Source: Diabrotica undecimpunctata (lineage: Eukaryota; Arthropoda; Insecta; Coleoptera; Chrysomelidae). Taken from it: 64,000 nucleotides of DNA. The stretch lies in assembly GCF_040954645.1 (NCBI RefSeq), contig NC_092809.1, positions 127,895,914 through 127,959,913 of the forward strand. Reading direction: 5' to 3'. Position 1 is the first letter of the stretch. Each line of letters starts with the position of its first letter. The translations under genes were made by a program, and so were the position numbers. Below the pieces are notes generated by a model. That model was not told the DNA's origin. It ran no database searches and saw only the letters and a program-made list of their open reading frames with translations. Below are positions 1 to 64,000 of this stretch, in pieces.

Positions 1-270
1 AATCAATGGGGACCGTATTTTAAACTTTATGTAGAAATTCAAATAATCTGAGGAGTATATCAAATGTATTTGGATGTATATGGGATACTGGAATAAAAAG
101 TTTGACCATGATGTTGAAGTTAATTCCAGAAAATGTGCATGAAGATAATGGATACTGTATGGAAAACCTCATATGGAAGAAGATATTGGGTAATCAATTA
201 TATAAGTATATGGATTTTGGTGTGGAAAGCAGAAATGGAGTGAGATCAGGTAAAATTATTAATATTAAGT

Positions 271-3027
271 TTATATCAGTACTGAGTATACTGGTGTGTA
301 CTCTAGTTCTAACTGTGCATTTAAAGTTTCAGCTGTGTGATTTTTCAGAGATTTTAATATTTCTAAATGTTCCAGGTTATTGAGTAATAAGCCTTTGTTG
401 CAAGTATGGAGGATTGTGAAATCAGTTTGTGGATCAAAGTTATGGTTTTTATGTCGGATATGTTGGGAGAAGTGTGATTGACCCGATGTTGGCCGTTCTA
501 TATATCTAAGATGTTCTTTTAGTCTAATATTGAAGGATCTGAAGGTTCTACCAATATAGCATGCATTGCAGGTATGGCAGCTCAACTTATACACTCCGCT
601 ATACTCAAGTGAGTTACGTTTATCCTTGTTATTCAAGAAAGTCAATCCTAAATTAGAGGCAGTTTTAAAAGAGATGTTTATGTAGTCATCAAAGATTTTT
701 GCTATTTTATAAGAAAGATCACCTATGTATGTTAAAGATCTGTAAGGTTTTTGTTCCACCATTTCATTAGAATGTTGTGTATATACTTGGTGTTCTAACA
801 TTCTATTAGTCTTTTTATGTAAAATTTTATTCACTAGATTAATGGAATAACCATTATTTATAGCTATTTGTTGAATAATTTTTAATTCTTTATTGAATGA
901 TGTTAAAGTTAATGGTAACGATATTAAACGATTAATGTAACTGTAGAATGCTGCCATTTTGTGTTGAATAGGATGGTGTGAGTCAGCTGGTATAACTGTA
1001 CCAGTATGCGTTGGCTTTCTATAAATATCAAGGATAATCGTGCTATTATTTAATGTTAATGTTAAATCTAAGAAATTTAAGCTATTTGAGTCATCTTGAA
1101 TCTCCAGTGTAAATTTTATGGTGTGGTGTAATTGATTAAGGTAATCTAAGAAAGAGTGTAGATTATCAAGAGAACCACCCCATACAATAAATGTGTCATC
1201 TACGTATCTCGAATAGAACTTGATGTAATTAGTAAAAGGATTGTTATTCAATATTTTGTTAGATTCAAGATCATTCAAAAAGATATCTGCAAGAATTGGG
1301 GATAGAGGGGAACCCATTGCTAGTCCATCTGGTTGCACAAATGTCTCGTTATTGAAATTGAAAAAATTCTGGCTCAGGCAAATATTCAAAAGCTCTGCAT
1401 ATTCAATTATTTGATTAGGAGAGTAATTGTTATTCCACAAGTCCATAGTAATTATACTAATGACTTCTTGTGTTGGGATATTTGTAAATAGATTAGTGAT
1501 ATCTAAGGATATCAGTATGTCACCTGTGGAAAACTTTAATGAAGTTAATTTATTGGCTAAACTTAGATTATTATTAACTATATATTCAAATTTATTATTG
1601 TATAATGTTTTAAGGAATTGATTTAAATATGTTGCTAAGGCAAATGTTGGAGAGTTCGAAAAAGATACTACAGGTCTGATTGGGATGTCTTCGAAAATGT
1701 TTGTTTTATGTATTTTCAATAGCCCATATAATCGGGGAATAATTGATTTGTTTGGTGAAAGTTTCTTTTTGGTGATAGCATCTAGTACTTCATTACTGTC
1801 ATTAATTAAGGTTTTAACTTTATTGGTAAAAGATTTAATATTGACTGCTTTAGTTATGAACTTATTGTCATCAATGAATTTCAATACTTTTTTAGTGTAA
1901 TCAGAGGTATTCAAGACAACTACTGTATTACCTTTATCTGCTTTTGTTATTGTTAGATTATTCTCTGTTATTTTTTGATTAATGGATTTTATGACATGTT
2001 TGAAGTTGTTATTAGATCTGAAAGCAGCTCTGTGGTTATGAGTATTGTTTGATTTTACCATATCTTTTCTAAATAAAACCTTTAGTTTATCCCTGATTTC
2101 TTCTGTGTGGTCATTCGGGACTAATGTTAAGATACTTTCACATTCTGCTCCAAGTAACTCTAGATTTTTTAGGTGTTGTTTTCTAGAATCTAGGGGGGGG
2201 TTAAATTTAAATCCCTTTTGGAGCAAGTTGGTCTCATTGGTTGAAAACACTGTTGTTGAGTAGTTAATGAATGGTGTATAAAAGGGGTGTTGTGCAGAGG
2301 TTGTTGAGTAATCGCCTGGGTCAGAAGAAAAAGATGTATTTGGACTAGGGGTATGATTGGGTGTCTCGTTCAGACTAGAAGTAGAAAAGGAAGAAGAAAA
2401 GTTATTCATTATTTGTTCTGAAAGATTTGAAACATCTATAGAATTATTATAAGAGCTAGGTATATGTGAAGAATTGTGATTAAGATTATTTGATGTTAGG
2501 TCATTATTAGTTTGTGTACTTAAAATTCTATTGTTATTGTGTTGGTTAGTTTTGTACTTTAAATTATTGATTTTTGTACTTGATTTTCTGTACTGTCTCC
2601 TCCTAAGGTAATCCAATGTACCATGCAGATTGCACATCCACTCATCGAATTCCTGTGGGGTCAATTTTATGTGTAAATTGTCATATGTCGCCTTCAGTTG
2701 TAAATCTATGGTGTAAATTGTTTGGTATATTTTCCTAATCTCGTCTCTGATGATGGATCTTCCCAAAATGTTTATCTGTTTTACTGTTGCTGTGGTGAAA
2801 TTGAATTCTCTAAGTCTACCTTTAACGTAGCTAGGTAATAGATTGAACCTAAGACATTGGTTGTTAAAAAATATCTTTGATTTTTGTAGCATTTTTTTGA
2901 TGTTAAGTTCTTTGTACCGGTGTAGCAAAAAAGCTAGTCTAGCATTATTCAAATCATGAATGTGTTGCTTGTGTGAGTCCATTTCAAAAGGTGAAAGAAA
3001 TAATAAGTTAGACTTACTCACAATCAA
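271..3027 (-). CDS. Penelope-like element polyprotein: reverse transcriptase + GIY-YIG endonuclease (intact)
   Basis: An uninterrupted 918-codon ORF. Residues about 1-350 are low-complexity Asn/Ser-rich and include the N-terminal PLE region. The RT domain spans roughly 355-640, with KADKGNTVVV near 362, SLDITNLFTNIP near 507, GSPLSP near 572 and the catalytic YVDD at 608-611. The C-terminal GIY-YIG nuclease starts with GVYKL at about 811, has a Cys-rich linker (CHTCNAC) and YIG at 824-826, a conserved Arg in the following helix (NIRLKEH) and a downstream Glu. This architecture is specific to PLEs, which copy themselves by target-primed reverse transcription with this nuclease. The length fits the family and there are no frameshifts or stops, so the copy may be competent. 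The nearest minus-strand Met (3027) lies about 15 bases from the hammerhead motif upstream. Confidence 0.93.
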   Translation of the reverse strand: MIVSKSNLLFLSPFEMDSHKQHIHDLNNARLAFLLHRYKELNIKKMLQKSKIFFNNQCLRFNLLPSYVKGRLREFNFTTATVKQINILGRSIIRDEIRKIYQTIYTIDLQLKATYDNLHIKLTPQEFDEWMCNLHGTLDYLRRRQYRKSSTKINNLKYKTNQHNNNRILSTQTNNDLTSNNLNHNSSHIPSSYNNSIDVSNLSEQIMNNFSSSFSTSSLNETPNHTPSPNTSFSSDPGDYSTTSAQHPFYTPFINYSTTVFSTNETNLLQKGFKFNPPLDSRKQHLKNLELLGAECESILTLVPNDHTEEIRDKLKVLFRKDMVKSNNTHNHRAAFRSNNNFKHVIKSINQKITENNLTITKADKGNTVVVLNTSDYTKKVLKFIDDNKFITKAVNIKSFTNKVKTLINDSNEVLDAITKKKLSPNKSIIPRLYGLLKIHKTNIFEDIPIRPVVSFSNSPTFALATYLNQFLKTLYNNKFEYIVNNNLSLANKLTSLKFSTGDILISLDITNLFTNIPTQEVISIITMDLWNNNYSPNQIIEYAELLNICLSQNFFNFNNETFVQPDGLAMGSPLSPILADIFLNDLESNKILNNNPFTNYIKFYSRYVDDTFIVWGGSLDNLHSFLDYLNQLHHTIKFTLEIQDDSNSLNFLDLTLTLNNSTIILDIYRKPTHTGTVIPADSHHPIQHKMAAFYSYINRLISLPLTLTSFNKELKIIQQIAINNGYSINLVNKILHKKTNRMLEHQVYTQHSNEMVEQKPYRSLTYIGDLSYKIAKIFDDYINISFKTASNLGLTFLNNKDKRNSLEYSGVYKLSCHTCNACYIGRTFRSFNIRLKEHLRYIERPTSGQSHFSQHIRHKNHNFDPQTDFTILHTCNKGLLLNNLEHLEILKSLKNHTAETLNAQLELEYTPVYSVLI

Positions 3028-3040
3028 TTTAATTTAACTA

Positions 3041-3094
3041 ATCGGACGACCGGTTTCGCTTTCTACAATATGCAAAGCATCTTCAGGTCACGAT
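3041..3094 (-). ncRNA. Hammerhead-ribozyme-like motif, PLE 5' region
   Basis: On the minus strand, CTGAAGA fits the CUGANGA core. It is followed by one extra U, a 5-bp helix II (GCTTT/AAAGC, 11-nt loop) and GAAA. Helix III is ACC/GGT with no loop, so it is self-complementary and would work best as a dimer. Helix I pairs GAC/GTC and then ATCG/CGAT with one bulged U. Type I hammerheads with minimal helix III are known in the pseudo-LTRs of PLEs. It lies just upstream of the RT ORF in the same sense. The extra U after the core is non-canonical, so activity is inferred only. Confidence 0.7.
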
Positions 3095-5261
3095 ACAAAG
3101 TTAAAATGCTGAAAACAATAATCCCATATTAGGGTGTTGTCTAATAAAGATAAAAACATAGGTAGGTGATACAAATTATATAAATTACAGTAATTATGCC
3201 AATATTACATGTCTGTGGTTTTATAAATGAATAAAATAATAATAATAAAATGTTTAAGCAGACAAGGTAAGACCCACAAATTGGTAACATCGTCTATTAA
3301 ACTGTAATGAATCAATAAATAAATGAACAACTAAATAAACATTACTTACATGCCGGTACTCTATTAATTGATGGTTGAAAGAACATGGTTCAAACTATCT
3401 TGGATTGTTGATTGGAGAACTCAGGTTAACTATTGTAATTGTTTAACAGTAAACTGGGAAGTTCTTGAGGAGACAGATTTTATCCAATGAAGTAGAGATA
3501 AGTGGAATGTATTGTTTGTTTTATGAAAGTAATGTTCTATACCATTAATTTATTTAAAGTTATTTAAGTTTATTCTGGAGATATATTTATGAAATATGTG
3601 TTATTTATTGAGATTTTATGTTTTGTTCTGTAAGGTGACAGTTGTAAGACAATGAATAGGAATGGATGTATAGATTGTGTGGGTGTGCAATTGTATAAAC
3701 TTGAAGTTATCAAAATTTCTTTGATAAATTTGTTGCAATAACTGGCAAATTATTGTAAAGTCGAAAGATTTTAAGTTAAAATTAAATTAAGACACTTTTA
3801 CACACACAGAAACACACAGAAAACACTTTAAAAACGGGGGACGAAACAAACATTTAATTAAAAATAAAAGGAGAGGATTTCCAAAGAACTACATTTCTTA
3901 TTAGGAGACAATGAGTTTTTTATGTGCTGTTTATCAGATTTTAGAGGTAAACTTGACAAATGTAGGTTAAAGTGTGACAGTTCTTCTTCTATTTTAAATG
4001 CTGTAAGTTAAGTTATCCAGTTTATGAGACAAGCTGATATTAATAAAATCTAAATTATTTTAATTTTAGATATCAAAGTTATTTGATGTGTTAATATTGG
4101 CATACTTTAACAAACTTTAAATAATTGATTTCAATGTAACAATATAAATAATTGTAATACTTATGCTATGATAACTAACTCAGCTAAGTCAAAGTTACAG
4201 AACAAACTTAAGTGATTATTTGTTAATTAAATTAAAATATGTACATTTGTATTGAAAATGTATAATGTATAACTAAATTACAAACTTTCTTTGAAAATAA
4301 TTATTGGTGTGAGTCATCTGTCATGGTGTGTATAAGTATTTTAAATATTTATTCAAATTCTGATATGTTAATATGGAACTGAAAATAATAAGCAAATAAA
4401 CCATTGTTGATAAAGTTATTTATAAATTAAAGAAAATTAAAGAAATTGACTGAAAATTAAGTATTCTAAGGTTAGTTGGTAATTTTAATATCTGACAGTT
4501 GGGACCGGAAATTGGTTATACCAACAGGTAAAAGGTTCTCTATTTAAACCGGTGTAAAGTAAAATTATTCTTATTTCAATTTTCCAATACCATGAAGAGG
4601 TATCCTCACACCGACACGAACATTGGTGAGTTTGTACAATAATTTCTGTGACACTTTAACAATTTTAAATTTAAAACAGTTTATAGTTAAAATATAATAT
4701 TTCTATTAGAAAATGTAGATTTGCTAATTATTAGGATTAACAAAATTCTATTTAATTAATACTGCCAGTCTGAACGAATTTACCATGTTGTGTTGGGAAC
4801 AATCAAACCACGTGTTAATTTGAAGTTAAATATTTTGTAAAATGAGTGTATTTCGCAACCGGATGGGGTGTAATAATAATTTTGGGTTAAATAAGTTGAG
4901 GTACCATACCAGTTCAATACTGATGTTTTATATAGTTTTAGGAAAATGTAGTTTAAAGTAATATGTTAATGAATCCAGTGAACAAAAACTTAATCAATGG
5001 GGACCGTATTTTAAACTTTATGTAGAAATTCAAATAATCTGAGGAGTATATCAAATGTATTTGGATGTATATGGGATACTGGAATAAAAAGTTTGACCAT
5101 GATGTTGAAGTTAATTCCAGAAAATGTGCATGAAGATAATGGATACTGTATGGAAAACCTCATATGGAAGAAGATATTGGGTAATCAATTATATAAGTAT
5201 ATGGATTTTGGTGTGGAAAGCAGAAATGGAGTGAGATCAGGTAAAATTATTAATATTAAGT

Positions 5262-7400
5262 TTATATCAGTACTGAGTATACTGGTGTGTACTCTAGTTC
5301 TAACTGTGCATTTAAAGTTTCAGCTGTGTGATTTTTCAGAGATTTTAATATTTCTAAATGTTCCAGGTTATTGAGTAATAAGCCTTTGTTGCAAGTATGG
5401 AGGATTGTGAAATCAGTTTGTGGATCAAAGTTATGGTTTTTATGTCGGATATGTTGGGAGAAGTGTGATTGACCCGATGTTGGCCGTTCTATATATCTAA
5501 GATGTTCTTTTAGTCTAATATTGAAGGATCTGAAGGTTCTACCAATATAGCATGCATTGCAGGTATGGCAGCTCAACTTATACACTCCGCTATACTCAAG
5601 TGAGTTACGTTTATCCTTGTTATTCAAGAAAGTCAATCCTAAATTAGAGGCAGTTTTAAAAGAGATGTTTATGTAGTCATCAAAGATTTTTGCTATTTTA
5701 TAAGAAAGATCACCTATGTATGTTAAAGATCTGTAAGGTTTTTGTTCCACCATTTCATTAGAATGTTGTGTATATACTTGGTGTTCTAACATTCTATTAG
5801 TCTTTTTATGTAAAATTTTATTCACTAGATTAATGGAATAACCATTATTTATAGCTATTTGTTGAATAATTTTTAATTCTTTATTGAATGATGTTAAAGT
5901 TAATGGTAACGATATTAAACGATTAATGTAACTGTAGAATGCTGCCATTTTGTGTTGAATAGGATGGTGTGAGTCAGCTGGTATAACTGTACCAGTATGC
6001 GTTGGCTTTCTATAAATATCAAGGATAATCGTGCTATTATTTAATGTTAATGTTAAATCTAAGAAATTTAAGCTATTTGAGTCATCTTGAATCTCCAGTG
6101 TAAATTTTATGGTGTGGTGTAATTGATTAAGGTAATCTAAGAAAGAGTGTAGATTATCAAGAGAACCACCCCATACAATAAATGTGTCATCTACGTATCT
6201 CGAATAGAACTTGATGTAATTAGTAAAAGGATTGTTATTCAATATTTTGTTAGATTCAAGATCATTCAAAAAGATATCTGCAAGAATTGGGGATAGAGGG
6301 GAACCCATTGCTAGTCCATCTGGTTGCACAAATGTCTCGTTATTGAAATTGAAAAAATTCTGGCTCAGGCAAATATTCAAAAGCTCTGCATATTCAATTA
6401 TTTGATTAGGAGAGTAATTGTTATTCCACAAGTCCATAGTAATTATACTAATGACTTCTTGTGTTGGGATATTTGTAAATAGATTAGTGATATCTAAGGA
6501 TATCAGTATGTCACCTGTGGAAAACTTTAATGAAGTTAATTTATTGGCTAAACTTAGATTATTATTAACTATATATTCAAATTTATTATTGTATAATGTT
6601 TTAAGGAATTGATTTAAATATGTTGCTAAGGCAAATGTTGGAGAGTTCGAAAAAGATACTACAGGTCTGATTGGGATGTCTTCGAAAATGTTTGTTTTAT
6701 GTATTTTCAATAGCCCATATAATCGGGGAATAATTGATTTGTTTGGTGAAAGTTTCTTTTTGGTGATAGCATCTAGTACTTCATTACTGTCATTAATTAA
6801 GGTTTTAACTTTATTGGTAAAAGATTTAATATTGACTGCTTTAGTTATGAACTTATTGTCATCAATGAATTTCAATACTTTTTTAGTGTAATCAGAGGTA
6901 TTCAAGACAACTACTGTATTACCTTTATCTGCTTTTGTTATTGTTAGATTATTCTCTGTTATTTTTTGATTAATGGATTTTATGACATGTTTGAAGTTGT
7001 TATTAGATCTGAAAGCAGCTCTGTGGTTATGAGTATTGTTTGATTTTACCATATCTTTTCTAAATAAAACCTTTAGTTTATCCCTGATTTCTTCTGTGTG
7101 GTCATTCGGGACTAATGTTAAGATACTTTCACATTCTGCTCCAAGTAACTCTAGATTTTTTAGGTGTTGTTTTCTAGAATCTAGGGGGGGGTTAAATTTA
7201 AATCCCTTTTGGAGCAAGTTGGTCTCATTGGTTGAAAACACTGTTGTTGAGTAGTTAATGAATGGTGTATAAAAGGGGTGTTGTGCAGAGGTTGTTGAGT
7301 AATCGCCTGGGTCAGAAGAAAAAGATGTATTTGGACTAGGGGTATGATTGGGTGTCTCGTTCAGACTAGAAGTAGAAAAGGAAGAAGAAAAGTTATTCAT
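5262..7400 (-). pseudogene. 5'-truncated second copy of PLE RT/GIY-YIG ORF
   Basis: The 712 codons from Met207 of the full-length protein to the same stop are identical in sequence to the copy at 271-3027, including YVDD and the GIY-YIG residues. The reading frame continues upstream to about 7650 but lacks the first roughly 130 codons, where the unit breaks into the inverted fragment. A 54-bp (18-codon) direct duplication, 7531-7584 and 7585-7638, lies just before the break and is absent from the other copy. The RT and nuclease domains are complete, so a shortened protein could in principle be made, but the normal N-terminus is missing. Confidence 0.88.
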
Positions 7401-7674
7401 TATTTGTTCTGAAAGATTTGAAACATCTATAGAATTATTATAAGAGCTAGGTATATGTGAAGAATTGTGATTAAGATTATTTGATGTTAGGTCATTATTA
7501 GTTTGTGTACTTAAAATTCTATTGTTATTGTGTTGGTTAGTTTTGTACTTTAAATTATTGATTTTTGTACTTGATTTTCTGTACTGTTGGTTAGTTTTGT
7601 ACTTTAAATTATTGATTTTTGTACTTGATTTTCTGTACTGTCTCCTCCTATTGTTTTCAGCATTTTAACTTTGT

Positions 7675-7728
7675 ATCGTGACCTGAAGATGCTTTGCATA
7701 TTGTAGAAAGCGAAACCGGTCGTCCGAT
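7675..7728 (+). ncRNA. Hammerhead-ribozyme-like motif in inverted PLE terminal fragment
   Basis: This is an identical copy of the motif at 3041-3094 in opposite orientation: CTGAAGA core at 7683-7689, helix II GCTTT/AAAGC, GAAA, self-complementary ACCGGT and helix I closing with GTCCGAT. It lies inside the inverted fragment at 7651-7783, which also contains the first codons of the PLE ORF in reverse. Confidence 0.68.
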
Positions 7729-7783
7729 TAGTTAAATTAAATTGATTGTGAGTAAGTCTAACTTATTATTTCTTTCACCTTTT

Positions 7784-8008
7784 GTTTACAATACTTTAAC
7801 GGAACGACAACTATAAACTTCAAAACTGAAAACTACTTTAAAACAGTTTATAACTACTGTTATAAGCTGTTAACAACACCTGTTTATATATTTTTTCTGA
7901 CGTTCCAAACTTCACTAGACATTTCAGGATTGACATCTCGAATATTCTAGACTTCTTCTTTCTCAAGGAACTTGTTTTGTGTCGGATAAATCTTACGGAA
8001 TTTTCGAA
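7784..8008. other. AT-rich flank between PLE array and R4-like LINE
   Basis: No coding similarity or structured repeat is recognised. It ends in an AAT repeat at 8009-8032. Confidence 0.5.
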
Positions 8009-9439
8009 ATAATAATAATAATATCAATAATAACCTGTGGGAGTTTTTTGTCAGTAATTCTATCCAGATACCCAGAGGGTAGCAGGGATACCTGCCGTGG
8101 AACAAAAACTGACACCTGGCAGTAGGTATAAAAAGCACACCCATGATAATGGAGTATAATAATTTATGTTTAGGATCGCTGCCTGGGGATTGCCAGGGCA
8201 CGTCTGGAGCTGGCGCTGGATGTGACAGCATGCGGGACGTCGGTGACAGGGTGTTGAGGAGGCGGGCCACTGTTATACAATTAGCTACAGACCAACAAGA
8301 ACAACTACCACAAGCGAACTAAACAACAACAACAGCTCCACTCGCTGAAGGTGCTGCGCTGGAATATCAGAAAACGCCGGTGCTCACTCAAGCGGGACGA
8401 CCGAGGCAGCTCATGAAGTGGACTGTGTTCATGAATGAAAATATTTTGCGCTTTTATTATAAGGTGGCAAACCTTAGTCAAGAAACGATAGCCTATCGAC
8501 AAAATCTGTATGCCGAATTTTGCAGAGAGTGCCCAGAAACACAAGTAACTGAACAACGAGTAGCAGATCAATAATATATTAAATATCAGAAATATTCTTT
8601 TCCCAGAGACCAGACGCAATACTATCAGAAGCGAAATCAAACGGGAGATTCATAATCAAGAGTTAGTTGGAAATCAAGCCCTTAATGAAATACAAGAGCC
8701 AATTCCTGAGGTCATACAAGAACAAGAAACTCAACCTGATAACACACAGCAGGACAACGAGTTGCGCGATAGCCTAGTTAACGAAATGGCACGCGCCGTA
8801 AAAGAGTTTAATAGAACAAACCCACTTAGCATACCACCTTTACCAAGAGTAAACTCTTGTAAGAAACTAGGTGTGCTGTTACAAATTGTAAACACTGAAG
8901 TCCTGCCCAATTATGTTGTAGAAGCCCATACATTGGAATATATGCACACGCTGATTTACTGTGCAGCAACAGCAACTGCTAATGTTAGACCAGAACACGA
9001 CGGGGTATTTATATCGGAAGGCCAGATAACAGAGTTGCACCTTGGGAAAAACGGCTGCTAACGAAAATTGAATCATTGGTCAAATCACGGAATATGTTCG
9101 AGAAACAACAAGTAAAAAAGTAATCAAAAGAGCTGAAGAAATAATGCTAACCACCGCAAGACACTCACAATATAATTCAGAAAACAACACACAACAGTGA
9201 CTAAGCACATTAAAACAAAAACTTTCCGTTTACTCAGGCCGACTAAGGAGATACAAAATTAATAACCAACGAAACTCCGACAATACGCTTTTTGAAAATG
9301 CCGAGAAGGTGTTCTATCGAAAACTTAATTCTACTGCAGAAAGTGTCAATAAATCTTAACCAAGCCGAGAAGAAATCCATGAGTTTTGGGGAAATCAACC
9401 CAATGTTGGATGGATCTTTTATCCAATCAATCAGGGAAA

Positions 9440-10160
9440 AACTTATTTAATTCCCAAAGATCAAAATAACACCCAAGATCCAACCAAGTACAGCCCAATT
9501 ACTTGTCTTCCAACTCTGTATAAATTGGTCACATCCTGTTTAGCCCGGCGTATCAACCAACACCGTGCTCTAAACAATATCATAGAGCCTCAACAGAAAG
9601 GATGCAATAAGGGTTCCATGGGCTGCAAAGAACAACTTATTATCGACTCTGTCATTTCTAACCAAGCATATAGCAAAAAACGGAATCTCTTTTTTCATCG
9701 ACTACAAGAAATCGTTTGATTCAGTGCCGCATAAATGGCTTATAGATATATTAAAAATACATAAAGTCGATGATAACAAAATGACCTTTTCATAACATAT
9801 AATGTCAGCTTGGAATACAAAAATTCACCTTCAAATACCTGGTGAAAACAATATCGAAACTGATATTGTGAAATATGTAAAATATTGCCATCAACCTGGG
9901 CCTATTTCAAGGAGATTCGTTGAGTCCACTTTGGTTTTGTCTAGCGATGAACCACCTATTAAAGATACTGAACTTAACTTACACAGGTTTTAGCATCAAA
10001 AATAACACTACTGTTGTTGCAAAGCTTAAACATCTATTATATATGGATGATTTAAAACTATTGGCTTTCACTTGGAGCCACCTAGAGTGACAGATGCTAA
10101 AAACAGTAGAAAATTTCTCTGATGATATTAGTATGCACTTCGGTCTTGAAGTGCCGTATC
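9440..10160 (+). pseudogene. Reverse transcriptase of R4-like LINE (frameshifted)
   Basis: Conserved RT blocks occur in sequence but in shifting frames: PITCLPTLYKLVTSC at about 9498, QQKGCNKGSMGCKEQL at about 9590, DYKKSFDSVPHKWLIDIL at about 9702, QGDSLSPLWFCLA at about 9910 and the catalytic YMDDLKLLA at about 10041. The QQKGC..G..GCK block is typical of R4/Dong and related site-specific LINEs. At least two frameshifts (near 9710 and 9905) and several stops break it. Confidence 0.78.
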
Positions 10161-10949
10161 TTAAATATAATCAAAGGAAAGGTTCAGCCCGGCGGATTCC
10201 ATATGTAAAACGGCCAGAACATCGAGGCCATGGGTAAAAATGATATGTATAAATACCTCGGAATAAAGCAAGCGCGGAAGAGTGACCATAAGCAAATGAA
10301 AACTGAGATAACAACTGAGTTTATACGAAGGAAAAAACAGCTGCTTCGTTTACACATTAACAGAAAAATTTGTTTAAGGCACTAAACACCTACATGCATT
10401 TTCCGCGCTTAGCTACTTATTTGGTATTGTTAAGTAGACAAAAACGGATAAAAAAAATCTTCAGCGAAAAGTACGAACACACCTCACAAAAGTACAAAAA
10501 CACCATCCTCGAAGTGCAGTAGAAAGAACAACATTACTGCGGTATTTAGGAGGACGAGGACTTATAGATATAAGTGAGCAACTGGAAAAACAGATTACTA
10601 ATTTAAGAATTTATTTTCAGGTGCAGGCTGAGACATCTACTCTACATCGCGCGATTTGTGTAGTAGATGATACAACACTGATCAAACTGAGGGAATCAGA
10701 AATGCACATAAACCATCTTACTAAGGACAATAAAATGCGCACCTGGATGGGTAAACCTCTGCACGGGCGACATCTTAATGATGTCAGGCAAGACCATGTC
10801 GATAATATAGCGTCGAACTATTGGCTGACATCAGGAAAAATGTTCCCTGAAACAAAAGGTTCACTACTGGCCATTCAGGATCAGGTTATATCAACCAAAA
10901 ATTACCTGAAATATATCGTCAAAGACATTCAGGTCCAAAACGACAAATG

Positions 10950-11537
10950 ACGATATGGATGTCAAGCTCAGGAAACCATCCAACATCTCACCGGGGGCTG
11001 TCAGGAATTTGCTGCAACAAAATATAAGGAACGGCACGACTCAGTAGGAAAGATCCTTCATTAAGAGATAGCTATCAAACTGTGACTTCTTCAAACAAAT
11101 CATCTTCCATATTATCAATACGTTCCTGAGAGTATACTTGAGAATGACAACTATAAGCTATACTGGGACCGCACTGTGCTCACAGATCAAACAGTGGCAC
11201 ATAATAGACCATATCTCATACTATTTAATAAACTAAAGAGACAAACAAAATTAATTGATGTGGCGATACCCAACAACAATAATCTTTGTGTTAAACAGAA
11301 CGAAAATATTTCCAAGTACAGGGATCTTTAAATTCAAATACGAAGACAATGGAGAATGAAAAGTACCCAGATAATACCTATTATTCTCTTTACTACTGGC
11401 GTCATTCCAAAGAACCTCCTAGAAAACATAAGAAAGCTAGGTCTATCATACAGAAAGCTGTACTACTCTCAACGTCCAGATGTGTACGAACATTTTTGGG
11501 AGATACTCCAGTATACCAAGTCAACTAGGGCTCGATA
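10950..11537 (+). pseudogene. Restriction-like endonuclease C-terminus of R4-like LINE
   Basis: The tail shows a Cys/His knuckle remnant (GCQAQETIQHLTGGC at about 10963), then NRPYLILFN and KLIDVAIPNNNNL around 11200-11290, the positions of the PD-(D/E)xK-like nuclease core of R2/R4-type elements. It ends with a helical region (11356-11538) typical of the family's C-terminus. The RPD motif reads RPY, and stops lie near 11060 and 11330, so it is inactive. Confidence 0.65.
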
Positions 11538-11661
11538 ACACGGAAAGAGTCACACCAGAGTTCAATCTATTTATCTAGGATGAGTGAATTTTCCCCTTAG
11601 ACCTCTTAGAGGAAGTGTGAGCCATACGGCTAAATCTGGATAACAATAATAATAATAATAA

Positions 11662-12641
11662 GACACATGAATATAAAACTATAATTGTATATATATTGTA
11701 TGTAGTAAATTATATAAGAAGTGTACAGTAAATATTGTAAGTGTTCTAATGAATTATGAAGTTGAACTAACTCTATACCTAACGAAATTTTGGTTTATTG
11801 ATTAAAAAATTAAAAAGTAATTGTTGACTTTAGCTATAGGACCATCTTGTTTCACTTATTTCTAAGATAAATATTTGTATGCTACAAATTTCTGTTGTAC
11901 AAATGTAGTTCATAAGCATTTTTCCCAGTATGTACATAGTTTTTAATATTCTATGTTTCAAATTTCATTAGCTTTCTACTATTGATTTTGATATTTTTAT
12001 TTGTTACCGTATATAAAAATATTCTGTGTAAGAAATCTAACTTTATAAAGTAGTTTCCAACAAGTATCCCTAGTGTTACAATTACCATTTGTCTGTTTGG
12101 GTTTTTCTCTCAATTTCAATTGTCAACTCTTATCTTTAACTACTTGATTTACCTAAACCAAGTAAACGGTGAAGCAGCGAAACGTTTTAGAATATATATT
12201 TAATTCATCAGCCATTAATGTAAGTGTGGAAACACGAATGTTCCGAGTCCCTGACGTAAGCTGACAAACCCAAGCTGAATTTCAACATTTTATCTCAATA
12301 TTTCCGCACGACGTGAATAGTAGCTGTCGGAGAACGTGAATCCGAAACTTTAATATCGACTTCATGATGAGCAAATGTGTAAACTTTCCATGAATCGTTC
12401 CATTGCTTTATCTTGTAGTTTTAATATAGTTAGAGAAAATTATTATCGAAAATTAGTTAGAGTTACCGTATTATAGTTATAATTTTGAAATTGCAGATCT
12501 ATGTCTGTGTCAATATATGAAACAATAATTAAACACATCTTTTCAATTAAACTGGACTGTTTTTATTAATAATATCACTTGATATAACATAACACAGACC
12601 AACGATGAAAAAACTTTCTCGATCAAATTACCTCTATCTTA
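11662..12641. other. AT-rich interval, no gene seen
   Basis: No ORF with recognisable similarity. A stretch near 12168-12200 (GAAGCAGCGAAACG) resembles the GAAAC arm of hammerhead/PLE ends but lacks the CUGANGA arm on the same strand. Confidence 0.5.
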
Positions 12642-12971
12642 TACAGTGATGAGTGTCTTACCACCCGGCAAAATAGCGGAAAGGATAGAAGACAAATTAA
12701 GTTGTGAGATAGTACGAGATAAGGCTAGTTATTAGACGTGTCTATTTGACTTCAGTCATAATTATACGGATGACCTCGAAAATATTTTATTTTAATAATT
12801 TCTAATGTTAGAATAAATGATTAAATATATTAAGATATATTATAGTAAAAAACATTCATTAGTAGCGATTTCAAATTATAAATCTTTAAGTTTATTTAAT
12901 AATAAAAATAACTCAACTGAAATATTTGACTAAACTAAATAGGTATGTTCAGTCCGAAAACAATTGTTTTA

Positions 12972-13045
12972 TGTAGAGTTGGCGTAATAGTTAGAGACGT
13001 TGTCTATTGATAAGAAGACTGGGGTTCAATTCACACCAAAGGCAG
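12972..13045 (+). repeat. tRNA-derived SINE head
   Basis: A box-A-like TGGCGTAATAGT at 12980 and a box-B-like GGTTCAATTCA at 13023 are 43 bases apart, the spacing of internal RNA polymerase III promoters in tRNA genes. No cloverleaf or CCA-type end is seen, so this is a SINE fragment rather than a tRNA. It lies inside the Tc1-type element. The 3' limit of the SINE is not clear. Confidence 0.5.
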
Positions 13046-13496
13046 AGAACAACCGAACACGATTGTGTTCGATTATTCTATGCCAAGGGTAACATTTTTG
13101 TTTTACTCAATCAAAAATAATAGAAAATATGATACATATTAGGTAACATTTTTTCGAAAAACTCATTATTTACAATTTATTCTTATTCCAATGTTATAAC
13201 ATAGAAATACAAAATATTTCAAATTCAATTCCAGTTTTACAGTCTTCAGTTGTGAATGGAAAATAATCCATTGAAGACTGTTTAATGTCAAATCCATCAC
13301 CAAATTCTCAGTGTTAATATCAATTCCTCTGTACAGGTAATGATTTTCAAAACAATTGACGATATTGGAATGGATGCGCGCGAACAGCTACCTGCTTTAT
13401 AGCTAACCAAATCATCAGGCCTTCAAGTTATCAAATAATAACACATCGAGAAGTATTTTTTACGGTAAACAGAAACTTTTTATTGAAAAACAATTC

Positions 13497-14363
13497 GTGA
13501 AAAGGATTTTAACGGTCGAGGATAAAGTGCAAATTGTTGTCTGGCATGTGAGTGGATTATCAGACAACATGCTTAGACAACAATTTGTAAATATGTTTCC
13601 AAATAGGCCGGCTCCAGCACGATCAACAATTCAGTCTATTATTCGTAATTTTTTTACTTATGGATCCGTGTTTGATCCAAGAGGAGTTCGCAGACGAAGG
13701 GAGGTAAATCCAGATTTGGAACTAAGGGACACTTTGATTTGTGCAAGTATTGAGCAAAATCCTACCCAATCAACACCTCGTCTCGGAGAACAATGTGGAA
13801 TTCCAAGATTTAGAGTAGGTGAAATTTTGTAAAGACATCGATACCGTCCCTATAAACTTCATAAATCCAACGAACAATTCCCTGGGGATCAATGTAGACG
13901 TTTAGAATTTTGTCAAACTGCAATGGAAATGTCACATCAAGATGAATATTTTTTAGAGAACGTTTTGTTCACCGATGAATGTACGTTTTCATTGCATGGC
14001 CGTCACAATTCAATCAATGCTAGGTATTGATCTCGAGGAAATCCTCGTCAGATTTATGTCGCTCGTACCCAGCGTCTTCGCAAAGTAAATGTTTGGGGAG
14101 GCATAATAGGGAATCATGTCATTGGTCCATTTTTTATAGACGGTATGTTGACTGGGCGGAAATACTTGGAACTTCTGCAAAATGAAATTGTCCCAGCTCT
14201 TTGTAATTTACCAATACCTTTTCATTCCATATGGTTTCTACACGATGGTTATCCTGTACATAATTCTGGCATCGTCAGTGAATATCTTAGTGCGACTTTT
14301 TCTAATCGATTGATTAGTGGCCACGGATATTTTTTTATTTCTGTAGAATTTTTACTTATTTAA
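13497..14363 (+). pseudogene. Tc1/mariner-like transposase (broken, 3'-truncated)
   Basis: The N-terminal helix-turn-helix region (LTVEDKVQIVVWHVSG..., residues about 4-70) resembles the domain found on many insect Tc3/mariner-like transposases. After a stop at 13830 the frame resumes with a catalytic-core Asp in LFTDECTF (about 13968), WGGIIGNHVIGPFF (about 14095) and a second Asp in WFLHDGYPVHNS (about 14232). The sequence diverges right after FSNRLISGHG (about 14320), so the third acidic residue is lost. Another stop lies at about 14028. The listed start is a GTG, so the true start may have mutated. Confidence 0.8.
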
Positions 14364-15163
14364 ACATTCTTTAAAAGTTTTTACTTTATTTTCGAAAGTA
14401 CGATGATACTGTTTTGTCAATAAGATTTTTTGTTTTAACTTTAGTTTTTGTTTAGTTTTGTTTAGTGATTCATAGCAAAACGATCTTTGCATAATTTCAA
14501 ATTATTAAAACAAAAAAAAAAAGAAAACCACATGTGGGTTTTGAACTCTAATCGTCTGCGATGTCTGTATCGCAATGTCGAATTTTTTCCAGTAATCCAC
14601 GAAGGATATATAATTATTCCGTGACAAGAGTGTATGAAACTCCTTAAATCATAGTAGAAATTATTCTTGGTTAATAATTTAAAACTTTAGATTAAATAAT
14701 CACTATTAATTAAATTATTTTATTCACATTTTTGCTTTATTGTGGTCAATCAGTTTTTACTTTATGCGAAATTAAAAAATGGAAATACGTCACACATTCG
14801 ACGTTACTCATAATAATTATGACCGAGGTGATTTAGCTCGTATCTAAAGTCTAAAGGTGTGAGACTATCGATAGTGGTAATGTAATGTAATATAAATTAT
14901 AGGTTTTTCCGATTATTTCCCACCTCTACGAGTTTCATCTCTTTTTATTTCACAAGGTAACTGTGTTTTCTATCTCTTACGTTAAAAAGCCGGGTGGTAA
15001 GATACTCATCACTGTATATTTTAGTGTGCTGAGTCCGAAAGTTATATTAAAAATTCTTTCACAATTTAACATTTAAAATTGAATAATATCACTTTATTTT
15101 GTTTAACGAGCAGAGAAATTGCAACGTTATAAACGTCACATCTTTATTAATTTATATATAAAT

Positions 15164-15380
15164 GCAATGAAGTTCAGAAGAGGATACATCACTTTTACAA
15201 TACCAACATTAAACGCTACAATTTACGTAGACGTGATGTAAAATTTCATGTAGGTGACAAAGTCTGGAAGAAAAATAAAATCCTTTCAAAAGTTGTGGAT
15301 GATATTTCTGCTAAATAAGCTCCCAAATTTATTCCGTGTATTATACATAAAGTTTTATCTCCTTTTGTATATAATCTTAA

Positions 15381-15386
<6 letters not shown>
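15164..15386 (+). pseudogene. Gypsy integrase C-terminal fragment, left half
   Basis: The frame reads RIHHFYNTNIKRYNLRRRDV, then KFHVGDKVWKKNKILSK and PKFIPCIIHKVLSPFVYNLKD, the SH3-like tail of Ty3/Gypsy integrases (V.VGD.VW motif). One stop (TAA) follows DDISAK. The frame is cut after YNLKD by the I-like LINE and resumes at 20900 with the duplicated target bases. Confidence 0.72.
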
Positions 15387-15414
<28 letters not shown>

Positions 15415-15582
15415 TTTTTTTTTATTTAAAATTAACGTGTCTCGACAGCTTATGGTCATTGACACGGGTACAGTAGTTTACAACATTATACATATTTTAT
15501 ATAGGTATAGGTACAAGAATTTGATATGAACATTTTTTTTTATAGAAAGGTTAGAACAATAAAGCTTATCACTATGCACTGT

Positions 15583-18500
15583 TTATATTAGCTGAAATAA
15601 ACTTGTTTCTTTTAAAAATCTAAGAACACTGTCAAAACGGTTTGGAACACTGAGAATGTCTTTTAGATTTCCTTTTAGGTTGTGCTTGTTTCTGGAAGAG
15701 TCATACTGGCAGCAGTCCACTATCACGTGTTTGATGGAAAGGACGTTATTACAGTAGTGGCATACTGGAGGGTTTTCTGATGCCATAAGGTATCCATGTG
15801 TGAGACGTGTATGCCCTATTCGTAGTCGGTGAATAACTGATTTTTCTTTCCTGTTCATAGAGGAGATATTGACGCGAGATAAGTTGGGCTAAACTTCATG
15901 CAGCTTAGTTTTTGTTTTACTCCACAGGTCCGCCCATGAGCTGAGGATTTTTTGTTTTACCAATATTTTAAGATCCGTATGGATTTGGACCTCTTGGAAG
16001 GCTATGTCAGAAGAACATGCTGCTTTAGCGGCTTGGTCTGCTTTTTCGTTTCCCAATATACCAACATGAGATGGAGTCCAGATCATTACGACTTTTATGT
16101 TAGCAGAATATAGTTGGTTACAGATAGTGTGGATTTCCTGGACTAGTGGGTTTTTCGAGAAAATGCATCTTATTGAATAAATCGAGGAAAGTGCAAATGG
16201 CGATTTTTATGCTTTCATTTGAAGTAGGACGGATTGAAGTCTTTAATGCTTGGAGTATTCCATATAATTCTGCGGTATAGATACTACAACTTTTAGGCAA
16301 TCGCACAGAGTTTATTATCGTCGTCAGTGTGGACACAGCAGAGCCACAACAGTCTTCATTCTTGGACGCATCGGTGTATAAAATTTCATCAAATTGTGTT
16401 AAGTTAAGGATGTTTTGGAAGGATTTTCTAAGGATTAAGTTTGGGGTTTCTGTTTTGTCGAATCTGCATAAATCAGTATTGAATATTGGTAGATTGTGCA
16501 TCCATGGAGCTGTCTTGGGGGTATAAATAGAAGTAGTATTGGAGAGGTTGATGGAATCTAATAAAGGAGATAATATTTGTGGTAATGTGAGAGACTGATT
16601 GGAAGCGTTTACTGGGGGAGGTTCTATGGGATTGATTAGATTTATTACCGGGTTACTTGGGTTTGCTGATATTCTTACAAAGTATGAAAGTAGAAGCTGC
16701 TGCCTTCTTAGATGGAGTGGTGGCTCTGAAGATTCAACGCACAGACTTTCGGCGGGGCTTGATTTGAAAACACCGAGGCATAGTCGTAGGGATGTATTTT
16801 GAATCGTGTTTAGAGACTTTAGTAGGGAGCTACTAGATGTCATATAAAGAATACTGCCATAATCTAGCTTAGAGCGAATTAACGCTCTATATATTTTAAG
16901 AAGAGATTCTTCGTCAGCTCCCCAAGAAAAGCTAGCAAGAGATTTAAGTAAATTGATTCTTTGGGTACAGTTTCCTTTAAGTTTCTGAATATGCTGTCTC
17001 CAGATAAGCTTTTTATCAAAGGTGATACCAAGAAGTGTCAAATAATTAACTGTTTGTAAACGAAGTCCGTTTAGAGTTATAGAGGGTGGATTAGGTTTAT
17101 GCTTTTTGGTAAAGTGAATTACTTTGGATTTAGGAGCTGAAAACACAAATCCAGCACGCGTGGACTAGGTGCCTATTTTGTTTATTGTGTTTTGTAGCAA
17201 AGTGCTGGTGGTAGCTGTGACTCTGCCTCGGCAGTATAATATAATATCATCAGCATATATCGAGTACCTGACTGGTGGTTCTATATATGAGGAAAAATCA
17301 TTCATGCTAAGTAAAAATCAGGTAGTGCTTAAGACTGAGCCCTGAGGCAAACCGTTGTCCAAAGCGTGTGGTTTTGATATTTTTCCATTTGTTAATACTC
17401 TAAAATATCGACTTGTTAAAAAATTTTTTAAAAATAAATAAATGTTACCAGTTAAATTATATTCCGTTAATTTTCTTAGAATTAGAGGTCTTTGTACAGT
17501 GTCGAAGGCACTTTGGATATCTAAAGTTACTGCTATGACTTCGCTTCTATTCGAAAATGCATTAACAATGTCAGTATGTAGTGTGACCAGGTTATCTATT
17601 GTACTTCGATTTGATCTGAAACCTGTTTGGAATGGGTCAAGGATATTATTTCTTTCTAGATACCATAGTAAGCGTTTATTGACCATCTTTTCTAACAGTT
17701 TACATAGTGAACAAGTGAGAGAAATTGGTCTATATGATTTTAGAAGATTTGGAGATGAGTCATTCTTTTTAATAGGAATTGTAGTCGCTTGTCGCCATAA
17801 CGTTGGGAACTGGTTTTGAGACCAGATCTTATTATACAACTCTAACAGTTTGAGATGTGTGTCTGGATGGAGATTTTTTAAGAATATTGATGGGATATCG
17901 TCAGGACCGGCTGCTGAGTTTTTCAATGAAGATATGGGTTCGTTTAATTCTAGGAGATTAAAAGGAAGATTCAAAGAGCTGGTGTTAAAAAATATTTTGG
18001 GGCTGGAAATGTTGGTATCTGAGTTATTGGAAAGATTCGGAATATTTGACTTATCTGAAAAGTGAGAGGCAAAGATATCTGCACTATGTTGATCATCGGT
18101 AACTGTATGATCCTGCAGGGAGATGGCGGCTATTTTGCTGGATGTATTATGACCTTTCATACGTCTTATCTTTGACCACATTTGCGCCGGAGAAGTATCT
18201 TTTGTGATTGAACTAACGTATTGATTCCATGAGGATTTCTTACTTTCTTTTAAAATACGCCTAGAATTGGCCCTAAGTTTTTTAAAATTTATTAAATCCG
18301 TGGTGGTACGGGTCTTCCGGAATTTATTTAATGCTTTTTTGCATTGTTTGACAGCTATTTTGCACGACTCATTCCACCACGGAACAGGTTTCTTGGAAGG
18401 ATCAATCGCGCATTTACCAATACATTCCTCAGCAGATTCAGTTAAACAATTATTTAATAGTTTTACATCTGTATCTATATCATTGTTAAAAAGTAATTCA

Positions 18501-19105
18501 TTGGTTTTTCCGTTAACAGTGATTCTGAAAAGATCCCAGTTTGCTTGAGTGATTTTCCATTTTGTTATAATTCTTGAGGGCATTTTTGACTGGTCAGAGA
18601 TAAGAATAGGAAAATGATTACTATCATAGAGACTGTTTAATGTGTACCATGAAAGTAAAAGAAATATTCCGGGATTACAGAAATATAAATCTATGAAAGA
18701 GAAACTACCTGATTGGATGTGAAAGTATGTACTACTTCCTGAATTTAGTAAGTTTATATTTACGTTATTTAGGAAATTTTCGATTGTTTTACCTCTTCCA
18801 AATGTGTTTTCGGATCCCCACATAGTATTATGTGCATTAAAGTCGAGGTTTGTGTTTAGCGGAAATTCTTTATGGAAAATATCAGTGGAAACAAAAATTG
18901 ATGCTCCGCCACTGGCACGAAGTTGGGTAGTTCGAATATAGTGGTAACCTGTATAATTTTTATGTTGTCCGGAATATTTATCAGTGAAGTTTGTTTCTTG
19001 TAGGCATAGAAAGTCAGGAGAAGACTCAGATATGAGCTGTTCAAGGCGTGGACGACGGGGATAAAATCCGTCACAATTCCATTGTGTCAGTGTGAAGGTT
19101 GAAAT
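15583..19105 (-). pseudogene. ORF2 of I-like LINE: APE endonuclease-RT-RNase H (frameshifted)
   Basis: The frame overlaps the end of ORF1. The endonuclease has TLTQWNCDGFYPRRPRLEQL and FLCLQETNF, then joins directly to DFNAHNTMWGS: about 60 residues of the nuclease core are missing in frame. RT has YRPISLTCSLCKLLEKMV, GFRSNRSTIDNL, LDIQSAFDTV, GLPQGSVLS and, after a frameshift near 17318, YADDIILYC at about 17255. A TAG near 17165 precedes the thumb region (16118-17146). RNase H shows ILYTDASKNEDCCGSAV and IYTAELYGILQAL, then, after a break near 16110, IWTPSHVGILGNEKADQAA. The Cys/His tail (CHYCNNVLSIKHVIVDCC) ends at 15583. It is not functional. Confidence 0.87.
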
Positions 19106-20568
19106 TAATATGTAGAGTGTTTGGATGTTTGCGAGGTTTGTGAACTATCAGACAGGTATTCTTTATCACAAGCATCCTGGGAATTATCCAGACTGTTTAT
19201 ACTTTCAGAATCATCTGTTGCAGAATGTATTTTAGTTTTAATTTTTTTAATTAAGCGTGTAATTCTGATTTTTGTAGACCTATCTTTAAAATTAGGGTTT
19301 ATTGATTGCAAAGTTAAAATGAGTGATTTAATATCTGTTGTGAATTTAAATGCTTCTGAGACAGGGTCACAGCTGCCGTAAGCGTTCTCGATAAAGGCAA
19401 TTATATTATCAGGAGGAACTGCAAATGCTTCTGGGTTTTGTTTATAGGCTTCGTGTATTGCTTGCTTGGAGTCAGTGGATAGACTGGGGTCGAGAGAAGA
19501 ACTACGTTTTCGTTTCTTTTTTGTGTTGGAGGTGCTAGAGGAACTAGGAACTGTTTGTTTGGGAGGAAACATAGTTTGTTCTGTTGCAGGGTTTTCCCCA
19601 GATTGAAGGGTCTTATCGCTTATAGATGATACAGATGAGCGTGGCCTTTTCTGTGAAAGATGAGAACTTAAACATAGTTTATCTGACTTTTCAGATATTG
19701 TATCATTTTCGCAATTCTCTGGGTAAGAAGACAAATAAAATAGATTTGTTTGGAAGGGAGATGATTCAGAATGAGATGGAAATTGTGTATTCTGTTGCTG
19801 TGACGTTGATTCGGTGGGGGGATTTGGGAGGACATGGGAAACAGTAGGATTTTCAGATGATAAGTTGTCAGATGAAGTATTGGGACAATTAGAAGCAACA
19901 TGTCCCGATTGTTTGCATAAGAAACATTCCATTTTGTCCGTAGACAGAAAAATTCTATTATCATTGCCTTCAAAAAAAATTAACAAGGAGGTGTGAAGCT
20001 CAAAATTATCAGAGGGAGGAAAAATATATACTTGACGGCGGAAGCTAAGTATGTGGGGGTATTCATCACCTGGAATGCCCGCTTTGAGAAAGGACACGGG
20101 GGAGGCTATTTGGAAACCAAGACTTTTCACTGCATTTTCGGCCAGTTCATGGGGAATGTAAGGAGAGATGTTCGAAATTAATATTCTTTTTGTTGGGGAG
20201 ACAAGTTTACGAATACTTAAAGTAAGGCGTCCGATTTGAACTATTGGATGGGATTTCAGAAGTTGATCAACGAGATTTGAGTTCACTAGATATATGCAGA
20301 TCCTATTGTTAGATATTCTGGATGCAAAGGAAATATTTTTTGGTCCGATGATGTCACCAATGGCTTTAACGTAGTCTAGAAGTTTAAGGTTTTCTTCTGC
20401 GTGAAGAACTATCGCCTGTTCTTTTTTTGGAAAAGATGGTTTCGGTGTAGATTTTGCAGCGGTTACGTATGAATGAGGTGTAGTTGCTGGAATGTTGTTT
20501 GTAGCAGTTTGAAGGGCCATTGTTAAGGTAGAAACTGTAGGAGTATTGTTTATATTTGTACTGTCCAT
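19105..20568 (-). CDS. ORF1 (gag-like) of I-like LINE
   Basis: An open 487-codon frame. Residues about 125-230 hold the nucleic-acid-binding core (PTKRILISNISPYIPHELAE near 125) and one complete CCHC knuckle, Cys215-x2-Cys218-x4-His223-x4-Cys228. The C-terminal half is Ser/Pro-rich with a basic stretch (KKKRKR). ORF1 proteins of this type coat the LINE RNA in the transposition complex. The stop at 19105 overlaps the ORF2 frame by a few codons. This ORF is intact although ORF2 is broken. Confidence 0.85.
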   Translation of the reverse strand: MDSTNINNTPTVSTLTMALQTATNNIPATTPHSYVTAAKSTPKPSFPKKEQAIVLHAEENLKLLDYVKAIGDIIGPKNISFASRISNNRICIYLVNSNLVDQLLKSHPIVQIGRLTLSIRKLVSPTKRILISNISPYIPHELAENAVKSLGFQIASPVSFLKAGIPGDEYPHILSFRRQVYIFPPSDNFELHTSLLIFFEGNDNRIFLSTDKMECFLCKQSGHVASNCPNTSSDNLSSENPTVSHVLPNPPTESTSQQQNTQFPSHSESSPFQTNLFYLSSYPENCENDTISEKSDKLCLSSHLSQKRPRSSVSSISDKTLQSGENPATEQTMFPPKQTVPSSSSTSNTKKKRKRSSSLDPSLSTDSKQAIHEAYKQNPEAFAVPPDNIIAFIENAYGSCDPVSEAFKFTTDIKSLILTLQSINPNFKDRSTKIRITRLIKKIKTKIHSATDDSESINSLDNSQDACDKEYLSDSSQTSQTSKHSTY

Positions 20569-20899
20569 GTAAATACAGACAGTAACCTCGTTTTATTTCT
20601 CTTCTTTAACTAATTTTGCTATCCAAATTTATATTAAAATCCATTGAATTGGATGGCCAGCAAGAACCAGCAGACTGGTAAAACCAGTCTCTGGTATGCA
20701 CTTTGTATAAATTAAATATAATTTATATGATTTAATAATATAACAAAAGCAATACGTACAAAACTTGTCCAGAAATCACTTTTCGAAATTACACTATTAA
20801 ATCTAAATTAAACACTAATTACTACCGATAAGGCAAACTAGATTTTAATTGTACTTGGCACACGTCTTACTCGTTCGAGTGCTAGAACAGGAATCTTAC

Positions 20900-20993
20900 T
20901 CTTAAGGATTTAGATGGTAAAGATCTTGGTAATTTTCATGTGAAAGATATTAAGTTAGATGTTACTAATTCTAGTGATGATGAGTCTCAATAA
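20900..20993 (+). pseudogene. Gypsy integrase C-terminal fragment, right half
   Basis: After the target duplication the frame continues LKDLDGKDLGNFHVKDIKLD and ends at a natural-looking stop (TAA) after SDDESQ. Joined across the LINE it extends the fragment at 15164-15386 exactly, the expected end of a Gypsy integrase. Confidence 0.72.
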
Positions 20994-21315
20994 TGTTGTA
21001 TAATATGGTAAAACATTATCTTTTATTATTTTTTTTTCTTTATATTTTGATATTTTTCTAGTTATGATAAACATATTAATCTTGTTTATTTGATAATACC
21101 CTAACTGCTTATATATTTCTATTATTTTACTTTGGGTAATTGATTTTGATTTTGATACAATTAAAAGCCTCATCCAGTACTTTGTATATGACAACATGAT
21201 TTGTTGCATATATACATGGAGTTTTCCTAGGATACATATATCCTAAGGAGATTTTGGGCCAGATTATATGAATCTGTGTTCCTTTTTGGTCTTTTAGAGA
21301 CAATTAGTATATAGT

Positions 21316-21392
<77 letters not shown>

Positions 21393-21827
21393 AAATGACG
21401 TGTTTTTTATTATTTCTTTTGGAGTTAAAATAATTCTATGCCTATCTACTTTTAGAAATCTGGTAGAGAATTATGGCGCTTTAAAGTTTGATTGTAGTAT
21501 ACCTACTCTCACTTCTTGTTTTCTTCTATCTTTTGTAAACTATATTTATGCAGTACTTTATTCTTTTGTGTAGATCCCTGATTATATTTAGTTAGAATAA
21601 CATTTCTTATGTATCATTATCTTATTTGCATTAATAACATACTCTTAGTCTTCTAGGACTTGTTTTATGCAGTTACTATATCTCTTTTGTGTAGAACATT
21701 GTCTTATTGGACATATCAAGTAAAGTTTATATGTATTTTTGAGTTGTTTATCAATAATTACATTTGCATATCAATGTCTACATGTTTTTACTCATGCGAC
21801 GGGTATGCAATCAATAGTCACTGTACT
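20994..21827. other. AT-rich interval with a long (TA)n array
   Basis: (TA)n runs from 21319 to 21390. The rest is AT-rich with no recognisable coding sequence; CCTAGGATACATATATCC at 21225 is a short imperfect palindrome. Confidence 0.6.
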
Positions 21828-21975
21828 CAATTTTTTCTGACTTCCTCAATTTTTTCTGGCTCCCTCCAATTTTATCGTGTCTCCCTGTAATTTTTTCTGA
21901 CTTCCTTCTATTTTATCGTGTTTCTATAGTTTCCTATAATTTTTCCTGACTACCTGTAATTTTTCTAATAAACGG
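21828..21975. repeat. Imperfect ~21-bp tandem repeat (ATTTTTTCTGACTTCCT-like)
   Basis: At least six tandem, degenerate copies of a pyrimidine-rich unit: AATTTTTTCTGACTTCC alternates with AATTTTATCGTGTCTCC. No coding sense is seen. Confidence 0.7.
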
Positions 21976-21997
21976 GATATCTTTTCTCATATCTTTC

Positions 21998-22100
21998 CTC
22001 AATCATTTGTCAATTCGGGCAAAAACCCAATCACGGGAGTAAACTCATTCACGGAAGTGAACCCATTCACGGGAGTAAATCCACACACAGGAGCAAATCA
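21998..22100. repeat. Imperfect ~20-bp tandem repeat (CATTCACGGGAGTAAA-like)
   Basis: About five degenerate units around CCCATTCACGGGAGTAAA. It lies just downstream of the Helitron helicase scrap in the latter's sense, so it may belong to the Helitron 3' region. Confidence 0.65.
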
Positions 22101-22239
22101 GTTGTGTTATGTACTTAAACATACATGGAAAATAAAAATTACTTTAAATCATTGATTTATTTATTCGTGACAACTTATTTTAATTGTTTAATAATAATTT
22201 AATTAATTTTGCATACAATTTTACAAAATATTTTTAAAA

Positions 22240-22425
22240 ACTATATTTTTTAATAAAAACTCTAGTGCTTCCTTGGATTAATTTTCCTTGTGATGGTGTA
22301 TCCACAACTTTGAAACGTATGTTTGACTTTGTTTTCACTCTTAAAGATGCGACGTACAACTGTCTATAACTAAAGACGGGTTCAGATAAGATAAGAAGAT
22401 TCCAACACGTTTCAATGTTTGACGT
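22240..22425 (-). pseudogene. Helitron Pif1-type helicase C-terminal fragment
   Basis: The minus strand reads QTLKRVGIFLS, then in the next frame PVFSYRQLYVASLRVKTKSN and KVVDTPSQGKLIQGSTRV. The VFS..QLYVA.SRV block is the last helicase motif of Helitron Rep/helicase proteins and of cellular Pif1 helicases; the tail after it is typical of Helitrons. One frameshift separates the two parts. Nothing else of the element (Rep domain, CTRR end) is recognised. Confidence 0.72.
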
Positions 22426-22429
22426 TGTG

Positions 22430-22965
22430 CAAGTTAAATTTTTAAAATAATTAACTTCTTGTATGTGAACTAAGTAAATCTAAACTAACATACAGCTTTA
22501 AACTATTTTGCTTAAGTCTTACGTTAAAATTATAGTAACCAATATTTTTGGCAATTTTTCAAGAAAATGAATTACTGACAAAGTCGTAAAATTTGCGAGA
22601 TTTATTTAAGATATTTGAATCATCAATTTGTAGAATGAATAAGCAGTGAATCAACCTTATTGTTTTAAGAACAAAACATGATTAATTATAATTCACTAGA
22701 TTAAAATGTAGATGGTAGTTCCGATTTCTTTTCTAGATAGCGCTAGGATGTATCTTCCCGGACAAACTGCGATTTCGCTTGACGTGGCTTTCTAGCCTTT
22801 TATTAGATTAGACACCTAAATTTGGTCCTAAATACTACCCATAGTGATCGTTTATTATTTAGGTGTTAACTAAAAACTAAGTTTAACCTGTCTTAAAGAC
22901 CTTCTCCTGTAATTAATTTTACTTCATGATTTAGTCAATTGGCTGGTATCAACCGTTGGACTCTA
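22430..22965. other. No feature recognised
   Basis: AT-rich sequence without coding similarity. Confidence 0.4.
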
Positions 22966-22969
22966 AAAG

Positions 22970-23235
22970 TAGAAGAAAGATAGACGCCACTGAAATGTTT
23001 TGTTGGAGAAGGATGTTACAAATTCTGTGGAGCGATTGCAGAAAAAATAATTCAATTAATTATTCAAGGAACGGTAGAAGGATGAAGATCATGAAGAAGA
23101 TCCCTAACAAGATGGATCAACGAAATTAATGGAACATGAAAGACCTTTGCATGAGATAAAAGATACGATCAGAGACGGACAATACACGACATACACACGA
23201 AGAGAGAGATAGAAAGAGAGAAAGAGATTAATTAT
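22970..23235 (+). pseudogene. LINE RT C-terminal fragment
   Basis: The plus strand reads RRKIDATEMFCWRRMLQILW, then after frame changes SLTRWINEINGT. This is the pattern (RR.DA.EM.CWRRML...RWID.I) of the C-terminal end of RTE/CR1-type insect LINE proteins. It is internally deleted and ends in an AGAGA-rich tract. Confidence 0.62.
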
Positions 23236-23239
23236 TATG

Positions 23240-23745
23240 TAGTTTATCCGACTTTTGACGCAATTTTGTTTATTGTCGTATGGCGATTTCCACGTCTATA
23301 GTCTTCTATAAGTTTTTAGTTTGAAACACGTATTCATAAGAATTATGTTCTGTTCTTGATACAACTGAAGTAGTCTGTCGTCTCTTTCATTCTGTAGTCC
23401 TAGTCCATTTTCACCTATGTTGTTTTTAACTTTGCCATTTTCCATTTTTGCATTAAGATCTCCCATTATTATTTTTATTTTATGTTTTTACATGGTATTT
23501 CGTGTGCTGCATTAACACGTTTAGATATCTTTTACAATTGTTCAATGTCAGTATCGGGTTTATCGGTTGTTGAAGCATAGACTTATACATAATGTATAAT
23601 ATTGATGTCGAATAAATTTCCTTGCAGTTTTGAAAGAAGCATGCGATCTAAGTGAAAAAACACGTTTGTAACGCTTTTTTATTCATATAACTTCGCTTAT
23701 TATGATTCTGATACCATTCCAGTGCTGTTATTACCTGAGTAATAC
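23240..23745 (-). pseudogene. LINE APE-endonuclease fragment
   Basis: The minus strand shows KLQGNLFDINIIH, TTDKPDTDIEQL, NAKMENGKVKNNIGENGLGL, NERDDRLLQLY and TWKSPYDNKQ in order. These match the second half of the APE-type endonuclease of insect LINEs (GDFNAK..., NERG.RL, RR.YTWKSP). It is broken by stops and frameshifts and abuts an opposite-strand LINE end. Confidence 0.68.
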
Positions 23746-23749
23746 ATTA

Positions 23750-24435
23750 TCTCTTTATCAATGTTTATTTTTCATGAATCAGACTCACCTCGCTTCCGAA
23801 AATATTTAAATTGTTTATTTATTGGTTAGTGTTATTGATTTTGTCTGCCTTAAACATCCTTTTAATAATCCAGCTGTCAATTTGAATCATTGGTTTATTT
23901 TTAAGTTTTTTTACTTCCAGGTGGTTCCTACATCTCGTCGCAAAGATTGTTATACCATCGAAGATTTGCCGAGGACTGGAAGTCAAATGTATGATTGTAC
24001 TTTGCATAGTTGTTGTTCTTGAGAGATAGTTTTGTAGTTTCCCCTTAGTTTTTACACCGCAGTTTTATAGCCGGTTGAATCGATACTTAATTACCGCCTA
24101 TGAATGTGTGATATCAAATCCCTGAGAAATTATTTTTCTTCAACCTTTAGTCACTAATAAAATAGATACTACCCAATACCATAACCACAGTAAGTGTACG
24201 CATGCTTATTTGGTAAGACCTTCTTCACACCTATTTTACATATCCGTAGGACATTTTTCTATTAGCCCAGTGAGACGCACCGCTTTGGAATTGAGGACTC
24301 CCGATTGATCCTTCACTGGAAAATTTACTACTGTAAGAACCTCCAAGAAAAAAAACCAGAAGCGTAGTTCACAGCCCAATACAGTTAATGATATGTTGCT
24401 CGAGTTCCATTGGTATTATATACTTTATATTTCAT
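23750..24435. other. No gene recognised
   Basis: AT-rich sequence, with a short opposite-strand open frame at 23819-24007 that has no recognised similarity. Confidence 0.4.
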
Positions 24436-24439
24436 ATTT

Positions 24440-24692
24440 ATTAGAGGGTTGTAACTTGGAGGATATGTTACTGACTTCACAATCTGAAGAGTCTGGGTTG
24501 AATTCCTGGCACTGACACGAAAAAATTTTTCAATTTAGTTGAACCGTCATCGTGCTTAGAAGGGCACGTAAAGCCGTTGGTCACGGCTACACAAGTGGTC
24601 GTTAAGTCATATTGGGGACGCTTGCGCGACCTTAAACCCTGACAATAAACCTATATCTAAAGGCTATTTTTATTATTATTATTATTATTTTT
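24440..24692 (+). repeat. tRNA-derived SINE with (ATT)n tail
   Basis: Box-B-like GGTTGAATTCC at 24496 lies about 46 bases after a degenerate box A (TTGTAACTTGG). The body includes AGGGCACGTAAAGCCGTTGG, a pattern I have seen in arthropod SINE bodies, and the 3' end is an (ATT)n repeat at 24671-24690. No coding sequence. Confidence 0.65.
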
Positions 24693-24814
24693 CAGATATT
24701 GGAGGTTAGCAGGTTACCACCTATGCAACATATTTTTTATTCACAGAATTGGCGCATTCGCCTGTCATATCGACACTGATTGTCAAATTTATCATTCGTA
24801 AATAACATAATATA

Positions 24815-26290
24815 CTCCGCCAAAAAAGTATCGCATTACCTATGAAACTGCAAATTTTGTATTAAAAATAATTTAAAACATGGATTTTTTACTGTTGTTT
24901 TTTTTTGTTTTTTAAGTACGTAACAAGTATTAAAAGAAAAATGCAGAATGTACAATATACAAAGGTTTTATTTAATTTATTTTATAAATTAGAAGTAAGC
25001 GCACAAACAGCATTGAATAAAAAAAAATAAAAATCAAAGTAATAATAATTTAGTAAGACGTATTGCCTCCTCTAGCTCTTATAACACCTAGAAAACGTTG
25101 TGGCATATTTCCAATTTATCTTCTTAGATAATCTTGATCGATATTATTGCATTCTACGGTTAACAACCGTTGCAGTTCCTGAAGATTAACTGGCGTCACA
25201 TTACCAGATCTCACCCTTCTGTAAAGATGGTCCCAAACATGTTCTATTGGATTTAAGCCTGGGCTGTGCGCTGGCTAATTCAAAACTTGCATCAAAACAA
25301 AGTCATTACCAATAAATGGGACGTAAGGAACAACATGCATCTTTAAAATTTCTCTAATGTACCTATTAGTAGTTAATTATCCTCCATTTAGCCTTACCAA
25401 TTCGGTTTGACCCCTAACAGATACTCCGCCCCAGAGCATAATAGATCCTCCTCCAAAGTTTGTCGCCGGTCTTAGGTTGCATTGAAAATAACGCTCGCCA
25501 TCTCGTCTATAAACTGGTATTCTTCAATCCGAAGTGTATAAACAAAATCTTGACTCATTCGTAAATAGTATGTTACCCCAGTCGTCGATATTCCAGTTTA
25601 CCTGCTCTCTTGCGAATGTTAGACGTGCTATACGTTGTTCCCTTATAAGTCTCGGGACAGTGGTAGCTACTGTGGCCCTAATTCCAGACTGTCTTAAGAT
25701 GTGCCTAGCAGTTTCTGAAGACACACGTACATTTCGAGTCTCGGCTCAGTCATGTTGAAGTTGACTTGCAGACACATGTCTTCGACGCAAAGCCAGAAGG
25801 ACTAAAAATCTATTGTACACATGCGTAGTTGCTCTTGGCCGACCTGTTACAGCTCGTCTTTCATAAAGACCAGTCTCTCGGTACCTTACTACCACTCGTG
25901 ATACTGTCGACTGATTTACACTTACTAAATTTGCCACATATCTCTGACTTCTTCCGTCTTCAATGAGGGAAATTATTCTAACCACCGGATCTCTCGTTAA
26001 ATTTATATTGTCACAATCTTCCATACACAATATTTAATCCGAAATTTTAAATTAAATGCAAACTGTATACTTTTTACAAAAGTAAATTAAAGACTGATAA
26101 TATAAAAACCAGACAAAATAGCAATTAACATTTTTTTTCTTAAACAGCAAGCTGTATTTAGAAATTTCTTTTTAATATTTATTCTGCCCTTAATATTCTT
26201 AAGGGCCAGAAAGAAATAATTTAAATTAACCAAATGCTTTAAAAAATATTTGTAATTTTATAAAAGTAATGCGATACTTTTTTGGCGGAG
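24815..26290 (-). mobile_element. Tc1-like transposon, 25-bp perfect TIRs, TA flanks
   Basis: CTCCGCCAAAAAAGTATCGC and the next five bases (24815-24839) are the perfect reverse complement of 26266-26290, and TA flanks both ends. At 1476 bp the element has the typical Tc1 size. The wider flank TAATA also matches on both sides, so the true end could be slightly further out. It encodes the minus-strand transposase below. Confidence 0.9.
25050..26030 (-). pseudogene. Tc1-like transposase (catalytically dead)
   Basis: The N-terminal paired-like HTH (ISLIEDGRSQRYVANLVSVN, then QSTVSRVVVRYRETGLYERR) is followed by a GRPR hook and the DDE core. The first catalytic Asp is replaced (LFTNESRF). The segment with the second Asp is deleted, so LMQVLN runs straight into a stop and PAHSPGLNPIEHVWDHL, which keeps the Glu of the third position. 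Three stops and this deletion make it inactive, although both TIRs are perfect and could still be mobilised in trans. Confidence 0.88.
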
Positions 26291-26292
26291 TA

Positions 26293-26808
26293 TATTATAT
26301 TGGCTTGTTGCTTAAATAACTATTAAACATTAGTAAAAACGTAAATATTACCAAAAAAACAAAGGGAGTTAAAAGGAAATAGAGACATTTACAGTGCCGT
26401 ATAGTCAAGTGTATTTTGTAAACAATATTGTGTGTTATATGATATTATTTTAAGTGATACGCTGTTTCTGATGTGTAAGCAAACGCTTGTTATTATACCT
26501 AACATCTCATTAACTCTAATATCACAATACATTGCCTTATTTTAGACATGTTACCCCTCGGGATTTTGAGTTGTTTGTACTCGTGCTGTGTAAAACAGAT
26601 AAATTAGTTCGGTGAAGTTACGCATTAAATTACATATTTTAAATAAAGATTCTATTAAAACTTTCTTAGAATTATAACATTGCTTATTGTTCAATGGCAG
26701 TATAAATTTTTACTGTCGAGACTATATAACGTCTAATTTTTATTAATACACTTGCATCAGTTATTTTGAGATATTCAGTGTGAAACGTTTGTAAAAATAT
26801 ACGTTATA
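26293..26808. other. No feature recognised
   Basis: AT-rich spacer. Confidence 0.4.
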
Positions 26809-26812
26809 TATA

Positions 26813-27286
26813 TTGTTATGATAAATATTATGACGCATAATACTGTAAACCTATTAACCCATTCGTCTTTTCTAGATCATAAATATACCTGCCGGCAGAA
26901 ATTTCTAGGAGTCCCCCTCCGATATAGAAAGACCCGTTTACCTGAATTCTGATGAGTTATCCACGATTTCCAGAAGCAGGCCGAATAAAAAGCAGTATGA
27001 GCGACCTTCTCGGCTCTTCGATAGGGAATTGCGGCAATTCCGGAACTACTAACGGCATTTTATATTTAAAGAGGATTTTTGTTGTAAACATGACAGTTAG
27101 TTTTTGAACATCGCGTCGAGTTTTTAACATGTAACGCACGTAGATAAATTATATAATAATTATTAGTGCAAATAAATTAGTTATATTGTACAAATAAAGA
27201 CTTTAAATATACTTGTAAGTGTTATAAGGTAGAACCTTTGATAATAAATAAAAACAATAAATTAGATTAATAATAATAACATAACA

Positions 27287-27287
<1 letters not shown>
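26813..27287. mobile_element. Probable solo LTR (475 bp)
   Basis: It starts TTGTTATG and ends CATAACAA (perfect inverted ends) and is flanked by TATA on both sides (26809-26812, 27288-27291), as for a 4-bp Gypsy-type target duplication. Because the flank is (TA)-rich the duplication is weak evidence alone. The interior has no ORF and resembles in composition and end structure the LTR at 29844. Confidence 0.6.
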
Positions 27288-27347
<60 letters not shown>

Positions 27348-27377
27348 ATATATATATATATATATATTATATATATA
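27288..27377. repeat. (TA)n microsatellite
   Basis: About 90 bp of TA repeats with a few TTA interruptions. Confidence 0.95.
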
Positions 27378-27427
27378 AACTTAATCATCCTATTCCACTC
27401 CTGACTATCTAGCACAAACAGTTAATA

Positions 27428-28160
27428 GAACAAGATTAAACATATCAGCTTTAATGGAGTTATTAACATTATGTACTGCTAATACATATTTTCAACTAAA
27501 TAATGAATTCTATAAACAAAACTTAACGAGCCAAAGTCACTTGTTCTAACCAAAATTCGTTCTTGGAAGAAAAATATTTGTTAACATCTGTTTTATTAAA
27601 AAATGATTATCCTTTATCGTTTACAAATAAGGAATTTTCAACAATCGAACGAATAGAACAGAACAACTTAGAACGAGATCCTACAGCATACACAAGAAAT
27701 AATACGAGAAAAATAAAAATACCATACATAAAAGGATTGTCAGAAAAACTTAAAAGGATAGGAAATAAATTCAATATTTTAAGAACATTCAAAACAACAA
27801 ACAAATTGAGATCTATTTTGTCTAAATCCAAACCTAGCAATGAACAAGAAAGGACAAAGAATTGAATTTATAAAATACCTTGTGAATGCGATCAGTTTTA
27901 TTTAGGTGAAACATCAAGGCCATTAAATGTTAGAATAAGTGAACATCAATCTTATATCAAAAATAGAGAATTTGATATATCCCAAATATGTAAATACGCA
28001 TGGGATAATGAACATAGGGTTCAATGTAATGATTTAAATATAGTCCTAAAAGAAACGGATGGTAAAAAGAGAAAAATTAAAGAAGCGGCTCTAATTATGC
28101 TAAATGAGACCAATTGTGTCGCAAATTCCTCGGCAGAATGTAGTAGGATCTGGTTACCCA
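27428..28160 (+). pseudogene. Penelope-like element C-terminal fragment (RT scrap + GIY-YIG)
   Basis: It begins with an RT scrap (ALMELLTLCTANTYFQLNNE), then jumps by deletion to the RT-nuclease connector (27563-27862). After a single TGA at 27863 the same frame continues into a GIY-YIG domain: IYKIPCECDQFYLGETSRPL, NVRISEH and a downstream Glu helix (KIKEAALIML). YKIPC.C...Y.GET.R is the PLE form of this nuclease. It belongs to a different PLE family from the array at 1-7.8 kb. Confidence 0.8.
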
Positions 28161-28205
28161 TATTAAAAGAGGGGATATTAAAAGGAAAATACCAGTATTA
28201 ATAAG

Positions 28206-28700
28206 TCGGTAACATAAAGAGGATACATCATTTATGTTTTTTAAATAACGAATGTATAAAATCAGAATTTGGTGTTATTTGAAAGTAAACTAAATGCACG
28301 ACCAAATGCTTACCATATTGGGATAGTATTATGAGGTTTTTTTTCCTGGTTTTTCCCTCATAATTTACTATGGAATCAGTAACTGGAGATTTTTACTGTC
28401 ATCACGGCATGTGTTTGTCTTTTTAAAGACAAATTACATGCTATGATTTTTTCTGACGGATATTCTCAAGTTAAAGTTGATTTTATGTAATCGAATGAAC
28501 TATCTTACAAGTAAATTCGTCCCATGAACGCAACTGAACAATATTGGCAATATCATTTTAAAGTCGTCTACTTTAAAATGTATAATGTATAATGTATCTC
28601 TGAATTGTCAATATAAATGAGTCAGATAAAATTAAATTATTAGAAGAATTTTTACCAAGTAACAAAAAAACAAAACTTGTTTAATTTACTAATGTTTGTA
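28206..28700. other. PLE 3' region, no gene
   Basis: Non-coding and AT-rich, probably the 3' UTR/pseudo-LTR of the PLE fragment, leading to the decayed hammerhead-like motif. Confidence 0.45.
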
Positions 28701-28702
28701 TT

Positions 28703-28738
28703 TTAAGAACGATTTCCAAAGTGGAAATTGAAACGTCA
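28703..28738 (+). ncRNA. Decayed hammerhead-like motif, PLE 3' region
   Basis: TTAAGAA stands where CUGANGA is expected. Then come one extra base, a helix II of about 7 bp (GATTTCC/GGAAATT with one G-U), GAAA and CGTC. The layout matches the motifs at 7675 and 57243, but the core has lost C3, G5 and A9-type residues, so it would not be active. It lies downstream of the GIY-YIG fragment in the same sense. Confidence 0.45.
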
Positions 28739-28844
28739 ATGAACGTACTTTAACCTTTAAATGTGGCTTATTCCCATTTAAATTCCCATTAATTACCTCA
28801 CTATTTACTCTTAAAATTATACCTCACAGAAAGTCACTTTCAAG

Positions 28845-29475
28845 TCAGATACCTCTCATTGCTATCCCATAAAATCCGGTGTCCCTCAAGGAAGTGTCCT
28901 GGACCCCCTCCTGTACCTTATATACACTGCTGATATCCCAACAACAAATACGACCATAGTAACAATGTTCGTAGATGACACCGTCATAATATACATCGAT
29001 GATTACCTTCAAGTTGCATCAGGAAACCTTCAAATACACCTAAACCTACTACAAGACTGGAGGAATAGATGGAAAATCAAAGTTAACCATCCTTAGTCTA
29101 ATCAAATTACGTTCACCAACAGGAACATCATATGTCTGAGAATCAGACTGAACAACATATTACTATTAGTAAAAACAGAAGTCAAATACCTGGGAATGAC
29201 ACTTGATCAAAAGCTCACTTGGAAAACACATATCTTGGTAAAAAAAATCCAAATCAACATAAAAATACATCAAATGAATTGGCTAATAGACCGAAAATCA
29301 CAGTTATCTACAGATAACAAACTTCTCTTGTATAAGTGCATAATAAAGCCTATATGGACATAATAAAGCCTATATGGTACGTTAGTAACAAAACACTGCA
29401 TGATGACTCTGGTAAACCGTTTACAAGAAACCGTTGGAAGCAAGACAATTACACCTCCAACCAGAAGTCAGACGA
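28845..29475 (+). pseudogene. Jockey-type LINE RT fragment
   Basis: The plus strand reads SGVPQGSVLDPLLYLIYTAD, FVDDTVIIYIDD (catalytic box with V for A), ASGNLQIHLNLLQDW, VKYLGMTLDQKLTWKTHI, KLLLYKCIIKPIW and a C-terminal LQPEVRRRLKRQWPTD. These blocks in this order are the second half of Jockey-clade RT. It is 5'-truncated before the palm, with an internal deletion and stops near 29090 and 29360. Confidence 0.82.
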
Positions 29476-29484
29476 AGATTGAAG

Positions 29485-29839
29485 AGACAGTGGCCAACAG
29501 ACTTTATTCATTAATTTCAATTTTAAATTTTAATTTTCACTTCAATTTTAGTTTGAAATTATAATCCTACAATAATTTACTTTGTTAGTGTTAGTATTGG
29601 GAGTGTTATCAGTGGATGATTTCTCCTTTCATGTATTTGGAATACTCACATTTACTAATAGCTTGTAATAGCAGATTGAAAATTTGCAAATTTAAAAAAA
29701 TATTTGTCGTATACGTAAACATCGTGTGATGAATTATGTGGTAATTGACGTTGTATTTTACTATTACTGAAAATTTCCTAATCCTACTATTCTAAAGACA
29801 ATTTTAAAAAGTGTATAATAACGAAATTAAAGTTAATTC
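29485..29839. other. No feature recognised
   Basis: AT-rich spacer following the LINE fragment. Confidence 0.4.
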
Positions 29840-29843
29840 TATA

Positions 29844-30267
29844 TTGTTACGTAAAAATATGAGCCATATTAAAAACCTGTAAACATGTGTTTATTCACTA
29901 AAATGTTTTAGATTGTACGAGACCCTTCGATCAGGTGGCAGAAATCTACCTGAACGGAACCTTCCAGAAAACGGTCGAAACGATGACCCGGATTTACCTT
30001 CTAGTATAATCACCTGAATTCTCGACGGCTGTATTTTTTATATATAATAACGGAGCTTTCATGGAGAAAAAACGGTTAATTCTGAAGATTCGCGCCGCGT
30101 GTAAAATGTTACGTTTGTCAAATAAATTGTACAGTAGTTTAATAAACTGATATAAATTACCGTGTGTTTTAATAAATTTAAATAAGAACAATATAATAAA
30201 TTAGTAAAGAATTAATAAAGACATTATAAATTAAATAAAGACATAACAATTAATAAATTCACAACAA
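29844..30267. mobile_element. Probable solo LTR (424 bp)
   Basis: It starts TTGTTACG, ends CACAACAA, and is flanked by TATA at 29840-29843 and 30268-30271. Its ends and internal GGCAGAAAT and ACCTGAATTCT stretches resemble the LTR at 26813-27287, so both probably come from related LTR retrotransposons. Confidence 0.62.
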
Positions 30268-30271
30268 TATA

Positions 30272-30890
30272 ATCCAACGCCTCTTATTTATTCTTATTCT
30301 TTAACTATTTCTTATCATTTCCTTATTCGAATATTTTTTAAAGATAATTTAAAAAGCAAACAGCTCTACTGAAAGTAAAATATTTTCGACATTAACCTAA
30401 ATTCCTTTAAAGGCTTTCTTAGACATAAATTATTCCGTCGCGTTGCCACAATAAATAAACAGCAAGAGAACAGGCGATTGTAAAGGATTCCTAGCAGATA
30501 CCCACTTTTTATAGCCAGCGAGACCCCGGAGATTTTGCGGATTTATCTTGCGTTAATCACCAACATTGAAAGATTCATACTCAGCGGTATGTTTTTTGAC
30601 ATAATTAATTTACGAAGTTTTGGAAGAAACTAATGAGTTCACAAATTTGGTTGGTTTTTAAAGAAGTTGTAGAAAACAATGATCTCAAATTAATTAGGAG
30701 TAAACTGAGAAAATGCTGTTTTTACTTAGATAGTAAGGAATTTTGCTATTAATTTAATTTTAGTAAGTGAGATATTTCAACGCGTGGTAGGCCAGGGAAA
30801 GGATAATTTATCAAAACAGTCACTGTAACTACTATCTAAGAATTGTTTTATCTTCTGTATGGGTAATATAAGAAGCAGAAAAATAGCAGA
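30272..30890. other. No feature recognised
   Basis: AT-rich spacer. 30777-30983 is an opposite-strand open frame of low complexity, without similarity. Confidence 0.4.
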
Positions 30891-31276
30891 AATAATTCGG
30901 AGAAATATATCAAGAAACGAATAGAGACAAAGAAAAAAAAACAATAACAAACACGGAACAAGATGAAGAAGAAGAAGATTCATTGACCTATGCAGAAGTA
31001 GAAGAGAAAATATGCAAACTTAAAAACGGGAAAATAGCGGTAGAAGTCGGAATATGAGCTGAATTTTAACGAAAATAAAATACGGTGGGGGGCACTATAC
31101 AGAAAGATTTACAAACTAATACAGAATATATAGAGCAAAGAAATAATTTCCAAAGAATGGAAAAGTGGAATTATAGTGACAATCACAAAACAAGGAGACC
31201 ATAGAATATGTAAAACTACCGCAATTAATTTACTGAATGTAACATATATAAAGTAATGACTGGTATATTATTTTTC

Positions 31277-32150
31277 ATATAAAAATGCGTGCACGTCATT
31301 CAAGATTGACGACGTCAGAACCCCACAGCGTTGCCAAAACATCAGAATAGTTAGTAAGTGGGGAATTTTTAAAATGTCAACTATTTGTCAAACTATTATA
31401 TAATAGTAAATACAGATAGTTTTAAGACTAATGCAACACACTAAAATACATGAGAAAACATTTTAATTCAAAATTACATATTCTAAATTTTAAACTTACC
31501 TCTTTTAGAGCATTAATAGTAAACATTATTTCTTGTTCAAAATAATCTATCTTATATGAAAGCTTATTAACTTTCTACAGACTATTTAGTTGTTTTGGTA
31601 TGGCACAATCACAATACACAACAATAATTAGTTTTTAATTCTATTAATCTAAATTTAATATGTATTTATAAATACAATTTATTAATATATAATATATTAT
31701 GATCAAATTGTGTAAGAAATCTAAACATAAACAAAATTCTTACTCTAAAAAAGCGGCAACACTTTAAACAATTTTGCCACACGCTGATCTGTCAAAAAAT
31801 TTGAAGTATTCCCGTATCAGTTGGGTACAATTGTCTAATATATTTAATTAAAATTATTATTTTGTGGAATATTAGACTTAAAGAGTAATTTCATAAAATT
31901 TATATTATTAATAATAACAGATGTTTTTGGTTATTTAATCAATATAATTCTAAAATTCCCAATATAATGATGACTACATTTTTCTAATTATTATACCATG
32001 TTGACGCCTATGAATGATCGAGCCGTTCCGTATGGGTTTCGTATTATTAGCTGTGTTAGGAAAATTTGAACTCTAAGGTTGACGTTCTGGAAATTTTAAA
32101 TATGTGTGACGTCACTTTATATTAATTGCGACGTGCACGCATTTTTATAT
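31277..32150. mobile_element. Non-autonomous inverted-repeat element 1 (MITE-like, 874 bp)
   Basis: ATATAAAAATGCGTGCACGTC (31277-31297) is the perfect inverted repeat of 32130-32150; both ends also share GACGTCA just inside. It interrupts the RTE-like RT between its VMTGIL and EQSIGDYQ blocks. No ORF is inside. The target duplication is not certain. Confidence 0.75.
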
Positions 32151-32293
32151 AAAAAATTCTATATAATTAGAGACATACTAACAATATATACAGAACAAAG
32201 CATAGGAGATTACCAGTACGGTTTTAGAAAAGGAAGATTCACGATAAAAGCTATACATACGATAAAACAAGTGATACAGAAAACATACGAGTA

Positions 32294-32852
32294 TAGTTCG
32301 TCCCAAACCCTTCTTTCAGTGCGTCATAGTTGATCGAATTCTCTCTGACACATTAAGCTAGAAGTGACAGAAAAAAACGTGAGTCTGTGATTATTATACA
32401 TAGAACTTAGAAAATTATTTATCGTAAGCTAATTCCACTTACGGATGTATAATTGGTTAGAGTTTAGAATACGCTAAATAGATATCCAATCAATGATGCG
32501 CATAAATATAATTTGATGCAGATTGTCTCAATCGTGACAGTACTTTCACAATGTCAACTGATAAAATGATAATTGTCATTACAGGTTAGTATTTTCAGAC
32601 ATTTTACAGTGAAAATTTAATTTTGTATTTATTTATTGTATAATAAAAATATTTTAAATATGCCGAGATATATCGAGAAAGAACAAAGACTAATATTAAA
32701 ATTATTAAATTATTTTCAATTATAAAAAGACAGATTACGATCCGCAACTGTCAAATTTAATTAAAATGTCATGCAATAATTCTCGACATTCTTAAAATAC
32801 TATATGAAGTCAAAATTAGTGACGCACTGAAAGAAGGGTTTGGGACAAACTG
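32294..32852. mobile_element. Non-autonomous Tc1/mariner-like MITE (559 bp, TA target)
   Basis: AGTTCGTCCCAAACCCTTCT and the following CAGTGCGTCA on the left match the inverted right end (TGACGCACTGAAAGAAGGGT...). TA flanks both ends (32292-32293, 32853-32854). It interrupts the RT right after QKTYEY; removing it restores the adjacent LINE bases. No coding capacity. Confidence 0.8.
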
Positions 32853-33347
32853 TACGACTGATAAACACACATACTTTTCGAAACAAGCAATTGACAAACT
32901 ATACAGAAAAAAAATTATCTAAGATAATAGAGTAATATACCAAATAAAATTATAAGAATTATAAAAATAACAATGCGAGATTCCCAAGCAACAATAGACA
33001 CCGGAAGAGAAGGAACAAAAATAATAAAAATAAAAAATGGAGTAGGACAAGGAGATGCGCTCTCAATGGTACTATTTATTCTGTCATCAGGGAAGATAAT
33101 ACAAAAGCTGTCAAATACCATGAACCATAAACAAGAATGCAGTACAAATAATAGGATATATATATAGTCTGCGGATAGTAGCGGATGATAGTAGCAACAG
33201 ATAAAAGGGCATTAAAGAAAACGTTCCAAGAAACAAATAACAAAGCCAAACTGAGAGGACTGGAAGTAAATAAAAAAAAAAACAAAATACATGAATGCAA
33301 GCAAGAAAAAGAAGACACAAATGGCAGAACTGACAATAGACGCGCAC

Positions 33348-33946
33348 CATGGAGTTAGAATCTATGGAGAGACAATCACGTGACTAAAAACGACCTCACT
33401 TCGGCCACATCGTTAAGATTGTTTTGACACTTTTGACAGATCGTATATGTTTGTTTACGTTTGTTATTTTTCAAATATTTTTAGTTTTATAATACTTTTA
33501 TAGAAACTGTAATAATATATTATGATAGTGCATAATAATAGTTTCTTGTTCTCAAAGTAGTTGCAGTAGCAGAACCAATGTTATAAAAAATCTTCAGGAA
33601 TAACGTTCTACAGGTTAGTATACAAATATGTAAACAAAGTAATGGTCCGTACTTCAGAGAATAAAATAGTATTTGACTGTATTAATTTATCTTTATGTAT
33701 ACTATATCGTGTTTTTAGTGTTTACCGCGGGATAAATCAATTATAGTTTATTAAAAATGTATTGCACTTTTTTAGATTATTAAATCTTCTTAATAACTTG
33801 TCATATTTTTATAGTAGTTTTAACATTATTGAGTCCGGCCATGATCCCACCGCCATATTGGTATCATCGTTAGCCACGCCTACCTACGCCGTTTTTAATA
33901 CACACGTTAATATGCTCATAGCTTCTACATAGATTCTAACTCAATG
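33348..33946. mobile_element. Non-autonomous DNA element with 8-bp duplication (599 bp)
   Basis: The ends CATGGAGTTAGAATCTATG and (inverted) CATTGAGTTAGAATCTATG are flanked by ACGCGCAC (33340-33347) and ATGCGCAC (33947-33954), an 8-bp duplication with one mismatch. This fits hAT or P superfamilies, and the CAT.G terminus is compatible with either. It splits the LINE thumb region before the FKYLGV block. No ORF. Confidence 0.68.
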
Positions 33947-34099
33947 ATGCGCACAGTTTTGAAGAAGTTGAAACATTCAAATATTTGGGAGTGGTAAACA
34001 ACAGAAAAACTGAAAGTGTAGATATGAAAAAAAAATTCAAGAAAACGAAAAAAAAAACAAAAAAGTGGTACAGTAGGCGGTACTGTAGACTATATCCAA

Positions 34100-34640
34100 G
34101 CTTTATACTATGTTGTATTTTTAAATTTTAAAAATTTATGAAACATTTCAAAAATCAAAAGTCTTTCTCTTCATATTTTTTATTATCTTTTTACCTTGCA
34201 ATTTCTAGAAGGCACATAATAAAGCCAAAATCTTAAATTTGATTTCGTCAACCAAGAAATCTTCGCATTTCTACTTTGTGGTTTTAATAATTGAGGAGCT
34301 AACATGCAAACAGCCTTAAGTCACACTAAAATCAAAGTTGAGTTAGATGTGCCAATGCATTATTCTGTCGTAGCCAAATGTAGGCAAATATTGTTGTAGA
34401 AGTTTATTTTATCTTCTTCATACAAAAAAAATTATTACTAATGGTAAAAGTATGTTAAAAATCACCTTTACATGCAAAACAACTTATTTCCACTATAATG
34501 GTCCATGCTTACCAGCTTATTTCTAACCAACCATATAGGAACTTTGTAACTGCTACACAGCTGACCCAGTGAGTCTTAAAAATTTGAGAATATTTGAGGG
34601 TTTATTGTCAAAGTATTTAAAACCAATTAATAAAATTATT
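34100..34640. other. No feature recognised
   Basis: AT-rich spacer. Confidence 0.4.
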
Positions 34641-34659
34641 TTATTATTTAAAGAATAAT

Positions 34660-36020
34660 GGATAGGCAGATCCTAGGTGAAGGAAATAAAATGACTCTAA
34701 ACGGAAGAGTTAGAGGAGGAAAAAAAGACCAATCACCAGGTAATATAAACTCTAAATACTCCTAAAAGAGGCTTAGCCTTAGTTTTTGTACCATTTAAGC
34801 ACAAAAATAAATGTTTCACTTATGTTAAAATAAGGTCTATTAACATCAACGCTTTCAAAGAAGAGTGTTATAAAGTTACAGACACGAAAAGACAAGACAA
34901 TATAATTGCCAGTCTGATTAATACAACACAAATCAAAAGACATAGGCCTAGGTCGGTAAACAAAAATAAAAAAATTGGATTTGAGCAAAAGTACTCAATA
35001 CAATTATTTTTCCAACTATCAGGTGCTAAAACTTCTGTATATTTAAAGCTTTTGCGGTCTGTTATTGGTATTGGAGAAACTACAATAAAAACATAGTGTT
35101 TGCAGTTGAAGGGAAAAAAGAAGAGTACTCTGACAAAGATAAAAACTATCTGAAAAAGTAAACTGTCGAAAGTACATAAAAAAGCTCAGAAGAAGTGAAT
35201 CACATTACAGAAGATAATAGTCCAAAAGATTATATATGAGTACTGAATTAAGTATTAGTAAATCAAGTTAAATATTAACATGTGCTTTCTGCCTCCGATA
35301 ATTACAGTACGTGCTGCCTTCTTAAAGAACAAATTAAAAGTGCACTAGCACAGTCTGCTAAAAGGGCGCAGCTAATAACGGCATTTAAGAAAAGAAAAAA
35401 CGTTTATGAGTACACGGAAACGAATGTTTCTCATTCTGTTAACCTTTGCTTTGAGTTTTAACAAATTCAGCTACAACCAAAAAGCTCAATTCTAGAAACT
35501 TACTACGCGAGACAAATTTGGTTTTATAACTTTTATATTACTGATCTAAAACTCAAAGCCACATGTTCTACACTTAAACAGAGAAGCATGCAGGAAAAGG
35601 CAGTGTGGAAATAACATCGGCTTTCTTAACTATTTGAAAGAAGCTAATTTTTAGGGCTGTTCTGTACTAAGGTTGTTTAGCGATGGTTGTGTTTCTTAAA
35701 ATAAAAATAATATTGTCCTGAGAACACTGATTTATTTTTTGAAAACACACAAAACATCAATCAGTGGTATAGACAAGGTAAGAGCACTAGGAGAAGATTG
35801 GTCACTTCTTGATAGTAAGAAGCTAAGTGAATACTATAAAAAGACATCCAATCCAATCAATAAGTGAACTAAAGAGAATTCAAATATGATACCAGATACA
35901 ATAAGAAATTTAACACCTCCGAAAAAGGGGAAAAGAAAAGTCTTACAAAAATATGGTGTTGGTAAGAGGCTTGAAAAACTACAAGTCTGAAGGAACAAGT
36001 CTTTTATATTTTTGAGAAAG
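34660..36020 (+). pseudogene. DDE-type transposase-like remnant, family uncertain
   Basis: Scattered, same-sense blocks in changing frames: FKEECYKVTDTKRQDNIIAS (about 34855), TQIKRHRPRSVNKNKK, FFQLSGAKTSVYLKLLRSV, TYYARQIWFYNFYITDLKL (about 35500), NIVLRTLIYFLKTHKTSIS with an upstream RLFSDGC-like stretch (about 35670-35760), and LGEDWSLLDSKKLSEYYKK (about 35790). This set (RRRP region, YY.RQLW.YN, FSDGC..QN) recurs in a widespread family of insect ORFs that I believe derive from a DNA transposon, with FSD as a possible catalytic Asp. I cannot name the superfamily. It is heavily broken. Confidence 0.5.
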
Positions 36021-36029
36021 AAAGAGAAA

Positions 36030-37085
36030 AAGAATCTTAGACACGTGAGATTGAAAGAAATCTCACTTCCTCATGTGTTAACCACAGAAAAGACAAAGAT
36101 GTTCACAAACTTTTGAAAAAAATGTTTTACTGACTCATGTCTTGGTTGGTACAATAGTTTGATTTTTAATGAACCCACTACAGCTGGCGAGGAGCAGAAA
36201 GTAATGAGTGACTGTCTCAACGATGGGCGCTGCGACTTCCATATTTAAGAAACTGTTTGTTGCATTAACTATTATGACAATAACGCCCATATTATTTTAC
36301 AAAAATAGAAGTTCATTCAGAAAACCAGGTCTTGCAAAAGGTCTTATTGCCAAAACAAAATCACTTTTTTAAACTATTTTTTAGCTACCCCAACTAAAAT
36401 AAGAGGTTTAAACTCATGGTTGAAACCAATACTATTGCATAACATTGATTAGAACTCATTATCCTTTTCAGAGCAAAGCTACAAGTTTTTTGCTCTCCCT
36501 GAAAAATTACTTATTTGTGACTTAAGCTTGTTTGCATTTTACCTCCTCAATTATCATCTAAAATAAATAATATATCTAAAGAAAACAAGTTATTTTAAAA
36601 TATTTTTAAAATTTAAATAATATATTTAAAATAAAATAAAATAGTTTTATTATTTCTTTATTTTTTATATTCTAAACAAATTCAATAAATTGTTAAGTTT
36701 GCTCCTAACTCCACCTGTTAACGTATTAACAAAGCATAAAAGCATACGTTGTATACTTATGGCAAACGGACAAACCTGTGAAATTCAGACAAATTATTAA
36801 TAATAAAATATAAATAAATATCATTTGATAGTAAATTTAATTATTATATAAACTTATTATGTTTAAAAATAAAAATTTAAATAATTAAAAAATAAAAATT
36901 TTATATTTTTACGACATAATTTTTAATAGATGTAATTTTTTTTCATTGAAACTATAAATACAATATGGTTTTTTATTCAAAATAATATGAATTTATTTTA
37001 TTTCGACTTAAAAAGCAAACAAATTAGTTTGTAAGGATCCGTGAAAGTATGTCTGGGTCTTAATAAAACATTATATGTATCTTAC
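36030..37085. other. AT-rich interval, no gene recognised
   Basis: 36500-37000 is extremely AT-rich (AAATAATATATTTAAAATAA-like); nothing structured is seen. Confidence 0.45.
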
Positions 37086-37089
37086 ATAC

Positions 37090-38528
37090 TCCAGTCCTTA
37101 GAGATGAATATGTCATTAAACCTCTAAAACCCATACAAACAAGCTGAATTTTAATGAAAATGGAAATTTTAGGACGCCAAATATTAGGATGCAACAAGTT
37201 TACCAATTGTACCTTCGTAAGGCACCAAAAATCACCCTCGTAGCGGGGGAAAACGAAAAAAAAATTATTTTATTGTAAAATGAACCATTCTCTCAAAAAC
37301 GTTTTAACGATCTGCAACGTTCGCAACGTTCAGCGGTAGCGATTAATTAATGTCAGTTACGCGCGCGAAATCAATGTTTAATAAAATTTATATCAGCGCG
37401 ACGGTAAAAATTCGATATCTTTTGATCCGAGTGTTCTATCGACAAAAATTAAGTTTTGTTTTAAAGACAGAGAGTGCAGCTGGTGTATTTAATTTTTGTA
37501 TTTTGCCGCAAATAAACTGAGTTTTCATAAAGGCGTTAAATAAACAAACGTGACGCGATTTTTGGCAATTTTTATGATTCTCATGAGATCAATACAATTT
37601 ATTTCTTTTATTAACTGGCCACTGTAGAGTTTTAATAAATAGAGCCTATTCCTTAAAACTTTTGACGTAAAAGTTTAGTTTTGAGTTTTATCAACAAATT
37701 TGAGGCATTTGAAATATGCTTAAAAAACGCTGAACTTAAACTTTCACATTACAAACGATCCAAAGCATTTAAAACTGTTATTTTTCAATTATACTAGTAC
37801 GTTTTTCTAAACTACTTATCTTCTGCTGAAAATTACCTTCAAAACTATCTTTTGTAGGCATTTCCCGTGACGTCGATCGTTTGTAATGTAAAAGTTTAAA
37901 TTCTGCGTTTTTTAGTCATATTTCAAATGCCTCATATTTATTGGCACAACTCAAAATTTTAATTTCATGTTATAGGTTTTAAAGATTGGCCTCTAAAAAT
38001 CAAAATTTCACTAAGACCGGTTAATTAAAGTGATAAATTTTACTGATCTCACGAGAATTGTATAAAGTGGCAAACATCGCACAACGTTTATTTGTTGAAC
38101 ATATTTATGGAAACAGACTTCATTTGCAGCAAACCACAGAAATTTCACAAGAAAGCTGCATTACTTACCTTTAAAACGCATTTTGAGTTTTGTCAATCGG
38201 ACACTCTGATTAAAAGATATCGAATTTTTACCGTCGACTTGATAAACAGTTTATTTAACGCACGCCACTGACATTCAAAATCGCTGGTCGCTTCAAGCGT
38301 TATTTCTAAGAAAACGGTTCATTCTACAGACAAAGGTCAAAGGGTTTTTTGGAAATCGATTTTTTTTTGAGTTTTTACCCCTCTACAAGTGGGGTTTTAG
38401 AAGGAAGTTGAGGGGTAAAAGTGGTAAACGTTTTTGCATCTTTTTTGGGGTCCCAAAATTGATATTCTCGGTAAAATTCATCTTGTTCGTATAATTTTTA
38501 GGGGCCAAATCTTTTACGACTGGACTGG
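37090..38528. mobile_element. Foldback-type element with arms of ~600-650 bp
   Basis: The two halves are imperfect inverted copies. Left-arm CCAGTC, ACAAGCTGAATTTTA, CCAAATATTAGGATGCAA, AACCATTCTCTCAAAAACG, GAGTGTTCTATCGACAAAA and CATTACAAACGATC recur inverted in the right arm in the opposite order, meeting around 37760-37870. No ORF is inside. Outer ends and target duplication are not resolved. It is probably a foldback/long-TIR non-autonomous DNA transposon. Confidence 0.7.
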
Positions 38529-38720
38529 CAATGCTCCAGTATACGCGATCTAATATCTCCTAAAATATTTGATTGGTTTTTTACACATAACTCGGTTAGC
38601 TCTTAAGTTATGAAGTACTTAAAAACCATTTTGTAGGTTTTTTAATAGGATCATTTAAATTGATTTTTTTAATCCAATATTTTTAGAAAGTTTGTAGTTG
38701 AAAAGTATTAAACTAGTTAC

Positions 38721-39465
<745 letters not shown>

Positions 39466-39665
39466 ACACACTAAGACCACACACTCATACCTACTTTCAG
39501 GTAGTGAACGCCCAGTTTGCGACTTATTTGCTACACCTCTTACCGTCATCCATTTTTTAAATGAGTGTCAAAACAAATACCAAAAAAAAAATTCAATAAA
39601 CAATCTCCTACATACTCTACCAGCTCTATTAGAAGAATACTGCCGAGTAAAAAACTATTAGAGAT
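39466..39665 (+). pseudogene. I/R1-type LINE C-terminal Cys/His fragment
   Basis: The plus strand reads SERPVCDLFATPLTVIHFLN, then ECQNKYQKKN and a terminal LLHTLPALLEEY, ending in TAG. This is the Cys/His tail that follows RNase H in I/R1-type LINEs; compare CHYCNNVLSIKHVIVDCC in the I-like LINE at 15.6 kb. The second Cys is missing (LFA). Confidence 0.55.
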
Positions 39666-39689
39666 TAAAACAAGAATTGACAGTCGACG

Positions 39690-40235
39690 TAAATGGTAAT
39701 ATTTGATAATTTAAATGACAGCTAACGGCAGCTGATAAATAGGAGAATTGGCAACGGTTGCCGATAGGAAGGAAAATTAGCAGATCGAAAAGAAGCAGAC
39801 TTGAAAGATGGCTCGATGAAAAGAAGAAGTTTGACAACTAAAATGACAGCTAACAGTTGCTAATACAGAGAAGAATTGACAGATCGAAAAAAGAAATAAT
39901 TGATAGTTGACATTAGCTACGGAAAAGAATAAGAATTGACAGGTGACAGCCGAAAAACAGTAGACGGGGCTTGTGACGTCAGAGTGGAAGTGAAGGGGCT
40001 GGTCTCAAGTATCCCATACTCTGCTTAAAGAGAAATATTTGATAACTCAAATGACAGCTAACTGCTGCTGATAAGAAAGAGAATTGACAACGGTTGTTGA
40101 TAAGAAGGAGAATTGACAGATTGAAAAGAAAAAGATTTGACAGATGGCTTGACAAAAAATAAAGAAGATGGACGAGTTTGTGACGTTAGATTGGAACTGG
40201 GGGGCTGGTCTCCAGCGTCTCATACTCTGCTAAGG
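39690..40235. repeat. Two-unit long tandem repeat with internal GAATTGACAG/GCTGATAA motifs
   Basis: Unit 1 (39694-40028) and unit 2 (40030-40235) share AATATTTGATAA, AAATGACAGCTAACNGC, AACGGTTG and the ending GGGGCTGGTCTC..GTNTC.CATACTCTGCT. Within the units GAATTGACAG and short relatives recur at least eight times. Confidence 0.75.
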
Positions 40236-40825
40236 TATTAAATTACCTAAGGTCAATCAATATTTTTTGCCAAATCTAAATTTATTGTTAAATTTTATTT
40301 ACTGAGTAGTGCCGCTAATAATCCGTTGGTGGATGCGGTAACTTTGTTTTAATAAAAAATATTTATTTTGTACAAATTTTAAACAATATAAGTAATAATA
40401 AAAGTTAAAAATAATCCAATTAATTATGCATAACTCTATCTCAATACGTTAGGAAAAAGGTTATTTCAAATTGATATCCATTTGTGATTAATAATTGAAA
40501 TTGCGTGGGTAATTTTAACCTCTAATTTTCTGAGTTGTGTCAAAATTCAATAACAGTAAATTAATACTAATTGGGTACAAAAATAAATTATGTCGCTTGA
40601 AGATATTTATTTGATTATTTGCTTGTTTTAATATCATGAATTATATAAGTCTTTGAATTTTCACGAAATTCAGTTATATAACATTGGTTTTATTAGATTT
40701 TGTTTAATTAATTATTTGTATAATTATTATTTTTAGCATTGTTAAATGGGCAATCAAAATTTTTTACGTATAGACCGAATGATCAATTTTAATTAAGCTC
40801 AATTCCATTATTAATCCACTATTAA
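40236..40825. other. No feature recognised
   Basis: AT-rich spacer. Confidence 0.4.
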
Positions 40826-40829
40826 GTCC

Positions 40830-41430
40830 ATTTATTATTTGTTTATGTGTTCTCATTTTTTGTTTACACAGTTTATCAGCTATCCGTCTTTGGTTTTCAA
40901 AACTTATTTTTCTTTCTCTAGTTCTTCTAATCAAATTTATTCTATGTGCTTCATTTTGTTCTTCAATTACCGCCTTACACTAATTACCAAACCATTGGTC
41001 ATATTTCCTTTCTTTAGTTTCTAGCACCGATTTTGCTGCAGTTAAGGTAATTCTACTTGTTAGGTTCCACTGGTTTTTTAATGATCTCTGTTTATATTAA
41101 ATTTTGGGTCTTTTTAGTTTTCCAAGATCTACAATTTCCTTTTCTGGTTGATTCTCTTTTACCTGTCAGCTGATCCTATATCTGAAGTGTACCTGAACTA
41201 GTAGGTGGTCTAAGCCGCAGCATGCAGCTCGTTTCTACTTTTTATGTCCATAAATTTGTTGCTGGTCACTTTTCTATCAAGACATGGTCTACTTGATTCA
41301 CAACATCCCCTCCAATATATATTCAGGTGACTTAATAAGATATTGGCTGTTTTCATGCGTGTCTCTATGTATTATTCCCATCTATAGTAAATAAATTGTA
41401 GTTAAAAATAACAGTAAATACTTATATAAT
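40830..41430 (-). pseudogene. LINE endonuclease-RT linker fragment
   Basis: The minus strand reads NQVDHVLIEK (end of APE endonuclease), then AACGLDHLLVQVHFRYRIS, ENQPEKEIVDLGKL, SLKNQWNLTSRITLTAAKSV and EEQNEAHRINLIRRTRE in shifting frames. This is the linker between endonuclease and RT of RTE-like insect LINEs. It is truncated at both ends. Confidence 0.65.
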
Positions 41431-41984
41431 AAATACAATTAGTTTAAACTGGTCCGTATTGGAACGCGGTCCATAGTGGAAATTTCATTCTCCTGTCCCT
41501 TTTATCGTCGCTGTAGAGCTATATTTCAGTGTGTTTTCTATCATAAAAGTGCTGCCTCCGAATCTCGTGTAAGTATTTTAATTAGTACGCTGTGTTTCGA
41601 TATTTTGAAAATCAGGTGAGTGATCAGCTGAACATTTTTATTTCCATGTGCAGATTTTTTCGAATAATGTGCCGAAATGTATCATTTTTAACTTGAATTT
41701 GGTATGGATATCTAAAAGATACATAACCTCAATGTCGTTTTATTCTGTCTAAACCTAGCTCTACTACTTTGATAAAATTTTTGGTCGTTTGTATTTTGAT
41801 GTGCCTGGGTTTATAGTGGGAATAAAAAAGTGATCTGAAATATACTAAAACATGCTAAACATTTTCATTCTTTGCAAAATTGAATATGCCGAGGCATCTA
41901 AGATTTCAACTGTTAGCAGTTTATAACTGTTAGCAGTCACAGCGAAAAGTGAAGAAGTTCAAATTAGCTAATGAAGAAAACACA

Positions 41985-42137
41985 AATGATTTTTAATAGG
42001 GACGAACCCATAGTTTCAAAACAATATTTACAAGTAGAGAGGAACAGCTATTGTGCGAGTACATAATTCAGGCTTGTGAAATGTGCTACGACTTAACATG
42101 CTTTACAAACTTAAGAAGAAGTGTAATAACAAAACAT
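41985..42137 (+). pseudogene. Pogo transposase, N-terminal CENP-B-type region
   Basis: The plus strand reads REEQLLCEYIIQACEMCYDL and then LRRSVITKHNIQ, matching the second helix-turn-helix (CENPB-type) of pogo transposases. It is cut by the LINE at 42149. Joining across the insertion gives HNIQSNQIYNWDETGI, so about 100 residues were already missing before the LINE arrived. Confidence 0.65.
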
Positions 42138-42148
42138 AATATTCAGTC

Positions 42149-42686
42149 ATAATATATATCTAGGACATGCAATTAAAAACGAAAAGGAAAATCAAACCCT
42201 AGAAATTAAAAGAAGGACACAATTATCATGGGCTGCTTTTGGGAAGTTGAGCTTCATTTTAAAAGACAGAAAAATCCCAATGCACTTAAAACGAAAAACC
42301 TATGACACTTGTATACTACCAGTTGCAACTTATGGATTGGAAACTATGGCAATAACAAGAAAAATGGCAGAACAATTAAGAGTAACTCAACGGGCCATGG
42401 AGAGGGCCATGTTAAATATAAGCCTCAGAGACAAAATTCAAAAATGGCAATGGGTAGCACATGTAGCAAGACAAGACACCAACAGATGGTCTCATAAAGT
42501 GACATTCTGGAGACCTCGAGAAACAAAAAGAAGCGTGGGAAGACCCAAAAAGAGATGGATAGACGATATAACAGCTGTAGCTGGAAAGCAGTGGATGAGA
42601 ATTGCAAAAGATAGGGAAGCGTGGAAACAATTGGAGGAGGCCTATGTCCAACAATGGATGAATGAAGGCTGAAGAAGAAGAAGAAG
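42149..42686 (+). mobile_element. 5'-truncated RTE-like LINE with (GAA)n tail and 11-bp TSD
   Basis: Flanked by a perfect 11-bp duplication AATATTCAGTC (42138-42148, 42687-42697). It carries only the 3' end of the element: the RT C-terminal frame stays open from about 42159 to the TGA at 42670 (including YLGHAIKNE, VATYGLETMAITRKMAEQL, KWQWVAHVARQD, RSVGRPKKRWIDDI, AYVQQWMNEG). Those blocks are typical of RTE/endonuclease-RT proteins of insects. The tail is GAAGAAGAAGAAG. Confidence 0.88.
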
Positions 42687-42697
42687 AATATTCAGTC

Positions 42698-43505
42698 GAA
42701 CCAAATATACAATTGGGATGAGACTGGTATCACCAATGTGCATAAACCCCGGAAGGTACATGCTACTTGCTAGCATTAAACAAAAACAAATTGGAAAAGT
42801 GACAAGCGCTGAAAAAGGCACATTAATAACAATGCACCGCAATATGCGCTATTTGGACTTTTGTGCTTCCATTCTTTGTATTCCCGAGGAAAATATTTAC
42901 GCCTTTCATGTTTACTGAGGCTCCTCTAGGATCAACCGGTACAGCGTCTCACCGCTGAGAACAATGAGAGAAGAGAGAGAGAGAGAGAGAGAGAACCGCA
43001 AAGAATTTCCAGTTCTCTTTATTCTTAACCACCATGAGAGCCGTTACCATGTTTGTGAGCTGAATATGTGTAAAGATAATTATTAATATTGCCGCCCCAT
43101 TCTTTTTTCCATTTAAAAGCTATTATAACCGAGAAGTTGATGACTGAATGCTAAATCATCCTGCCATACCTATGAGTATCTATGACGTTTGTAGTGTTGT
43201 TGGTACCACCTACCCTAAAGTATTCACTCCTGTCAACATTCTTAATGGATTTAAAAAACAGGCATAGCACCCTAGAATTTCCAATTTTTTTCAGATAGTG
43301 ATTTTATGTCACCTTATATCACTAATAGGCCTGAAGAAAATAAAAATGGAAATGGTAACAAAAATAGGGCTAACGAAGGTATTCAGGATGTGGAAGATGT
43401 TCTGAATGTAGAAAATAATCAGAATGTAGAAGAACCACGACATGTCACCCCAATTAATGGCAAATCCAATATTATAACCGCAAAAAACAACATAAACAGC
43501 ATAAA
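42698..43505 (+). pseudogene. Pogo transposase, DDE region
   Basis: YNWDETGITNVHKP carries the first catalytic Asp, followed by IGKVTSAEKGTLIT, a GAPLGSTGTA-like stretch near 42920, and LFILNHHESRYHV near 43020. In that last block the second catalytic position reads Asn instead of Asp. Then come a KKTGIAP-type end of the DDE domain (about 43252) and a charged tail (43306-43515). There are several frameshifts and stops. Confidence 0.72.
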
Positions 43506-43639
43506 GAAAGATTAGCTAAAAAAATACTTTCAGAAGAAAAAAAAGAAGGCTAAGAACGTCAAGTTTGTCATGACATTGGTTCGAACAGCGATGTTAGTGA
43601 AGAAATTTGCAATGATTCTAGCGATTTAGAAAGCTTCAC

Positions 43640-43920
43640 ATCAGAAAATCAAGATATTGTCAAAAAACTGTTAACCATTATGTCGGTCAGGTTGTTAAGA
43701 TAAGTGGAAAAGAATATAATATCTATTTTGAAGAGAATTGTGGCTGGCAAATTTGTTTTCCCCGACAAACCCGATGCAGATACTAGCAGAAGATATTTTA
43801 CTAAAGCTGTACCTTCTGCCATTAGTGGAAGTACAGCTAGGGCTGCTCGCCAGTTTATGTTCCCTGTAAATTTTTCCAAAGTAAAGTGTTTTTTATTAAA
43901 ATCCCACTATAGACCATTAT
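43640..43920 (+). pseudogene. Pogo-type transposase C-terminal extension
   Basis: Reads VNHYVGQVVKISGKEYNIYF then, after a frameshift, KRIVAGKFVFPDKPDADT, and finally ARAARQFMFPVNFSK. The YVGQV....EY.+.FL+......F.FPD.PD pattern is typical of the C-terminus of insect pogo-like transposases. Confidence 0.55.
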
Positions 43921-43985
43921 AATTCCCACAATGGACCATATAGTGGTTCATAGTGGGACCAGTGGTCCATAGTGGGACTTGTTGA

Positions 43986-45004
43986 ATAACATTTATTATT
44001 ATTAGGATTACTTGATTTTTTTATTAGTTTGCGTTCTTACATCCATTACCATGCAAAGGTACCCTCACTATAATTTACAAACGCTTAATCAAGGTGCTAT
44101 ACACTTTTGAAAAAAAAAACGTCTACTGTGAACCAGTTAACGTTATTGCTAAAAGTTTTTCTAAAACATAATAAACAAAAAACACTTTAAAATAATCAAA
44201 CACGGTAAGTCTTATTATATATCTGCCTGTCCTAATAAACTTGAAGTGAACATGTAAAATCTCATACTTTAGCTAGTTTAAATGTATTTGCGTGTCATCC
44301 ATCTCATTAAAAGTGGATAAGCAACTGAAATCTCCCTATTGATATTTCTTTTTGCAACGTATTCTTCGTTCGCTACACAGCGTTAATTAGAGGACAAAGC
44401 ATATCGCTGGATCACGTTCGTTTGCAAAAATATCCAATTCTTTACTCGACCGACGCGAACGACGAAGTTCATATCCAATTTGGAACATAATCCAACTAGA
44501 AGAGCCAAAGGAGAATTTCTCAACTGAAGTTTAATCTCACGTTATCCTCTGGGAGCAGACATTGTGAGAAAATTCATTGGAAACGTCGGTAGAAGCCAAT
44601 GGACTATTCACTGAAAGATGTTTTCGACTGAAAAGTTTATGATGTTTTGGGCATTGTTAAGAAAACGTTAGTCCTTGCGAACAAAATGGCTTCATTCTAT
44701 TTGACACTTTTCACTAACTTTGATAATTTTTGTCGCTATATAATACCGGGATAAATAAAAAAAAATATTGTATATACCACTTATAGAAAATTATAGATTC
44801 TAAAATAGGAAATAAAATATATTTCTAACTAGAGACGATAAAGAAAATTGAACAATAGCTAATACCTTCTTGTTTAATTGGTGTATTTAATTTATAATAA
44901 AATTATACAAATAGTTCACAAAATTTTCAAAACTGCTACTCAGTTGGCTGGTAACTTGTAACTTGATACCGAAGTTGTTGTAATTTTCGAGTATGGGCCC
45001 AATA
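43986..45004. other. No gene recognised
   Basis: About 1 kb of unremarkable AT-rich sequence. 44340-44640 is somewhat more GC-rich but not open in any frame. Confidence 0.45.
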
Positions 45005-45667
45005 TACAGGGTGAGTCATGAGGAACTTTACATACTTCTACCATATATAGAGTCCCTCAGGGAGCATATCATGTGGCCACTAAAAAATGTCAACTCCTCT
45101 TCTTTATTAATTAACAGGGTGATTTGTGTAATTGACCATTTATTTCATTTTACTGTAGTGTTTATACGGCTCATTTGATTTTTTTAATTTTTGCATGATA
45201 CAGTACACTACTATCAAGCATTCGACTAATATTAGCTAAACTAAAAAATTCCAGGACTGGCTTTGAAAAAATTAATTTAGGGATTCGTATTAAATATTAC
45301 ACCCTGTATATATTTTTTTTTAAAATGCAATAAGTGATTTTCAAACTACATAAATAGCCAATAAAAACGACATATGCGACAATGTTGTCGCACTTTTATT
45401 AAATTTTTAGTGAACGATCAAATCTTACCAAAAATAGAACAACCATAATGGAGTATCAAATTATAAGGTAATTAATTTAAACAAATGTTATAAATTTAAA
45501 ACATTTTAATTGAAATGATAAACTGAGTCACTGCACAACAAAAAATAGTAACTACTAACAATAACGAAGAACAATTTAAACAAAAACTAAAAATATGTAC
45601 ATAGTTATGATAAACCCATAAATTAGAACTGGAAAAGATACAATAATGGTAACAAAATAAAAATAAT

Positions 45668-46722
45668 TCAAAATAGATTTTCGAAATGGAACCCTGCAGC
45701 CTGTACACATTTTTGTTGCCGAATTGTTAATTGACGTATTAAATTACGGATACTCTGGGGATCGTTTCTAATAGTATTACAACAATGTATAATTCTATCA
45801 ATTAATTGTTGTCGGTTATTAATATTCACTGCGTAAACTAGTTGCTTTAATCGTCCCCAAATATGGTAATCAACGGAATTGAAATCAGGGGATCTTGAAG
45901 GCCACGAAATAGAACCTGCACGTCCTATTCACCTGTTGCCATAAACATTATTGAGATGTTGTCTCACTGCCAGTAAAAAGTGTGGGGGTGCCCCATCATG
46001 CTGAAAATACATCGGATAGCAACGTTCGCGTTGGCAAGCAAATTCGACAAAATATTTTGTAGAAAGTTCAAATAGACCTGCCCTGTTAAAGGACCATCAA
46101 AAAAGTGAGGACCTACTAATTGGTTATTTATGACACCAATCCACACGTTAACCGAAAACCTTAACTGAGAACGACGTTCTCGAATAGCATGGGGATTTTC
46201 TTCTGCCCACACATGTGAATTTCGTGAATTATTTATCCCGTCTCTGGTAAATTGGGCTTCATCTGTAAATAGTGTCCTGTATAGCGTTGGTCGATTATTG
46301 TTAATCCACCTACAAAATTTCAACCTATCGATCTCATCTCCAGCATGTAGTCGCTAAACCATTTGAATGTGATATGGGTATAGATTATTTTTTTGTAAGA
46401 CTCTACTTACTTTTGATTGAGTAACATGAGTAACATTGAGTTCTCGACTTACTTGTCTAGTGCTTATTGTAGGGTTCATAGTAACGGCGTCCATAATGTC
46501 ATCTTCCTGCGCTTCATCTACATGTCGCTCTGTTGTTCCACTAGGAAAAGTGCCATTTTCTCGCAAATAATTAAAAACTGGCCCAAATGTTGGATGGTTG
46601 GGAGTTCGACGATTAGGAAATCTCATGCGATATTCTCTACTAGCAGCCCTACCATTCCCATTACAGAATCCATAAACAAATATTATGTCTGCATATTCTG
46701 TGGTCGAAAACTGATGTGGCAT
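45668..46722 (-). pseudogene. Mariner-like transposase (lightly damaged)
   Basis: The start MPHQFSTTEYADIIFVYG opens the N-terminal HTH region also seen in the transposase at 13.5 kb. Catalytic blocks are LFTDEAQF (46255), then after a frameshift near 46020 FQHDGAPPHFLLAVRQHLNN, and SRSPDFNSVDYHIWG (45880). All three Asp positions survive. Damage is one stop after YPYHIQMV, one frameshift and one TAG in YGNR*IGR. The C-terminus QKCVQAAGFHFENLF is complete. This is the best-preserved mariner in the window. Confidence 0.87.
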
Positions 46723-47424
46723 TTTGAACGAAAAGAACAAAAGCTCTACCAAAACTAACACAATGTACTTAACGTAGATATGACAGAAGAAATATGTATT
46801 CTTGTACACATAAATAACAATTGATAATGACAATAATGAAAATGGGTATAAAATATCAATAAACGTCAAACGGTCAACGCCAACCTTCATTTTAAACTTT
46901 TTTAGATTTATTTTTATTTAGTACAGTTGATGCAATGTATTATTATTTGACATAAAATTTTAATCATTTATAATCAACAAAAACTAACACATACAAGAGG
47001 TTTGACTTTTTAATCAATTTAATTTATTATTTATCGAAAATAATGCCCAATACGATCTATGAGTAAAAATTTAAAATTGAAAAACAATTGATTCTATCGT
47101 AGAGATAATACAAAGTGACAGTAAAGATGTTAATTTTTTACGTATTAGATTATGTTGTAGGAACTCATTTTAATTAAAATGTTTGAAATTTATAACATTT
47201 GTTTAAATTAATACCTTATAATTTGATACTTCATTATGGTTGTTCTATTTTTGGTAAGATTTGATCGTTCACTAAAAATTTAATAAAAGTGCGACAACAT
47301 TGTCGCATATGTCGTTTTCATTGGCTATTTATGTAGTTTGAAAATCACTTATTGCATTTTAAAAAAAATTTATACAGGGTGTTATATTTAATACGAATCC
47401 CTAAATTAATTTTTCCAAAGCCAG

Positions 47425-47476
47425 CCCTGATGATCGCCAACATTCGGAACGAAGAAGGCACTTGAAGAAGAAGAAG
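47425..47476 (+). mobile_element. 52-bp 5'-truncated LINE tail in the mariner TIR
   Basis: Compared with the left arm, the right TIR has 52 extra bases ending GAAGAAGAAGAAG, flanked by an 8-bp duplication AAAGCCAG (47417-47424, 47477-47484). It reads IANIRNEEGT then a stop, like the very end of an RTE-type LINE ORF2. A minimal target-primed insertion. Confidence 0.85.
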
Positions 47477-48124
47477 AAAGCCAGTCCGGAATTTTTTAGT
47501 TTAGCTAATACCAGTCGAATGCTTGATAGTAGTTTACTGTATCATGCAAAAATTAAAAAAATCAAATGAGCCGTATAAACACTACAGTAAAATGAAATAA
47601 ATGGTCAATTACACAAATCACCCTGTTAATTAATAAAGAAGAGGAGTTGACATTTTTTAGTGGCCACATGATATGCTCCCTGAGGGACTCTACATATGGT
47701 AGAAGTATGTAAAGTTTCTCATGACTCACCCTGTATAGGATGTAACAAGAAGGTAGGTCATAAATTCAATTGCGTGTTCTGTGAGCAAAAATAGTTTAAT
47801 TAAACCTAACTTACCTTGGTACAAATGTGCACATAACAAAAATTAATATAAAGTTTTTATATTTAATTATAAAAATTTTGTAGGGGTTTTGTTCCCTTAA
47901 ACTTTCCCAAATGGTTGTAAACTTTCCAATTGAATTATTATTATGGTACCATTAGTTAAACACATTGTTTTTAAAAATTTTTCCAGTTTTTATCGAGGTG
48001 CGGATTCTTTATTATGTTTAAAAATTTCTGAGTATCTAACAAAATGTAAAATATAAATAAATTTTCATTATTATCAGGTCTCTATAATCTTACTTAACCA
48101 TTAACAAATATATAGTGGATTTTA

Positions 48125-48585
48125 CAAATGTTCAAAATGATCTTTATTTTCTTGAATACACATTCGACACCATTTTAAAAAGGAAAATCGATTATTTTGG
48201 AAAATCATGGGCATCTAATGAAATTGATTTGCAACTTCCATGATTTTATTCCTTTGTTGCTGTTCGTTCATAACTGGTACGGAATATACGCAAGCTTTTA
48301 TAAAAACCAAGAAGCAAAAGTTAATTGGGTTAAGATCTGCACCTCTGGGTCGTCAAGAAATAGGTGCATCAGGGCCCCTTTCCATTTAACGTCCAGGATA
48401 CTGATCGAAAAGAGATTCTCTTATTTCATTATGGTAATGCGCTGGAGCGCCATCCTGTAAAAACCACATATTACTTCTGACTGCGAGATTGATCTCCTCT
48501 AAGTACTCTGGTAACACATTTTGTAGAAAGTTTAAATAATTTTCACCGCTTAAATAATTTGGAAGAAATACAATACTGGCCCTAT
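48125..48585 (-). pseudogene. Mariner-like transposase fragment
   Basis: The minus strand reads LIGPVLYFLPNYLSGENYLN, FLQNVLPEYLEEI, NMWFLQDGAPAHYHNEIRES (second catalytic Asp) and ADLNPINF, where the third Asp is Asn, ending KWCRMCIQENKDHFEHL. Stops follow DQYPGR and PIS. The 5' half is replaced by hAT sequence at about 48590. Confidence 0.82.
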
Positions 48586-48589
48586 TAGG

Positions 48590-49640
48590 TAATTTAGAAT
48601 TTATTTAGGCAAATATGCAAATAAAAAAGTATGAAATGCATATATGCGCATAAATATCAGTATTTTATGCAAAAGTATGCAGTATTTTCTGCAAAATATG
48701 CATATTTGTCTAGAAAATATGCATGTAATAAAAAATATTTACAATATTTTTTTATTTACACAACTATATTTTAACATATAAATATTATATATTAATTGAG
48801 TGGTTAGGAAAATATCCCAGCTAGTACTTAAACCACTTCAGAAAGAACCTGGTAACCACTATTTTTTTCCATGGTTACTTTAAATTTTTAAAAAACTTCC
48901 TTTTCAATAGTACCTTTAACGTTTTGACACAATGACTCAAATCCTTTTATTAAAACTGAACTCTCTAACAATGATAATTTGAAGGATTCTAATTGAGTTA
49001 TAGTTTTTTGGACAAAACTATAATTTGATTTTATAAATGACAGTTGCTACTAGAGAATGTTATTTTGGAAGGCTTGCTTAGCTTCCAATAAAGATTGGCA
49101 ACTATCATCCGTTAAAAGGTTAACTATTTTTTTTAAATCAACAAAATGATTAGCATATAAATTAGCTGCTTCCAACCATGTTCCTCAACGTGTTAAAATG
49201 GGTTGCTGTGGCACTGGAACAGCAGGAAGCATATCTCTGTAACATTGTTTTCCTACAGGTGATTTCAGGAATACCTTTTTGACGCTCGCTATTAAACTGT
49301 TACCTAGTAGAAATTTTTTCCTTACTTCCTCCGCAACTCTGTTTATTCCATGCGCTAACCAAGTGACATGTATTAAGTTTGGATAAAATATTTTTAAATT
49401 TTGTCCTGCTTTCACCATATATGGTGCGGCATCAGATAAAATAAGCAATAATTTATCATTACGCACAGCAGCAGGAAGAAAAATACTTCCTGCTGCTGTG
49501 CAAAAAAAGGCAAAAAGTTTGCTAATGCTTATAATGCTAATGATAATATTTTTATGGGGTGTACAAATTTTACTGTTATTTTTTTTTAAGGTATTCTTGC
49601 CATAATAAAGCCACATGTCCATTTTCAATATAAAATCTCT
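48590..49640 (-). pseudogene. hAT-like transposase fragment nested in mariner 2
   Basis: The minus strand has [40 protein letters not shown] and [20 protein letters not shown], then ANLYANHFVDLKKIVNLL and LLESSVLIKGFESL. This is the DUF659-like part of hAT-related transposases (SDAAPYM..A...LK.+YP.++H+.CLAH). The frame is open for 147 codons at 49185-49628 and then broken. The terminal 48605-48725 is packed with TATGCA/TGCATA motifs, probable subterminal transposase sites. Confidence 0.75.
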
Positions 49641-49907
49641 GTTTTTAACTAATTTTGCAAAAAACAGTTTTTGATATATTGGAAAAAATCAATTTTCGTT
49701 TTCTAACTTCAAAGGGCTGTAACTTTTTTTATGTGCACATTTGTACTAAAGTAAGGTAAGTTCAATCGAACTATTTTTGGTCCCAGAATACGTGATTTAA
49801 TTTATGACCTACCTTTTTGTTACACCCTGTATAATTATCGATATATGTCGTTAATTTTTAATTTTAAGGTACTTTCTACATGTAAATCAAAGGTTTTAAA
49901 TTAGTTA

Positions 49908-51065
49908 AATGGCACGACATTAGTGCATTTAGTCCAGTAGTCAAGTCCTACTACAGCCAATAAAATTGCCTCGTACTAAAAGATGATCTTCTTTACATAA
50001 CGTTTGAGAAAAATAATAGTACAGAATCTAAGTTTAAGTTGATTGTACCTAAAAGTAAAAGGTCAGGAGTATTACGTCAGTTGCATGACGGTGCATCAGG
50101 CGGACACTTTGGTATTTTAAAGACTTTGCAAAAGGTTCAAGAATGGTTATATTGATAAGGTAAAAATTATATAAGAATATGATGCTAGAAATATGCACTA
50201 TGTGCCACCAGTAATGATACAGTTGATAAAAAGAGGGCACCCATGAAACAGTACAATGTTGGTAGTCCTATGGAAAGAGTAGCAGTAGACATTGCAAGTT
50301 CATTTCTAAAAATGGATGCCGAAAATGAATATATTGCATCCATGGATTATTTAACGAAACGGACTGGGGCCTATGGTATACAAAATCAAGAAGCGGCTAC
50401 CGTGAGAAAGATACTTGGTTAAGAATTCTTCAGCCGATTTGGTGGTCTTACCAATTCCCTTCCAAAGCGTTTGTTAATCAATGTATGGCAATAATACCAT
50501 AATGATACCTTTGCATCCTCAGTCAGGGAGAATGGTCGACGGGATAAACCGAATAATAAGCAAACACCTGTGCCAAGTTGTATCCAAACATCAGAGAGAT
50601 TAAGACCAGCATATTCATTTATTAATAATGGTCTACCGATCTGCCGTAAATGATGATAGAGGCTAGACCCCAACCTCCTTGATGTTGGGTCGTAAAGTTC
50701 ATTTACCCTGCGATCTAGACCTTTGGAAGATTGTGTTGCAAGCGAAGAATATGTCGATTACTTGAAGTTAAGAATGAACAAACTTCTTGGCCGGCAACAC
50801 ATCAGATAGCTAGTGACAGAATTAAAGACCAAAATGATTCTCGATGCAAGAATAAAAGCTTTGAAGTAGGTGATCTTGTCTGGCTTTATAATCCACAACG
50901 TCGTTGAAAGTTGTTTCCTAAACTACAAAGATAACGGGAAGGTCCGTATAAAATTAAATAGAGAATAAATGACGGAACATACGGAATTAAGAAGTTAGCA
51001 AAAGGTAAACTAAAAGTGGTTCACATAAATTGTCTTGCACCTTATGATAGCTTAAAAGAAAGAGA
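49908..51065 (+). pseudogene. Gypsy integrase (copy 1)
   Basis: The linker (WHDISAFSPVVKSYY...) leads into the HHCC zinc region (LRQLHDGASGGHFGILKTLQ, CTMC). The core has the first catalytic Asp (MERVAVDIASSF) and the second (MDYLTKR). The third acidic block reads LHPQSGRMVDGINR, with Asp where Glu is usual. A C-terminal SH3-like region (FEVGDLVWLYNPQRR) follows. Frameshifts near 50150, 50430 and 50760 and several stops inactivate it. The frame then runs on into the accessory domain. Confidence 0.83.
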
Positions 51066-51433
51066 AGAAGCATGAACTCTTCAATATGAAATTAAAGACA
51101 ACTAACAATCAAGTTTTAATAAATTGATGTCAAATTTCGCAAAAACAAAGAGTGCTAGATTTAGCTTTACCACAGAATTTAACAAAATATTTTTAATGAT
51201 CATCCGGAAAATGTGTCCATAGCACAATGTGTTGCCCAAGATCTAAAGATATCGAGGTGGCTAAAGGAATCTCGTCCATATGTAATAACAAAGCATGCTT
51301 GAAGGGATCGTGTTCTTTAAAGTCAGTAGACTTTTATTTCTTCTTGAGTGGTTTATGCAGAGATGGGGAGTCCTGCAGATTCCGCCATCTTAAGCTTTTA
51401 TATAGAGTTACTGATCGGGACGTTCAAATCTAA
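51066..51433 (+). pseudogene. Macrodomain + CCCH-finger extension of Gypsy Pol, copy 1 (mostly deleted)
   Basis: After integrase the same frame passes two stops (TGA in EA*TLQYE, TAA in KDN*QSS) and reads ENVSIAQCVAQDLK, the first strand and loop of a macrodomain. A frameshift leads to VAKGISSICNNK. Most of the macrodomain is then deleted, and the frame continues into a CCCH finger, YFFLSGLCRDGESCRFRH, whose first Cys is Phe, ending with a stop at 51433. The matching, longer region in copy 2 allows the identification. Confidence 0.68.
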
Positions 51434-51881
51434 GAGGGTATCAGTGTAACGCAAAAGCTTATTTTCTACGTATCCCGTAAAATAATCGCAATTTGGCAGA
51501 AATATGACTTATATTCGATAATCTCCGTGATGTTCGAAATAGGGACCGAGGCCTTCCAGAACATATGGCAAAGCCGGAATTCGAAATAGTGTTCTTGGCA
51601 TTCTAGAACATACGGCGTGGTAACAAATAGATATGTAATAATCGATGATATTCTAGAATAATGAATTTATGTATATAGAAAGAGTTTAGTTCAATTTTTA
51701 AAGACAATACCGCGTTGTTAATAAATATTTTATATAAATTGGAACAGTCGTTTTATTTAAAATCTTTATTGTTTGTAACTTCTCTGTTCTGCATATATAG
51801 GTGTTGTTAATCAGTAAGTTTACACAGATATGGAGGACTCACGTCAAATCAGGGTTTTAAAAGCGGCGATCTAATCATAAT

Positions 51882-51985
51882 CTTTTTTTTTTGTAGGACG
51901 CATCCAACCAACATCACTTGGCACCAAAGGTGAATACAGTCACCTCTGAGCTACCTGGGGAAGACACATCCAAGCAAGAACAATA
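51882..51985 (-). repeat. Possible tRNA-derived short retroelement with oligo(A) tail
   Basis: On the minus strand box-A-like TAGCTCAGAGG and box-B-like GGTTGGATGCG lie 43 bases apart, followed by TCCTAC and an A-run (T-run 51882-51892 on the plus strand). Spacing and tail fit a very short tRNA-like retroposon; no target duplication was found. The same bases read as a splice-like exon on the plus strand, which I consider less likely. Confidence 0.4.
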
Positions 51986-51989
51986 CAAT

Positions 51990-52480
51990 GGTAAATGTAG
52001 ATAAGTAAAGGTCAGAACCGATGGGAAAACAATTATTGAAAGAGACATCAGTGATAATGTACAAAAGTTTTCAAAGTATATTTAAATTACAAAATGAGAA
52101 CGTAGGTTTCTTAGTGTAGTTTAATTTCTGGCAACTGTGGAACTTTTAATAAGTTAATACTTTCCTACACAAATGAAGTAAATATTAAACGAAAAATTAT
52201 TTCAGGGCAGCGGTTGTCGCTGACCTGTATTAAAACAAAAATCTAGTACCGTCATTATGTTGTATTACTTACTTTGTTTGGAGTACCAGAAACTGAATTC
52301 ACTACGAATTTTGACCAGGATGAAAGGCATGTGGAATGCAATTTTAGATTCCCTTGCCGAGTAACTTATCCAGCTGTTTGTTTCGCAAATTTTAGGAAAC
52401 ACAGTGTTAAAAATTTGAATTCGGTTTCGCTAGGTAGATATCGTTTGATTTCTCTTTTTGAAAAATTATTTATTCATCAA
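51990..52480. other. Unidentified, includes an open frame of ~70 codons
   Basis: 52274-52480 is open on the plus strand (starts MFGVPETEFTTNFDQDERHV), with several Cys but no recognised family. It runs into the LINE fragment below. Confidence 0.35.
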
Positions 52481-52489
52481 CAATCCATA

Positions 52490-52950
52490 GACGCCAAACC
52501 ACCTAGATACATGGGGACCATGCTAACTAACACCGGATTAACAAAATTAGATGAAAAATATAAATAGCAAAAAATGCAATTGCTAAGCTGACCAATATCT
52601 AAAGAAGCTATAAAATCAGAGTAGGAACCAAAATCAGACTAGTCAGATTCTTAGTTTTTGCAGTTTTCTGTAATTCATCGAAATCCAAGGCAATAAAAAA
52701 ACGTAGATGCATTGAAATTGTTCTTATGAAGACATATGATGAGAATTCTATGAACAGCACACATTCTATACATACAGCATTCTATGGATGGAGAACACAT
52801 AACCGAGAAAATAATAGGCTATTTTTTAAGACACATTTTTTGAAGAATTTTGCTTGTCTTCTTGAAAAGCTTACAGTACAGGGTGGAGTGAAATGTAAAA
52901 GGAGCCAGACACCGATCCCTCATAATGTCTACTGTTCACATATTTTCTAC
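52490..52950 (+). pseudogene. LINE RT C-terminal fragment
   Basis: RYMGTMLTNTGLTKLDEKY, then after a frameshift IAKNAIAKL, YKIRVGTKIRLVRFLVFAVF and, in a further frame, LLEKLTVQGGVKCKRSQTP. This is the thumb-to-C-terminus pattern (YLGTML.., I.+AK.AF.K, R..LV+..VF, ++GK..GKR.RGR.P) of RTE/CR1-type insect LINEs. Confidence 0.62.
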
Positions 52951-53283
52951 TATTGACGTTCCACTGTCATAATGTGCAAGATGGAAGAAAGACCTCTATT
53001 AGGTTATCGAATAAAAAGAACACTTAAATACTGAATCTTTATTAGTGTATCACACTGTATGGTTGCCGGATGCAAAATAACATAACATCTTTGCCTGACG
53101 AGGTTTAAATTTATTACATTTTGTAAATCGATGAAAACAGGACTATTAAAATCACCCTGTGTTGACATAGTATTACGGATTTATAACACTTTACAAAAAC
53201 AATATACAACAGTTTAATTTTTGTTTAAGTGACATGCTCAACGCAGTTAAGGAACAAATAAAATTTTATTATTATTCGATATA

Positions 53284-55367
53284 CAGGGTGGTCCTTAAGT
53301 AATTGTACAAACAGAAACCGTAGATTCTGCACTTTAAAATATGACGATTTAAGCTAACTTGCTTTGTTGATATTAAGAAAGATACAGGTTGTTAAACTGG
53401 AAATTTAAAATTTTATTTTTCGCTATAACTTTTACGTTTGTAAATATTTTTGGACAAAAATTTACAATTGGATGCTTTTGAGTAGAGTAAATTATAATTT
53501 TATACATACTTTAATATAACTGATAGAGGGCGCCACATATGCCACATGTGTGGCATACAATAATTCTTAGTTTGATATTTGTGAGGTAAAGCACTGAATA
53601 CTTCTAGATAAGCATAATTCATAGTTTATTCTTATTAAAACAATTTAAAGATGATAATGTAACATCACAAAATGCCTTTATGCTATTTATTTTCTTCTTT
53701 AGGTGCCGTGTCCGTATTCAGACGTTGGCCGTCATCATGTTTACAATTTCCCTTTTCTATCACTTCTTTAGTTTCTATACCTACTCTCGTTGTATTACTT
53801 TTTCCCTATTGTAAAATGCTGAAGACCCGAAATATGTGGTTTATGCAAAATGGTACACCACCACATTCTAGAGAAAAGGCAGTTAGAACATACGTAAATA
53901 CAACTTTTCTGAACGTTGGCTTGGTCGTAGTAGTCATATTCCTTGGCAATGTGGTGAGATATTGATATAATTATTTAATTCATAAAAAATCTGAAAAGAA
54001 TATTTCTTTTTCATTACGTAAATTCTTTACCCATTTTTATTAGGACATATAATAGAAACTAAAGCACAGGTATTGAATAACACATATGTGTCTTGTTTCA
54101 TAATACTTTTGCTACAAATCTAGCTTTAAAGACTCAGCATTTTTACAAAAACATCATCGTTGGCCTAATAACCGATATTTTTATAAATATAGTAAACACA
54201 CGGGCAATTTAGTTTAGCATAATATTAGTTCGTTAGAAAATAATCCATTTGTTCGAGATGTAATTATAGTTACTCGTAAGCTGTACATAATCATATAAAT
54301 AAGTAATGTCATTGATAGGTTATTCCGTGTGTATATAAGTAACCAATGGACGAGATACATTACTTAACCTCTGCGACAAATAAGATGTAGTTCCATAATA
54401 TACCATAAGATTTGGATATTATGTATCCAAAAGAATATATTTATATATTATACATTATAGCCACCAAGTACCCCAGAATTTATTCCGCTTGATTTGGGTG
54501 TATATGGCGCGTTAAAACAACGAATCCCATAAATATTCGCAACCAACTATGGGAAGAAATAAATACTGCAGCAGTTTCTTTAGAACCAATGATGCTATTT
54601 AATATGAGAGGATCTTTTATGGAATATATCGACAAAAGAATTAAATAAAATGGTGGACCTATCGAACACTTACTTTCACAAAAAGTTATGTTATTTAGTT
54701 TAACTATTTCTTAGTTTGGTTTGAAAACAAAATGTTTTGATTAGGACTTTAATTAATTTAACATAAAACGTAAAATGTTTGATGTAAAATTCTATTATTC
54801 TGTTATTTGCAAATCCTATTATTAATTATCCTGCTGATATATTTATTTTATTTAATATTTCGTTAAATATTAACTTTAGTTTAAGGTATTTTATACCAAA
54901 ATTCAGAAGTATTAATGTTTTTGTCTATTTTTCCTTCGTTGCCTGGAGTAATTGCTTTGAATCATAATTATTTGTAAAATGCGATTATCTCCAAAACTGT
55001 TGACTTTTATAGTTATTAACAGGTATACCTTTTTTTGTTAAAATAATGTATCTCTAATATTTTTGTCGCAAATATAGGCAACTTAAAGAGCAAAAAAGTT
55101 AAGTGCAAATTTATGCCACATATCAGTTACATCAAAGTGTGCATCAAATTATAATATCTCATATTTAACAGTACCCAGTTGTAAATTTTTATACATAAAT
55201 GTTTACAAACATGAAAGTTATAGCGAAAAATAAAATTTTAAATTTGCACTTTAACACCCTGTATCTTTCTTAATATCAACATTTTATTAAAGCAATTTGA
55301 CTTAAATCGTAATATTTTAAATTGTAGAATCCGTTTCTTTTTGTACAATTACTTAAGGACCACCCTG
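53284..55367 (+). mobile_element. Third mariner-like transposon with ~220-bp TIRs
   Basis: Ends begin CAGGGTGGTCCTTAAGTAAT on both sides in inverted orientation, extend about 220 bp (53284-53500; 55150-55367) and are flanked by TA (53282-53283; 55368-55369). It encodes a mariner transposase remnant: WFMQNGTPPHSREKA (53835; second catalytic Asp changed to Asn), RWLGRSSHIPW (53918) and, after a roughly 500-bp insertion, PPSTPEFIPLDLGVYGALKQ (54460; third Asp kept). The N-terminal half is lost. Confidence 0.88.
53950..54457. mobile_element. ~500-bp unidentified insertion in the mariner transposase
   Basis: The transposase reading is split between HIPW and PPSTPEF; removing about 500 bp restores the expected IPWPP junction. 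The insert has a TATATAAGTAACC stretch near 54334 and no ORF. Ends and target duplication are not resolved; a solo LTR or MITE is possible. Confidence 0.5.
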
Positions 55368-55369
55368 TA

Positions 55370-55929
55370 TACAATATTTCTTAGATATAAAAATCTAAAT
55401 AATTATTACAACATAAAATGGTAGATTTTATTAATATTTGGTGGTTAGTGGAACTGGTAAAAGGAGTTAATTCCATTTCGTTATTACACAAAATTTATGA
55501 TTATTACTAAATATCTGGGTGAACTCTTGTATTTTATCCCCCTGTTTTATAAAAGACAGCTATACTACTCGTATATTACTCTAGTTCTCTTAAAAATTTA
55601 AAATCCGATTTTGTATTTCGCTTGATTCCCTGTAAATATCAAAATACCTGAGATCCGTTCGGTGGTTTCGATAAACCGCTATTCAGCTTGCGTTTATCGT
55701 ATAGCTCGCTCAATTTATAGCGAATGACAATCGCAGAGAACATTTAAGAAAAACGTGCTAAAATAAATCGAGTACAAACGTCAAGCTCTTATCCAGTTCC
55801 CATTATACGAGCTATTAAATCTTTTGTAAATATTTTCAGGAGGTACTTATACATAAAATATTTAATCGGTTGAAAACAATATTTAAAAAATGTACTTGTT
55901 TGTTAATATTATTATTTTAATATAAATAT

Positions 55930-55933
<4 letters not shown>
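55370..55933. other. No gene recognised
   Basis: AT-rich spacer; (TA)n follows at 55934-55973. Confidence 0.45.
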
Positions 55934-55973
<40 letters not shown>

Positions 55974-55975
<2 letters not shown>

Positions 55976-56095
55976 AACAACACAGTTTATTAGGGTTGCA
56001 GTCAGAAAATTGGCCGGGATGTTAATGAAACACTCTTTTGACTTTTTGTCTAGCTTTTGGAATGGTTTTATTCCTTTTTCAAGACACTGTAATAA
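55974..56095 (-). repeat. PLE-type terminal motif next to (TA)n
   Basis: The minus strand reads GTCTTGAAAAAGGAATAAAA, CCATTCC and AAAAGCTAGAC: a small hairpin (GGAAT/ATTCC) followed by AAAAGCT, then about 90 bases and (TA)n (55934-55973). The same layout occurs at 63425-63540. It resembles hammerhead layout but lacks the CUGANGA core. Confidence 0.45.
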
Positions 56096-56284
56096 GAAAA
56101 ATATGTACATATTTATAAAATATTACAATTCTTCAGTGCAACTTACTAGTCGTTGAGATTATTTATAAAAGCATTGACACTCAACATTAATAACACACAT
56201 ATAAAATATAAAATAATTGACAAAATACATTCTAAAATTTTTAAAATTTAGGTAAAGATAGTAAAACTTAGTTTTATATAAAAA

Positions 56285-56769
56285 TCAGGTTTTATACACT
56301 GCCGAAAGTTTACAAACCCACTATTTCAACGAGGCCTATTGTCTCTTCCATTGATGATCCTAATAGTAAACTTGCTAAACACCTTACAGATATCCTCACA
56401 ATTTCCTACAACGAATCCAATGAATTCTATATTAGAGATTCTTTCACGTTTAGTAACTTCATTAACAATGTTAAAGTTCCGAATAATTATATATTGATTA
56501 GTTTAGATGTTGTGTCACTGTTTACAAACTTACCACTAGATGCTATTCTTAACAGCATCAAAAATAACTGGAACATCATCTCTCCGCATACCAAGATCAG
56601 TTTAGATGATTTTATAAGAATTTCAACATTTATATTTTACTCTAACAGCTTTTTGTTCAATGGTAATTTCTTTAAACAAATCTTTGGTACTCCAATGGGC
56701 AGCAAAATATCCCCCATACTATGTAACTTTGTTTTGGATGAACTTATAATGAACTTATTAGTGCACTAA
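56285..56769 (+). pseudogene. Penelope-like element RT fragment
   Basis: The frame reads FYTLPKVYKPTISTRPIVSS, ISLDVVSLFTNLPLDAI and QIFGTPMGSKISPILCNFVL, the PLE RT fingers and palm (cf. SLDITNLFTNIP and GSPLSPILADI in the 271-3027 ORF). The frame ends before the catalytic YVDD box. It is 5'- and 3'-truncated and from a family distinct from the intact PLE. Confidence 0.85.
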
Positions 56770-57240
56770 TACTACAAAATTGATTCTTCCGTATTCTACT
56801 TTTAATTATTGGTTTCTTCTTCAACTTCTTTTATTATATCATAACATTTATGTTGACATCTATAAAACTTTTCCTTCAATCTCACCATCTGATTGTCATT
56901 TCTGACAGTCTAGCTTTCAAATACTTCATTTTCATGATATGATCATAACAGTCAAGAACCCTAGCCGTGCCGTTGTTAATATAACAATTCAAAATTAACA
57001 ATTATATTTTTTGATAGATTTAATCAATCAATGTTTTCAAAAGTGAAATTTAAAACAAATTAGTTAAATTGGGAATCTTCCGGCGTTCTGTGTTTCTGTG
57101 TTTTTGCTGATATATTTAATATATTAATTTCTGATGTTTCTTTGCAATAACAACATTTTAATGCTACAGATCTTTTAAAGGTAAGATCATTTACTTAATT
57201 GTTTTTTCATATTAGATGTATCGCTAATAACACCCTTTTA
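56770..57240. other. PLE non-coding region
   Basis: No coding similarity; probably the 3' part of the PLE up to the hammerhead motif. Confidence 0.4.
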
Positions 57241-57242
57241 GA

Positions 57243-57284
57243 TGAACTGATGATGCTTATTGAACAATGGGCGAAACGTCTTCA
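57243..57284 (+). ncRNA. Hammerhead-ribozyme-like motif of PLE fragment
   Basis: CTGATGA core (57247-57253), one extra U, helix II GCTTATTG/CAATGGGC (about 8 bp with G-U pairs, two-base loop), GAAA (57273-57276) and CGTC. Helix III is ACGT, self-complementary, and helix I pairs TGAA with TTCA. It follows the PLE RT fragment in the same sense and precedes (TA)n at 57366 by about 80 bp. The core is complete, so activity as a dimer is plausible. Confidence 0.68.
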
Positions 57285-57364
57285 ATAAATAGATAAAGTA
57301 GCACAACTCTTGTCTTTTTTATCTCCAAATTGACCGAAAACATCCCATTCACTTACGAGTGCAC

Positions 57365-57365
<1 letters not shown>

Positions 57366-57453
<88 letters not shown>
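57366..57453. repeat. (TA)n microsatellite
   Basis: About 88 bp of TA repeats. Confidence 0.97.
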
Positions 57454-57457
<4 letters not shown>

Positions 57458-58099
57458 AATATATATATAATATCAACAACAATTTGTCAAACATTGATCC
57501 TTGCTTCAAAGCATGGTAGAAAATAAATGGTAATAAATGCCAACCAAATGGTCACTATATACATATAATAATTTCATAGTATTCCTATTAAAGTTCCTTA
57601 GATTACTGGAATATTCATTAACAAGGACCCACATCAAATATTCGGACCTGTCATTGGTATTAGTTAGTTTGCTTTATAAATTTAAGTGAACCTTCCATAA
57701 AGGAATCGACATTTTCGCTTTGGGATTGTGTTTCTAACGATTTAGAATTAATTTGTTGTTACTAGATAAACAATTAACTTTGATTCTGGTCTTTACGATA
57801 ACACTGTGATTAACTGGATAAAACGTTGTTACTTAAAAGTTTATGCTAAATGTTTGAAACATATTTGAGAGTTACATCTCGTTAATCCTTTGTTGAAATT
57901 TAAAAATATTGTTTTTTTTTCAGTCTCAGTCTCAGTCTATGCTGAGAGAATTTCAATATAGTTTTGCTAATGATAAGAAGAAGAATAACAAATAACCATA
58001 GTTACGTATAAAATTAATACCAGAGACGCTGAGCTGATGAGACAACAACCTAGAAAAATTCCGTTTGCGAAAAGAGATAGTAGCTCTAAAAAAAAGATT

Positions 58100-58385
58100 G
58101 TTTAACGTGTTTTTGTATTAATTCCGCCAGCTCAACCAAAAAAGATCCTTTGCTATCCTTTGCCTCGAATAGACGAGACATTGAATATTCTTGACGGTTC
58201 TCGTGGGTTCTCTATACTTGATTTAAAAATTGAATATTGGTGAGTAGATGAATCCAGCTGATCTGGAGAAAACCGCATTTTAGTTTATGTCATGCTCGCG
58301 CCACATTTGAAAGATTAGGCAGTTTTAAAAGTTTTAAAATAAAGAACATACCTGGTTTATTAGGGTGATGTAGTTGTGGTTGGAA
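58100..58385 (+). pseudogene. Gypsy reverse transcriptase fragment (copy 2)
   Basis: Reads PPAQPKKIL, YPLPRIDETLNILDGSRGF, SILDLKIEYW and, after further changes, RTYLVY*GDVVVVGR, where the catalytic YLDD box is broken by a stop (Y*GD). These are the fingers-palm blocks of Ty3/Gypsy RT. It is cut by the LINE just after the FDE of the block following the active site. Confidence 0.82.
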
Positions 58386-59494
58386 GATGTCACATGTTTC
58401 GACGAGAAATTAAGTATATATGCTTCTTTTTCTTCTTCTTTTTATATAGACATGAATCTGTCTGTTTTTCAATGTGCCTCCAGTTAGTTGTCGTTTCATC
58501 GTTTTCGTGGTCTTTCTACCGATCGTCTTCTTATTGGGGAACCATCTCTTGCCGTCTTTACTACTCTATTTGTTGTCATTCGGCTTATATGATCGTTCCA
58601 TTCTACTCTTCGATTTCTTATTGCATCTACGTCGTATATCTGTACTTCTAGCTCTGTCCCATAATGGCTTACCATCATTTTTTCTGCCAAGTGTTTTCAT
58701 CTCTGCTGTTTCTAACATCCTTTTTGTTCTCTGTGTTAAGTCTTGATTCTGCGGCGTATGTCATTATTGGTCTGATGACTGTTTTGTAAATTCTGCCTTT
58801 TGTTTCTTTCCCGATATTTTTATTTCTCCATATTTTTTCATTGCGGCAGCCTGCGGCTCTGTTTACTATATTTACTTGTTCTTCATTCAGTTTCGAGATT
58901 TCTGTAGCTAGATAATGTGATGCCTAGATATTTAAACTCCATCACTTGTTCTATTATCTGACCTTTCAACTCCAATTTACATCTAATTAAATTTGCTTTA
59001 TAACCAAACATTTTGTCTTTTTTGGCAAAATTAACATGTTAAATTTTCTGGTGGTTTTATTAAATTGGTGCAGCATACGTTGTAAATCATCTTCATTTTG
59101 AGAGAGTAGTATTGCGTCGTCTGCATAGCAGATTATTTTAAGTGGTTTTTCTCCCATTTGGTATCCTTTTTTAGATCTTACTTTTTTTAATATTTCATCC
59201 ATAATCAGGTTGAACAATAGAGGACTCAGGGAATCTTCCTGTCTTATCCCATTTCCAGCTTCAATAGGTTCGGTTAGTTCTTCTTCTACTTTTGCTTTTT
59301 TTGTGTTGTATTGGTAGATATTTTCGATTGTTTTGATTATTCCTAGAAATATCTCTCTTGCGTACAGTAAGTGGACAACGTCTTTTAATTTGACCCGGTC
59401 AACTGCCTTCGTAAGGTCCACGAGACATATATATGCCGGTTTGTTGTATTCTATTAAGTGTATATTGTGTAAGTAAATAAGGGACATATTGTGT
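58386..59494 (-). mobile_element. 5'-truncated RTE-like LINE nested in Gypsy RT
   Basis: The (GAA)n-type tail appears as CTTCTTTTTCTTCTTC on the plus strand near 58422. The minus strand encodes RT palm to C-terminus: NKPAYICLVDLTKAVDRVKL (catalytic Asp kept), GNGIRQEDSLSPLLFNLIMD, KIICYADDAILLSQNEDDL (59115) and LELKGQIIEQVMEFKYLGI, ending RNRRVEWNDHISRM and RRRSVERPRKR. The first 166 codons (58987-59487) are open; the rest is frameshifted. Gypsy RT resumes at about 59495 (NDPEKISAIKD). Confidence 0.85.
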
Positions 59495-60010
59495 CGAGTA
59501 ATGATCTAGAAAATGATCCCGAAAAAATTTCAGCAATTAAGGATTGACCAATACCAAAAAAAAACGTAAAATTTTAAGTTTCTTTAGTCTATGTATATAT
59601 TGCCAACGATTTGTTAAATAGCTTACTAATATCATCAAGCACTTAACCAAGGTGACAGAAAAAGGCAAAGAGTATGCACGGAGTAAAAAGTCTAAAAAAA
59701 ACAAAAAAAAACAAATAGAAGCTGTTCTCTACCAAATCCAGGATGACAGTAGAAAGTCATCACTTATTTTAGCAAAGTCTAATCGGAACCAGCAAAAACC
59801 TATTGCGTTAACAGAAGAAAATGGCTCGGCGAAGTGCAAGCTTGCGATCCTTTTCATAAATACGTGTATGGCAGAAGGTTTCTTCTTTTTCGAGATGGCC
59901 TTGCAGTGCAAATTGTAATCTCTGTTTTATATTAGAGGAACGACTTTGCCTTGTCAGAGAAACTGCCGTCATTAATAATTAATGGCAATCTCACAGCGGC
60001 AAGACGCCTA
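59495..60010 (+). pseudogene. Gypsy RT thumb and RNase H (copy 2)
   Basis: Reads ENDPEKISAIKD, then LSFFSLCIYCQRFVK, LTKVTEKGKEYARSK, IEAVLYQIQDD and YGRRFLLFRDGLAVQ, and ends near LTAARRLSR, the usual NADALSR position. This follows Ty3/Gypsy order (thumb, connection, RNase H), with the RNase H internally deleted. Confidence 0.7.
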
Positions 60011-60029
60011 AGCAGATAATCTATGTATA

Positions 60030-60723
60030 AAAAGACTATTGGATTGGATGCGTCGAGGTGAGAAGCCTTTAGAAAAGATAATCTTTTTATGGAACCTTTA
60101 AAAACGATGATGGTACATAATCTAATAAGCTTCAGTTGATTTTACCTAAAAGTTAAGTGTCACAAATATTGCGTTAATTGCATGACGATGCATCAGATGC
60201 ATGACACTTAGGTATTACGAAGAATCTGCAAAAGATTCGAGAACGGTTCTATTGGGTAAACTGTAAAGATGATGTAAGAAGATGTTACCGAAAATGTGAA
60301 CTGTAAGAAACCAGTAATGGTCCAGTTATTAAAAAGAGGGTACCCAAGAAACAGTATAATGTAGGTTGTCCTCTGCAAAGAGTAGCAATCGACATTGTAG
60401 GTCAATTTCCAGAAATGGATGATGATAATAAATATATCCTGGTATTTATGGGTTATTTTACAAAATGAACTAAGACCTATCTGATACCAAATCAAGAATT
60501 AGTGACATAATTAAAAATTTAAATGATTCTCGATGCAAGAATAATAGCTTTGAAAAAACGTAATCTTGTCTGGCTTTATTATCCAAAAAGACGTCAAGGC
60601 ATGTCTCCTATACAAAGAAAATGGGAAGATACGTATGAGATTCAACAAAAGATAAATGTTGTTCATGTTAATCACCTTGCACCGTATGCTGATTTAAATG
60701 AAACAAAAGAAGCACAAACTCTT
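60030..60723 (+). pseudogene. Gypsy integrase (copy 2)
   Basis: The HHCC region (LHDDASDA, then HLGITKNLQKIRERFYW) precedes the core with first Asp kept (RVAIDIVGQFPEMDDDNKYI) and second changed to Gly (FMGYFTK). The segment carrying the third acidic residue is deleted after IPNQE. The C-terminal domain (KRNLVWLYYPKRRQGMSPIQ, then INVVHVNHLAPYADLNET) runs straight in frame into the accessory region. Confidence 0.83.
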
Positions 60724-61311
60724 TAGCATCAGATCAAAGATTACCGACGACCCAGTTTTAATGAATTTGTGTCACATTACGCAGAAATAAAGAGCGCGAA
60801 ATTCGGCTTGACCACAGAAGTTCAGCAGGATCTTTTTAGTGTTCCGTAAAAAGTCTTTATAGCCCACTGTTTTGCCCAAGACCTCGATATGACTAAAGGA
60901 ATCTCGTTCGTTTGTAATAAAAAGTTGGGTAGCTTAGACGAGTTGAAAAATCAGCAGCATAAACTTAGAAAAGTACAGCGTATATGGTGACCAGGATACG
61001 AAAACATAGAGCATGATCTAACTAATTTAAAGAAAATCGTTTGTAATTATGACATCAAGAATTTGGCTTTAGCAAAAATAGGCCATGCACTAAAAACTCT
61101 GGATTGAAAGATAGTGGAAAACATGATTGTAGTGATCTATAGAGAAACTGGCGAACGAATTGCTATGTGTTGCATTAACCAAAAGATATCGGGTCCCTCA
61201 AAGACAGTAAAATGTTATTTTTTCTGGAGGGGTTCAGCCAGAACTGAAGAGTCCTGTAGATTTTCCCATCCTGGGCCTTCATATATAGTTGTTGATCTAG
61301 ACGTTTAGATC
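60724..61311 (+). pseudogene. Macrodomain (OARD1/TARG1-like) and CCCH finger fused to Gypsy Pol, copy 2
   Basis: In the same frame as integrase, after one TAG at 60724, come FNEFVSHYAEIKSAKFGLTT and a macrodomain: DLFSVP, then a stop, VFIAHCFAQDLDMTKGISFV, CNKKLGSLDELKNQQHKLRK, PGYENIEHDLTNLKKIVC, LALAKIGHALKTLD, then a stop where Trp is expected, and IVENMIVVIYRETGERIAM. Order and spacing follow OARD1/TARG1-type ADP-ribose-binding macrodomains (AHC..D..M..GI, G...EL..Q, YE.L...L..+K, IG..L..L.W..V..MI), apart from a short deletion before PGYEN. The Asp expected in the IG..LD loop is Lys here. A CCCH-type finger follows, CYFFWRGSARTEESCRFSH, its second Cys replaced by Ala. It ends 15 bases before the purine tract. 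In viruses and cells such macrodomains bind or remove ADP-ribose; the role here is inferred. Confidence 0.75.
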
Positions 61312-61325
61312 TAAGAGGGGAGTAG

Positions 61326-61540
61326 TGTGACAAAAAATAATGTCATTGACTTTCCCATATAATGGGTCACAATTCAGCAATAGGTAACATTATATAGTTG
61401 TGAAAGTGACAATTTTATTTTAAAAACAATCATTACAATATTTTGATTCACCAGAGCACGGGAAGTTTGAAGATAATAAAGTGCTTTAAATAAATAGGTT
61501 ATATAAATTAAAACTGCTCGTTTTATTTAAAATCATTACA
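61326..61540 (+). repeat. 3' LTR of Gypsy copy 2
   Basis: Starts TGTGACAA right after the purine tract AAGAGGGGAGTAG and ends ATTACA. It shares TCGTTTTATTTAAAATC with the LTR of copy 1 near its 3' end. No 5' LTR is in the window to confirm the limits. Confidence 0.6.
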
Positions 61541-62727
61541 ATATTATAGAATAATTATCTGGTCAAACTGATGTCTTTTTTGTTTTGACGAACAATCTTA
61601 TATACTAAAACGCTAAGCCCTTTTCTTGTCCACCACTTTACTCAAAAACCATATTAGATAATTAAAATATTTTTTCGGAATATTATTAGTATTACGTATG
61701 AGATTGTCAAAATATACTTTTGGTACAAAAATTCACTTCCGGTTTTGAGATGACCGGAATTTAAAAATTACTTTAAGTTTTAGACCCCACAATGTATATA
61801 TGGATGGAAAGGTCTCGTCGAGACGAATCTAAATATGTATTTCCGGTTGCGATCCGACACCGGAAGTGACCCGAAACGCGCATAAAACGTCAAGATAGAG
61901 CAAATCTGACACCGGATTCGTGATCAGCATGCAAAATTAACTGCTAAATGATATCCATGTCGACATTTGATGAACTAAAAATTGCATTCCGGTTTTGAGG
62001 TCGACCTCCGGTTTCGTTTTTATTAGTCAAATCAATAGAGAATTCAACGTAGAGTTCAAAAATGTAAGTTCACGAAATTATCATTTATAGTTTTTGAGTT
62101 ATTGATAAAAATATTTTTACTTAATTTTTCTCGCAAAATAAAAATTTCATTTAAAAAACTCGATGTCGAGTTGGTCCGCTAGTGTAACCATATTTCATTA
62201 TATAGCTCGTATATTTTGTATTATACCTTACTCGAATTAATGTATATACCTAGCTTATTTTTGGACTAGCTATATGAAATGTTGTGGAGTTACTTCTTGA
62301 CAGTTTTACATTTATGCCTTCGAATTGAACTGCTTCATATTCTTAGTAACGTACTAACCAAAAAAGTTTCGATACATTGTATAAAATACCCTCATTTCGG
62401 TCGAAAATTCCAAATACACAAGCAAAATAAAACCTTCTGCTTTGGTATTCATATCTTCGGCGCTCGTATAAATTTTCAAAACACCTTTCAACGGCTTTCC
62501 GTCCTTTTACGTATTCGACAAGCACGTGAAGCTTTATAGGAAACCTGGAAACTTGTATGAAAGGCGATAGACTAATATTTGGAAGGTTCTAAAATTCATT
62601 AAATATATCTACATTGGTGTGCGCATTTAGATGGGTTATGAGGATAATCCCGTCAGTGGCGAGTTAAGTGAAAATTGTGACCCGAAATTTAAGCACACGT
62701 CGATTTTAAACAGGATAAACAGCTTAG

Positions 62728-62734
<7 letters not shown>
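61541..62734. other. Non-coding interval with repeated CCGGTTTTGAG motifs
   Basis: TTCCGGTTTTGAGATGACCGG (61727) and TTCCGGTTTTGAGGTCGACC (61987) recur with related CCGGAAGTGAC/TTTCCGGTTGCG stretches between them. No ORF with similarity is seen. Confidence 0.5.

Positions 62735-62820
<86 letters not shown>
62735..62820. repeat. (TA)n microsatellite
   Basis: About 86 bp of TA repeats. Confidence 0.97.
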
Positions 62821-62821
<1 letters not shown>

Positions 62822-62823
<2 letters not shown>

Positions 62824-63341
62824 TCAAAATTCAATCAGTTTTGTTTATTATAAATCATTGTAGTTTACTTTTTTTTATGATACAATAATATTGATAAATA
62901 AAAATTGTTTGTATATCAAGAAAATTAAACATCGAAAACATTCTGTAAAGCAGAAGTAGAGAGATTTACAGTTATTGATTTAAAAAAAATTTGGAGACAA
63001 AAAGAAATAAGATTCTTTTTTTTTATAATTGTTATATGAAATAAAGACAGATGAATAAATAAAATTTGCAATATTGAATATCGATTTCCGTTTTGATAAA
63101 ATAACCGATTTTTATAATTTCTAATTGAAATCCATATGTGTATTATTTTGATTCTCTTTTGTCTATCCCTATAAGGAAACTACTGAGAAATATTTGAAGC
63201 CACAAAAGTAAGTATTGATAGGATCTGCCCTGAGATTTATAGTTTATTTATGTTTTGATTTGTTTAGCTAATGAAATAATTAATTGATTAATTAATTAAA
63301 GTAGATTACCTCTATAAACATCAATAGGAACAAAGTAAATC

Positions 63342-63343
<2 letters not shown>
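62822..63343. other. No gene recognised
   Basis: AT-rich spacer between two (TA)n arrays. Confidence 0.45.

Positions 63344-63344
<1 letters not shown>

Positions 63345-63422
<78 letters not shown>
63345..63422. repeat. (TA)n microsatellite
   Basis: About 78 bp of TA repeats. Confidence 0.97.
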
Positions 63423-63424
<2 letters not shown>

Positions 63425-63425
<1 letters not shown>

Positions 63426-63545
63426 AATACTTTTTTCTTTTTGGGTCTGGTAGTCAATAAAAAATAGAGCTTTGCTAAGGCGTACTATTTATTCTGAATC
63501 CAAGCTTTCGGTGGTTTTTTGCCACCTTTTTCAAGGTCTACAAAG
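63425..63545 (-). repeat. PLE-type terminal motif next to (TA)n
   Basis: The minus strand reads GACCTTGAAAAAGGTGGC, an A-rich loop, CCACCGAAAGCTTGG, then about 80 bases and (TA)n at 63345-63422. Hairpin GGTGG/CCACC followed by GAAAGCT gives the same layout as 55974-56095. Beyond it to 64000 the sequence is AT-rich and non-coding, possibly more of the same element. Confidence 0.5.
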
Positions 63546-64000
63546 AAAATTACTATGTTGTAACAAATTTGAATGGTGCAAAAAAAGGCTATAAAAAACT
63601 ATAAAAAACTTACCCGAAAGTAAGATTCGTGGCATAAACAACAACGTTAAATAACATGATAATACTGAAATTGCAACTAAACTTACAAATGTTAGTGTTA
63701 AAAATACACTTTAAAAATTAATAAATACGTTAAAAATTAAAAACAAAATCAAGGACGACATGTTAAAACAGTCGTCGTTGCAAACTTGATTTCAGTCACA
63801 TTTCACGAGCAGAAAGAGAAAGTGTGTGGACAATTATTGTTTAAATAGTTTGAAGAAAATACAAAAAACAACTTTGAAACTAACGTCTCACAAAATACTG
63901 TTTATGAATTTCGAGTACTACCAACTGTATTACCAACTTGAAATTAAGCGGGAAATTAAAAATGTTATTTATAACATAAGCAATCGAAAGAAAATAGTAT

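What the first reader, a model, noticed from the sequence alone, without database searches (positions are those of the whole stretch)
60724..61311. Macrodomain plus CCCH zinc finger as an in-frame C-terminal extension of a Ty3/Gypsy polyprotein
Seen: downstream of the integrase tail, in the same frame, an OARD1/TARG1-like macrodomain pattern and a CCCH finger lie just before the purine tract and 3' LTR. Known: macrodomains bind or hydrolyse ADP-ribose and several RNA viruses use them against host ADP-ribosylation; CCCH fingers usually bind RNA. Inferred: a retrotransposon captured a host macrodomain to counter PARP-type silencing or to act on its own particles. I do not know of a described Gypsy lineage with this layout.
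Basis: partly seen in the sequence, partly recalled or inferred. Interest (0 to 1): 0.87.

Follow-up and report, generated by a model that had tools for sequence, protein, structure and literature searches.

The report
Beetle retrotransposon with ADP-ribose-eraser tail
Two decayed copies of a beetle jumping gene (likely Ty3/Gypsy type) end, right after the integrase, in a stretch that matches the human ADP-ribose-removing enzyme TARG1 plus a zinc-finger-like motif; unbroken relatives of this tail are recorded from other beetles, and it likely helps the element resist host ADP-ribose marking.

The parts
60094..60498 (+). Copy B: integrase relic (zinc-binding and core part), 75% identical to copy A
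   Evidence: the homologous copy A stretch holds Integrase_H2C2 (7.2e-9)
60523..60723 (+). Copy B: integrase C-terminal tail
   Evidence: Integrase_p58_C weak (0.0071, below cut-off); 42% identical over 57 residues to P0009, 0 of 100 shuffles as good
60727..60810 (+). Copy B: linker between integrase tail and macrodomain, similar in P0003, P0008 and P0011
   Evidence: the stop at 60724-60726 is not shared by copy A
60811..61164 (+). Copy B: OARD1/TARG1-type macrodomain, with three in-frame stops (60847, 60988, 61105) and about 17 residues deleted around the Lys84 position
61213..61269 (+). Copy B: CCCH finger lacking the second Cys
61312..61322 (+). Copy B: terminal stop (61312-61314, also in copy A) running into the purine tract
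   Evidence: sequence
61326..61541 (+). Copy B: 3' LTR-like sequence beginning TGTGAC; end approximate
   Evidence: sequence; only 73 bases near its 3' end resemble copy A (79%)
49964..50152 (+). Copy A: integrase zinc-binding domain
   Evidence: Integrase_H2C2 7.2e-9, above cut-off
50811..51081 (+). Copy A: integrase tail, frame broken
51085..51292 (+). Copy A: linker and start of the same macrodomain; the middle is deleted
51332..51388 (+). Copy A: CCCH finger lacking the first Cys
   Evidence: zf_CCCH_4 8e-5, zf-CCCH 0.0067, both below cut-off
51431..51438 (+). Copy A: terminal stop (also in copy B) and purine tract
   Evidence: sequence
51445..51777 (+). Copy A: 3' LTR-like sequence beginning TGTAAC; end approximate
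   Evidence: sequence

Best explanation
This is the C-terminal end of the Pol polyprotein of a beetle LTR retrotransposon family, likely Ty3/Gypsy, in which an OARD1/TARG1-type macrodomain and a CCCH zinc finger follow the integrase in one frame, predicted to travel with integrase and remove host-laid ADP-ribose from the element's own DNA, RNA or proteins. Shown: the in-frame order integrase tail, macrodomain, finger, purine tract, LTR start; its presence in two window copies and in relatives from five named beetle genera; the TARG1 fold of one relative in a predicted structure; retention of the TARG1 catalytic Lys/Asp in most tails outside Diabrotica. Inferred: capture from a cellular OARD1 gene; packaging at Gag-Pol level; RNA binding by the finger, which would hold the eraser on the element's nucleic acid; the target (Glu/Asp-linked ADP-ribose on proteins, or ADP-ribose on nucleic acid); and that the Diabrotica branch, with Arg and mostly Glu at the dyad, may have turned the eraser into a binder.
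Against: No enzyme activity or packaging was tested. No polyprotein-length relative was found: 0 of 238 candidates at E<=1, so no full-length Pol with this tail was seen. Whether the public proteins come from spliced gene models could not be checked (P0009's 314 codons sit on a contig of 1,282 bases, which leaves little room for introns). The Diabrotica tails have Arg at position 84 (5 of 5 that cover it) and Glu at 125 in 4 of 5 (Val in P0006), so in the window's own branch TARG1-type catalysis may be gone. The two window copies show no third-position excess, and among Diabrotica and window rows conserved columns change as often as others. The finger's first Cys is missing in P0005, P0010 and copy A, and P0009's finger is broken off. 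The finger part of the model has low confidence (pLDDT about 50). Pfam's Macro model reaches its cut-off on none of the 11 tails.
Confidence: 0.5

Rival explanations
1. Reader, not eraser: the macrodomain binds ADP-ribosylated chromatin or DNA-break sites and steers integration there, as chromodomains behind the integrase of chromoviruses steer integration to marked histones (recalled).
For: Position directly behind integrase; dyad replaced by Arg and mostly Glu in the Diabrotica branch while most OARD1-conserved columns stay (29/39 and 29/40 kept).
Against: Lys kept in 5 of 5 and Asp in 4 of 5 tails of the other beetles, which pure binding would not need.
Confidence: 0.25
2. Exapted host genes: the OARD1-like genes annotated in Diabrotica are former retrotransposon tails now serving the beetle, and the window copies are decayed paralogues of them.
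For: P0003 (180 aa) is annotated as a gene with an open macrodomain and no finger.
Against: P0005 runs on in frame into the purine tract and LTR start; six differing fragments were found over three Diabrotica species (P0003-P0007, P0012), as expected of repeats; P0009 and P0011 show the integrase fused.
Confidence: 0.08
3. Passenger: the domain was picked up once and is carried without use.
For: Both window copies decay without third-position excess; the dyad is lost in one branch.
Against: Non-Diabrotica tails that differ at 41-51% of the variable columns (5 of 6 pairs; 23% in the sixth) keep OARD1-conserved columns better than others in 6 of 6 pairs, significantly in 5; the frame is open from integrase to LTR start in P0011 and from the linker or macrodomain to the LTR start in P0008 and P0010.
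Confidence: 0.1
4. Chance neighbours: a host OARD1 pseudogene beside a Gypsy relic, no true fusion.
For: Both parts are broken in the window.
Against: The same order occurs in two window copies about 9.7 kb apart and in open frames of other beetles.
Confidence: 0.02

Closest known systems
Human TARG1/OARD1 (C6orf130), terminal ADP-ribose glycohydrolase
   Different: TARG1 is a free-standing cellular enzyme; here the domain is fused behind an integrase and followed by a CCCH finger. In the window's branch the dyad is changed.
Fish epsilon-like endogenous retroviruses with extra macro domain or CNPase reading frames (Basta et al. 2009, as cited in PMC4977317; passage seen, original not held)
   Same: An LTR retroelement that carries a macro domain of cellular type.
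   Different: Vertebrate retroviruses, where the review speaks of additional open reading frames; here it is an insect element, in frame with Pol, OARD1 type, with a CCCH finger. The macro subtype of the fish elements was not seen.
Chromoviruses (Ty3/Gypsy with a chromodomain behind integrase; recalled)
   Same: A reader or effector domain added to the C-terminus of integrase.
   Different: A macrodomain plus CCCH finger instead of a chromodomain.
Macrodomains of insect viruses, e.g. Kadipiro virus VP8 (40% identity to P0010, structure library hit), and the alphavirus nsP3 macrodomain (its neighbouring zinc-binding domain is recalled)
   Same: Viruses carrying ADP-ribose-handling macrodomains.
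   Different: RNA viruses, not retroelements; different polyprotein setting.

Membership tests
OARD1/TARG1 macrodomain family | Sequence similarity to OARD1 above other macrodomains | tested here: met
   P0004 versus PDB: OARD1 chains 3.2e-26 to 4.8e-26, next macrodomain 0.12; window piece 60850-60987 hits OARD1 only
OARD1/TARG1 macrodomain family | Macrodomain fold of TARG1 type | tested here: met
OARD1/TARG1 macrodomain family | Catalytic Lys84 and Asp125 | tested here: inconclusive
   Lys in 5 of 5 and Asp in 4 of 5 non-Diabrotica tails; not met in Diabrotica tails (Arg in 5 of 5 covering; Glu in 4, Val in 1) nor in window copy B (site 84 deleted, Lys at 125); copy A lacks the region
OARD1/TARG1 macrodomain family | ADP-ribosyl hydrolase activity | not testable with these tools
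   needs a protein assay
Pfam Macro (PF01661) | Score above the gathering cut-off | tested here: not met
   0 of 11 element tails; best 21.6 against 22 (P0008). Free-standing OARD1 rows P0016 and P0018 pass with 26.5 and 33.9. The claim rests on OARD1 similarity and fold instead.
CCCH zinc finger | C-x7/8-C-x5-C-x3-H ligands | tested here: inconclusive
   Intact in P0008, P0011, P0021 (Pfam zf-CCCH above cut-off in these three); one ligand missing in P0005, P0010 and in each window copy; broken off in P0009
Ty3/Gypsy LTR retrotransposon | Integrase with H2C2 zinc domain and p58-type C-terminal domain (that these mark Gypsy elements is recalled) | tested here: met
   Integrase_H2C2 7.2e-9 in copy A; Integrase_p58_C 3.3e-13 and, below cut-off, Tf2-1-like SH3 5.7e-5 in P0009
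Ty3/Gypsy LTR retrotransposon | RT-RNase H before integrase, RT phylogeny | not tested
   homology between the window copies begins only at the integrase; public tails do not reach RT
Ty3/Gypsy LTR retrotransposon | Purine tract and paired LTRs | tested here: inconclusive
   purine tract and TGTRAC LTR-like start at both 3' ends; no 5' LTR found in the window

The most novel reading that the evidence does not exclude
Beetle Gypsy retrotransposons carry inside their particles a stolen TARG1 eraser, held on their nucleic acid by a CCCH finger and delivered with integrase. Insects would thus mark retrotransposon cDNA or integration complexes with ADP-ribose as a defence, and one branch (Diabrotica) has since turned the eraser into an ADP-ribose binder.
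Probability: 0.27. Interest if true: 0.87.

Novelty: new variant of a known kind. Interest (0 to 1): 0.7.

Why it matters
If the tail is an active eraser, ADP-ribosylation becomes a candidate host barrier against LTR retrotransposons in insects, and the domain's substrate would say what the host marks. The two states found in nature (Lys/Asp outside Diabrotica, Arg with mostly Glu inside) make eraser and reader models directly testable on natural proteins. It also suggests that OARD1-like genes annotated in Diabrotica are retrotransposon tails, which affects gene counts for ADP-ribose enzymes in beetles.

Tried and rejected
Polyprotein-length relatives: the tail searched with a 1038-residue length setting gave 0 of 238 candidates at E<=1. 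Viral contigs and bacterial and archaeal genome contigs gave no relatives. Rfam: no match at gathering threshold in the window. NCBIfam: no match. Codon-position test between the two window copies (positions 1, 2, 3 in copy B's frame): integrase core 11, 11, 9 differences of 52 each; integrase tail 20 of 66, 11 of 67, 11 of 67; macro start 19, 9, 19 of 66 each; finger 13, 18, 10 of 44 each. There is no third-position excess, so no selection can be read from them. Between the two Diabrotica rows, and between the window copy and them, conserved and variable columns change alike (p 0.26 to 1). A Pfam PAS_6 hit on the tail (0.014, below cut-off) and a DNA_pol_lambd_f hit on one piece (0.076) were taken as chance. 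Copy number in the window's own genome could not be counted.

Literature: ten searches of the held open-licence library were made; nine bear on the question and one (43) on TARG1 residues. By titles and abstract starts I saw no paper on a macrodomain in a Gypsy element; most listed papers were not opened. The one precedent is the fish endogenous retrovirus sentence in PMC4977317 (passages). PMC9503650, a survey of NAD/ADP-ribose systems in viruses, has 0 occurrences of 'retrotransposon', 'Gypsy', 'OARD1' and 'TARG1' in its main text; its retrovirus passage is about 2H domains (term searches only). Subscription papers and preprints are not in that library.

Tree: 7 element rows and 11 OARD1 rows were used. 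Left out: the partial tails P0005, P0006, P0007, P0012, P0021 and the fly protein P0023.

Full report
What is there. Window 60523-61311 is one reading frame, interrupted by five stops before the terminal one. In order it holds an integrase tail (60523-60723), a linker, a macrodomain (60811-61164), a CCCH finger (61213-61269), a terminal stop that runs into a purine tract (61312-61322) and an LTR-like start TGTGAC (61326). The 46-residue stop-free piece 60850-60987 by itself matches only human OARD1 chains in the PDB (best 7.5e-5; 5 of 5 matches); the next piece alone matches none. The tail with X at stops matches OARD1 at 2.5e-11. Each of six pieces scores above all 100 of its shuffles. Pfam's Macro model does not report the window tail at all.

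A second copy. About 9.7 kb upstream (49964-51450) lies a copy at roughly 67-75% DNA identity. It has an integrase zinc domain (H2C2, 7.2e-9), the start of the same macrodomain, a deletion of its middle, the finger (zf_CCCH_4 8e-5, below cut-off), the purine tract and an LTR-like start TGTAAC. Of copy B's five premature stops, the three that can be checked in copy A are not shared; the other two lie in the stretch that copy A has lost, and the public tails covering them read on. The terminal stop at the purine tract is in both copies. So the ancestor most simply had one frame from integrase to the purine tract (inference).

Relatives. The tail found 4 proteins among 26 candidates, all from Diabrotica. 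A profile of these found 22 proteins at E<=1e-5 among 2838 candidates. By my reading 11 are tails of this element family (P0003-P0012, P0021) and 11 are free-standing OARD1-like proteins. For P0003, P0004, P0006, P0007 and P0012 the assignment rests on similarity alone; P0005, P0008-P0011 and P0021 show integrase, finger or purine-tract/LTR sequence directly. The tails come from Diabrotica virgifera, undecimpunctata and balteata, Leptinotarsa, Gonioctena, Acanthoscelides (all Chrysomelidae), Brassicogethes (Nitidulidae) and one 1,282-base contig from an unnamed source. The window is therefore likely from Diabrotica or a near relative; its organism was not given.

The fusion. P0009 (314 aa) and P0011 (270 aa) hold the integrase C-terminal domain (Integrase_p58_C, above cut-off in both) followed in the same open frame by the macrodomain. 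P0008, P0010, P0011, P0021 and P0005 run past the finger into a string like LRRGQCNE (LGRGQCDK in P0021), which is what the purine tract and LTR start spell when translated; window copy A gives LRGYQCNA in frame 51400. In the window copies the finger frame itself stops just before that, so the exact stop differs between branches. Whether the public proteins are spliced gene models could not be checked.

Active site. Human TARG1 uses Lys84 and Asp125 (PMC9411070, passages). These are Lys/Asp in 11 of 11 OARD1 rows tested. Among the tails, Lys84 is kept in 5 of 5 outside Diabrotica (P0008-P0011, P0021) and Asp125 in 4 of 5 (P0011 has a short deletion there). Diabrotica tails have Arg at 84 in 5 of 5 that cover it (P0003-P0006 by alignment, P0007 by eye; P0012 ends before it) and Glu at 125 except Val in P0006. 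Window copy B lacks the 84 region and has Lys at 125.

Origin and selection. Seven element macrodomains form one clade against 11 OARD1 rows (94/93; 94% of 200 bootstrap trees; not a starred branch). No beetle host OARD1 was in the sample, so capture from a beetle is not shown. Four non-Diabrotica tails keep 34/40, 36/40, 36/40 and 31/38 of OARD1-conserved columns but only 22/96 to 30/95 of the rest. Between them, conserved columns change less than others in 6 of 6 pairs, with Fisher p below 0.005 in 5. That fits constraint after capture. Diabrotica and window rows keep fewer (29/39, 29/40, 20/33), and the three pairs among them show no difference. Codon positions between the two window copies show no selection, as expected for dead copies.

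Mechanism. The best reading is an ADP-ribose eraser made as part of Pol and so likely packaged and delivered with integrase. TARG1 itself removes ADP-ribose from protein Glu/Asp and from thymidine in DNA (PMC9411070, section 2.1), so the element's cDNA, RNA or integration complex are plausible targets; the finger would tether the domain to nucleic acid. All of this is inference. The main rival is an ADP-ribose reader that guides integration. The Diabrotica changes at the dyad speak for a reader in that branch; the kept dyad elsewhere speaks for an eraser.

Known or new. Macrodomains in retroviruses are known from fish endogenous retroviruses (one sentence in PMC4977317, citing Basta et al. 2009; the original is not held). 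I saw no paper on a Gypsy element with this layout in nine searches of the held library, judged by titles and abstract starts. I rate it a new variant of a known kind.

Limits. No full-length element, no RT of this element and no paired LTR were seen; no polyprotein-length relative scored (0 of 238); the window's genome could not be searched (11 unanswered calls, listed in Tried and rejected); no activity was tested.

Noticed in passing
Public proteins P0003-P0007: Proteins P0003-P0005 are annotated as 'ADP-ribose glycohydrolase OARD1-like' in Diabrotica and P0006-P0007 as unnamed products; they look like tails of this retrotransposon family, and P0005 even reads into the purine tract and LTR start.
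   Followed up: partly
271-3027 (-) and 5262-7400 (-): Two RT reading frames that look nearly alike by eye (RVT_1 4.9e-9 in the first); the Penelope-like label is recalled from its look.
   Followed up: partly
16118-20568 (-): Jockey-like LINE (label recalled): a frame with a CCHC-like motif by eye, then endonuclease (Exo_endo_phos_2 4.5e-8) and RT (4.2e-25) in 17318-18823; split over three reading frames.
   Followed up: partly
45668-46890 (-): Transposase-like pieces; 46354-46890 has a DUF4817 helix-turn-helix (2e-7), mariner/Tc-like by look.
   Followed up: partly
58987-59487 (-): RT fragment (RVT_1 8.3e-20), LINE-like by look, just upstream of copy B.
   Followed up: partly
Structure library hit: The best viral structural match of the P0010 model is Kadipiro virus VP8 (40% identity), followed by others that include several thrips- and insect-associated RNA viruses: such macrodomains may have been taken up repeatedly by insect viruses.
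   Followed up: no
60499-60522 against 50393-50810: Copy B lacks about 420 bases of integrase core that copy A has; the two relics carry different deletions.
   Followed up: partly
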